The notes under the pieces were generated by a model, which worked only from the letters and a program-made list of their open reading frames with translations, was not told the origin of the DNA and did no database searches. From assembly GCA_016933055.1 (NCBI GenBank), contig JAFGBS010000014.1, forward strand, positions 150,568-214,567: a stretch of DNA of 64,000 nt. The letters are read 5' to 3'. This stretch comes from Promethearchaeota archaeon (GTDB lineage: Archaea > Asgardarchaeota > Lokiarchaeia > Sigyniarchaeales > Promethearchaeaceae). This document shows positions 1 through 64,000 of the stretch, piece by piece; the first letter of the stretch is position 1; each line of letters starts with the position of its first letter. A program made the position numbers and the translations under genes.

Positions 1-660
1 TTCGTCGTGTAATAAATCTTCAATTTCCACAGTTTCAATTCCATCAAATCCAGAAAAATTGACCAATTCGGGAATTTGTTCAAGTTTTTCCTTTTTTTCC
101 TTGTGCAATGCGTAAGGACGATGGTTAGTATTGTCTATCCAAAATTTGATTATTTTTTCATTGATATCATAAAACCGCGCATATGCTTTGTTTTGTTTTC
201 CAGAGTATTCTACTGTAAGTAATATCCCTTGTTCCATATGGGAACAAATTTCCCCGTTTTGGATGAGGTTTTCTACATATACTGCCTTTGCAGCTCCCTT
301 TCTATCTTCTACTGGATTCTCAAACCGTTGTTCCCCAAATGGAGTTGTGTCTTTTTTATAGAAAGTCAAATCAGATTTTTTCAGTGTTTCCACTGAATTG
401 GGTTGGGACGATAGGGTCTTTTTTTGAGGAACATCTTGTTTCTTTTTTTGCTCAACCATCTGTTGTAACTTTTCAAGTTGCTTTTCTTTCTCAGGGAGCT
501 TTTCTGATGAAAAATCTGCAACTTGTTCTTTTTTCGTAGATTTTTTCAAATTTTTCTCGGAATCCGATTCTATGAATCGCATAAGGCTATTCTTTGCGGT
601 AACAGGTTTGGTTTTCTTTTTTGATTTACCGCTGGTTTTTTCAGATTTTTTAAAAGTCAT
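1..660 (-). CDS. Partial CDS, 3' part beyond window: probable B-family DNA polymerase N-terminus with Lys-rich leader
   Basis: Open frame from ATG (complement 658-660) to the window edge, absent from the ORF track because no stop is reached. Translation MTFKKSEKTSGKSKKKTKPVTAKNSLMRF...GILLTVEYSGKQNKAYARFYDINEKIIKFWIDNTNHRPYALHK...IPELVNFSGFDGIETVEIEDLL resembles the archaeal PolB N-terminal region (LYD..../DNTGHKPY motif). Confidence 0.65.
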   Translation of the reverse strand, partial: MTFKKSEKTSGKSKKKTKPVTAKNSLMRFIESDSEKNLKKSTKKEQVADFSSEKLPEKEKQLEKLQQMVEQKKKQDVPQKKTLSSQPNSVETLKKSDLTFYKKDTTPFGEQRFENPVEDRKGAAKAVYVENLIQNGEICSHMEQGILLTVEYSGKQNKAYARFYDINEKIIKFWIDNTNHRPYALHKEKKEKLEQIPELVNFSGFDGIETVEIEDLLHDE

Positions 661-794
661 TAAGTTCCCCTTACTAGTTACCACTGAATATTGGAAAATC
701 TATCTATAAAGTATTTATTTACATGGAGTACATGCAAAATTGAATAGAATAGAGAGTCAATTCTATATTAAATATATTATTAACCACTCAAAAA

Positions 795-2051
795 ATGGAA
801 GATGAATTCGTGATGAAAAAAAGAGATGTTGTCATAGTTAGTGCTTGTAGGACTCCAATTGGTGCATTTGGAGGGAGTCTGCGACCAGTTCAAGCACCTC
901 AGTTAGCTTCTTTAGTTATGCGTGAGGCAATCAAACGTGCAAAATTACAGGATCAATTAGATCTGATCCAAGATGTGAGATTTGGGAATTGCTTAGAACC
1001 AGTTGATGCGATGAATGTAACACGCATTGCAGCATTACTGGCAGGGGTTCCTAACTCGGTTCCCGCGGTTACCGTAAATCGTGTTTGTATTTCAGGAATG
1101 ACTGCGGCTTTAGATAGTATGGTTTATATACAGAATGGATTATTGGACTGTTGCCTAGTAGGTGGAGTAGAGTCAATGAGTAATGTACCTTATGTGGTTC
1201 AAGAAGCCCGTTGGGGTCTGAGATTACAAGATGCGGCATTTGCTGATGGATTAATTCGTGGTTTGCAATGCGGTTCTATCTTCGTGCCTTATCCTAAAGA
1301 TGGACCAGTCGAGTGGGCTCGTGGAAAACCCTTCATAATGGGTCAAACTGCTGAGTTTCTCGTTGCGCGAGATGGCTGGACACGGGAACAACAGGATGAA
1401 ATCGCTCTACGATCCCATAACAACGCCGAACGGGCTAATACCGATGGTACTTTCAAAGATGAAATAGTACCAGTCACAATTAAGGACCGAAAAAAAGGAG
1501 AGATAATAGTGGATAAGGATGAACATTTCCGGCCGGGACTAACGATGGAACAATTAGCTAGGTTATCCCCTGCATTCATTCCTAATGGCACTGTAACCGC
1601 TGGAAATTCCTCTGGAATTAATGATGGTGCTTCTGCAATGATTATTATGGCAGAAGAAACAGCTTTAGAATTAGGGCTAAAACCACTAGCAAAAATTACG
1701 GGAATGGGAATGGGGGCTTGCGAACCGGAAATAATGGGAAGATCTCCCGTTCCTGCGGTTCGTAATCTCTTGGAACGTACTGATTACAAAATAGAGCAAT
1801 TCGAACGAATTGAACTCAATGAAGCCTTTGCAGCACAGTATTTGACAGTAGAAAAAGAACTGGGTTTAAATCGAGATATTACAAATATAAATGGTTCAGG
1901 AATCGGACTGGGACATCCGGTAGGTTGCACTGGAAACCGGATTATGGTTTCACTTCTCTATGAACTGATTCACTCGGGAAAGCAGACAGGATTAGCAACT
2001 CTATGCGGTGGAGGCGGGGTTTCCTCTGCTTGTGTGTTAGAAAAAATGTAA
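795..2051 (+). CDS. Acetyl-CoA acetyltransferase / thiolase family
   Basis: VSACRTPIGAFGGSL, VNRVCISGMTA (acyl-Cys), NEAFAAQ, GHPVGCTGNR, CGGGGVSSACVLE. Start may be the internal ATG at 813. Confidence 0.93.
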   Translation: MEDEFVMKKRDVVIVSACRTPIGAFGGSLRPVQAPQLASLVMREAIKRAKLQDQLDLIQDVRFGNCLEPVDAMNVTRIAALLAGVPNSVPAVTVNRVCISGMTAALDSMVYIQNGLLDCCLVGGVESMSNVPYVVQEARWGLRLQDAAFADGLIRGLQCGSIFVPYPKDGPVEWARGKPFIMGQTAEFLVARDGWTREQQDEIALRSHNNAERANTDGTFKDEIVPVTIKDRKKGEIIVDKDEHFRPGLTMEQLARLSPAFIPNGTVTAGNSSGINDGASAMIIMAEETALELGLKPLAKITGMGMGACEPEIMGRSPVPAVRNLLERTDYKIEQFERIELNEAFAAQYLTVEKELGLNRDITNINGSGIGLGHPVGCTGNRIMVSLLYELIHSGKQTGLATLCGGGGVSSACVLEKM

Positions 2052-2054
2052 TTT

Positions 2055-3032
2055 CTAATATTTATTTTTTTTATATCCTAAATCTACCAGCATACCGTAT
2101 ACCAGAGCTAAGGCATTTCGGGTTGAAATACCTTTATAGACTTCTTTCAGATCTTCAGTCCGGTGGAAAGAAGAGCGTTCTAGAAACAATTCTTGTATTG
2201 TAGCTTCTACTACTGATCTTGTTGCTTTGAATTTTTCGTAGTTGTTCTTTACGAATTCCCGGAAGATGGGAACAAACTTTATTTGGTCCTCTACAATTAA
2301 TTTTACATCTTTTAAGCTAGTTACGGCACCGTAATGGCAAAATCCTGCGTTTTCTATTTCTAAACCTTGTATTTTCTTTAAGGATTGCATGTATTCCTCA
2401 TAATTGAATTCAGTTGGCATGCTTGTAGGAAGTGTCAACAATTCTTCCTTATTAAAGAGCGTTCCTGCAGCCTCTCCAAAGTAGGAGAAATACGTAGAAC
2501 CCTCCATAAAAATCGTTGGACAGACATGATCCTTGGTGTGCCCAGGAGTAGAAATTAAAGATAGTTCCAGTTCTCTCTCTTCATCCAGCAGAATTTTGGT
2601 ATCAGGTTCAATTAATTGAAAAAATCGATCGGGAATCGGTTCCATTCTACCTACAAACTCTCCGTATGTTGATCTTGCTGCTTTAAGATGATTTTCCGGA
2701 TGTTGCAGATAGGTTTTATGGAGTTCCGTAGCTAAGATCTTTATTTTTGGATTATATTTCTCTAATTTTGTGAGAATCTTCCAACCAGCTCCAAAGTGAT
2801 CAAAATGATGATGCGATGGAATAAGATATTTCACAGAATCTCGGGAAATATGATGTTTCCTCATATAAGAAAGTACTTTGCGATAATCATCTGAAGTGCC
2901 TACATCGAAAATAATCGTCGAATTATCCCAATGCAGCAAAAAACTACTGGTAATTTTACTCATACCATATTGATTTAGATCTATTAAATGTACTGATTCG
3001 ATAAATTCTCCAGCAGTGGAAATGATTGGCAT
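2055..3032 (-). CDS. MBL-fold metallo-hydrolase
   Basis: SHHHFDHFG metal-binding motif, STPGHTKDHVCP. Confidence 0.88.
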   Translation of the reverse strand: MPIISTAGEFIESVHLIDLNQYGMSKITSSFLLHWDNSTIIFDVGTSDDYRKVLSYMRKHHISRDSVKYLIPSHHHFDHFGAGWKILTKLEKYNPKIKILATELHKTYLQHPENHLKAARSTYGEFVGRMEPIPDRFFQLIEPDTKILLDEERELELSLISTPGHTKDHVCPTIFMEGSTYFSYFGEAAGTLFNKEELLTLPTSMPTEFNYEEYMQSLKKIQGLEIENAGFCHYGAVTSLKDVKLIVEDQIKFVPIFREFVKNNYEKFKATRSVVEATIQELFLERSSFHRTEDLKEVYKGISTRNALALVYGMLVDLGYKKNKY

Positions 3033-3165
3033 TACACATTCCTTAATCTTTTCTATATAATAATTTTTTATAATCTGATTGTTATGGTATGTGTATTAAC
3101 AACGTTATCATCATCTTTATGATTTATTTACAACATACTCAAACATAACCGAGGATAAATAAAAT

Positions 3166-6087
3166 TTGAACCAGTCTCTCACACCCCAACTTAATGACGA
3201 AACCATCGATCTGATAGAATCCTATATAGCAAACCGAAATTATAATGATGTAATTGACATTTGTATCCAAATCGTTCAAGAAAACATCAAAACTCCCAAT
3301 AGAGAACAATTGTATGAAATAATTGAAAAAATTACCCTCATTTGTGATAAAACTCCTTTTATTGTAGACACCCTTGTCCCGTATCTGGGAGAGTTTTTAC
3401 AAGATTTGGATGAATGGCTAAGAACGGAATCCCTAATAATTACGGAAAGAATTAGTAAATATCGCCCCAACGTGTTAATTGAATTCATCCCCCTAATCAC
3501 CAATCGATTACAAGATGAAGATCAAAACAACCGTGAGATTGCTCTGAACATAATTGGAAATTTAAGTTTAAACCTACATCTTGATCGAGAGAATTTATTT
3601 ATCTTTATCCTGAATATGATGCAAGATAAATCATGGAAAATACGAATACGAGCAATCCAAATCAGTGAACAACTCCTAAAGAAAGAAAAAATACCAAATA
3701 AGAATCTTTTTCAAAAATATGTAGAAGGGATATCCAAATTAGTAGGAGATGAGGATGAGGAAGTCCAAGGTACTGCAATAGAAACACTCAAAAATATCAG
3801 TTTCTTGTTGGATTCCGAATCCTTTCTACAGATTACATCCCAGTTAGTAAATTCGTCAATTTGGCAAATAAGTGAGAAAGGAATTTGGTTGGTGGGGGAA
3901 GTAGGAGCAGATCAATATTCCAATGTATCATTAATAGCCCCCAGATTACCTAATCTCCTAAATAATCCTAATTTAATGATCCAAACAAAAGTAATTGATG
4001 CATTGGTAAAAATCGGTCGTGTACATACAGAAAAAATACTGGAGATCATTTTTAACAATGTGCACACTAAAGAAAAGGAGATTTATGACGGTTTATTCGA
4101 TATATTTTTGTATTTAGGAATAGAACGACCCGATGCAGTTCTCCAGCGAGCCTTTGAACATTTAGAAGACCCAGATCGTTCAATTCGGATGTTTATTTCA
4201 GATGTTCTAAACAAATTCAAAGAGGAAGCTGTGGGCAAAATCGAGGAACAAGTAGCGTCACTATTTGCACGTTTACGCACTACTGATTGGCGACAGCGGC
4301 AACATATTGTGGAAATTCTAGGCTCACTCAATGGTGTTATAAAGGTCAACAGTATTGCAGTGTGGTCTTATCTCACCCTTAAATCGATCTCAGAGAATGA
4401 GGTCGATCCTGAGGTTAAGGACACCATCCATTCAGCATTAGAACGGATACAGAGTTCCATTGATGATATAGAGATAATTATTAGAGAAGTTGAAGTACAT
4501 CAAAACTTCTTTTATCGTGAAATATTGGAATTACAGAATTTACCAAAACAATTACGCGACAATATGCTCATCATTATCGAAAAAAACGAATTTCGGGAAG
4601 CATTATTGATTCTGGAACGAGAAATAAATAAAGCTATCAAAAAAATCGAATCATTTGGGGATCGGTTAGATGAATATGAATACAAAAGATTAGCTGTGGA
4701 TTTAATAGAAGATTGGTCATATACTCGATTGGATTTATTGGAGCAAATAGGAGACATAAAAAATTATATTAAAGAGAGTGTAGAAAATGCAAAACAGCGA
4801 TATATTACCCAACTGTACGAGAAAATCCAACGAGTAAAAGCACGAATTGATGTATTGAAGTCTGAAATGGAAGACATCATCAATTTAAATTCCCAGCTAA
4901 AACATCTCATCCAAATAGGTGAAGAGGAACGTGCTAAGAAAAAATTGGAACACCTTGCATACATCCGAGATAAGATTTTTCGTTTAGAAGCAGAAATAGG
5001 ACAAATTTGGATTGAAAATCTTGATTTTAAAGAAGAACTCAAAGATATTACTCTATATTGGGTTAATGCAAAAATTGAAGCCCAACAATTATTGTATTCC
5101 ATAAGTTACAATCTGAAAAGTATCCATACCAGTTTTAAAGATAGTAAAAAACAAAAAAATGCACTAAAAAAGGAAATTTCCTTTGAACTATTATTAAATC
5201 AATATCAAAACTTAATTCTTCAGTCTAGCAGTAACGTCCGTGATCAGTTCGAGCGGTTTTCCATTATCACATCCCCTGTTGTGGACGAAATTAAAAAAGG
5301 GAGTTATGATAATGCGACAGATTTGCTAAAATTAACCATTTCCCAAACAGTCACTAGTATTCAAGATTTTGATAAGGAAATCATAAAAATTTATGATCAA
5401 TTAGATAAGATGGAAGGGGATTTTGAAAAATCTAAAATGATTCGGTCATATATGGAAGATTGGATTCAGATTAAAGATTCATTGATTGAACGTAGTAATG
5501 AATTTTTCCAGCAGACATCTCAAGACATCTTTTTCCATCGTATAATAGATCTACAAAAATACATCAATCCTATCCCTATTGATCTCTTAAGCAAACATTT
5601 GAAAACGGAATATACTGAATCTCAATTACTTGAAAAATTGTTTAAACTCATTGAAAATGGAACTTTACAAGGTAAGATCCGAGATAATAAGTTATACTTA
5701 CCCGAAAAACATCCTGAATACGAAAATGTATTACAGATTTCCAAAAAAATCGAAACTTTAGGTAATTTCGTTCATTTTAAAATACGGTTGCAAAATACAA
5801 CACGTCACTTCTTGCAAAATCTATCAATATTATTTTCTTGGCCGGTATTTATGGAACTCCAAGAAGAACGTAGTAAACCTAACTGGATGGAGATTAAGGA
5901 ACTTCAAGCGGAAGAAATCCAAATTTTTAATTGGGTATTGAAATATCGTCACGATAACATGATTAAATCCTCTGAACGATTGGGAGTAACTTCAAGAATA
6001 GGAGAATTAAAAGTTATTATACGCTATACCAATTTCTTCGGAGTTCAAAAGGAAATTCGAAAGGAACTTGAGGTGTTCATCCCATAA
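3166..6087 (+). CDS. HEAT/ARM-repeat protein with coiled coil, winged-helix-like segment and C-terminal beta-sandwich-like domain
   Basis: TTG start. Repeated helical pairs in aa 1-420, long coiled coil, IPIDLLSKHLKTEYTESQLLEKLFKLIENGTLQGKIRDNKLYLPE (wH-like), then a beta-rich C-terminus. Confidence 0.75.
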   Translation: MNQSLTPQLNDETIDLIESYIANRNYNDVIDICIQIVQENIKTPNREQLYEIIEKITLICDKTPFIVDTLVPYLGEFLQDLDEWLRTESLIITERISKYRPNVLIEFIPLITNRLQDEDQNNREIALNIIGNLSLNLHLDRENLFIFILNMMQDKSWKIRIRAIQISEQLLKKEKIPNKNLFQKYVEGISKLVGDEDEEVQGTAIETLKNISFLLDSESFLQITSQLVNSSIWQISEKGIWLVGEVGADQYSNVSLIAPRLPNLLNNPNLMIQTKVIDALVKIGRVHTEKILEIIFNNVHTKEKEIYDGLFDIFLYLGIERPDAVLQRAFEHLEDPDRSIRMFISDVLNKFKEEAVGKIEEQVASLFARLRTTDWRQRQHIVEILGSLNGVIKVNSIAVWSYLTLKSISENEVDPEVKDTIHSALERIQSSIDDIEIIIREVEVHQNFFYREILELQNLPKQLRDNMLIIIEKNEFREALLILEREINKAIKKIESFGDRLDEYEYKRLAVDLIEDWSYTRLDLLEQIGDIKNYIKESVENAKQRYITQLYEKIQRVKARIDVLKSEMEDIINLNSQLKHLIQIGEEERAKKKLEHLAYIRDKIFRLEAEIGQIWIENLDFKEELKDITLYWVNAKIEAQQLLYSISYNLKSIHTSFKDSKKQKNALKKEISFELLLNQYQNLILQSSSNVRDQFERFSIITSPVVDEIKKGSYDNATDLLKLTISQTVTSIQDFDKEIIKIYDQLDKMEGDFEKSKMIRSYMEDWIQIKDSLIERSNEFFQQTSQDIFFHRIIDLQKYINPIPIDLLSKHLKTEYTESQLLEKLFKLIENGTLQGKIRDNKLYLPEKHPEYENVLQISKKIETLGNFVHFKIRLQNTTRHFLQNLSILFSWPVFMELQEERSKPNWMEIKELQAEEIQIFNWVLKYRHDNMIKSSERLGVTSRIGELKVIIRYTNFFGVQKEIRKELEVFIP

Positions 6088-6119
6088 ATTTTTCAATTAC
6101 GCTTTTTTTTCCTTACTCA

Positions 6120-6138
6120 ATCGATCTATGTGATCGAT
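6120..6138 (+). promoter_or_regulatory. Perfect 7-bp inverted repeat (ATCGATC-TATGT-GATCGAT) just upstream of the selD start
   Basis: Direct reading. It lies 11 nt upstream of the ATG at 6150. Confidence 0.5.
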
Positions 6139-6149
6139 AGGGAAACAGA

Positions 6150-7187
6150 ATGAATCCAGAATACCGATTAACAGCTAAAACGCAAATTCATGGATGATCA
6201 TGTAAAGTATCAAAAGGTGCTCTCGAACGGATTTTAATGGGATCCGGGTTAGACTATTCTGCAGAAGATTGTGCCGTAAAACCGATTGGGAATAAGATAT
6301 TAGCCACAAACGTGGATATTTTTACTCCCATTCATGATGACCCTATTGTTCAAGGAGAAATCACCGCTTGTAACGCTACAAATGACCTATTTGCCATGAA
6401 TGTGATTGATATCATTATGTATCTGAGTTTCCTCGGAGTCCCGGTGGATCAACCAGAAGAGATCACTCAAGGGTTAATTAAAGGTCAAAGAAATTTTCTG
6501 AAACAATTTGGCGCCGATATAAATGGAGGTCATACAATTATCAATCCTTGGCCGATATCGGGGGGAATTGTAGTAGGAATCGCGGATAAAAAGGATCTGA
6601 TACCAAAACAGTTACGAACTACAGCCGATACAGGAGATTTGTTCATCACCAAACCGATCGGAATACAAGCAGCTATGGCAATATATCGTATACAAAAAGA
6701 TGAGGACAATGTCCTAAATGAATTATTCCCAAATGTGAAAAAAGTAACACTCGATAAAATGGTAGATACTGCGGTAGAAGTAATGCGGAAATCCAACCAT
6801 GAGGTGGCTCACATAATTCGAAAATATCATCTCAGAAATGGCATTGCCAGTATGACCGATATAACAGGATTTGGTTTGAAACAACACATAGAAGAAATAG
6901 TCCAAGGTACCCAATTCGACATCTCGATAAATACATTACCAATTATCGTGGGTACGGATAAAATATCTGATGGTTTAGGTTATGATCTCATGGGTGGATG
7001 TGCTGCAGAAACTGCGGGTCCAATGTTATTATGCATAGATCCTAATGAAATTGAACATGATGAAATCTTACGAGTGTTTCACAAGGAAAAAGTCCCGATT
7101 TGGAGTATCGGACAATATTTCAAAGGAAATGGAAAAGTGACCATCTCGCAAAATCCTAAGATCATTCAAGTAGAAAAAATAAATTAG
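6150..7187 (+). CDS. selD: Selenide, water dikinase (selenophosphate synthetase), predicted selenoprotein with Sec at codon 16 (TGA 6195-6197)
   Basis: In-frame ATG at 6150 gives MNPEYRLTAKTQIHG-U-SCKVSKGALERILMGSGLDYSAEDCAVKPIG.... The TGA falls in the SelD catalytic [C/U]xCK motif. The track ORF (6237-7187) is the same frame after the TGA. Confidence 0.92.
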
Positions 7188-7260
7188 TAGTTCCCTATGA
7201 AGAGGGTGAAAACCGCTTGCGGGTAACTCTCGGAGGCTTCTGCTTGCAAAGCAGGAACTA
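7188..7260 (+). ncRNA. Predicted SECIS element in the selD 3' UTR
   Basis: GAGGGT(7202-7207)/ACTCTC(7226-7231) helix, GAA (7208-7210) opposite A (7225), GC-rich apical stem ACCG-CTTG-CGGGT. Below it ATGA (7197-7200) lies opposite GGA (7232-7234), with CCT/AGG beneath. Outer TAGTTC/GAACTA pairing and a second hairpin CTGCTT-GCA-AAGCAG. Confidence 0.75.
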
Positions 7261-7276
7261 TATTCTCTCTTTTGTT

Positions 7277-7690
7277 CTATATATACATATCTCTGTATGA
7301 ATCATCGTCTTCCGATTCATAGTCTTCATCATCCTCTTCATCCAGGATCTCTTCAAGTATTTGCCGTAACTCAGGATATTCTCTCAAAAACCTCTTAATA
7401 TCTTGAAAGTCCATCATATCAGGAGTAAGGGGTATATCGTTCATTGAAACAGGAATTCGGATTTTCTTCCGTATCTTTACACCCTTTTGTTGGAGTAGAT
7501 CAAGGTAAATTTTGATTAATTCTTGCTCTATCTCTGTGGCTTCCATTTCATAAATCTTTGAATCTGAATACTTATTTTCTAATTCAAGGAATCCCTTTTC
7601 CCTGAGTTCTTCATCCATTTCCACACCAGATAATTTTTTGACAAAATCTTTAACCACTTCGAAATTTAGAATGTCTCTCCATGTTGCCAT
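7277..7690 (-). CDS. Hypothetical acidic protein
   Basis: 137-aa ORF, strongly acidic C-terminus (DEEDDEDYESEDDDS). Convergent with selD. Confidence 0.7.
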   Translation of the reverse strand: MATWRDILNFEVVKDFVKKLSGVEMDEELREKGFLELENKYSDSKIYEMEATEIEQELIKIYLDLLQQKGVKIRKKIRIPVSMNDIPLTPDMMDFQDIKRFLREYPELRQILEEILDEEDDEDYESEDDDSYRDMYI

Positions 7691-7859
7691 TATTTATCTA
7701 GTTAATAAAAAAAATTATCACTACTAAACTTACCTCTATTTATTTATTGGAAAATCGGCAAAATCGTAAAGTGAAATTAGTGAAAAAATCGATTAAATTT
7801 TTGAACAATAATGAATTAATCACATGAACGATCATTGCATTAGTGGGTATTAATCAAAA

Positions 7860-9449
7860 TTGACTGAGGATCCTAGTAAATATACTGAAGATGACTGGCA
7901 TAAGCTCTATACAGAAGAAACTGGTAAGAAGGCAATATGGGGAGGTAAAATCACCAAACTGTATTTAACTTGGTTACAAAATAAAAAACAAGAGCTCGGT
8001 TTGGTTGATGAAACACCAAAATCAAAAGGGTCTACTAAAAAAACTAAAGAATCATCTACAATCAAACCAGAACCTTCAACCAAAGAAAAGCCGAAACTAA
8101 AAAAAAAGGAAGTAGAAACTGAACCTATTGCCCAAAAAAAATCTGAAGAAAAACCAACTGAAAAATCAAAATCAAAGAAGAAGAAAGGGGAAAAAGGATC
8201 AAGCCTCCAAGCAGAAACGAATGTTGGTATGGTGGGGCATGTAGACCACGGAAAAACAACGCTTGTTGATGCTCTTTCGGGTGAATGGACAGATAGATAT
8301 CAAAAAGAAAGAGAACAAGGTATAAGTATTAAATTAGGATATGCTAATTGCGTAATAGCTTATTGTCCAAGTTGTGATAAGTACGTAACCTACCATCTTG
8401 CTAATGCTTTAAAAAAAAAGAAACAAAAACGAAATACTTGCCCCGATTGTGCAGGAGAATTGACTTTTTGTAGGAAAATTAGTTTTGTGGATGCCCCCGG
8501 GCATGAAATCTTGATGGCTACTATGCTTAGTGGAGCAAGTTTAATGGATGGGGCATGTTTATTGATTTCGGCAAGCGAAAAATGCCCTCAACCTCAAACA
8601 CGGGAACACTTAGCAGCTCTAGATATTTCTGGTATCGATAAAATTATCATTGTTCAAAATAAGATTGATATGGTATCAAGGGAACGAGCAATTGAAAACT
8701 ATAAAGAAATTAAGAAATTCATTAAAGGAACAATTGCTGAAAATGCTCCAATAATTCCTATTTCTGCAATTTATAAAATCAATATCGAGGAAGTCCTTCG
8801 AAAGATTCAAGAAATAATTCCGACCCCCGATTTTGATGAAAACAAACCCCCACAATTCCATATAGCTCGAAGTTTTGATGTTAATAAACCCGGTACAGCG
8901 ATAGAAGAACTAAGAGGAGGAGTGGTTGGAGGATCAATTTCCCAAGGGGTGTTACAAATTGGAGATAAAATCGAGATCCGTCCTGGAATAAAACGTAGTA
9001 ATAAGTTTGAGCCATTAAAAACCAATGTGACCAGTATTTATCAAGGTGATATACCTTTAGATTCTGCACACCCCGGTGGATTGATTGCGATCGGAACAAC
9101 TTTAGATCCCTCATTAACAAAAGCGGATAATTTAATTGGGAACCTTGCTGGTATCATTGATAATCTTCCCGATGTTCAAAATCAATGTGAAATCGAAGTG
9201 CATCTTCTCGATAAAGTCTTAGGGGCTGAAGAAGAGATTGAGGTAACTCCCTTAAAAATTGGAGAACCAATGCTTTTAGTAACAGGCACATTATTGACCG
9301 CGGGTATCATCCAAAAGATTGGAAAGAAGAACAGAGTAGCTTTTAATCTCAAAAGACCGCTCTGCGCGGAAGTTGGAGCTACTGTGGCTATCAGTCGCCC
9401 CATTCGGAAGAGATACCGATTAATTGGTTACGGTATCCTCCGAACATAA
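7860..9449 (+). CDS. eif2g: Translation initiation factor aIF2 gamma with about 125-aa N-terminal extension
   Basis: GMVGHVDHGKTTL, DAPGHE, QNKID, Cys4 zinc knuckle CPSCDKY...CPDCAG, RSFDVNKPGT, GGVVGGSI. Confidence 0.95.
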   Translation: MTEDPSKYTEDDWHKLYTEETGKKAIWGGKITKLYLTWLQNKKQELGLVDETPKSKGSTKKTKESSTIKPEPSTKEKPKLKKKEVETEPIAQKKSEEKPTEKSKSKKKKGEKGSSLQAETNVGMVGHVDHGKTTLVDALSGEWTDRYQKEREQGISIKLGYANCVIAYCPSCDKYVTYHLANALKKKKQKRNTCPDCAGELTFCRKISFVDAPGHEILMATMLSGASLMDGACLLISASEKCPQPQTREHLAALDISGIDKIIIVQNKIDMVSRERAIENYKEIKKFIKGTIAENAPIIPISAIYKINIEEVLRKIQEIIPTPDFDENKPPQFHIARSFDVNKPGTAIEELRGGVVGGSISQGVLQIGDKIEIRPGIKRSNKFEPLKTNVTSIYQGDIPLDSAHPGGLIAIGTTLDPSLTKADNLIGNLAGIIDNLPDVQNQCEIEVHLLDKVLGAEEEIEVTPLKIGEPMLLVTGTLLTAGIIQKIGKKNRVAFNLKRPLCAEVGATVAISRPIRKRYRLIGYGILRT

Positions 9450-9473
9450 TGGAATAATAATATAACACTATTT

Positions 9474-9983
9474 CTAATCCATCGCGTATTTTTTTGTGTA
9501 ATCACGAGCTTGCTTATTGAATCGTTCAGGAGACCTCAATGCTTGCTCTCCCGCTTCATGATTCAATGGATCACCAGGATTGTAAAAAGGAGGTTCCATA
9601 TGAATCATTGCTCGAAGAGCTTCAATAATATTTGTCAAAGTTTTCGCCGGAGTCCATCCGCTTGCACCAGTGGTCTGATCTACCTTTCCAACAAGATCTG
9701 GATTAATGAGATCTAAGCAAATATTCAATTTTCCAGGGGGGATGGATGGATCAATGTTTGGATGCCACAAAAGTGTATGACAATAAGCATAAGGGGGACT
9801 GAAAGGATAATTTTCAGGTAATTTTATCTCAAAAATGAATTTACCCCCCTTATATGGTGTATTAGGTAGTCCTTTGATCGTCAATCGAATATGATCAACT
9901 GACATACCCCATGGTTCAATTAAAACTTCTTTATTAGAATTAAAAGCTTCTACAGATTCTTGATAATCAGTTTCTTCGCGCAT
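9474..9983 (-). CDS. Ubiquitin-conjugating enzyme E2-like protein
   Basis: FIFEIKLPENYPFSPPYAYCHTLLWHPNI...GKLNICLDLI...GWTPAKTLTNIIEALRAMI: canonical UBC fold motifs including the active-site Cys. Confidence 0.95.
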   Translation of the reverse strand: MREETDYQESVEAFNSNKEVLIEPWGMSVDHIRLTIKGLPNTPYKGGKFIFEIKLPENYPFSPPYAYCHTLLWHPNIDPSIPPGKLNICLDLINPDLVGKVDQTTGASGWTPAKTLTNIIEALRAMIHMEPPFYNPGDPLNHEAGEQALRSPERFNKQARDYTKKYAMD

Positions 9984-10154
9984 TTTGCTCGCTTTTTTTC
10001 TTTCTTGTTGAAAGATTATAATTGGAGTCCTTAATGATTTTTGCCAATCTATACTACCAAGTTATGGTAAGTGAGAAAATCCAAAATACAACAAAAATAA
10101 TTAGCGAATAATAAATAGGTTTCTTGGTATTAATGATACTTAGGTCAAAACATC

Positions 10155-11090
10155 ATGGCAAATGGAGTTCTCATATTCAAAATTGTAGGCAACACACGCC
10201 CAGAGATCATCGCAAAATATAATGACGATGGATTTGATAGCAATCTTGCTCGTAAAATCGCAAACAAACATACGATTTATGGAGAGGAAGCCCACCCAAA
10301 AGATATGTTATCGTATCGCACTGACGAAAGTAAATACTATTCTATATATATAACTCAAAATGAGAAGAACGAGAACGTATTTCTAGTCTTTATTTTAGAT
10401 TCCAATGAATCTATTGCGCCGTTTTCTATCATGCTTAGCGAGTTACGAGAGTTTATAATACTGAGCTTAAATAAATCAGAATCTGTGCTGAAAGATGCGA
10501 TAAAACATATTTTAGAAGAGCGAAATGATTTAATACAAGATGTAAGAGATGTTAAGCGTCTGCAAGAAAGAATCGTAACTAAAGCAAATGAGTTATTAGA
10601 TGAGAAAAATTTTGAAAAAACTCAAGAAATGATTAAAAGAGCAAATGAAATACCTCCAAAAATCGCTAACTTGTGTAAAAAAGCAGATCAAGCCTTTCAT
10701 GATCAAAAAAACTACCGTCAAGCTCAAAGATATTATAAAGAAGCCAGCAATTTAGCCAAGAAAATAAAACAAAAGTCAATCTCTAAACTATTGGAACAAA
10801 AAGCAAAACGAGCAGAAGAGATCCCCCAATTTGCTAAAAATTGGGCAATTACTTATGATCAAATAGTTAAACCCCTTCGTAAGATTGAGAAAAGGGATCA
10901 CGATTATTACCTTAAACCCATTAAGTTAATTAATCGAGCCATAGAAATTTCCGATTTTCTAGAAGAGGATAAAACCATAGAGGATTTGCAGAAATTGGCT
11001 GATTATCTAGAACGTGCAAATGATCTAATGGAAGAAGTAGATGCAATTGATGAAAAAATCAAAGAAGTATTGATAAAAATTAAGAGATAA
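10155..11090 (+). CDS. Protein with N-terminal longin/roadblock-like alpha-beta region and helical (TPR-like) C-terminus
   Basis: Beta-rich N-terminus MANGVLIFKIVGNTRPEIIAKYND... followed by helical repeats. The fold is inferred from pattern only. Confidence 0.5.
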   Translation: MANGVLIFKIVGNTRPEIIAKYNDDGFDSNLARKIANKHTIYGEEAHPKDMLSYRTDESKYYSIYITQNEKNENVFLVFILDSNESIAPFSIMLSELREFIILSLNKSESVLKDAIKHILEERNDLIQDVRDVKRLQERIVTKANELLDEKNFEKTQEMIKRANEIPPKIANLCKKADQAFHDQKNYRQAQRYYKEASNLAKKIKQKSISKLLEQKAKRAEEIPQFAKNWAITYDQIVKPLRKIEKRDHDYYLKPIKLINRAIEISDFLEEDKTIEDLQKLADYLERANDLMEEVDAIDEKIKEVLIKIKR

Positions 11091-11095
11091 AAGAG

Positions 11096-14000
11096 TTATT
11101 TCTCAAACAGAATTTTTTCTTCTTCAAAAACTGGGATGATTTGTAATAAACTCCATGCACTATTGATCATAGAACTATAATTGATAGCCCTCGCATCAAT
11201 ATATAAGCTCAATAATTTTACTGGAAAGGTTTCTTTTAACACCTTTTCTGCAAAACCAATTCTTCCGAGGAAGTTATATAAGTATGATTTAATAGGATCG
11301 ATTGTTACTGATGATTTCAGTAAACTCAAGGCGCCCAATAATACTAGCACACTTACAGTATCATAATCTCGCTTAGCGGTTTGGTTAATTGCTAAATCAA
11401 AATACTCGGATGCAGCTTTCTGATATTCTTTATTCTTTAGAGCCTCCAATAGATTGCGATATACTAGCCGTTTTAATGCATTTCGCTTTCTGAATGAATC
11501 TTCCAGGCGTTCTTTATCCTCTGCTTTTCTTTTATTTAAAATCGAAAGTTGTTGTTTCTGTAACACCATAGATTCAGTTTCTTCTTGTTTTTTCTCAAAT
11601 TGGATTTTATTTATTTCAGTTCTCTTACTTGGGCTAATTTCATTAAGTAATAACCCTCGCTCAACATCTAATAATGGAAGGTATTTGTAAAATGCTTCTA
11701 GGATCAAATCTACTTTTTCTTCGTCTTGAAGTTGGTGAGAGACTAATAAAGCTTCGAGAAGTTTATATTCTGGTTTATTTTGGATGATATCTCGGGGCAA
11801 TGGGACCTCCATAATGGTTTTTTCAAGATTACGTTTTGCTTCCAATCTTTTTCCCACTTTAAGTAAGCAGATTACCCCCATCATTAAACTGATTGGGAAA
11901 AATTCCTCGTGATCGTTTTTTATTAGGAGATCTATACTATTGAAATATTCTCTTGCTGCATCCGTATAATTTTGGGTTCTGATATTATTATTAGCGTCTA
12001 ACCAATATTTATCAAGAAGTGTTCCTCGCTTTATCGACGAGATTTCCTTGGTTTTCAGTTTTTCAATGTGTTTATTGATTATGACCTCACTTATATGGGA
12101 AGGATCGAATTGATCTGGCTGGACTTTCTCTCCTTCTCTTTTATCAGGTTTGACTATTTCATGCAATGCATTTTTCTCTTCCCGAAACAGTGCTAAATTT
12201 TCAAATAATTTAATCGCTTGCAGATGAATTGACTGATCTGGATAATCCAACAAGGTAATGATGAAATCAACCACTTGGGAAACAAAACCTTGAGTTCTAT
12301 TATATTTTTTGCGTAAAGGAATTAATCCCTCTTTATTTTTTAATATGAAAAATAGGATTGTGATGACCGCAAGATCAATCTCAGCTAAATCCATTTTTCT
12401 TTGACTGAGTAATGATCCCATTTGTTTTTCATAGCCTTCTAGTGCTTTATCATAATTCTTATTATCCAATAGGTTCAAGAATTCTTGGTAATTTAATCTT
12501 TTATATCCTTGACGACGAGATAATGTGTCTTGTTGTCTTAACAATTCTTCTTGTGCCATCTGTCTGAGACGAGAGAGTTTTTCTACCATCATATGAATCT
12601 CTTCATCTCTCATTTTTTCCGCTTTTCTCTCCTTGTTAATTTCCTCCTCAATAGCATCAATCTTTTTGTGGATTCTCTTTTGAATGCCTTTATTTTTGAT
12701 TTTACTATTTATTAAAGAAGTTTCACTTAATTCTTTTAAAATATCTTTCAAGAAAGCCTCATCAAGCCCGAGTTTACTACCTGTTGAATTTGTCAATTCT
12801 TTTTCTTTCAGTTTGTTTTCCATTTGTGAAAGATGGCGTTGAGCAATTTCCTCTAATATAAAATCATAATCCAGAGGATCCCTCTCTGATAACCTTTGAT
12901 ATACCATTTCTGCTTGTTTAAGCAAATCCAGAACAGTTTGTGCTTCCTCCAAACCCGAAGAAGTAGCGAGTAGCTTTTTTGCTCTACCAGTGAGAAATTT
13001 TACATATAATCTTTCCAGATCCTTAGTTTCATCATATAATAAATGATTTCGATATAATTTTGCGTAATTTTCTAATATCTGGTTAACTTTGTCTAATGAT
13101 TCCTCACTTTCTGTTAAAATTTCAATTTTATTTTGAATTTTACCGATGCTACGCTTTAGATAATCCTCCCGTGTTTCATTTCGTAGATTTATCATTTCGT
13201 GAAGAAATGGTAAAAACATTCCTGAATCTAAATATAAATCCAGTAAATGAATCAATAGTTCGTTATTGATCTTAGCATGTCCTACATTTTTGAACCAATC
13301 TGCACGTTTTTTAATTTCAGAAGTTGCTTCTAATATTTTATCCGCTTTTTTTAATTCCTCGATCTGTCTATATAATTTTTCATTAGCTTGGATAAATTCA
13401 GTTTTTTCTTTTTCTACATATTTCTTTAATACAGAAATAGCATTAGTGTAATGAGTTATTGCCGAATCAATACGATTTTTGCGATATTCTTCTTCAGCAG
13501 ATTGTCGTAATTCTGTTAATTCTTTTTGAATAGGATATGACTGTACATAATTGATCAATTTATCCACAATCGAAAATTGGTTTTTGTTCAGAAATAGTAT
13601 GGCAATACTGCGTATACTATCATCTACATCCTCTCGATCAATGTGGAAGGTCTCCCAAATGTTGAATAACTCTTCAAGAGTAAGATTTGCTGAATCAGGA
13701 TCATTTTCCTTAATATATTGATTTAGTAAAATTCTGAGTACAATGACAATTTTCTCACCCAGTATTTTAATTTCATCGAACAACCCCATCCTTTGATACT
13801 TATCTATTGTAAAATACAATTGCCCTTTTACAATATCATAACGTTTTTCTTCAATTAACCGATCCACTGCTCTTGCTATACCTGGAGTTAAGTCTTGCAT
13901 TAATTCCTTTTGTTCTTTGAAGTCCAATTTCTCCATCAATTGGAACGCATTTTGAAATTCAGTTGAGGTAATCCACGTAGTTATTGCTAATTTTAGGGAC

Positions 14001-14869
14001 TTCTCAGCTAGCTCTTCATCATTTAGTTCTATAGATGCGTATAAATATGCTTTCTCAAACTTTTCTGCTGCTGTGTGATATCTTTTCATATTGAACAGGC
14101 GGGATCCTTGATGAACAAGATTTTCTACATAGATACGGACAAATTTCTCAGAATAAACACTAACTCCTTGTAACACAGTGGACGCTTTCAAATATTCTCC
14201 CGATTTATAATATAACCATGCAGCTTGTTCTGCATTTATGAAATAATCTTGTTTTGAGAACTTTTTCTTCATGTTGGTTAAAATTTCAGCAAGATTCCCC
14301 GCATCCTCATATCGTTCATCTACAAGCAACCGATTGATTTTTTCCATGAAAAAGGGAATTCTCATCCATGCAGTTTCTACGTTAATAGGGATATTTCCAG
14401 TTATCATTGCTTCCGAAAGACATTCTAATACTTCATAAAATGTATTTTTCGAATAAAAATCAAACACAAATGCCTCAATGAGATAATTTTCCCATATGTA
14501 TTCTAACAGGAAGTTGGATGGAACATAAATTAATCCGCTGCGAGTGTAGAACACCACAATAATAGGTATAGTTCGACCCAATTTCTGAATAATATCTATT
14601 ATTAATTCGAATAACTCAAATTGTTGCACATCGTTAGGATCCAAGAAGTATAAAATGCCATCGGAAGTAGGAATAATACTGTCGAAATCAACTGTAGAAC
14701 TTAATACAACATCAATATCAATAACAGCTTGATCTGTTCCCACATTAACTCCTCTATTCCACCGGGAAATCTCATGATCCTTAAATTGGTGGTTCAATTT
14801 TCCTGTTTTTATCAATTGTAGACCAAGATTTGAATCACCTAAACTCAGTACTTTGAAGATATACCTCAT
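11096..14869 (-). CDS. Large TPR/coiled-coil protein with N-terminal degenerate Ras-like GTPase domain
   Basis: N-terminus MRYIFKVLSLGDSNLGLQLIKTGKL...SDGILYFLDPNDVQQFELFELIIDIIQKLGRTIPIIVVFYTRSG...EAFVFDFYSKNTFYEVLECLSEAM follows the Ras-family layout, then helical repeats. Confidence 0.75.
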   Translation of the reverse strand: MRYIFKVLSLGDSNLGLQLIKTGKLNHQFKDHEISRWNRGVNVGTDQAVIDIDVVLSSTVDFDSIIPTSDGILYFLDPNDVQQFELFELIIDIIQKLGRTIPIIVVFYTRSGLIYVPSNFLLEYIWENYLIEAFVFDFYSKNTFYEVLECLSEAMITGNIPINVETAWMRIPFFMEKINRLLVDERYEDAGNLAEILTNMKKKFSKQDYFINAEQAAWLYYKSGEYLKASTVLQGVSVYSEKFVRIYVENLVHQGSRLFNMKRYHTAAEKFEKAYLYASIELNDEELAEKSLKLAITTWITSTEFQNAFQLMEKLDFKEQKELMQDLTPGIARAVDRLIEEKRYDIVKGQLYFTIDKYQRMGLFDEIKILGEKIVIVLRILLNQYIKENDPDSANLTLEELFNIWETFHIDREDVDDSIRSIAILFLNKNQFSIVDKLINYVQSYPIQKELTELRQSAEEEYRKNRIDSAITHYTNAISVLKKYVEKEKTEFIQANEKLYRQIEELKKADKILEATSEIKKRADWFKNVGHAKINNELLIHLLDLYLDSGMFLPFLHEMINLRNETREDYLKRSIGKIQNKIEILTESEESLDKVNQILENYAKLYRNHLLYDETKDLERLYVKFLTGRAKKLLATSSGLEEAQTVLDLLKQAEMVYQRLSERDPLDYDFILEEIAQRHLSQMENKLKEKELTNSTGSKLGLDEAFLKDILKELSETSLINSKIKNKGIQKRIHKKIDAIEEEINKERKAEKMRDEEIHMMVEKLSRLRQMAQEELLRQQDTLSRRQGYKRLNYQEFLNLLDNKNYDKALEGYEKQMGSLLSQRKMDLAEIDLAVITILFFILKNKEGLIPLRKKYNRTQGFVSQVVDFIITLLDYPDQSIHLQAIKLFENLALFREEKNALHEIVKPDKREGEKVQPDQFDPSHISEVIINKHIEKLKTKEISSIKRGTLLDKYWLDANNNIRTQNYTDAAREYFNSIDLLIKNDHEEFFPISLMMGVICLLKVGKRLEAKRNLEKTIMEVPLPRDIIQNKPEYKLLEALLVSHQLQDEEKVDLILEAFYKYLPLLDVERGLLLNEISPSKRTEINKIQFEKKQEETESMVLQKQQLSILNKRKAEDKERLEDSFRKRNALKRLVYRNLLEALKNKEYQKAASEYFDLAINQTAKRDYDTVSVLVLLGALSLLKSSVTIDPIKSYLYNFLGRIGFAEKVLKETFPVKLLSLYIDARAINYSSMINSAWSLLQIIPVFEEEKILFEK

Positions 14870-15069
14870 GGATTTATCGCCTTATATTATGAACAAATTA
14901 TTACGTTTTAGATTTTTCGTTCCTTCCACAAATGTCTGTCAACGATCTTATTATCTCTCGTGTCCCTATAAAACTTCCAACTATGTATTCTACTTCTCAA
15001 GAAATATGAAGTTTTTAATAGCTGAAAGAAAATATTCCAATAAGTAAAGATTGGAGATTGAGTTAAAAA

Positions 15070-15492
15070 GTGTCAGCAGATAATGAAACTTTAGCTATTA
15101 TTATGAGTATTGAAAAAAATCTATTATTCCCGGAAGAAGTCAAAAATAAACTTCTAGAACAAGGTCATAATGTAGTAGTTGTAGTCCCAAAAAATGCTAA
15201 AAAAGTTGTAATGTTTCCCACAAGTGCGAATACAGGTATTTACGCCAGAATTGATATACAAAAAGGTTCCCAGCTGACTGATGCATTTTTTCCTGAACTA
15301 CCGAAAGTATTGAGTAAGTTCCAATTAAAGACATTATTCACAACAGGAGTATGTTTACACACTGAATTATGCTATTGGGAGGGAATTTTTGAGTACCGAG
15401 AAGGATTGGTAGTTGAGGATTTACGTTCTGCACTAATGAATATTAAAACAGTAGAATCGGTCAAAATGACCATTCTGGCTCCATTTGTATGA
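15070..15492 (+). CDS. Conserved-looking hypothetical protein
   Basis: GTG start. 140 aa, stop overlaps the next ORF. Confidence 0.65.
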   Translation: MSADNETLAIIMSIEKNLLFPEEVKNKLLEQGHNVVVVVPKNAKKVVMFPTSANTGIYARIDIQKGSQLTDAFFPELPKVLSKFQLKTLFTTGVCLHTELCYWEGIFEYREGLVVEDLRSALMNIKTVESVKMTILAPFV

Positions 15493-16189
15493 AATTTTTC
15501 ACTTGAGGGGTACTATGACAAAATCTAAAGAAAATTTATTACTACTTCACCCTACACGGTGGTCAATATATAAGATCATCTGTGAAAATCCGGGAACCTA
15601 TTTCTATAAATTAATGGGAGAAGTATCAAATTATTCCGATAAAGCCTCTTCTGCCACAATCATTTATCATCTAAAGAAACTAAATGAAGAAAAATTGCTG
15701 CGCACCGAAAAAGTTGATGGTAAACGTATTTATTTTCCCACTAATTTACGATCGGCAGAAATTGAACGAATATTCATGCTATTGCAAAATGAAAATGCAC
15801 GACAAATTTTTCAATATATAATTAATAATGATCGCCCGTTCCAGAATGAGATTGCACGAGAATTAGATGTCCACCATGATACGATCAATTATCATACCTC
15901 CCATTTGGAGGATGCGGGATTAATTGTAAAAGAAAAAGAGGGTAAATTTACTCGATTCCGGGTAGCGGATTTGGGGGAACAAATCCTTAATGGAAGCCTA
16001 AATATCATCACTGAGCAATATGTGAACTTTATTTTCTCAAAATTATCCAGTTCTTGCCATTTCCCTGAGATATTAGAAAAAACTAGAACTCATTTAAAAA
16101 TTCGGGTGATTTGCCCGGACGAGGATGATATTGAACTAACTATCTCACTTAATGACTTTCAAGTATCTTTTATTTCCGAGATGTCATGA
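15485..16189 (+). CDS. Winged-helix transcriptional regulator (tandem ArsR-like HTH)
   Basis: ATIIYHLKKLNEEKLLRTEKVDGKRIYFPT and QNEIARELDVHHDTINYHTSHLEDAGLIVKEKEGKFTRFRV. The start may be the ATG near 15515 (MTKSKEN). Confidence 0.88.
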   Translation: MYEIFHLRGTMTKSKENLLLLHPTRWSIYKIICENPGTYFYKLMGEVSNYSDKASSATIIYHLKKLNEEKLLRTEKVDGKRIYFPTNLRSAEIERIFMLLQNENARQIFQYIINNDRPFQNEIARELDVHHDTINYHTSHLEDAGLIVKEKEGKFTRFRVADLGEQILNGSLNIITEQYVNFIFSKLSSSCHFPEILEKTRTHLKIRVICPDEDDIELTISLNDFQVSFISEMS

Positions 16190-17947
16190 TAATTCTTTTA
16201 TTAATTTCTGAACTTCGACTTCTTGTTGTTTGGGAGTTTTATCTAGTTTCTTTTTATGGTTCTTTGCCCATTTTGTTTCAATTCTTTCCCGATGTAACGT
16301 ATTAAAAGCGCAAAACGGTATTTCTAATACATGGGATTCATCATCCGGATCAAGCACGCCATAATGAACTACACATCTCTGAACGCGCTCTATATCAAAA
16401 TTATAGATATCTTGGAAATGCATGGATCCGATAAATAATAAACCATTTAGCAGCATATCTTTTGAGGTGCGTAATGAGGGATATACAAGCAGTTTAAACA
16501 CATTAATGTAAAATTTATCATCTAGGATTTTCCTCCATTCAAGATCATAAATGTATTTGAGAGTACCGGCAATAAAATACGCTTTCATCATATTACGGTA
16601 GGCGATATCCGTAAGGTTATCTGTTAGATCACCAAGGGCATCAATTAGTTTTTTCATACCGAATTTTCCAGCAAATTCCTCGATGCTACTAAATAATCCC
16701 GATTGGGTGGGTTTGGGAATTTCACATTTTTGTACCATATCCCATACTTCCCCAGCCCATGTCAGCATCCCTTCTACATCAAGATATTCATGCAAGGGTT
16801 TCCAACCGCCCTCAGGCTGAATTTGAACTACGGTAGCAAATCCACAACTATCATGAGCGGTTATTGCCCATCCGGGATTATCTGAAAACCAAGAAAGAAG
16901 TTGTGTGAGTTTATTGCTTGCGCCTAAGGGATAAAAATCTTTAGGACTAAGACTACCTTTGGTGATTCGTTCAATTTCTTGAGTTAGATCACTGTTTGTA
17001 TAGCGAAGTCGTCGAAGATCTTCCATTGTTACCCTTCCACATAAAGAAACGGGTTGGAATACTATTCCACATACTACATCATTATTTTCTCGTGCAAATT
17101 GTAAAACATTTTCTACTTCATGGTCATTTTCTCCTTTACATACAGTCATAACCAATTGTACTCCCGTAATACCTACCTCTCGGCAATTTTCAATCACTTT
17201 ACGTTTTACTTTGCTGAGATCAACTCCTCTGATGGATTTATACGTTTCTGGTTCAATTCCATCAAATGACAAATATAAGGCTAAATCTGGATAAGCATTT
17301 TTTAACTCCTTACAAAATTCAATGGATTGCGCCATTTTGACTCCATTTGTATTCAATAAAATGTGTTGGAAGGATAATTCAGCGGCTTTTTTTATAATTT
17401 TCACTATATCGGGATGAAGAGTCGGTTCTCCTCCTGAGAATTGTGCAACGGGAGCAAAATAGGGACGTTGTTTTACGAAGTGTTCCATGATGCGAACAGT
17501 TTCTTCATAAGAATATTCAACAATATGACCAGCCGCATTGGCATTGGCATAGCAGATCGGACAGTTGAGATTACAGCGATTGGTAACATCCAATATCATT
17601 AGATTAGCTGCAGATTTGTGTTGAGAGCATAAACCACAATTATTAGGACACTCGTTTACAAACGGTTGTAATTCAATATTTTGGGGAGCAGTATCCATAC
17701 GGGAATGAAGAACTTCGTTTACAAGTGAATGTTTCCATTTATACAGTTCCGGGTCTTTGGATAGAATATCCTCGAAATCTCCATGTTCTTCACAAGTTTT
17801 TCGCATTAGAACTAGATTACCGTCTTCAACGATTCGAGCTTTGATATTTTTTTGGCATTCTGGGCAAATAGAAAGTGTGTGTCGGAGAAGAATTTCTGTC
17901 AATCTGTTTATGCTCCTTTTACTGAGTGTTGAATATAATTTTATCAC
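16184..17947 (-). CDS. Radical SAM protein, tetraether lipid synthase (Tes/MJ0619)-like
   Basis: CPECQKNI, CPNNCGLCSQHKSAANLMILDVTNRCNLNCPICYANANAAG, FSGGEPTLHPD. Confidence 0.82.
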   Translation of the reverse strand: MIKLYSTLSKRSINRLTEILLRHTLSICPECQKNIKARIVEDGNLVLMRKTCEEHGDFEDILSKDPELYKWKHSLVNEVLHSRMDTAPQNIELQPFVNECPNNCGLCSQHKSAANLMILDVTNRCNLNCPICYANANAAGHIVEYSYEETVRIMEHFVKQRPYFAPVAQFSGGEPTLHPDIVKIIKKAAELSFQHILLNTNGVKMAQSIEFCKELKNAYPDLALYLSFDGIEPETYKSIRGVDLSKVKRKVIENCREVGITGVQLVMTVCKGENDHEVENVLQFARENNDVVCGIVFQPVSLCGRVTMEDLRRLRYTNSDLTQEIERITKGSLSPKDFYPLGASNKLTQLLSWFSDNPGWAITAHDSCGFATVVQIQPEGGWKPLHEYLDVEGMLTWAGEVWDMVQKCEIPKPTQSGLFSSIEEFAGKFGMKKLIDALGDLTDNLTDIAYRNMMKAYFIAGTLKYIYDLEWRKILDDKFYINVFKLLVYPSLRTSKDMLLNGLLFIGSMHFQDIYNFDIERVQRCVVHYGVLDPDDESHVLEIPFCAFNTLHRERIETKWAKNHKKKLDKTPKQQEVEVQKLIKELS

Positions 17948-18035
17948 TATTAAAAAATTTAGTCTTTATCTAATTTATATCGCATAATTGTGTCTATTTG
18001 AATAGCTTTTCCATATTCAAAGTTGTATAATCTTA

Positions 18036-18755
18036 ATGTTTTTGTACTGTGTAACTATCAAAGAAATAATCTCGCAATTGGTACATATTATGACAATACC
18101 ACGATATCTCGATCGAAACACGGAACTAGTTAGAAAACGACTCATTGAGCAAGTTAAAATTTCACTGGATAAGGGGAATAAGTTTATAGAAAAAGAAATG
18201 TCCTCCAATCTGTTTGTGCTTGTAAAACCCATCATTAAGTTTTTCTATAATGAAGTGAAACGTAAAGACATGGAATCGGGGAGTTACAAGCAAATCGATT
18301 TATCCATCAAAGCTGCAAAAGATGTAATACTAGAACAAATATCATTGGAGATGGCAATTGAACGGTATTTTCAGCAGTATTTAAAATCAGATCAAACTTA
18401 CCAAACTTTAAAGAAACATCATAAAAATTATCCCAAATTAGTGAACAACACAAAAGATGTGTTCAGAGAGCAAGTGAGACCACTAATTGATCTCCTTCAA
18501 AATGATTCGGAAAATATTACGACATATGAAAATTTAGCTAAAGAGACTTTTAAATCAAAAGAGAAAACCTTGAATGCCTTAACAGGACAGTTTGAATTTA
18601 TGGAACAAGGCTTAAAATGGATTAAGGAGGATTTAACAATAATCAATCTTCCTATGGGCAGAGACATTTTGTATAAAATTCTATTACAAGGTTATCAGGA
18701 AACCGTTAACGAATTAGTTTCAGAAACCGAGGCGATGTATGATGCCTTATATTAA
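18036..18755 (+). CDS. Hypothetical helical protein
   Basis: Long ORF. Start probably the internal ATG near 18090 (MTIPRYLDRN). Confidence 0.6.
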   Translation: MFLYCVTIKEIISQLVHIMTIPRYLDRNTELVRKRLIEQVKISLDKGNKFIEKEMSSNLFVLVKPIIKFFYNEVKRKDMESGSYKQIDLSIKAAKDVILEQISLEMAIERYFQQYLKSDQTYQTLKKHHKNYPKLVNNTKDVFREQVRPLIDLLQNDSENITTYENLAKETFKSKEKTLNALTGQFEFMEQGLKWIKEDLTIINLPMGRDILYKILLQGYQETVNELVSETEAMYDALY

Positions 18756-19926
18756 CTCAGAATTCGAAGAAGATTTCATATCTGATGAAGAACTTGAAGA
18801 TGATAGCGAAGCTCTCATTCAGTCTCGAATTAAGTATCAAATTAGTACTCTGGTTAAAGTAAAGCGGATTATATTTTGGATATTATACATTATTGTATTT
18901 TATTTCTTCGCATCTCGGAATTCTGGATACCTTTCTTTTCTCGAATCAGGAATTGATCGAATTTCTGGTGTAAAATTTCTCACTGGATTTTTAGTACTGA
19001 TTCTCTGTGCAAATATCGCAGGACCTATCGCGGGAGGAATTGGAGCTCTATTGGGAGATCTTACGTATCAATTAGTAACTACTAAGACCATACGGATGGA
19101 ATTTTTACTAATAGCAATTCTTATGGGAGTAACAGCAGGAGTATTTCGGTTTGATAAAGAAAAAACTCTAAAGAAAATGAAAGTAATGCACTTGTTTTAT
19201 AGTCTAGTAGGAGCCATTATATTTTCTTTGGGAGTTTTGTTTCTTATTGCATGGGTTCGTAATCCAGGACTGAATTGGAGTTCTGAGCTCGGTTCAGCAT
19301 TACAATTTAATTATTTTCAGTTCTTCTTATCCGAAATAACGTCTTTTTTATTTTTAGCACCCATAATCATAGCTATTTTGGATCGGGTGTTACGTTGGGC
19401 TTCAAATGATAAGGGGATTGCCTATAAATTCTTTTTTACCCACCATTATGAGGAACAAGCAGATCATACAATCCCCATAGACATCGGTGGATACCAATTT
19501 TTTGTATGCTCACGCTGTTCAGGAACGGTGTCTGGTATCTTATTGATGTTTTTTATCGATTCTGTATTATTTGAATATAATAATGGTGTTGAGATTATCA
19601 ATCCGACCATTGCATTCATCCTATCCATTGTTTTTACTATCCCGGCCCTTTCCGATTGGGGAACTCAAAAACTGCTTCTGCGGGAGAGTAACGATACAAT
19701 TCGCTTACTAACGGGAGTATTTCTAGGGGCAGCGATCCATTTATTAGTATTAGCAGTAGACCAATATGTTATTGGAGTTATTATTGTGCTTGTTGCGTAT
19801 TTCGGAGCATTTTTTACCATGTTTGCATTGGGTAATCGCAAATTGCGTCGCTTTATCCAAAAACGCATAAATAAAACAGTGAGTGAAAATGAAATGGATA
19901 AAAATACGAAGGAATCGAAAGATTAA
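18739..19926 (+). CDS. Polytopic membrane protein with DUF2085-like region
   Basis: Multiple TM segments. HHYEEQADHTIPIDIGGYQFFVCSRCSGTVSGILL resembles the DUF2085 Cys motif. Confidence 0.75.
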   Translation: MMPYINSEFEEDFISDEELEDDSEALIQSRIKYQISTLVKVKRIIFWILYIIVFYFFASRNSGYLSFLESGIDRISGVKFLTGFLVLILCANIAGPIAGGIGALLGDLTYQLVTTKTIRMEFLLIAILMGVTAGVFRFDKEKTLKKMKVMHLFYSLVGAIIFSLGVLFLIAWVRNPGLNWSSELGSALQFNYFQFFLSEITSFLFLAPIIIAILDRVLRWASNDKGIAYKFFFTHHYEEQADHTIPIDIGGYQFFVCSRCSGTVSGILLMFFIDSVLFEYNNGVEIINPTIAFILSIVFTIPALSDWGTQKLLLRESNDTIRLLTGVFLGAAIHLLVLAVDQYVIGVIIVLVAYFGAFFTMFALGNRKLRRFIQKRINKTVSENEMDKNTKESKD

Positions 19927-20473
19927 CCAATATGGGAGTTCCCGAAAAATATTTTCACAATTATTATTACCCTACAATCCAACTCCTGAAGATTTGATAC
20001 GAACAGTCTTGCATGAATTAACGGTCAAGAAAGGACAAGTTTTATACGATTTAGGTTGCGGTGATGGTCGAGTCTTACGAATAGCAGCAGAAGAGTTTGG
20101 ATTACATGCAGTGGGATATGAAATCGATACTACACGAATCCAAGTATGTCGAGAAACGCTTAGAAGTCTTCCTCTCAAGATTCAAAAAAAAATTCGGATA
20201 TTTGAACAAGATTTATTTACGGCTGACCTAAACAAGGCGGATTTAGTGTACATTTATGGATTACCAGACGTATTTCCCTATCTCGTCCATGTTATCCAAA
20301 CTTGCCAACCAGATACCATACTTATACTTGTTTTATATGAACCAGGTGAAACTGTGAAGAGAGAGATGGGAATTGTGATTGAGAGAAAAATATCTATTCG
20401 AAATGCTAGTTGGTTCGCATATATTGCTAAAAAAATGGAGAAAGAAAACAGTGGCGCCGCGACCGGGATTTGA
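19883..20473 (+). CDS. SAM-dependent methyltransferase (aKMT/FAM173-like)
   Basis: VLYDLGCGDGRVLRIAAEEFGLHAVGYEID, DLFTADLNKADLVYIYGLPDV. Confidence 0.82.
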   Translation: MKMKWIKIRRNRKINQYGSSRKIFSQLLLPYNPTPEDLIRTVLHELTVKKGQVLYDLGCGDGRVLRIAAEEFGLHAVGYEIDTTRIQVCRETLRSLPLKIQKKIRIFEQDLFTADLNKADLVYIYGLPDVFPYLVHVIQTCQPDTILILVLYEPGETVKREMGIVIERKISIRNASWFAYIAKKMEKENSGAATGI

Positions 20474-20560
20474 ACCCGGGTCCAAGGAGATCTGCAAGAT
20501 CGTCGAGAACTCTCAATCTCATGACAGTCCTCGATGCTCACCGAACTACACTATCGCGGC
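20452..20560 (-). tRNA. tRNA-Asp (GTC) with an intron of about 32 nt and encoded CCA
   Basis: Reverse complement GCCGCGA-TA-GTGT...GCAT-C-GAGGA-CTGTCA | intron | TCCTT-GGAC-CCGGG-TTCAAAT-CCCGG-TCGCGGC-G-CCA. Intron has GAGAT/ATCTC pairing. Confidence 0.9.
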
Positions 20561-20746
20561 AATACAGATATTTAAAAAGTAAATCAAAAAAATTGCTCGT
20601 AACTAATAAATTTTTCTTAACTTCAGTGCCTTTATTATGACCATTCTATTCCAAACTTCAAGAGAGCTCTTCGGTACTTCCTCCTTTTTTTATAGTACTT
20701 GTATTTTCTGCGTTCAGTTCAAAATTACGACTAAGGAAAATTACAA

Positions 20747-22435
20747 TTAAAGATAGAATAAAGATGAACGACTATAATTTACTTCTAATGAATCTAATAA
20801 TCGAAAATGCTCGAATAGACGGATTTTAAAATGATTCCAACTCTTTAGAGATTGTTCAGTCCATAAAACTTCTGCAAGTGCACTCATTCTTGGGACACAC
20901 ATGTATTCAATATGGTCTGGAGTCTCAATGTATTCGGTCCAAAGGTTCCCTTGAGCCCCCAAAATGTATTTAGCTTCTTCCGAATTTAATTCGGCCGGAA
21001 TAGGTTCAAAACTATAGACTTTTGACAAAGGAATATATCCTCCAATTGCTTTGGGCTCAGTGAGAGGATCACCTTGATAATAATCGAAATAACAATGCTC
21101 AGTGGGGGTCATTATTACCGTATGGTTTAATCTAACCGCAGCAATTGCTGCATCCCAGCTATTCCATGCCATAACTGTGGCATTTTCAGCCAATCCACCC
21201 TCGATTATTTCATTCCAACCTATGATTGAACGATTATGAGCTTGTAAAAAGGTACTAATTTGTGAGATGAAATAACTTTGCAGTTCACTTTCATTTTGTA
21301 AGCTTTCATTCATAATTCTGGCTTGACATTTTGGACATAATTCCCAACGAGCTTTCGGACATTCATCCCCACCAATATGGATATATTTAGACGGAAATAA
21401 CTCTATAACTTCCAATAAAACCGTTTCAAGAAACTCAAAAACTTCGTCATTCCCTGCGCAGTAAACATCTTCATAAATCCCCCATTTTGTTGGAACACTA
21501 TATGGACCACCCGTACAGGATAGCTCGGGATACGCAGCTAGAACCGCCATACAGTGACCTGGCATTTCGATCTCGGGAATAATTGTTATATATCTTTTTT
21601 CAGCATATTCTAAAATGTCTCTTATCTCATCTTGCGTGTAATATCCACCGTAAATATTTCCATGTCCTTCCATACGATATGCTCCTATTTCGGTTAATTT
21701 GCTATAATTCTTTATTTCGACTCTCCAGCCTTGATCATCCGTTAGATGCCAGTGAAATGTGTTATATTTATATAATGCTAACAGATCGAGGTATTTTTTA
21801 ATGAAACTAACGGGGAAAAAATGCCTAGCTACATCCAAATGCATTCCACGATATGAAAATCTGGGCTGGTCTCGAATCTGGAGACAAGGCAGTAATATCT
21901 TGTCCTCTTTTATCAATCCATTTAGTTTTCCGATGGAGGGAGGAAATAGCTGTAAGAGTGTTTGAATACCATAGAATACTCCCTTAGGATTTTGAGCCGT
22001 AATCAAAATTATACTTTCATTGATAACCAAATTATATCCCTCATTTCCCAACTTGTCTTCTGATAAATTTAATTCCAACTGGAGGGTTCCGTTCAAGAAA
22101 GTTGTAGGAATAGTTTTTATTTCGATTTCACGTCCCATGGAATATCGTAATTTCTCAGCCAAATAATCCCCTGTTTCTTTTAATTTTTCACTAGAATTAT
22201 CAACTGAAATAAAAAATTCACTGGTTACCTCAAAGAAACCTGAATTTGTTATTACATGCAAGGGTCTGGGTATGATCGGGTATTCGAGACCATCATTCGC
22301 ATTTTTATAGATTAGAAAACCTCCGATGAAACTAGAGATCACCCAAACTGCAATTATTGAAGCAATTATGCAACTATTTTTCCATTTCAAGCCCCGATTC
22401 ACCATCTTGAAGCAATCAACTGTACCAATATGCAC
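20747..22435 (-). CDS. Beta-N-acetylhexosaminidase (GH20), membrane-anchored/exported
   Basis: N-terminal hydrophobic segment, YRGMHLDVARHFF, FHWHLTDDQGWRVEIK, HIGGDECPKARW, GAQGNLWTEYI. Confidence 0.93.
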   Translation of the reverse strand: MHIGTVDCFKMVNRGLKWKNSCIIASIIAVWVISSFIGGFLIYKNANDGLEYPIIPRPLHVITNSGFFEVTSEFFISVDNSSEKLKETGDYLAEKLRYSMGREIEIKTIPTTFLNGTLQLELNLSEDKLGNEGYNLVINESIILITAQNPKGVFYGIQTLLQLFPPSIGKLNGLIKEDKILLPCLQIRDQPRFSYRGMHLDVARHFFPVSFIKKYLDLLALYKYNTFHWHLTDDQGWRVEIKNYSKLTEIGAYRMEGHGNIYGGYYTQDEIRDILEYAEKRYITIIPEIEMPGHCMAVLAAYPELSCTGGPYSVPTKWGIYEDVYCAGNDEVFEFLETVLLEVIELFPSKYIHIGGDECPKARWELCPKCQARIMNESLQNESELQSYFISQISTFLQAHNRSIIGWNEIIEGGLAENATVMAWNSWDAAIAAVRLNHTVIMTPTEHCYFDYYQGDPLTEPKAIGGYIPLSKVYSFEPIPAELNSEEAKYILGAQGNLWTEYIETPDHIEYMCVPRMSALAEVLWTEQSLKSWNHFKIRLFEHFRLLDSLEVNYSRSSLFYL

Positions 22436-22603
22436 TTAAACATGAATGATGTGCTATTTTAATTTGAAGATTTATTTCATTCATCGAATTTCATTTTTTC
22501 CGTCTTATATGACGTTTTTCATGATTTTTTCTATAATCTAAAATCACAATTTTTTTTACATAATTAGTTAAATAATTATCAACCCCTTAACTTAATTTAA
22601 CGG

Positions 22604-23422
22604 GTGAGTGAGAAAACAATGGAAAAACAATTTTTAGAACAATCTAGAATTAGTGATAAATATCTGAAGAAGTTCAATCTCGTGATGTTTTTTTTGCACT
22701 TCGTTCAAGCATTGACCATGCTTTTACTCGGACTCTTCGTAGCACAGATAAGAGATTTTGAATTGCCCATTACAACGACCTATCTACAATTCATTCCAGG
22801 ACCAGACATTTTAGTACCGAACTATCAAACTATTGGATCAATTCCTATAGGACCAATTGTATCTTCTTTCTTGTTCCTATCAGCATTGGCACACTTCTTG
22901 ATAGCAGTCCCCTTCAACAAATTCTACAATAAATCTTTAGATAAACATGTGAACTATTTCCGATGGTTTGAATACGCTTTAAGTTCTTCAGTAATGATCG
23001 TACTGATTGCGATGTTCTTTGGTGTTTATGATCTATCAAGCTTGGTTCTGATTTTTGGCGCAAATGCAACAATGAACTTGCTGGGATTAATGATGGAGAT
23101 TCATAATCAAACAACCAAGAAGACCAGTTGGATTGCGTTCAACATCGGTTGGGTAGTTGGATTACTTCCATGGGCAGTAATAATACTTTATCTACTTGGA
23201 AATAATGTATCCTTTAGTCAAGTCCCCTGGTTTGTATGGGCTATCTTTTTCAGCTACGGTGTCTTGTTCTTTACATTCCCGATCAATATGTTCTTACAAT
23301 ATAAGAAAGTAGGAAAGTTTCAAGATTACCGTTTTGGAGAAAGAGGTTATATCATCCTATCACTCGTTGCAAAAACCCTTCTAGCATGGTTAGTTTTTGC
23401 TGGAGTTTTACAACCTTCTTAA
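22604..23422 (+). CDS. Heliorhodopsin
   Basis: Seven-TM protein. RWFEYALSSSVMIVLIA, FGANATMNLLGLMMEIHNQ, NIGWVVGLLPWAVI, NMFLQYKKVGKFQDYRFGERGYIILSLVAKTLLAWLVFAG with the retinal-binding Lys in TM7. Confidence 0.95.
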   Translation: MSEKTMEKQFLEQSRISDKYLKKFNLVMFFLHFVQALTMLLLGLFVAQIRDFELPITTTYLQFIPGPDILVPNYQTIGSIPIGPIVSSFLFLSALAHFLIAVPFNKFYNKSLDKHVNYFRWFEYALSSSVMIVLIAMFFGVYDLSSLVLIFGANATMNLLGLMMEIHNQTTKKTSWIAFNIGWVVGLLPWAVIILYLLGNNVSFSQVPWFVWAIFFSYGVLFFTFPINMFLQYKKVGKFQDYRFGERGYIILSLVAKTLLAWLVFAGVLQPS

Positions 23423-23440
23423 ACCAATTTTTTTTTATTT

Positions 23441-24271
23441 TTAATTTTTTTGAGAAATATTTCGGTTTGATTTTATCTTGCGTGAGCTAAGAAGATATTT
23501 CGAAAACATATTATATTGGTGGCGATTCTTAGATTTAAGTGCCCAGATTGCGTCTACGGGGCATAGATTTACACATCCATTACAACCAACACAGATTCTT
23601 TCACGTATGACTGGATATCCTTTTTCATTAAGCGTGATTGCACCCGATGGACAAATTACTTCGGCACATATTCTGCATTTTGTGCATTTTTTCCTATTTA
23701 TTTGCTTAAATCCCGCTGTTAACGCCATCTGCCAGCGAAATGAAAGTAAAGCGGTCCAAACAGAGAGAAGATAATTCTGTTTAGGAATTTCTTCAATTTT
23801 GTATTCCAAGTTATGAAAAATCTTATGCACAAATTCATAGGACCGATTTTTGTCATATTCTGATATAGTATAATTTGGTATGATTCTTCGCTTATTCGGC
23901 ATCCAAGCTCGTATATTCGTAGTAACTGATACAGAAAACGCTCCTAAACTTGGACCTGCTGTTCTTGCAATAGATTTATACAGATTCCAATGGGTATTTC
24001 CTTTTTGTCCCCCAGTAGTGGAAAACACAAAGAATGGCTTTCTCTGAAAATCTAATTTTTTTAAAATGGTTGTTACCATTCGTGGAGCCCGATAGGAATA
24101 TACCGGGGCACCAATTCCAAATAAATCATATGTATTTAAATCAATTTGAGAATTATGCTTAATACGAATAAGATCTGAAGTATGACCGATTTCGTTTAGA
24201 TTTTCCCTTAAAATGTTAGCCAATTGTGCTGTAGTTCCAGTACCAGAGAAAAAAACTAAACAAACTTTCAT
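23441..24271 (-). CDS. EFR1-type flavodoxin-ferredoxin fusion protein
   Basis: N-terminal flavodoxin (VFFSGTGTTAQLA). Two 4Fe-4S motifs, CTKCRICAEVCPSG-like and CVGCNGCVNLCPVDAI. Confidence 0.9.
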   Translation of the reverse strand: MKVCLVFFSGTGTTAQLANILRENLNEIGHTSDLIRIKHNSQIDLNTYDLFGIGAPVYSYRAPRMVTTILKKLDFQRKPFFVFSTTGGQKGNTHWNLYKSIARTAGPSLGAFSVSVTTNIRAWMPNKRRIIPNYTISEYDKNRSYEFVHKIFHNLEYKIEEIPKQNYLLSVWTALLSFRWQMALTAGFKQINRKKCTKCRICAEVICPSGAITLNEKGYPVIRERICVGCNGCVNLCPVDAIWALKSKNRHQYNMFSKYLLSSRKIKSNRNISQKN

Positions 24272-24386
24272 ACTTTTAGAAAACCACTACACTTCAAAAA
24301 TCTACCAGTACGATAATTTAACTTTTTATTCAATCGCAATGAATTTGAATTTAAAAGCGATTCGTCAATTGATTATATGAGTTTGA

Positions 24387-25898
24387 ATGGTGGAACCTAC
24401 GCATTTTCTCCATAAGTTATTGAACCCCCAATCCTTGTGTGTTTTCGGCGCGAATGAAAACTTGCTGCAAAATATGGGTTGTCAGGAGCTTTTAAACATT
24501 TTAGATGACGGATATAAAGGAAACGTTTATCCCATTCATCCGAGACTTGAAACGGTTCTCGGATTAAAAGCGTACAAAACAATTGCTGAACTTCCAGAAA
24601 CACCTGACTTGGCAATAATACTATTACCAAAACGAATAGTACCTCAAATACTTAGAGAGATTGGTGAAAAAGGAACAAAATTTGTGATTTTAGTTACTGC
24701 GGGATTTCGAGAAACCGATAATGCTGAAGCAGAAGAAGAAATTGTGAAAATAGCACAACAATACGGAATGCGGTTCATTGGGCCGAATTGTTTAGGTATA
24801 ATCAATACTCATTGTAAGGTTGGGGATGAAGAATGTATTCTTAATACCACCTGGGTAAATTATTACGAACCGAATCGTCCTGGGAATGTATCTATCGCAA
24901 GTCAATCAGGCACTTTTGTTTCCCATGTGTGCTTTCTTACCCCTGAAATTGATTTACATTTTAGTAAAACTATATCCATTGGAAATTCCCTCAATGTGGA
25001 TATTATCGATTGTTTAGAGTATTTTGAGCAAGATCCGACAACGGATGTGATTCTTTTATATATTGAGGAAATTCAAAGAGGACGAGAATTCATTGAAGCA
25101 GTAAAGAGAATTGCCCCCAAAAAACCTATTATTGCATTATATACAGGTGGTTCGAAGTACGGGGCAAAAGCGGTAGCATCCCACACTGGTTCGCTTTCAG
25201 GAAATGATGATATTTACAATGCAGCATTTAAATATGGAATTATACGAGTCGATACATTAGAAGAATGGTTGGATACAGCTGTTTTATTCTCAAAAACTAT
25301 TCCTATAGGAGCAATTCCCAAAAATAATCGGTTAGGAATAGTAACTGTAGCGGGAGGACCAGGTGCTACTATGTCGGATCAAGCTTCACGGGAGGGGTTG
25401 ATTATGCCCGAGTTACCAAAGGATGTTCAAGAGAAGGTGAAAACCATGCTTCCAGCTACAGCACAAGGTATTCAAGCTTCCAATCCTATAGATTTCACAT
25501 TTCAGATTAGTCCACAAGTATTTTTCGAACGAATGCCCAAACTGATAGCTAAAAAAGACATTGTGGATGGAATGATACTTTTTGGTGCATATGGAAGAGA
25601 TTTCTTTCAGTATCACGAAATTGGCATGAGTTTTTACCGAACCGAGGCAGTACAAAACGGTCTTGATGTCTTAAAAGAATTGACTGAAGCAGGGATCGAA
25701 TACTTAAAAAGAATGGTAAAAAAGCTCAAAGTACCCATAATTTTTGTGAATTATCTTGGAACCAAAGATGAAGTTGTGAATTTGCTAAATAGTAAGGGAT
25801 TTACCGTATTTCGTTTAGAACATCAAGCTGTGCATGCCATGAAAAATCTGATGGCGTATGGAATATTTTTACAAAAATTATATAGTTCATCAAACTAA
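24387..25898 (+). CDS. Acyl/acetate-CoA ligase (ADP-forming) alpha-subunit-like protein
   Basis: CoA-binding and succinyl-CoA ligase-like domains: VYPIHPRLETVLGLKAYKTIAELPETPDLAII, FIGPNCLGIINT, ASQSGTFVSH, ALYTGGSKYGAKAVASHTGSLSG. Confidence 0.9.
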   Translation: MVEPTHFLHKLLNPQSLCVFGANENLLQNMGCQELLNILDDGYKGNVYPIHPRLETVLGLKAYKTIAELPETPDLAIILLPKRIVPQILREIGEKGTKFVILVTAGFRETDNAEAEEEIVKIAQQYGMRFIGPNCLGIINTHCKVGDEECILNTTWVNYYEPNRPGNVSIASQSGTFVSHVCFLTPEIDLHFSKTISIGNSLNVDIIDCLEYFEQDPTTDVILLYIEEIQRGREFIEAVKRIAPKKPIIALYTGGSKYGAKAVASHTGSLSGNDDIYNAAFKYGIIRVDTLEEWLDTAVLFSKTIPIGAIPKNNRLGIVTVAGGPGATMSDQASREGLIMPELPKDVQEKVKTMLPATAQGIQASNPIDFTFQISPQVFFERMPKLIAKKDIVDGMILFGAYGRDFFQYHEIGMSFYRTEAVQNGLDVLKELTEAGIEYLKRMVKKLKVPIIFVNYLGTKDEVVNLLNSKGFTVFRLEHQAVHAMKNLMAYGIFLQKLYSSSN

Positions 25899-26272
25899 AT
25901 CTATTTCTATTTTTGCACCAACTACAGGGGGATTAAACGGTAACCTACCACATCCCGAATCCTGAAAGCAATTCTCGATAGTATAGAGATAGAAGAAGGG
26001 GAATTTATAGCACTCAATGAAGGATCATCCTGAAATTTTTTCGGTATACGCGAATATACTACGACATATATATGAAAAAGTGAATGGAACTGATTTGAAT
26101 TCTATGATTAAATGAAAAACCAAAATACTGTGCTTTTCATTGCATTGGCAGAACAATAGATATTTCCAAATTTATTGCTCATAATTGGAATAAAAATTCC
26201 ATAAAGAATTTTTGAGAGGATAAATAATCATAAATTTAACGTAAAATAGACGTATGAAAGACGAAAAAAGTT

Positions 26273-27043
26273 ATGTCTCGTTTCATGGAGAAATTTGTTC
26301 TTATTTGGAAATATGTCAAGCGGAGTCGAATGATAAAGGTAATTCTGATAGTATTTACACTCAATATCATACTTGCGGGTATTTATTCCCTAATTGAGGG
26401 CATTCCCTTCCACCTCGGCTTCTATTGGATAAGTGATTATATTACAAACACGGGGACGGGGCTTATCTCTCCTGATCCCACAGACCCTCATGATATTGGA
26501 TTATGGTGGTTAACCAGTGCAGTGATTTGGATAGGATTGGGCATTACTTTGGTGTTTGTGGAAAATGTCTATTTACGATTTATGCGAAAAGAGGAGAAAG
26601 TTGTGAAGTTCCATAATCATATCATCCTTGCAGGTTGGAACGCAAAGATGCGTTATCTCATCGAAAATCTATCGGGAGAATTAGGAGTTCACCACGATTA
26701 CGTACTGATAAACATTAACGAAGAACGTCCATATGATTTGCCTGACATCATCGAATTTATTTCGGGTAGTCCTTTGGAGGAACGAGTTTTACGCCAAGCA
26801 AATATAGAATCGGCAGATCAAGCTGTTATCGTTATGGAAGATGACGCGGATGCGCTTATGTTATGTAGTACGCTTCAACATATGAATCCCGATGCAGGAA
26901 TAACCGTCAATGTTTTATTTTCGGAAAATATCAAACACTTCCAGCGAATTGATGTAGAAGAGATCATTTGTGATGAAGAATTATCGGGTGATGCCTTAGT
27001 GCAAGGATTTTACCGAAATAAAAAACGTAAAAGCGAAAAATGA
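26273..27043 (+). CDS. Two-TM potassium-channel-like protein with RCK/TrkA-N domain
   Basis: TM-pore-TM region with ITNTGTGLISP followed by HNHIILAGWNAKMRYLIENL and IEFISGSPLEERVLRQANIESADQAVIVMEDD. Confidence 0.82.
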   Translation: MSRFMEKFVLIWKYVKRSRMIKVILIVFTLNIILAGIYSLIEGIPFHLGFYWISDYITNTGTGLISPDPTDPHDIGLWWLTSAVIWIGLGITLVFVENVYLRFMRKEEKVVKFHNHIILAGWNAKMRYLIENLSGELGVHHDYVLININEERPYDLPDIIEFISGSPLEERVLRQANIESADQAVIVMEDDADALMLCSTLQHMNPDAGITVNVLFSENIKHFQRIDVEEIICDEELSGDALVQGFYRNKKRKSEK

Positions 27044-27270
27044 ATTTTGAATATTACAACTCTGTACAGTTTACTGCTCGGTTAATAGCCCATTATCGTG
27101 CTTTAGAATTACAGCAAGAAAATCCAAAATTTATCAAATGGGAATTGAAAAGGGAGGAAGTTGTTAATGTTTTCGGTCAATCGGGCTGGCTAGTGAAATT
27201 TCTATTTGCTGATCAGTATGAAGGAGGAAAACATAAAGATTCGGGACAAAAAGGGTTAATTTTTGAATAA
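27040..27270 (+). pseudogene. Short ORF, possible remnant of an LCMT-family methyltransferase
   Basis: 76 aa. The N-terminus VQFTARLIAHYRALELQQENPKFI resembles LCMT-family N-termini but no SAM-binding core follows. Overlaps the upstream stop by 4 nt. Confidence 0.35.
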
Positions 27271-27290
27271 GACGAAAAGAAAACATAATT

Positions 27291-28769
27291 CTATACCCAA
27301 TATCCACACATATGATCATAAAATCGATTAAATTTTCGGATTACAAATTGATATTGTTTCACGACTTTAGGATCGGGGCTAAATATCTCTTCTTCTTTAG
27401 GTAAATTCACTTCTGAAATCGAGTTTATTAAACCAACACCAAGAGCCCCTAACATTCCCGCTCCTTTAAGACTGGATTCTGGCTCATCCGTTACTACCAC
27501 GGGCACATTCCAAATGTCAGCTTTCATTTTACTCAATAATTTATTGCGAGTACCCCCTCCAACTAAAAGTACTTTGCTGAATTGTACTCCTAACTCTCGA
27601 AAACTTTGGATTTCACGCGCTAATGACAAGGTAACTCCTTCCATAACTGCACGTGCCATGTGAGCTGCTGTATGATTTATTGTCAAATTGAGGAAAATTC
27701 CTTTCGCATTTGGATTCTCGGGATTTCGTTCCCCTAATAAGTATGGATAAAATATTAATCCATCACTGCCAGCGGGAACAGTCTCTGCTAATTTTATGAT
27801 AGTATCAAATAGTATTTCCTCTTTCGAAACTACATCTAATACATCTTTTATCCATTTGATACTTAATCCCCCTGAATCCAACATAATGAACGGTATCCAT
27901 CCTTCAAGAACATGGTGTAGATTCTGAACACGGGGATGAATAATGGGTTCCTTTTTTTGGAATACGAATAAAGTACTAGTCCCAGTCATATCAATTGCTA
28001 TTCCTTGCTCAATTAATCCCAATCCTAATAGAGAGACTATAAAGTCGCCTCCACCAGCAACTACGGGTGTGCCTTCGGGTATACCGGTTTCTAATGACAC
28101 AATTTTAGTAACTTTGCCTATTATCTCATGGGATTTATGCACTGGAGGAAATTTAGAGATGTCGACATCTAATAAATCTGCCATAGTTTCGGAATATTGC
28201 TCTATTTGGTAATCCCAAAGAAATGATCCCGAAGCTTCAGAAGGATCCGTAGCTGCAACTCCTGTAAGTTTGAAATTAATATAATCTTTCGGGACCAAAT
28301 ACCATTTAGTTCTCTGATATGCGTTTGATTGATGTTCTTTTTCCCATTTTACTTTTAGGGCAACCCACCCAGTTGTGGGAGGATTAGCAGTGATTTGCAT
28401 TAGCAAGTGAGTATCAGTTTTTTTTCTTATTCGGTCTACAATTTGCTGATTTCGTTTATCGCACCACAATTGGGTCATAGAAGTGGTTATATTTCCCTCG
28501 GAATCTATCCCTGTAGGTCCGTGCATCTGACCACAACACGCTACTGCTGCAATATCGTCAGAATTGATCTCAGATTTATCCAGCAATTGTTTAACTGCGT
28601 ATTGTAATTCTATCCACCATTGTTGGGGATTTTGTTGAGCCCAATTTTCATAAGGGGAATCCACTTCATGGTTGACTTGTACAACTGCATCAATATAGCC
28701 TTTCGGTGTCACAATACCTGCTCGGACACTCTGAGTACCTAAATCTATGGCAAGAACTTTATTTCGCAT
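27291..28769 (-). CDS. FGGY-family carbohydrate kinase (xylulokinase-like)
   Basis: LAIDLGTQSVRAGIV, GQMHGPTGID, TGTSTLFVF, LVGGGTRNKLLSKMKADI. Confidence 0.92.
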   Translation of the reverse strand: MRNKVLAIDLGTQSVRAGIVTPKGYIDAVVQVNHEVDSPYENWAQQNPQQWWIELQYAVKQLLDKSEINSDDIAAVACCGQMHGPTGIDSEGNITTSMTQLWCDKRNQQIVDRIRKKTDTHLLMQITANPPTTGWVALKVKWEKEHQSNAYQRTKWYLVPKDYINFKLTGVAATDPSEASGSFLWDYQIEQYSETMADLLDVDISKFPPVHKSHEIIGKVTKIVSLETGIPEGTPVVAGGGDFIVSLLGLGLIEQGIAIDMTGTSTLFVFQKKEPIIHPRVQNLHHVLEGWIPFIMLDSGGLSIKWIKDVLDVVSKEEILFDTIIKLAETVPAGSDGLIFYPYLLGERNPENPNAKGIFLNLTINHTAAHMARAVMEGVTLSLAREIQSFRELGVQFSKVLLVGGGTRNKLLSKMKADIWNVPVVVTDEPESSLKGAGMLGALGVGLINSISEVNLPKEEEIFSPDPKVVKQYQFVIRKFNRFYDHMCGYWV

Positions 28770-28782
28770 ATTAAATTATCCC

Positions 28783-29967
28783 TTATATTCGATTCTCTAA
28801 AATTATTCGCAGATCTTCTTCGGAATGTTGAATTGGATTGTTTTTATTACTAGCTTTTTCAATAATTGCGTCGATACTGGATTTATTAATACCATACTCC
28901 CCCAAGCGTTTTAAATCCAATTTTTTCGTCATTTCTTGGAGTTTATCGATTAAGATCTTACAATTTATTTCAATCTGTTCTTCTGAAGATAAACGTTTAT
29001 TTTCGAATAAAGCTCCAACTTCCGCAAATTTTCTCAAATACTTCAAGTTCTCATCTGAAGGAGATTCTAATAAGCGTTCTATGGTTAATCGATTAGTTTC
29101 AGCCATAAGAGACCCACAAATGACACCATGAGGAATATCGAATAATCCACCAATGGATGATGCAAATCCATGAACTGTTCCTAATCCTGCATTTGCAAGA
29201 GTAATACCCGACATTAATGCTGCATATGCAAGCCCTTCACGGTAGTGAAGATTTTCAGGGTCTTCAATTGCAGTAGGAATTAAATATTGAATACTATATT
29301 GCATCCCTGAAAGTGCTAGTGCATCAGTTATAGGATTTGAGTCAGTTGATACGTATGATTCCAATAACTGGGTAAATGTATCCATTCCACATGCACTTGT
29401 GACATTTCGAGGACAAGTTACCATGAATTCTGGATCAATAATAGCATAATCTGGAACTAAATTATTATGACGAAGAGATTTTTTAAAACCATCATCTCCG
29501 GGACGGCTCAACACGGCATTTTTAGTAGCTTCAGACCCCGTACCAGAAGTTGTTGGAATGGCAATAAATGGAATTTTTTTACCATCATGTTTTTTGGTAC
29601 CTATGCCTTCGAGATAGTCCTCCACTGGAACATCATGAAGAATCATAGCTGATACAGCTTTGCCAGTATCGATAGTAGATCCTCCCCCAATTGCGACCAC
29701 TATATCAATTTCCGAGTGTTTATATTTTTTTACAAGCGAATTTATAGAATTTGGGGAAGGTTCTCGCAAAACTGTTTCGTGATATATTGTTTTAGGTTCA
29801 ATCGCTTCCATTAATTGGTCAAATTTCCCTTTTGAGTTTAAAATATCTTTAGGAGCGGATATTAATAATATCTTTTTTGTATAATTGGGCAAAATAGTGT
29901 TTATTTCTTTAACTTTTCCTATTCCAAATAAAATAGTAGGAATTTTCGTGAAATTAAATGAAAGCAT
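28783..29967 (-). CDS. Iron-containing alcohol dehydrogenase
   Basis: VVAIGGGSTIDTGKA, IPTTSGTGSEATKNAVL, HGFASSIGGLFDIPHGVICG. Confidence 0.95.
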   Translation of the reverse strand: MLSFNFTKIPTILFGIGKVKEINTILPNYTKKILLISAPKDILNSKGKFDQLMEAIEPKTIYHETVLREPSPNSINSLVKKYKHSEIDIVVAIGGGSTIDTGKAVSAMILHDVPVEDYLEGIGTKKHDGKKIPFIAIPTTSGTGSEATKNAVLSRPGDDGFKKSLRHNNLVPDYAIIDPEFMVTCPRNVTSACGMDTFTQLLESYVSTDSNPITDALALSGMQYSIQYLIPTAIEDPENLHYREGLAYAALMSGITLANAGLGTVHGFASSIGGLFDIPHGVICGSLMAETNRLTIERLLESPSDENLKYLRKFAEVGALFENKRLSSEEQIEINCKILIDKLQEMTKKLDLKRLGEYGINKSSIDAIIEKASNKNNPIQHSEEDLRIILENRI

Positions 29968-30079
29968 GAATTTTACTTAGATGATTGTGTTTTTATACTC
30001 TCTTCATATTTCAACGCTAAAAAATGTTCATTGAATTCTTAAAAGGAACATTTTTCTAGTACAACGGCAATGTGCAATT

Positions 30080-39432: not shown

Positions 39433-42400
39433 ATGCGAGATTTAGGAAAACTCGATTCCCTCCAGTTGGAAGAGAGAATACTCAAGTGGTGGGAATGCGA
39501 AAACATATATGAATTAATTAAGCAAAATGAACCCGAAAAACGCGTTTGGCGTTTTATAGATGGTCCTCCCTACACAAGTGGGGATGTGCATCTTGGAACT
39601 GCTTGGAACAAAATAATGAAAGACTTATTGATACGTTACAAGCGAATGCGGGGCTATAAGGTACTGGACACCCCCGGATATGATACACACGGGCTCCCAA
39701 TTGAAGTCGTAATGGAAAAGAAGCTCAATATTCACAACAAACAAGAGATTATCGATTACGGCTTAGATAAATTTATTGAAGAATGTCGTAAATATGCAAA
39801 AAGCATGATTCCCATAATGAATGAACAATTCAAGAGATTGGGTTGCTCATTTTGGGATTGGGAACACCCCTATGTCACCTATGAAAATACATACTTACAA
39901 GGTGCATGGTGGACATTAAAAAAGGCACATGAAAATGGATATTTATATAAATTCTATAAACCTCAGAATTGCTGCCCCAGATGCGCCACAGCATTAGCGA
40001 AGCATGAATTTGAATATGCAAATATAAAAGATACAGCCATTTTCGTAAAGTTCCAGACCATTGAGGACCCCAAAACCTTTTTTGTGATTTGGACAACAAC
40101 TCCGTGGACTCTTGTTGCTAACACCAATATTATGGTCAACCCCGATATTGAATACGTGGAGATGCGTGTAAAGGATGAAACGTGGATAATGGGGATAGCT
40201 GCTACCACAAATTTGCTGCAAAACAAGATGGGATTACCTTTAAACAAAGATGAGGGATTTTCCTACGGTAGGAGATTCAATGGTAGAGAATTGGAAGGAA
40301 AACGCTATATCCATCCTCTTGGGGATGAAGTTCCAATGCAAGCGGAACTTGAGAAGAAACAGCCCAAAGTACATACCGTGGTTCTCAGTTCGGAATTTGT
40401 ATCGGAAGGGGAGGGTTCGGGTCTTGTGCATACCGCCCCCGGTCACGGACCTGAAGATTTTGAAGTAGGTGTCAGAAACGAAATTCCCATTTTTAATCCT
40501 GTAGATCTCTCCGGAAATTATACTGAGGAAGGAGGATATTTCGAGGGGAAAAATGTTGCGGACACGAATGAAGAAATTATCGATATCTTACATAAGAAAG
40601 GTACTTTGCTTCATCAAGAGGAAATCGTACACGAATATGCTCATTGTTGGAGATGCAAAACAAAATTAGTGTACCGTGCTACCGAACAGTGGTTTCTTTC
40701 TTCCTCTGCGATTAAAGATCGAATGATCGAACTGAACCAAGATGTTTATTGGATCCCCGACCAAGCAGGACATTTACAGTTTGAGTCATGGTTGCAAAAT
40801 CTTCAAGATTGGTGTATATCTCGACAGAGATATTGGGGAATTCCTATACCGATCTGGGAATGTACAAATGAAAATTGCGACCATCTAGAAGTAATTGGTA
40901 CTGCAGAGGAGTTGGAACAAAAAGCAGGTAAGATCCCGGAAGATTTGCATAAACCTTGGATCGACGAAGTCGAGCTTCGATGCGATAAATGTGAAGGTGT
41001 CATGAAACGAATTTCCGATGTTCTGGACGTATGGTTTGATTCGGGATCGGTGATGTGGGCAGCTCAAAAATTCTATGACGGGTACATTCATTACGATACA
41101 TGGGAAAAAGCTGATTTTATCATAGAGGGAAAGGATCAAATACGCGGCTGGTTTAACTCATTACTTGGGTGCGCGGTATTAACTTCTGACCGCCGTAGTT
41201 ATGATGCTTGCTATATGCACGGATGGGTTTTATCCCATGGTATTAAGATGTCTAAATCTCTCGGAAATAAAGTGGAACCGAGAGATGTGATCGAGGGAAA
41301 AGTAGAGATCCTTACAGAGCGGCAAAAAGAGCTGCTTCGTGAAGAAGCCCGAGAAATAGAAGCTTCCAAATTTGAAAAAACAAAAAAAAATTTAACTAAG
41401 ACACGAATTTCTAAGAGAAAAAAGAAATATATCAAAGATGATAAACGCTGGTCAGATATCAAGGGAATTGAAACATTTAGGTTTTATTGTGTGACTGCAG
41501 CTGCGCCAGGTGCTGATTTCAGCTTCAACTATAAAGAATATGTGGATTCATATAAAGTGTTGAATACATTATGGAATTCATATGTATTCGCTCAGGAAAA
41601 AATGAGTTTAAACGAGTTCGATCCCCTCAAACACAAATTCAAATGGGAGGATTTAACCCTCGAAGATAAATGGATAATTTCCAAAACGAATGTAGTAATA
41701 AAGGAATTATCTCAGATCTTAGATTCCTATGAGCTTCCGAAATTTCCACAAAGGTTACAAGATTTTATCCTAAATGATGTATCTAGATGGTATATCACCT
41801 TAATACGAGAAAAAGTTGAACCCCGTAGTGAGGATCCCCTTAAAATTCAGACCCTTGCTGTATTATGGTATGTATTACATCGACTTTTACTGGTATTATC
41901 CCCTTTAAATCCGATGATTACAGAAGAAATTTATCAAAAAATGTTTGTAGATCATTTAAAAAATCCGAAGAAATCAGTACATCTCGAGAAATGGCCAAGA
42001 ATTCAAACTAAGCGAATTAATTCGGAAATTGAAGAACAGATGGAACTTAGTCGTCAAATTATAGAGGCAGTTCGTTCATTGAAAGCTGATAATAAAATTA
42101 AATTACGTTGGCCTACCAAAGGTTTGATTATTGTTCCAAAAAAGAATATTCCAGATTTACAATTGATGGAGTTGATACAGAATATGGCTAATGTGAAAAC
42201 TGTACGAATAGCCAAAGAGACTCCCGAAGGCAAGAATTACACATCTGTAGACCATGTTATAGGAAAATTGATTTTAGATCTTAATGACACTGTAGAATTG
42301 CAACGTGAACGTATTTTAAGGGATTTACTTCGCACATTACAACATTTACGAAAAATAAATGATCTAAAAACTGGTGAACCAATTCAAGTCATCCTAGCTA

Positions 42401-42684
42401 CGAAATCCGATTTCGCATTTGATACATTACAGCAAAATGAACCGGAAATTCGATCGAAGATCTCTGCGGAATCTTTTACTATTGAAAGAGAAATTCACTC
42501 GGAAGAAAACGGATGGATACATCACCAATTTTATTTCTGTTTGAATAAGGGATGTTATGCAAGTATCCGGAAAAAGCACATCGATAAAATACGCGAGGGA
42601 AAGGACTATAGTTGTGATTATTGTGAAAAACTAGTGACTGAAGAAAATCTTGGAGAGATTGACATAAGATTTAAAAAATTATGA
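39433..42684 (+). CDS. ileS: Isoleucyl-tRNA synthetase
   Basis: GPPYTSGDVHLGTAWNKIMKD (HIGH region), GYDTHGLPIE, KMSKSLGNKVEP (KMSKS). Confidence 0.97.
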   Translation: MRDLGKLDSLQLEERILKWWECENIYELIKQNEPEKRVWRFIDGPPYTSGDVHLGTAWNKIMKDLLIRYKRMRGYKVLDTPGYDTHGLPIEVVMEKKLNIHNKQEIIDYGLDKFIEECRKYAKSMIPIMNEQFKRLGCSFWDWEHPYVTYENTYLQGAWWTLKKAHENGYLYKFYKPQNCCPRCATALAKHEFEYANIKDTAIFVKFQTIEDPKTFFVIWTTTPWTLVANTNIMVNPDIEYVEMRVKDETWIMGIAATTNLLQNKMGLPLNKDEGFSYGRRFNGRELEGKRYIHPLGDEVPMQAELEKKQPKVHTVVLSSEFVSEGEGSGLVHTAPGHGPEDFEVGVRNEIPIFNPVDLSGNYTEEGGYFEGKNVADTNEEIIDILHKKGTLLHQEEIVHEYAHCWRCKTKLVYRATEQWFLSSSAIKDRMIELNQDVYWIPDQAGHLQFESWLQNLQDWCISRQRYWGIPIPIWECTNENCDHLEVIGTAEELEQKAGKIPEDLHKPWIDEVELRCDKCEGVMKRISDVLDVWFDSGSVMWAAQKFYDGYIHYDTWEKADFIIEGKDQIRGWFNSLLGCAVLTSDRRSYDACYMHGWVLSHGIKMSKSLGNKVEPRDVIEGKVEILTERQKELLREEAREIEASKFEKTKKNLTKTRISKRKKKYIKDDKRWSDIKGIETFRFYCVTAAAPGADFSFNYKEYVDSYKVLNTLWNSYVFAQEKMSLNEFDPLKHKFKWEDLTLEDKWIISKTNVVIKELSQILDSYELPKFPQRLQDFILNDVSRWYITLIREKVEPRSEDPLKIQTLAVLWYVLHRLLLVLSPLNPMITEEIYQKMFVDHLKNPKKSVHLEKWPRIQTKRINSEIEEQMELSRQIIEAVRSLKADNKIKLRWPTKGLIIVPKKNIPDLQLMELIQNMANVKTVRIAKETPEGKNYTSVDHVIGKLILDLNDTVELQRERILRDLLRTLQHLRKINDLKTGEPIQVILATKSDFAFDTLQQNEPEIRSKISAESFTIEREIHSEENGWIHHQFYFCLNKGCYASIRKKHIDKIREGKDYSCDYCEKLVTEENLGEIDIRFKKL

Positions 42685-42695
42685 GAATTCGCTTC

Positions 42696-43874
42696 CTAAA
42701 TTTTTATTTTATATATTTCCTCTTGTTTTGGTCCCGTAACTATTACTTCTCGATTTTCCGAAATATAGACATTGACTTCACTTCTAATTCCGATTTTTTC
42801 CTCAGGTATATAGATGCCGGGTTCAATGGAATGCAAAATCCCAGGAATTACTCTTCGAGTGTCTTTAGTTTCTAAAGAATCCAAGTTCACTGCGTTGCCA
42901 TGGGTTTCACGACCAATAGAGTGACCTAATCGATGGGTGAAATACTGACCAAATCCTCTTTTTGTTATATAGTCCCGTGCTACTTGGTCAATTTCCCATC
43001 CAGCGACGGATAGGCCAGATTGTATTTTTTCGGTTTCAAAATGAATAGCTTTATCTCTTGCTTTTATCACAACATCCCAGATTTCTTGAATTCGAGGTGG
43101 GATCACCTCACCGACATATGCCATTCTCGTAATATCGACATAAACGGAATCTTGATCTTTGAACTTAGCCCAGGAATCAATTAGAACCAAATCTCCTTCT
43201 TGAATTATGGACGAATTCTTATTTGGAATATAGTGAGGATCTGTTGCATGGTCATTAACAGCAACAATAGGACTCACATCAGTTACTAATCCATATTCAC
43301 GGTATTTTTTCTGGATCAATCGGTGAATATCGTATTCGGTAACAGATTCTTTTGTTTGCAGTAAATTACCAATCTCTTCGAACGCATTTGTTGTGATTCG
43401 ATGCATAATCACACTGGCTTTTTTATGAGTTTCGAATGCCTTTTCAGTAACTAAACCTTCAAATTCTTGAATAAGGTCTTGAGCACTTACCACTTCTACT
43501 CCGATACTTCGAATTAAATCTATTGTCCCCCCATCCACAATCGATACATAGGGTACGTCACCTAAAGGACTGTAATGCATCGCTACTCGATTATGTTGGT
43601 GCAATATAGATTGTAAAGTAGTGTGTAAATCTTGCCATTTGATAATCACATACTTTTCTCCTGGCAATGTGTCTAAAACATGGGGTTCGACAGAACTAAC
43701 TATTTTCTGCGGTGTTCCTTGAGCGGGTATGAAATAAAACCAGCGACGAGTACAGACCGGATTTCCTAGTCCTAATATACGATAGGATAATGGATCTCTC
43801 CCATGAAAATCATAGAATAACCATCCATCTATATTCTGGTCATGCAAAGCATTCTGTATTTGATTTACATCCAT
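42696..43874 (-). CDS. M24 family Xaa-Pro aminopeptidase/dipeptidase
   Basis: LVLIDSWAKFKDQDSVYVDITRMAYVG, HRLGHSIGRETHG, LHSIEPGIYIPEEKIGIRSEV. Confidence 0.92.
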   Translation of the reverse strand: MDVNQIQNALHDQNIDGWLFYDFHGRDPLSYRILGLGNPVCTRRWFYFIPAQGTPQKIVSSVEPHVLDTLPGEKYVIIKWQDLHTTLQSILHQHNRVAMHYSPLGDVPYVSIVDGGTIDLIRSIGVEVVSAQDLIQEFEGLVTEKAFETHKKASVIMHRITTNAFEEIGNLLQTKESVTEYDIHRLIQKKYREYGLVTDVSPIVAVNDHATDPHYIPNKNSSIIQEGDLVLIDSWAKFKDQDSVYVDITRMAYVGEVIPPRIQEIWDVVIKARDKAIHFETEKIQSGLSVAGWEIDQVARDYITKRGFGQYFTHRLGHSIGRETHGNAVNLDSLETKDTRRVIPGILHSIEPGIYIPEEKIGIRSEVNVYISENREVIVTGPKQEEIYKIKI

Positions 43875-43909
43875 GATACAAAAAAGGAAGAAATAAGAAA
43901 AAAGGTTGT

Positions 43910-46576
43910 TTATTCGCGAGGGAAAAGTATTTGTGCCTGTGCTGCTGATAATCTTGCAACTGGAATACGGAATGGCGAGCAGCTCACATAGTTCAAACCT
44001 ATTTTATGACAGAATTCTACGCTAGCAGGGTCTCCCCCATGTTCTCCGCAGATTCCTATTTCAAGATCTGGACGAGTGTTTCTGCCTTCCTTAACTCCCA
44101 TCTTCATAAGTTTTCCAACCCCAATCTGATCAAGGGATGCAAAAGGATTTTCTTCCAATATTCCCTTTTCCAAATAAAACGGGATGAATTTTCCTTCAGC
44201 ATCATCCCGGGAAAAACCTAATGTCATCTGAGTTAAATCGTTTGTACCGAATGAGAAGAATTCTGCTTCTTGCGCAATCTCATCCGCAGTTAATGCAGCA
44301 CGTGGAATTTCGATCATTGTTCCAAACATGTAGTGTAATTCCACACCAGATTCCCTGATGATTCTATCTGCGATTTTCTTCAATCCTTCTTTTACGGGTT
44401 TTAATTCCGAGATAAAACCGATTAAGGGGATCATAACTTCAGGATATACTTCTACTCCTTCTTTTTTCAACTCGACTGCAGCTTCAAATATAGCTTCCAC
44501 TTGCATATCGTTGATTTCTGGCCATTTCAATCCTAAACGACAACCCCGTAATCCCAACATTGGATTAGATTCGTGCAATCCCGAAACTAATTCAAGCATT
44601 TTCTCTTTTTCTTCTAATTCTGCTTTTACATCCTCGCCGTTTTTTACGCGGTATCGTAATAATGAAACTTCTGTAGTAATTGAGGTATAATCTGGAAGAA
44701 ATTCATGCAATGGAGGATCCAATAACCGGATGATAACTGGTTTTCCCGCCATGATTCGAAAGATACCTTTAAAATCTTCTTTCTGCATGGGTTTGATCTT
44801 TTCAAGTGCTTTTTTTCGTTCATCCGTACTTTTAGCTATAATCATTTCTCGAACCACAGGTAAACGCTCGGGAGCCATGAACATATGTTCTGTCCGTGCT
44901 AATCCTATCCCTTCAGCACCGAACTTGATTGCGTTTTTTGTGTCGGGGATTGTTTCTGAATTCGCATATACTCCAAGCTTACGAATCTCATCCGCCATCG
45001 CAAGTAATTCGTCAAATTCTCCACTAATTTCTGGTTCTAAGAGAGGAGCAGCTCCCTTGACTACTAATCCCGTGGATCCGTCAATAGTAATTACATCCCC
45101 CTCTTTGAATACTTGATTGTTTACACGAAAGAGTTTCTTTTTCACATCGATGAATAAATCACTAGCTCCACACACTGCAGGTTTTCCCATCCCTCGAGCA
45201 ACAACAGCTGCATGTGAAGTTTTCCCTCCATGAACAGTTAATACACCCTCAGAAGCCATTAACCCATGGATATCATCCGGTTTAGTTTCGGGACGGACTA
45301 AGATTACTTTTTTCCCTTGATTTGACCAGGTTTCTGCATCCTCCGGTTCGAATACAATTTGACCGGACACAGCTCCGGGAGATGCATTTATCCCCTTTGT
45401 AAGAAGTTCGTAGGTGGATTTTTCATCAATCCTTTTAAATAATAATCCAGTTAATTTATCCGCATCTACTCTAAGAATTGCTTCTTCTTTGGTAATTAAT
45501 TCTTCTTTCATCATATCTATTGCAATTTTTACCATCGCAACAGGAGTTCGTTTTCCATTTCGGGTTTGAAGAAGATAGAGGTTTCCTTCCTGAACGGTAA
45601 ATTCAATATCTTGCATATCCTTATAATGATTCTCCAATTTTTCCATAAGAGTTGTGAGTTCTGTATAAGTAGCGGGGAATTCCTCTTCCATATCACTGAG
45701 TTTTTTTGGAGTTCTAATACCCGCAACAACGTCCTCCCCTTGGGCGTTTGTAAGATATTCACCCATAAATTGTTTCTCACCTGTAGCGGGATCACGTGTA
45801 AATGCAACACCTGTCAAAGACGTGTTTCCCATATTCCCAAATACCATTTGTTGGATATTTACAGCGGTTCCAAAATTAGGGATACGGTTGAATTTTCGAT
45901 AATATACGGCTCGGGGACTATTCCATGAATCAAACACCGCACGTATTGATTTATATAATTGTTCTTTCGGATTATCTGGAAAATCTTCCCCAATCTTTTC
46001 TTTGTAAAGGATCTTATATTTCTGTATAATCTCTCTCAAGTGAGGGATTGTTAAATCCGTATCTTTTGCATTGGAACCGATTTTACTTTTAACCTCTTGC
46101 AGTATGTGCTCAAAATCATCATGATCGATTCCCATTACCACATCCCCGAACATTTGAATAAATCTCCGGTAAGCATCCAAGGCAAATCGCTCATTTCCCG
46201 TTTTCTTTACAAGCGCTTCTAAGTTTTTTTCAGTCAATCCAAGATTTAATACCGTATCCATCATGCCAGGCATGGACATGGGTGCCCCGCTTCTAACACT
46301 AACTAATAACGGATCTTCATTGTCATTAAATTTTTTACCAGCTAATTTCTCTAAGTTTTTTAACGCAGCCTCCACTTTGGGAGTAATTTCTTCCAAAAAT
46401 TTAGGATTTTTGAAGAATTCCAGACAAGCTTGACATGTAATAGTAAATCCCTGCGGAATGGGAATCTTAAGTTTAGTCATCTCGGCAAGATTAGCTCCTT
46501 TTCCACCGAGTGTATTTTTAAGTTCCTTCGATCCTTCCGAAAACATATAAACATATTTTTCTGCCATAAAAATCAA
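43910..46576 (-). CDS. ppdK: Pyruvate, phosphate dikinase
   Basis: LGGKGANLAEMTKLKIPIPQGFTIT, GGKTSHAAVVARGMGKPAVCG, FSFGTNDLTQMTLGFSRDDAEGKF. Confidence 0.97.
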   Translation of the reverse strand: MIFMAEKYVYMFSEGSKELKNTLGGKGANLAEMTKLKIPIPQGFTITCQACLEFFKNPKFLEEITPKVEAALKNLEKLAGKKFNDNEDPLLVSVRSGAPMSMPGMMDTVLNLGLTEKNLEALVKKTGNERFALDAYRRFIQMFGDVVMGIDHDDFEHILQEVKSKIGSNAKDTDLTIPHLREIIQKYKILYKEKIGEDFPDNPKEQLYKSIRAVFDSWNSPRAVYYRKFNRIPNFGTAVNIQQMVFGNMGNTSLTGVAFTRDPATGEKQFMGEYLTNAQGEDVVAGIRTPKKLSDMEEEFPATYTELTTLMEKLENHYKDMQDIEFTVQEGNLYLLQTRNGKRTPVAMVKIAIDMMKEELITKEEAILRVDADKLTGLLFKRIDEKSTYELLTKGINASPGAVSGQIVFEPEDAETWSNQGKKVILVRPETKPDDIHGLMASEGVLTVHGGKTSHAAVVARGMGKPAVCGASDLFIDVKKKLFRVNNQVFKEGDVITIDGSTGLVVKGAAPLLEPEISGEFDELLAMADEIRKLGVYANSETIPDTKNAIKFGAEGIGLARTEHMFMAPERLPVVREMIIAKSTDERKKALEKIKPMQKEDFKGIFRIMAGKPVIIRLLDPPLHEFLPDYTSITTEVSLLRYRVKNGEDVKAELEEKEKMLELVSGLHESNPMLGLRGCRLGLKWPEINDMQVEAIFEAAVELKKEGVEVYPEVMIPLIGFISELKPVKEGLKKIADRIIRESGVELHYMFGTMIEIPRAALTADEIAQEAEFFSFGTNDLTQMTLGFSRDDAEGKFIPFYLEKGILEENPFASLDQIGVGKLMKMGVKEGRNTRPDLEIGICGEHGGDPASVEFCHKIGLNYVSCSPFRIPVARLSAAQAQILFPRE

Positions 46577-46764
46577 TTTAATGTGATCATTTCTATCAGA
46601 ACTGATGAGTGTGCTTATTAATCAATTAAAAAAAAGTTTGCCTTAGTAAAAATAAGACATTTCCCTTGAAGATAGTTGAAAAATGTCATATCCAAATATT
46701 ATACTGGTATTTATTTTTAGGATAATCAAGTATACTAAATATAAAAACCGAGGATGCATCCGAA

Positions 46765-48681
46765 ATGATTGCACAACGGTATCGAACCCATTTGAAAAAA
46801 GTTTGTCCCGCGATAAATCAATGTATAGCTACAGCTAAGACTACTGATTCATTGTTTATAGTTACTGGAGATATCGAACACAATGTAACCGTTTATAATG
46901 AGCAGCTTGAACAGATTCAACAAATCCCTTTTAAAGGTTGGATCCGATGCTGTGATGCATACGATATTGATCACAATGGAAATCATGAAATTGCTATAGG
47001 TTCCGGAGATAATTCTGTACGTGTATTTCGCTATGAAGAAGAAATCGGATATTCTGAATTGTGGAGGTATGATTTTAACAATAAAGTCACCACCATTACG
47101 ATAGGGGATATTAATTATGATGGACGCGCGGAAGTTATCGCAGGTGGATGGGATAATTCTCTCAAAGTTTTTGATGGGTTGACCGGAGTTCTTCTTTGGG
47201 AATTGACTTTCGACGATTGGGTTACCCTTGCAAAAGTTTTGGATGTAAACCATGATGGATTACCAGAAGTTGTTGTAGGCTTAAAGAAAGGACAATTTGG
47301 AGTAATCAATGGAATCACTGGAGAATGTTTATGGGATCATTTATTCCAAAAAAGGATCAACGCATGTGATTTAGTTCATCTAGCCAACAATCCTTACCCT
47401 CACCTGCTTGCCGGAGGAGATGAAAACATATTATATATTTTCGATTTTGAGGGTAATTTGGTGAATAAATTGGAAACTCCAGATCGAATCTTGTGTATTT
47501 CTCACGGTGATATCAATAAGGACAACTACAATGAAGTACTTCTAACATTAGCAGACAAACGATTATATGTGTATGAAAGTGAAGAAACCGGATTACCAGA
47601 AAACACTTCCTTAAAAATCCGATGGAGAGCTACATTAGATAACGTGGGTATGGGGTTAGTCATGTCCGATCAATTTAAAGATAATATTCCTCGAATAATT
47701 GTTACGGGATATTCCAAGGATGTTCGTATTCTTGAGGATTTTTTTTATGGAGCTGATTCTCAGAGAATACAAATCGAAGATTCGAACTATATCCCCCCAA
47801 AATTATCGAATCATGAGAAAAAAATGCGAGATTTAATGGGAACGGATGTAGATTTAGAATTTTTTAACGAGCCGAATGCTTTTTTTTTTCCAAAAAAAAT
47901 TGAAACTTTGAATCAGCTTATTCCCTCACAATTTGAATCGAAATCGGAAAGCTTCACCTTCATGAATCTAAAGGAGATATATGAGAATAAGTATCTTCTG
48001 GAACGTCAAATCGAACAAATAAGGAATGAAAATTTAGGAAAAGCAAAACCATTAGTTACATTTCCATCCCGCATTTGTAATTTGAACGAAATTCATGACT
48101 ATAGCAACAAAATCGAGGTTCACACAAGTGTGATGAAATCGGTTTCACAAAAGTCCGAAAGCATACCTACAGTGGAGTCATATAACGAAACCGATACTTC
48201 TCTCAAGATAAAATTCATTGAGATATTAAATTCAACGGAAATCATCAGTTCTAAAGCAAAAATGCAAGACCTTATGGAAGAGAATGGATTTACTGAAGAA
48301 CAATTCGAAAGAATCTTCACGATATTAAAAGATGAAGAAGGTATACTGACGTATAGTCGTTCAACTCCTCGTGGATATAGCATCTCAGTACAAGAAGCTC
48401 CTGCCGAAATTACTGAATCTTCCGTTACGATTAAAATTGAAGAAAGAAAGACTGTTTCAATTGATATTGAACCGAAAGATAGAGGTTTGGGTCTTCCTAA
48501 TGAAGCTTTTTTCGACTTGATTAAAGAAAATCAGCCCGTCAGTTCAAAAGATAGACTTCTGGAACTTGCTGAATCTATTAATATTGACAAAAAAACTGCA
48601 GAACAATTAATTGAGCAATTTAAAGAACTTGGTGTAATAGAATACTCAAGAAGCACACCGCGTGGATGGTCTACTATTTAG
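46765..48681 (+). CDS. FG-GAP/WD-like beta-propeller protein with tandem C-terminal winged-helix-like domains
   Basis: Repeats such as CCDAYDIDHNGNHEIAIGSGDNSVRVF, ITIGDINYDGRAEVIAGGWDNSLKVFD, AKVLDVNHDGLPEVVVG. Two C-terminal copies ending YSRSTPRGYSI and YSRSTPRGWSTI. Confidence 0.8.
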   Translation: MIAQRYRTHLKKVCPAINQCIATAKTTDSLFIVTGDIEHNVTVYNEQLEQIQQIPFKGWIRCCDAYDIDHNGNHEIAIGSGDNSVRVFRYEEEIGYSELWRYDFNNKVTTITIGDINYDGRAEVIAGGWDNSLKVFDGLTGVLLWELTFDDWVTLAKVLDVNHDGLPEVVVGLKKGQFGVINGITGECLWDHLFQKRINACDLVHLANNPYPHLLAGGDENILYIFDFEGNLVNKLETPDRILCISHGDINKDNYNEVLLTLADKRLYVYESEETGLPENTSLKIRWRATLDNVGMGLVMSDQFKDNIPRIIVTGYSKDVRILEDFFYGADSQRIQIEDSNYIPPKLSNHEKKMRDLMGTDVDLEFFNEPNAFFFPKKIETLNQLIPSQFESKSESFTFMNLKEIYENKYLLERQIEQIRNENLGKAKPLVTFPSRICNLNEIHDYSNKIEVHTSVMKSVSQKSESIPTVESYNETDTSLKIKFIEILNSTEIISSKAKMQDLMEENGFTEEQFERIFTILKDEEGILTYSRSTPRGYSISVQEAPAEITESSVTIKIEERKTVSIDIEPKDRGLGLPNEAFFDLIKENQPVSSKDRLLELAESINIDKKTAEQLIEQFKELGVIEYSRSTPRGWSTI

Positions 48682-48970
48682 ACTCACTTTCTAATTCTCT
48701 CTTCTCATCTATTTGCTTTTTCAATAGACCAAAAGTAGCATCAAAATACTGATCAACCAATGATAATTTTAGTAAAATTACTTTAATTCGCTTGACATCT
48801 TCTTCGGAGTTAATTTTTTCATACAATCTCAAAATACTGGAACATAAACGCTCTGCAGTGCTGAAATCTTGATTGTTATATAAATCCACTGCGATTTGTT
48901 CTAAATCTTTTGCAGATTGTCTGATAAATTCAATTTCGCTTTCTCTATCGGTTTCTTCGGAATCAGTCAA
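48674..48970 (-). CDS. Small helical hypothetical protein
   Basis: 98-aa ORF. Convergent 8-nt overlap with the propeller gene. Confidence 0.6.
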   Translation of the reverse strand: MTDSEETDRESEIEFIRQSAKDLEQIAVDLYNNQDFSTAERLCSSILRLYEKINSEEDVKRIKVILLKLSLVDQYFDATFGLLKKQIDEKRELESESK

Positions 48971-48996
48971 TAGGAATTAACACCTTATATGATAAT

Positions 48997-49030
48997 TAAA
49001 AAAAAATATATTAAGCCCGTTAATTCGGGC
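48997..49030 (-). terminator. Stem-loop plus T-tract terminator
   Basis: On the minus strand, GCCCG-AATTAA-CGGGC is followed by TTAATATATTTTTTTTT, immediately downstream of the 49041-51203 CDS. Confidence 0.65.
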
Positions 49031-49040
49031 ATCGTAGAGT

Positions 49041-51203
49041 TTACATCGATTCTTGTGCATCTGATGGCTTTCCAGTTCCAGAAAGCTTGTATTTGATCTC
49101 AAATCGGTCTCCAGATTCGATCTTTTCAATCTTCCATTTCAAAACATCTAATCCTTCTTTCTTGGTTACTTCAACCGGTTCTAGGCTCAAACCGCTATAT
49201 TCGAAATTCTCTGGTACTTTGTCTGCTACTTCAAAATTTCGGAGCACATAATCACCTGTATTTACGACATACAAGATAATCTCATATTCTCCTGTTGCTG
49301 CAAGACCAATAATTTCTTTACCACGGATCAATCTCTTTCTCACATGGATTACTGGAATTTCAATAACAGCAGGTCGTACTTCAAGTGCTTTTCCAGCGGG
49401 GTATGTGTTAGCTTGGTAGAGCACATCAGAGGTGTAAATAACTGTTTTATTTGGCTTGTCCGCAACAATGGGATAAGTTACTTGAATAATATCTCCTGGT
49501 TTAAATGCACCCAATGGTTTTTCTTTCAAGTCTTTCAGTTCCACTGTAACTCCATCCCTGTTAACAATTATCGTATCGACCTCAATTTCATCTCCATTAT
49601 AAGTTACTACGACATCACTTGTTTCAGGCGGTCTAAATCCATCTTGGATATTTTCAGTGAGAATAACCTCATTAAGATCCGCTCCACCCGTGTTCTCTAC
49701 TTTCATATTCACATGAAAAGTACTTTCTCGGAAGGAGGCAAGTTCTTTTTCATCATAAGATAGTTCCCCTGCAATTGAAGCAACGGCTAGTTCTACATCA
49801 TTGATTTCCATCAAACCCTCGGTGGACACCATATGGTCCGCTATCACGAAGAATTGTACCTTTGTCATAAATACGGGTTCTTGTCCAGGTTCCGATTGGT
49901 ATTCCCAAATATTGGATTTCCATTTTGCACCCTCGGGTAGAGGAGGAACCTCACCAGGATCGATGTCTACATACTTCACTGAGGGATTCTTGACGTCATA
50001 CACATCGGCATTTACTAAACGAAGTAAATATTCACTTTTATTTTCAAAGACAAACTGGCATTCATATTTATCAGGTCTCTCATCAGTTTCATAAAATCCC
50101 TCATAGAATGAATTATTCGTGTATGCATCAAATTTGTCGATACCTAAACCACTCAAGGTAATAGGAGCGTTGTATTTAACGAATATCTTACCAGAACGTA
50201 CTTTTGTGTCTTTATCTTTGACTTTTACTTCTAACTTAAGTTCAAGTTTTTCTTCAGCATTGGGTTTGAGTTCTTCTAATACCCATTTTACACCTCTACC
50301 TTCATCAAAATTTCCTTCATCCGCTTTTCCACTACTTGATCGTAAAACTTTTGCACGTTCAAACAAATCAGGGATGAGTTTAGTTACTTCGATATTTTCA
50401 AGTTTGACATCCGTAATGTTCGTCACGATGATGGAATAATAAATTTCATTATCAGCATCTAAGACTAAAGAATAACTCTCCGTGTCTGGATCATTTAAGG
50501 TGCTAATGAACTCGGAAACGTCAATATGTCGTGCAGCTTTTTCCTTTACCTCATAGGTTTTCTCTTCTTTTTCCCCAGGAGCCAGCTCATAAATAGATAT
50601 TGCCTCCTCCTCAAAGTCCGTACTGTCGATGTTTTTAAGACTTAAATCAATATCCCATAGTCGATCTTTTGTACTTACATTTTCAATACTGAACATACCA
50701 GAAGTGACACTTTCTTCTGCCGCATCAGTTCCGTCATGTTCTAAGTAGATTTTGCTATTTTCTAAAATTTTAACTGGTACAAGCTTCCCCTCTTTCTTTC
50801 CCGGAGTAAGTTTGATTACGCCTTCCTTCTTACCAGAATCGCGGTCGATCGTCTGAATTTCGTCGGATTCGTAAGCCATCTTTCCGCTATCCATTTGTTT
50901 TCGCTTGTAATCTTGTGCTTCTGCATATTCTTTGCGTTCGTCTGCCCCAAAGCCTAATTTCCCTTGGAGAGACTTGATTTTTTCAAAGTAATCGCTGATT
51001 TCAGATGAAGTGCTTCCCCTAATTCGTTCCTCAGTTCCTTTATCGATTGAATCTCTTATGATATTCACGGAGTCTGTTGATAAATCAGAAGTTAAATTGG
51101 AATATTTACCAAAAAGAGCTTCTGAACTGATATTCAAATTAGCTTTAAAACTTCTTCGTCCTATCTCAACGATTCCTAAGGGTCCTAAATCTAATTTTGC
51201 CAT
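49041..51203 (-). CDS. DUF11/CARDB-like beta-sandwich repeat protein, apparently cytosolic
   Basis: Repeats such as VENTGGADLNEVILTENIQDGF and VVNTGDYVLRNFEVADKVPENFEY. No signal peptide from the preferred start MAKLDLGPLG (51203). The track ORF extends to 51257. Confidence 0.7.
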   Translation of the reverse strand: MAKLDLGPLGIVEIGRRSFKANLNISSEALFGKYSNLTSDLSTDSVNIIRDSIDKGTEERIRGSTSSEISDYFEKIKSLQGKLGFGADERKEYAEAQDYKRKQMDSGKMAYESDEIQTIDRDSGKKEGVIKLTPGKKEGKLVPVKILENSKIYLEHDGTDAAEESVTSGMFSIENVSTKDRLWDIDLSLKNIDSTDFEEEAISIYELAPGEKEEKTYEVKEKAARHIDVSEFISTLNDPDTESYSLVLDADNEIYYSIIVTNITDVKLENIEVTKLIPDLFERAKVLRSSSGKADEGNFDEGRGVKWVLEELKPNAEEKLELKLEVKVKDKDTKVRSGKIFVKYNAPITLSGLGIDKFDAYTNNSFYEGFYETDERPDKYECQFVFENKSEYLLRLVNADVYDVKNPSVKYVDIDPGEVPPLPEGAKWKSNIWEYQSEPGQEPVFMTKVQFFVIADHMVSTEGLMEINDVELAVASIAGELSYDEKELASFRESTFHVNMKVENTGGADLNEVILTENIQDGFRPPETSDVVVTYNGDEIEVDTIIVNRDGVTVELKDLKEKPLGAFKPGDIIQVTYPIVADKPNKTVIYTSDVLYQANTYPAGKALEVRPAVIEIPVIHVRKRLIRGKEIIGLAATGEYEIILYVVNTGDYVLRNFEVADKVPENFEYSGLSLEPVEVTKKEGLDVLKWKIEKIESGDRFEIKYKLSGTGKPSDAQESM

Positions 51204-51356
51204 TATAATTTCAACCTTTTTTATTTTTAAAAATTTTAAAGGATAATACATGATCATCTTTGGTCCTAAAAAAAATGAGCTTTTTTTTTTAAGAAAAAGT
51301 GCGATCCTCTATTCACGTATCGATGCAGAGCAGTTTTCTTATGGCTCTATTCTTCG

Positions 51357-52403
51357 CTAACATACACGAGGGATAGGTTCTCCATACGGTGTATCCAAAA
51401 ATTTCGTACCTCCCCATTCAGATTGTAACAATACCATCCCCAAATTCTCTCTTTGAGCAACGCCGACAATTTTTGCATCTTTACCTAATGGGTGTTCTCG
51501 CAATTTTTCAATGATGATATCCGTATAGTCTGGGTCTACTGCTAGTATTGCTTTGCCCTCAGACGCAAGATGGTAGGGATTTAATCCTAAAATGTCACAA
51601 ATTGATCGAACTTCTGGTCGAATTCGGATTTCCTTTTCAGTTAGTAAAATTCCTACTTTCGATTGAGTTGCCCATTGATTTAACGCCGATGCTATTCCTC
51701 CCCTTGTTGGATCTTTCATTGCATGAATTCCAGTGAAATTATGCAAGTGTTCGATCAAATCCAGTAAGATCGTTACATCTGAATTTAATGCTGTCTTTAA
51801 ATTAATACCATGACGATTTGCTATCAAAGCAGCTTCATGGTCTCCAAGCGGTCCCGTAACTATGATCGAATCTCCTGGTTGGACATTGTTGTCCGCTATT
51901 AGACGTGTTTTAGGTCGTAAACCTATTCCTGTCGTACTCATCATTAATTGGTCCAACTGGCCTTTCGGTAGTACCTTGGTATCTCCACATATTAGAGCTA
52001 CACTATGCTTTTCTAGTGCAGAAGTAAACGAATCCATTATCGTACGTAAATTTCGAAATGAAAAACCCTCTTCGATAAACACTGTAGAAGAAATCGCGAT
52101 ACATCTCGCTCCCATCATCGCTAGGTCATTAATTGTACTCGCCGCACTCAGTAAACCAATATCCCCACCTGGAAAAACTAATGGATGGATAGTATGTCCA
52201 TCTGAGGTGACTACAATCTCTAGATCAGAGTCTTGAAGGGGGATAGTAGCCCCATCATCAAACTCATCTATTCCAATACCTTGATCTACTCGTCTGATTT
52301 TTGCATTTAAAGTTAGGAATTTGATTAATTGCTCCTGTAAAACCCCTCCCGCCCCATGTGATAATAATACTACATCTTCGGGAGATTCTTGATGATTTTT
52401 CAT
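51357..52403 (-). CDS. hypE: Hydrogenase maturation protein HypE
   Basis: LSHGAGG, DDGATIPL, VTSDGHTIHPLVFPGGDIG, KDPTRGGIASALN, C-terminal PRVC carrying the thiocarboxamide-accepting Cys. Confidence 0.95.
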   Translation of the reverse strand: MKNHQESPEDVVLLSHGAGGVLQEQLIKFLTLNAKIRRVDQGIGIDEFDDGATIPLQDSDLEIVVTSDGHTIHPLVFPGGDIGLLSAASTINDLAMMGARCIAISSTVFIEEGFSFRNLRTIMDSFTSALEKHSVALICGDTKVLPKGQLDQLMMSTTGIGLRPKTRLIADNNVQPGDSIIVTGPLGDHEAALIANRHGINLKTALNSDVTILLDLIEHLHNFTGIHAMKDPTRGGIASALNQWATQSKVGILLTEKEIRIRPEVRSICDILGLNPYHLASEGKAILAVDPDYTDIIIEKLREHPLGKDAKIVGVAQRENLGMVLLQSEWGGTKFLDTPYGEPIPRVC

Positions 52404-52483
52404 TGACTTGTACTAATAGAAAATTTTTTGTATAATCAAATTTACGAATTCTCCTAGTACAACAAAACAAACCGCTTTCTGTT

Positions 52484-53386
52484 ATGTCAAAACTACCTAA
52501 ATATATCGTTTCTCCATCGGATTCCGATAATTGGTTTATAATTGATTTGATAGATAAGAATATTAAAATTGATGTAGAAAAACGCGTTCTCACTTCACGA
52601 TTTGATTGCCAACCGCATGATGTGCATATTTCAGGTTCCGATAAATCAGTGTGCTGTTCTCGGTATTGTTGTTATATGGGATGCTATATTTCTCCCTTGG
52701 AAATCAAATTTATTGAGGATCATCTACCCGAAATAAAACGTTACCTCTCAGTAGAGAGTCAAGGTGTCTTGAAACAATATAAAGACGAGTTTTATTTACC
52801 TGAAGATTATGATCCCGAGGAAAATCTTTATAAAACCCGCTGTTCGCCCCATGAATCCACGCGTTTTTATTATGATGAGGATGTAAGTGAGGAAGAGATA
52901 GACGAGGATGAGAATGAAATTATCGAAATGATGGAGAATAATGATTCTGCAGATTTAGAAGATTTAGAATCAACTATTGATGAGATCCCTGATTGTTCGT
53001 GTCTTTTTCTAATGGAGGATGGATTATGTGCGGTACATAAATTTTGTGAGGATCAGAGAATAGATTGGACCCTTCATAAATTTAACATTTGTTCGACTTT
53101 TCCCATTGATATTCGCGTGACTCGAAATCAAACGGCTAAAGATGCGCCATATCCAGAAGAGAAAAGGGTAGATGATGAATGCAGCACATTGAAAATGATG
53201 GATGATTATGAAGATTTTCTTTATACTCATATGAATTGTATTAATCTTTCTCCAAAGATCAAAGCACAAAAAAAAGTTCCCTATATTCTGGATTCTATGA
53301 AATATGCGATTGTGAGTAGATTTGGAGAAGAGATTTGGCTTGCATTAAAGGAGTACGCTCTCCAGATACGACACCAAAAATCCTAG
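52484..53386 (+). CDS. Cys-rich metal-cluster protein (YkgJ/DUF3109-like)
   Basis: KSVCCSRYCCYMGCYISPLEIKFIEDHLPEIKRYL...CSCLFLMEDGLCAVHKFCEDQRIDWTLHKFNICSTFPIDI. Confidence 0.65.
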   Translation: MSKLPKYIVSPSDSDNWFIIDLIDKNIKIDVEKRVLTSRFDCQPHDVHISGSDKSVCCSRYCCYMGCYISPLEIKFIEDHLPEIKRYLSVESQGVLKQYKDEFYLPEDYDPEENLYKTRCSPHESTRFYYDEDVSEEEIDEDENEIIEMMENNDSADLEDLESTIDEIPDCSCLFLMEDGLCAVHKFCEDQRIDWTLHKFNICSTFPIDIRVTRNQTAKDAPYPEEKRVDDECSTLKMMDDYEDFLYTHMNCINLSPKIKAQKKVPYILDSMKYAIVSRFGEEIWLALKEYALQIRHQKS

Positions 53387-53431
53387 ATTTTTAAATTGCC
53401 CGTTTCCCATTTTAATTAGAAGGGAATCAAA

Positions 53432-54667
53432 ATGCGATCATTGTTAGAATTAGAATTTTACCCGCGTATTTCTTCATCTGAGTTAGAGAACTATATTACG
53501 AGATTTAAGAATAACAAGAATCATTGGAATGAACCTTTTTTTATGGATGTTTATTCCTACGTAGATGTAGATGAAATTAAACGAATCTGCAACCCTATTT
53601 TAGAAAGATCACCCAAAAACATGGTTATACTCGGAACAGGTGGCTCTATTCAGACTACTATGGCGTTAGAAGGATTATTACAGCGTGATTTCTATCCGGT
53701 GGTTTCTTCTCGTCCACGTGAATTACACCAAGTTTTGCGAAAATGCTCCCCGCAAGAAACAATCGTAATACCCATATCTCGGGGAGGAGAAACTCTAGAT
53801 GTAAATTCCACTATTGAGGTGTTTGCGTCCTATCCTATGTTAGGGCTTAGTTCTCAAGGTCCGATGTATGCGTACTTAAAAAAAAAAGAGATTCCTATAT
53901 TACCCGTTCCTGACTTATCAGGAAGATTTGCTGCAAGCATTTCTAATGTGGCTCTAGTTCCCGCTTATTTAGGAGGCATCGATATCGATCTGTTCTTAAG
54001 ATCATTACAAGATGCATATTCTGAATACAAAATGCAAGAGCACCATAATATCAATCTTGCTATGCAACTCGCTATATATTTATTTGTGCATTACGCAAAA
54101 GGATTTCGTAATTGCTTCATCATGCCTTACTCTTCCTATTTAGAAGGTTCAGCGGGATTATTTGTGCAAGAAATAAGTGAGAGTTCAGGTAAAGAAAATG
54201 CTGGAATGATGGGGACTAAACAAGAAGCTCCTCTATGTCAGCATTCCGTTTTGGAATTATTATTGGGGGGTTCGAAAGGTCATACCATTCCCTTTTTGTG
54301 GACTACACGATCTGAACCCAGAGACGTTGAAATACACAATGCTTCCTTTGGATTAGAAAATCAAACAGCTTTAAAAATCATCAATCACCAAGCAGATGCG
54401 ACATTCCAAGCATTGTTAACGCAAAAAGTACCCTCTGCAATGTTGAACTTGAAAGAAATCACAATTCAGGGAATGGCACAATTAATTGCATTTATCCAAT
54501 CGACGATTTATTATTTCTGCGTGCTTTTAGATGTGAATTGGGAAAATAATCCTTTAGTAAATACGGGAAAAAGCATTTGTAATAAAGCCATACAATCTAA
54601 TCTATCTGTAGAACAACGAAAAGCTCAAAGAAAGAAAATAGCATCGGAACAATTTTCCGATGATTAA
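53432..54667 (+). CDS. Phosphoglucose isomerase-like SIS-domain protein
   Basis: VILGTGGSIQTTMALEGLL, VIPISRGGETLDVNSTIEVF, DLSGRFAASISNVALVPAYLGGID. Confidence 0.8.
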   Translation: MRSLLELEFYPRISSSELENYITRFKNNKNHWNEPFFMDVYSYVDVDEIKRICNPILERSPKNMVILGTGGSIQTTMALEGLLQRDFYPVVSSRPRELHQVLRKCSPQETIVIPISRGGETLDVNSTIEVFASYPMLGLSSQGPMYAYLKKKEIPILPVPDLSGRFAASISNVALVPAYLGGIDIDLFLRSLQDAYSEYKMQEHHNINLAMQLAIYLFVHYAKGFRNCFIMPYSSYLEGSAGLFVQEISESSGKENAGMMGTKQEAPLCQHSVLELLLGGSKGHTIPFLWTTRSEPRDVEIHNASFGLENQTALKIINHQADATFQALLTQKVPSAMLNLKEITIQGMAQLIAFIQSTIYYFCVLLDVNWENNPLVNTGKSICNKAIQSNLSVEQRKAQRKKIASEQFSDD

Positions 54668-54816
54668 ATTTGATTTCAAGATCTAGAAATATCTCGTATA
54701 AAAAATCATTTAGGGATTTGTTACGTAGATCCAAGTAACGGATAAAATTTCATTAATACTAGGTTACTTCCAAACGCAAAAAAGGAAAACACTCGAACGA
54801 GATTAAACCTAAGAAA

Positions 54817-55194
54817 GTGACAGAGATGAGCGAAGAACAGTTAAATTTCATATTGAAAACTTTAATGAATGAAGTTGATGGCATACAGAGTGTTGCATTA
54901 GTCTCACGAGAGGGTTTAATTGTAAATTCGATTTTGGAAGAAGATGTCTCCCCTATGCATATTGCTGCAATGTCGGCAATTATACTCTCCACGTGTGAGA
55001 GAGTATTATTGGAGTTTAAAAAAGGAGAGCTTGATGTATGTATTATTCAAGGAACTGAAGGTAAATTTATCTGTATGGAATGCGGTGAGGATTTTATTTT
55101 AGTATGCGTATTGCAAGAAGATGCACGTATGGATATATGTTTCACAAAAATGCGTAGTACGGTTGTAAAAGTTGTTGAACTTACCGAGGAATGA
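54817..55194 (+). CDS. Roadblock/LC7-domain protein
   Basis: VDGIQSVALVSREGLIVNSILEEDVSPMHIAAMSAIILSTCERVLLEFKKGELDVCIIQGTEGKFICMECGEDFILVCVLQEDARM. Start may be the ATG at 54826. Confidence 0.88.
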   Translation: MTEMSEEQLNFILKTLMNEVDGIQSVALVSREGLIVNSILEEDVSPMHIAAMSAIILSTCERVLLEFKKGELDVCIIQGTEGKFICMECGEDFILVCVLQEDARMDICFTKMRSTVVKVVELTEE

Positions 55195-55368
55195 GAATTC
55201 CCTTTTATGAAAATCCATTCTTCATATTAAGAGTATTAATTTCTGCACTCTTTTTGACTTTATATGATGCTGTTGTTGTAAGATCTTAAGTTAAGATATT
55301 TCTTAATAAACTCCCCGAATTTCAGATTGTTCGCAACTTAATAGTAACGTTTAATTCTTATCTGAAAG

Positions 55369-56544
55369 GTGAGGTTTGATATGGCAAAGAAAAAAACCAC
55401 CAAAAAAAAAACCAGTAAAAAAACCACTACAAAATCAACCAAGAAAGATGAGATGGAACCTGACAATGAAAGCGATGGTGAGGAAATGGTTGATGAGGAG
55501 GATGTGAAAGAATTGGTTGAAGAAGAACTTAAGGAAGAGAAACACACGGGTATGGAAAATACCCAAAATTTCAGTAAAATAAGTCCCTTCGTCGTAGATT
55601 CATTGAATTACGATGTCAAAGATCTCCCGGGTGTAGGAGCAGCCACCTTGAAAAAGTTGGAAGACGCAGGTTATGGAACCTTACAGGCTATTGCCATGAC
55701 ACCGCAGAAGACTATTATGGAAGATACAGGGTTGGGAGAAAAGACCACAGCTAGTATAATCCAAGCTGCAAGAGAAACTCTCCAATTAACCTATGTTACA
55801 GCAGACCAAGTCTGGGAAAGAAGAAAACACTTACCAAAAATAACAACGGGATCTGACAAAGTAGATGAGTTAATTGGAGGTGGTATTGAAGTGGGTGGTA
55901 TAACAGAACTTTTTGGGGAATATCGAACAGGAAAAACCCAGATTTGCCATCAATTATGTGTAAATGTTCAATTACCTCGCTCAGAAGGGGGTTTAGAGGG
56001 AAGGGCACTATATATTGACACAGAAGGAACATTCCGACCCGAACGATTGATCCAGATGTCGGAAGCTAAAGGTTTGGATTATAAAAAAGTCTTAAAAGAT
56101 GTATTTGTAATACGAGCACATACTTCTGAACATCAAGTATTGTTGGTAAAAAATTCGATTGATACAATTTCAAAAGAAAAAATCAATTTGATTATTGTAG
56201 ATTCCCTCATCTCTCATTTTCGAAGTGAATATATAAGTCGAGGAACTCTCGCCACTCGGCAACAACTATTGAACCAACATATCCATGACTTAATTCGATT
56301 GGGAAACATTTATCCTGAACTGGCAATTGTCGTAACGAACCAAGTACAAGCAAAACCAGATGCATTTTTCGGAGATCCAAATCGTCCAACTGGAGGTCAT
56401 ATTATGGCACATGCATCAACCCTCCGTTTATATCTACGGAAGGGGAAAGCAGAACAACGCATTATGATTGTAAAGGATGCCCCTCATCTCCCAGAAGGTG
56501 AAGCAGTGTTTACTATTACAGAAGATGGAATTGGAGATGCATAA
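55369..56544 (+). CDS. radA: DNA repair and recombination protein RadA, with Lys/Glu-rich leader
   Basis: [73 protein letters not shown]. Start may be the ATG at 55381 ([10 protein letters not shown]). Confidence 0.96.
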
Positions 56545-56559
56545 AAAAAAAGTAAAAAA

Positions 56560-59500
56560 TTACTTATCTTTTAATTTCCAACCAATTGGTTTAGTTTTTG
56601 TTTCAAATCCAATCTTATTCTCTTTACGGAGTTTTTCGAAAACCTCTTTAATCTGTTCCATTTCTGCTTCTATCCCATGATCTTTCAGCGCTTGGTCAAT
56701 AGCTTTCCATAAATCATTCTTGGAACGGATGGTTTGCTCTCTAATTTGGTGAATAGTCGTTTTTTCGATATTTAATTCGATAGAATCCTTCTCATCAATG
56801 ATAAATTTCTCTTGTTCATCTTGAATTTTCTCTTCTAACGTATCCCTAGTTTCTTCTTTTTGGGTGGGATCTTCTTGTGATTCCGTCTCTTCTCTTGATG
56901 TTTCCTTATGTTTTCCTGATTGTTCTTCTCCTTCCTCATCAATATTCTCTTCTTTGCTCTTTTCTGTGGTATCTGTAGCCTCTGTTTCGGTTGTTTCCAC
57001 CTCTTCTTTCTCTTTTTCCAATAAATCTTCAAAAGTTTCCTCTTCTTCGGTAATTTCTTCTTGCTCCACTTTCCTTTCAATGTCTTTTATCATTCTTTTG
57101 GATTTTCTGCGTTTACGTGTTGCAATAAGGGTAATGGAACCCGTTACTACTATAAGTCCAAAACCAATTGCTCCGTATGGAAACCATTTTGATAATTGCG
57201 AGCTAATGTTTATAGATCCATTATATATACTAGTTTCAGAATCAAAGGTCTCAGAGAATATAACACTGAATAAGAGTATTGAATCCGAGGATGGTACTGT
57301 AAACGTAAAAGTAAGTACTCCTTCCGTGTTACTGACTTGAGATATGTTAAGGCTACCGATTTGCAGCTCCACTGTTGCGCCACCTAAAGATGTCCATTCC
57401 GTACTTCCATCTGGGCGGTATTCAATAATGAACCTGAAACTTGTTTCAGTGCCAGGTGTAATTTTAGTTGGTAAGGTGGCCATTGGAGAAATGCGTATTT
57501 CATTTTTGTTAAGTACATTTACAGTAAAGGCAACAGAAGTATTGTGGAAATACGTACGGTTGAGATTAAGATTAAAATTAAGGATGGGAGTCGCGATGTA
57601 AGTTTCTGGAACTATTATCTGGTAGGAGTTCTCGATATAGGTTCCGTAAAAAGAAGTGCCACCTAAGATTAGCTCTGCAATCCCATCTATTAATTCTGAA
57701 TTCGTATAATTATCAATGAGATGGACTAAAATAATGAGATCGTTCCCAAAATAGGCAAATTCGAACGCTAAGTTTTCTTCCTCCATACTATGACCATAAT
57801 CCTGCACTTCCAAGTTTTCATATCTAGTGTCACGATAGGTTATAGTCACAGTAAATTCATCTATTAGGGGATCGAATTCATCGGGATTTAATTCTACTTT
57901 AAAGACATAATCTCCTTCTAGTAAATTTATCGGGATGTTCCAAATTGCGGTTCCATTCTCATTTGTTTCAGCAAGGAACCAATATTGAGTGCCCATAATA
58001 GAAAGATTTACCGTGGTATAAGAAGCAGGTATATCATAAGTGGTTTCTTGGAAAGTATATTGAATCAAGCTGCTTGAACCGCTATATAAGCGATAATGAT
58101 TATCGTCCAATTGCTCTGAATTCTGCCCAAATTGCTGGATCAATTCAAATTCTGCACTACCATTAAGTTTCTGTAATAAAATATTGTAGGTGAACACTTG
58201 TGATTGGTACCCAAGGAGCGTGAATTCAAATCGTGCATAAAAATAACCGAAAGAAATGGAATCCAGATTTAAAATCCATCGGAAAATGTTATTAAATGTG
58301 TCTACAGTAGCTTCACTATTATAAGTTCCATTGATATACAGAGATGCAGTAGCAGCATTAGATAGAAATATGGAATTATTTATATCCCAATACCCAAATT
58401 CGAAAGTTATATTGTTAAATAACTTATAAGCGGTTAGGAAGTCTCCATTTTGCGTAAGATTGCCATCATATCCTGGTATTTGATGATAAATTCCCACTTC
58501 TGTGTAATTAGTTGGCAAAACCCTGACAATTAGAAAGAAATTGAAACTTACCGAATCATAATCTAAACGTTGGAAATTTATTGTAACTAATATTTTGGTA
58601 TTCAGAATTAAGTCATCGGATGGGAAAAGGAATGAATAATTCCCATTAGAAAGATCTGAACCGAGAACTGGAATTCCATTATATATTAAATTACAAGTTG
58701 CACCTACTATCCCTATTGAATTATTTGTGTCAAAATATGAAGCAAACACTTGCACATCATACACTTTAAATCCATTAAAAGAGTTATCTGCAATTGTGTA
58801 TACTAGGGTATCAGTTTCATGACCAAGATGATCGGGTTGTATGATATCATCGAAGGTATAATCTGTGGGTATAAAGGTGGTGTTAATCGTGAATTCATCC
58901 GTGTGATTTTCATAATGAAGTTTTTGTATGGTTATGGTTATTGTATAAACTCCTTCTGTGTTTAAATCTGATTCGGGAATAATCCACAGATACAATCCAT
59001 TGATGTCACTGACGGAGTTGTAGTTTTTTGAATTTAGAGCAAGTCGATGCACATCTGCATTTTCGATACCTACCCCATTTTCTGTATCATAATATTCATA
59101 GAATATTTGTATTCCATATCGAGTATATACAACATAATGACTTCCTTGTAATGGTAATGGATTTGGAGTATGATCGGTTTGAGTTATGGTTGTGAATGAT
59201 AAGGTGGTTGGTAAAACCTGCAGCGTGAGATTAAACTGTAAAGATGCGGTTTGGTAGGTAGACAGTGTAAATGTTACGGAAATCAAATACATTCCCTCCT
59301 CCAGGTTTAGAGTCGGAATAGTCCATGTATAGTTTCCTTCGAATTCGGAATCAATGAAAATGGTTCCACTATTGAAAGAAAGTGTGGGATTTGCACCAGA
59401 AATATATGCAGTATTGTTGAGATCGTAGAAATATATTGATACTTCTGTGTCATACGCGTTATAGGCCACAAAATCAAAACTTGGTTCTCCATTTTGAGTC

Positions 59501-64000: not shown

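Follow-up and report, generated by a model that had tools for sequence, protein, structure and literature searches.

Eukaryotic SECIS elements consist of a single arm. For the Asgard archaea, an earlier source for the type II eSECIS-like element of selD is reportedly the work of Mariotti et al. 2016. In the available portion of Huang et al. 2024 (PMC11227280), type II eSECIS-like is the main form reported for Asgard selD, the models comprise a core, an upper stem, an apical loop and a lower stem, the last with GAG_CUC-type pairs in the type II model, and a second hairpin is not mentioned. A 2022 review assigns the Lokiarchaeota SECIS a single apical loop, a 2026 review makes no use of the words hairpin, junction or three-way, and the literature searched contained no description of an archaeal SECIS as a three-way junction. 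Nor did this literature contain an experiment in which an Asgard SECIS was shown to recode UGA. In Methanococcus maripaludis, a lokiarchaeal vhuU SECIS was inactive (PMC11881835), a failure that may be explained by factors or by the part cloned, and in M. maripaludis a single shortened stem-loop suffices as SECIS (PMC11881835). As for proteins, the available portion of PMC11227280 gives SBP2 as absent from Asgard archaea, and the L30 of M. maripaludis does not bind its SECIS (PMC9499178).

The element described here follows selD, encoding selenophosphate synthetase, in the window, i.e., the whole 64-kb stretch of DNA that was analysed, which belongs to an Asgard archaeon of the class Lokiarchaeia. 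With UGA translated as selenocysteine (Sec), the selD coding sequence occupies 6150-7187 on the + strand (345 aa, stop TAG at 7185-7187), and its product begins MNPEYRLTAKTQIHGUSCK... and contains the Pfam domains AIRS and AIRS_C. The U of HGUSCK corresponds to the in-frame UGA at 6195-6197 (+), the codon that the element must recode. The mechanical list of open reading frames begins selD at 6237 (6237-7187), downstream of the Sec codon, and the active-site HGUSCK is missed. The host genome encodes both tRNA-Sec (anticodon UCA) and SepSecS, so that, together with the Sec codon in selD, a SECIS is to be expected. The preliminary description had called a SECIS behind the selD stop while making no mention of the UGA at 6195-6197, which in fact makes such an element necessary. 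Matches to selD were present in 149 of the 232 genomes searched in the phylum, and all Asgard selD genes of the collected set carry TGA at the Sec codon. The neighbours of selD in the window are aIF2 gamma (7860-9449, +) and a ubiquitin-conjugating (E2) domain protein (9474-9983, -). Farther away, an Rfam tRNA match of 106 nt (20455-20560, -; 49.7 bits), which is absent from the ARAGORN calls, is probably a tRNA with an intron.

The structured RNA at 7188-7260 begins directly 3' of the selD stop. Based on comparative sequence analysis, we interpret it, with a probability of roughly 0.87, as the selD SECIS in the form of a closed three-way junction composed of an outer stem (P1), a type II eukaryote-like arm (arm 1), and a second hairpin (H2). 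All parts lie on the + strand. P1 is predicted to form between UAGUUC (7188-7193) and GAACUA (7255-7260) and would close both arm 1, the SECIS stem, and arm 2, which is H2 (CUGCU-UGCAA-AGCAG, 7240-7254; stem 7240-7244/7250-7254, loop 7245-7249). At the base of arm 1, a putative kink-turn C-stem pairs CC (7194-7195) with GG (7235-7236), as C7194-G7236 and C7195-G7235; this short helix is read from the sequence and from homology to Thorarchaeia, where a UCC/GGA helix is predicted and nearly invariant. It is followed by the kink-turn bulge UAU (7196-7198) and by G7199 and A7200, which would form sheared pairs with the core GA on the opposite strand (7233-7234), as G7199.A7234 and A7200.G7233, with a mismatch, A7201.G7232, above them. 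The core GA directly abuts the 3' strand of the C-stem, and 7194-7200/7233-7236 has the two-dimensional layout of a kink-turn, namely a C-stem, a 3-nt bulge, tandem G.A pairs and a gapless opposite strand. The upper stem (GAGGGU, 7202-7207, with ACUCUC, 7226-7231) then leads to an A-rich 5' bulge, GAAAA (7208-7212), and an apical ministem, CCG-CUUG-CGG (7213-7222; pairs 7213-7215/7220-7222). Every base named in the preliminary description (GAGGGU/ACUCUC, AUGA, GGA, the hairpin and UAGUUC/GAACUA) is found where it was placed, but its lower pairing has to be adjusted, since the GGA facing AUGA and the AGG pairing below it share A7234, which would be used twice; the consistent C-stem is the CC/GG pairing given above.

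The dimensions of arm 1 are those of the type II element. The core NNGA-N / N-[G/A]A is present as AUGA-A (7197-7201, with AUGA at 7197-7200) and G-GA (7232-7234), and the upper stem has 6 bp (type II limit, at least 6 pairs), the 5' bulge 5 nt (3-6 nt), the ministem 3 bp (2-8 bp), the loop 4 nt (2-6), and the 3' bulge 3 nt (1-6); the context is also as in type II, the element lying in the 3' UTR of a gene that encodes Sec and the host having the Sec machinery. The type II pattern matched 130 of 137 selD 3' regions, compared to 158 of 411 shuffles, and its match in the window is at 7199. The element therefore resembles the Asgard type II eSECIS-like form in its 5'-AUGA_GA core with one N on each strand, its 6-bp stem, A-rich bulge and ministem, and its position in the 3' UTR of a Sec-encoding selD. 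In contrast with the one-arm Asgard model in the available portion of PMC11227280, however, its lower stem, P1, appears to close a three-way junction with H2. With eukaryotic form 2 SECIS elements, such as that of SEPHS2, it shares the AUGA/GA kink-turn core and the unpaired bulge adenines under the apical ministem, but differs in the short C-stem abutting the kink-turn and in the closure of the junction by P1 and H2. It is similar to euryarchaeal SECIS elements (GAA_A, Methanococcales) in its archaeal 3' UTR location and kink-turn-like motif, whereas the GAA_A bulge and the consecutive G-C pairs are not conserved features here. Judging by the literature covered, H2 is likely, though not certain, to be previously undescribed.

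For comparison, a set of selD genes was gathered across the phylum, and two alignments were analysed: A2, with 61 Loki-type elements (60 from one other family plus that of the window), and A1, with 34 selD elements of family f28 (Thorarchaeia). Unconstrained RNAalifold returned P1, arm 1 and H2 in both. In A2, 96.4% of cells were paired (shuffles, 87.0%; slid controls, 27-50%), and in A1 95.4% (shuffles, 84.6%; slid controls, 31-46%). Two-sided changes occurred at 18 of 19 pairs in A2 and at 13 of 20 in A1, pair counts that are inflated by kinship among the sequences. The individual A2 helices were paired at 95.1% for P1 (two-sided changes at 5/5 pairs), 98.9% for the upper stem (6/6), 97.8% for the ministem (2/3) and 94.1% for H2 (5/5), and the H2 helix of A1 at 100% (4/4). 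The A2 columns of the core were nearly invariant (UGA, 61/61; 3' G, 59/61; 3' A, 61/61), as were the AAA before the ministem (7210-7212; 60-61/61) and a G in the H2 loop (61/61). The kink-turn layout is also conserved in A1. The alignments, in which covariation at homologous selD 3' regions had been proposed as a check, and the model match described below support the identification as a SECIS, the eukaryote-like nature of its AUGA/GA core, and the suggested closure of a junction by the second hairpin together with the outer pairing.

In Thorarchaeia, the P1 5' strand coincides with the last selD codons (GAGACC/GGUCUC, GAGGCC/GGCCUC, GAAACC/GGUUUC and GAAACU/AGUUUC), and the non-coding 3' strand mostly changes along with the coding 5' strand. 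The SECIS accordingly overlaps the coding sequence in the f28 loci (L109-L151), with the P1 5' strand in the final selD codons. In family f20, four genomes were read, and the selD hairpin ACCU-CGCAA-GGU was present in two. The f20 selD genes (L133, L134, L137 and L138; genomes G163-G166) also share a conserved in-frame TAA 88 codons after the Sec UGA, located within an apparent short insertion, immediately downstream of a conserved inverted repeat (GTAAAT-N7-ATTTAC). Past this TAA the reading frame remains open, and the SECIS lies downstream of the final stop, raising the question of an intron, bypass or a split gene. In f4 Lokiarchaeia (e.g., L009, L015, L022 and L031), adjacent selD paralogues of the HGUSCK and FGUNCK types are found, and each of the two encodes Sec and carries a junction SECIS of its own.

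The junction also recurs at other Sec genes. The host's own Sec hdrA-flpD is followed by AUCGAU..AUCGAU around an AUGA..GA arm and CCCU-UGCAA-AGGG, with the same H2 loop as in selD, and a Sec vhuA/frhA-type gene from the same genus (L300) by a junction with ACCC-CGCAA-GGGU; the PF00374 matches of the host genome itself had no reported in-frame UGA. When the junction in its entirety was encoded as a strict descriptor, it matched 104 of 137 Sec selD and 27 of 30 Sec flpD genes (the flpD from the same order), compared to 31 of 685 selD and 11 of 150 flpD shuffles, and among controls it matched 1 of 71 Cys selD (bacterial SelD included), 0 of 18 Cys flpD, 13 of 354 other ORF ends and 14 of 882 window chunks. 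Many of the 33 selD (of 137) missed by the strict descriptor still have H2 by eye; a GC-type H2 loop is absent in selD L024 and L135. Among descriptor matches, the H2 loop contains GC in 91/104 selD and 26/27 flpD, its usual form in selD being (Y)GCRA, often with GCRA as the end of the loop, and in f4 flpD often NNGCA. Unconstrained RNAalifold recovered the junction in both hdrA-flpD groups tested (A5 and A6); H2 is invariant in group B (A6) and hence shows no covariation there, and none of the four P1 pairs covaries in group A (A5). Sec flpD loci at a greater distance, read by eye, carry CCCC-UGCGA-GGGG (L336 and L341) or CUCU-UGCAA-AGAG (L339 and L342), a loop containing UGCAA (L335) or a longer loop (L338), and no junction was seen in L337. 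These comparisons show a conserved, covarying two-armed RNA that accompanies Sec-encoding members of three gene families.

Two flpD loci displayed additional peculiarities. In L335 (f5), most of the SECIS arm is apparently inside the coding sequence, with GGA replacing UGA. In the same genus as the host, L191:166-246 (-) is a second SECIS copy approximately 1.1 kb beyond the flpD SECIS, and upstream of this copy there is only a remnant of an FlpD-like C-terminus, making it an orphan or pseudogene SECIS.

It is conceivable that only arm 1 constitutes the SECIS and that H2 is a separate 3'-end element, such as a terminator or a processing or stability hairpin. H2 does lie near the likely 3' end of the transcript, with a T-rich stretch following it in the window, and the Asgard models in the available portion of PMC11227280 contain only core, upper stem, apical loop and lower stem. 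However, only a few bases separate H2 from the 3' strand of P1, whose partner lies upstream of arm 1 and which covaries with it in selD. Downstream of Cys homologues and of other genes, H2 is rare or missing, and its loop, unlike that of a terminator, is conserved across gene families. We consider it unlikely that H2 is independent of the SECIS.

The preliminary description had read the element as a hybrid, with an archaeal GAA/A signature in addition to the eukaryote-like core, and a SECIS working via the euryarchaeal GAA_A bulge would follow from this. GAA (7208-7210) is indeed present opposite A7225 in the window sequence, but among the related selD elements the G occurs in only 2 of 61 and the opposite A in 14 of 61. 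Coded with no indels allowed, the euryarchaeal pattern from the literature matched 25 of 137 selD 3' regions and 80 of 411 shuffles, i.e., it was at shuffle level, and the window contains no ungapped match to two stems separated by a GAA_A bulge. A run of three C/G pairs immediately above the bulge is also absent, with A7211 and A7212 separating GAA from the C/G pairs, and GAA_A structures in Asgard are judged unlikely to be functional in the available portion of Huang et al. 2024 (PMC11227280). The A-run read as GAA/A is simply the type II bulge, and a SECIS operating through a euryarchaeal signature is very improbable. The further suggestion that the element is another intermediate between archaeal and eukaryotic types matches the view that the available portion of PMC11227280 already takes of most Asgard selenoprotein genes. 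Arm 1 is of an already known type, and the second hairpin and junction are the stronger finding compared to the hybrid reading.

Because SelD makes the selenium donor and the selD 3' region is highly structured, autoregulation would be plausible, and the RNA might be not a SECIS but a selD-specific regulatory element, such as a switch responding to selenium status. Yet the same junction is found after Sec hdrA-flpD and after the vhuA/frhA-type gene, and it carries the AUGA_GA core; we regard the probability of such a switch as very small.

Folding of the window sequence by itself gave a stability z-score of -2.35, with 2 of 200 shuffles as stable. Pair probabilities were 0.87-0.98 for P1 and 0.49-0.94 for H2 but 0.02 for the SECIS arm, and the fold containing the SECIS arm has an energy of -19.8 kcal/mol compared to -26.3 kcal/mol for the minimum free energy structure, in which P1 and H2 are kept and arm 1 is refolded. 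Folding, which had also been proposed as a check, hence supports the outer stem and second hairpin and speaks against the SECIS arm; since arm 1 is not favoured by thermodynamics in this sequence, it rests on comparison with relatives. A covariance model, R1, contains the window row, so that its match in the window is not independent, and a second model, R2, was made to avoid this; it excludes the window's family and derives from 30 elements belonging to a different family in the same order. R2 had a single match in the 64-kb window, at 7186-7271 (40.7 bits, E 8.5e-8), and also matched L002, from the same family as the window (E 3.6e-7). Weak R1 matches elsewhere (E 0.07-1) were not SECIS-like when their sequences were read directly. 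The proposed search with SECIS covariance models was negative in the case of Rfam, in which no SECIS family was matched by the window at gathering level, by 7100-7400 down to E 10, or by five relatives at gathering level. Despite the lack of support for arm 1 from folding of the single sequence, a chance structure can be dismissed given the covariation in independent alignments and the match to a family-excluded model.

If the junction is the selD SECIS, known SECIS biology implies that it would cause the ribosome to read the UGA at 6195-6197, approximately 1 kb upstream, as Sec. The kink-turn could be held by some L7Ae/L30e/SBP2-like factor, and the unpaired bulge adenines may be read by SelB/EFSec. 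P1 and H2 might fix the orientation of the arms or add a further contact, with a factor or with the ribosome. Many H2 loops end in a GNRA-like sequence, which would be suited to protein binding or to docking into a helix. More speculatively, and at somewhat less than even odds, Asgard SECIS elements may in general be two-armed, with the H2 loop (GC core, often YGCRA) acting as a second site of recognition or docking on which recoding depends; eukaryotes would lack this site and may have replaced it when SBP2 arose.

H2, conserved across several Asgard lineages and gene families, is a testable candidate for the missing contact by which archaea, without SBP2, would link a distant 3' UTR signal to the decoding ribosome. 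The junction also bears on the failure of the lokiarchaeal SECIS in a methanogen, and as a descriptor it improves the search for Asgard selenoprotein genes. The transition from archaeal to eukaryotic SECIS elements has so far been compared via single-arm structures, a picture that the predicted junction changes.
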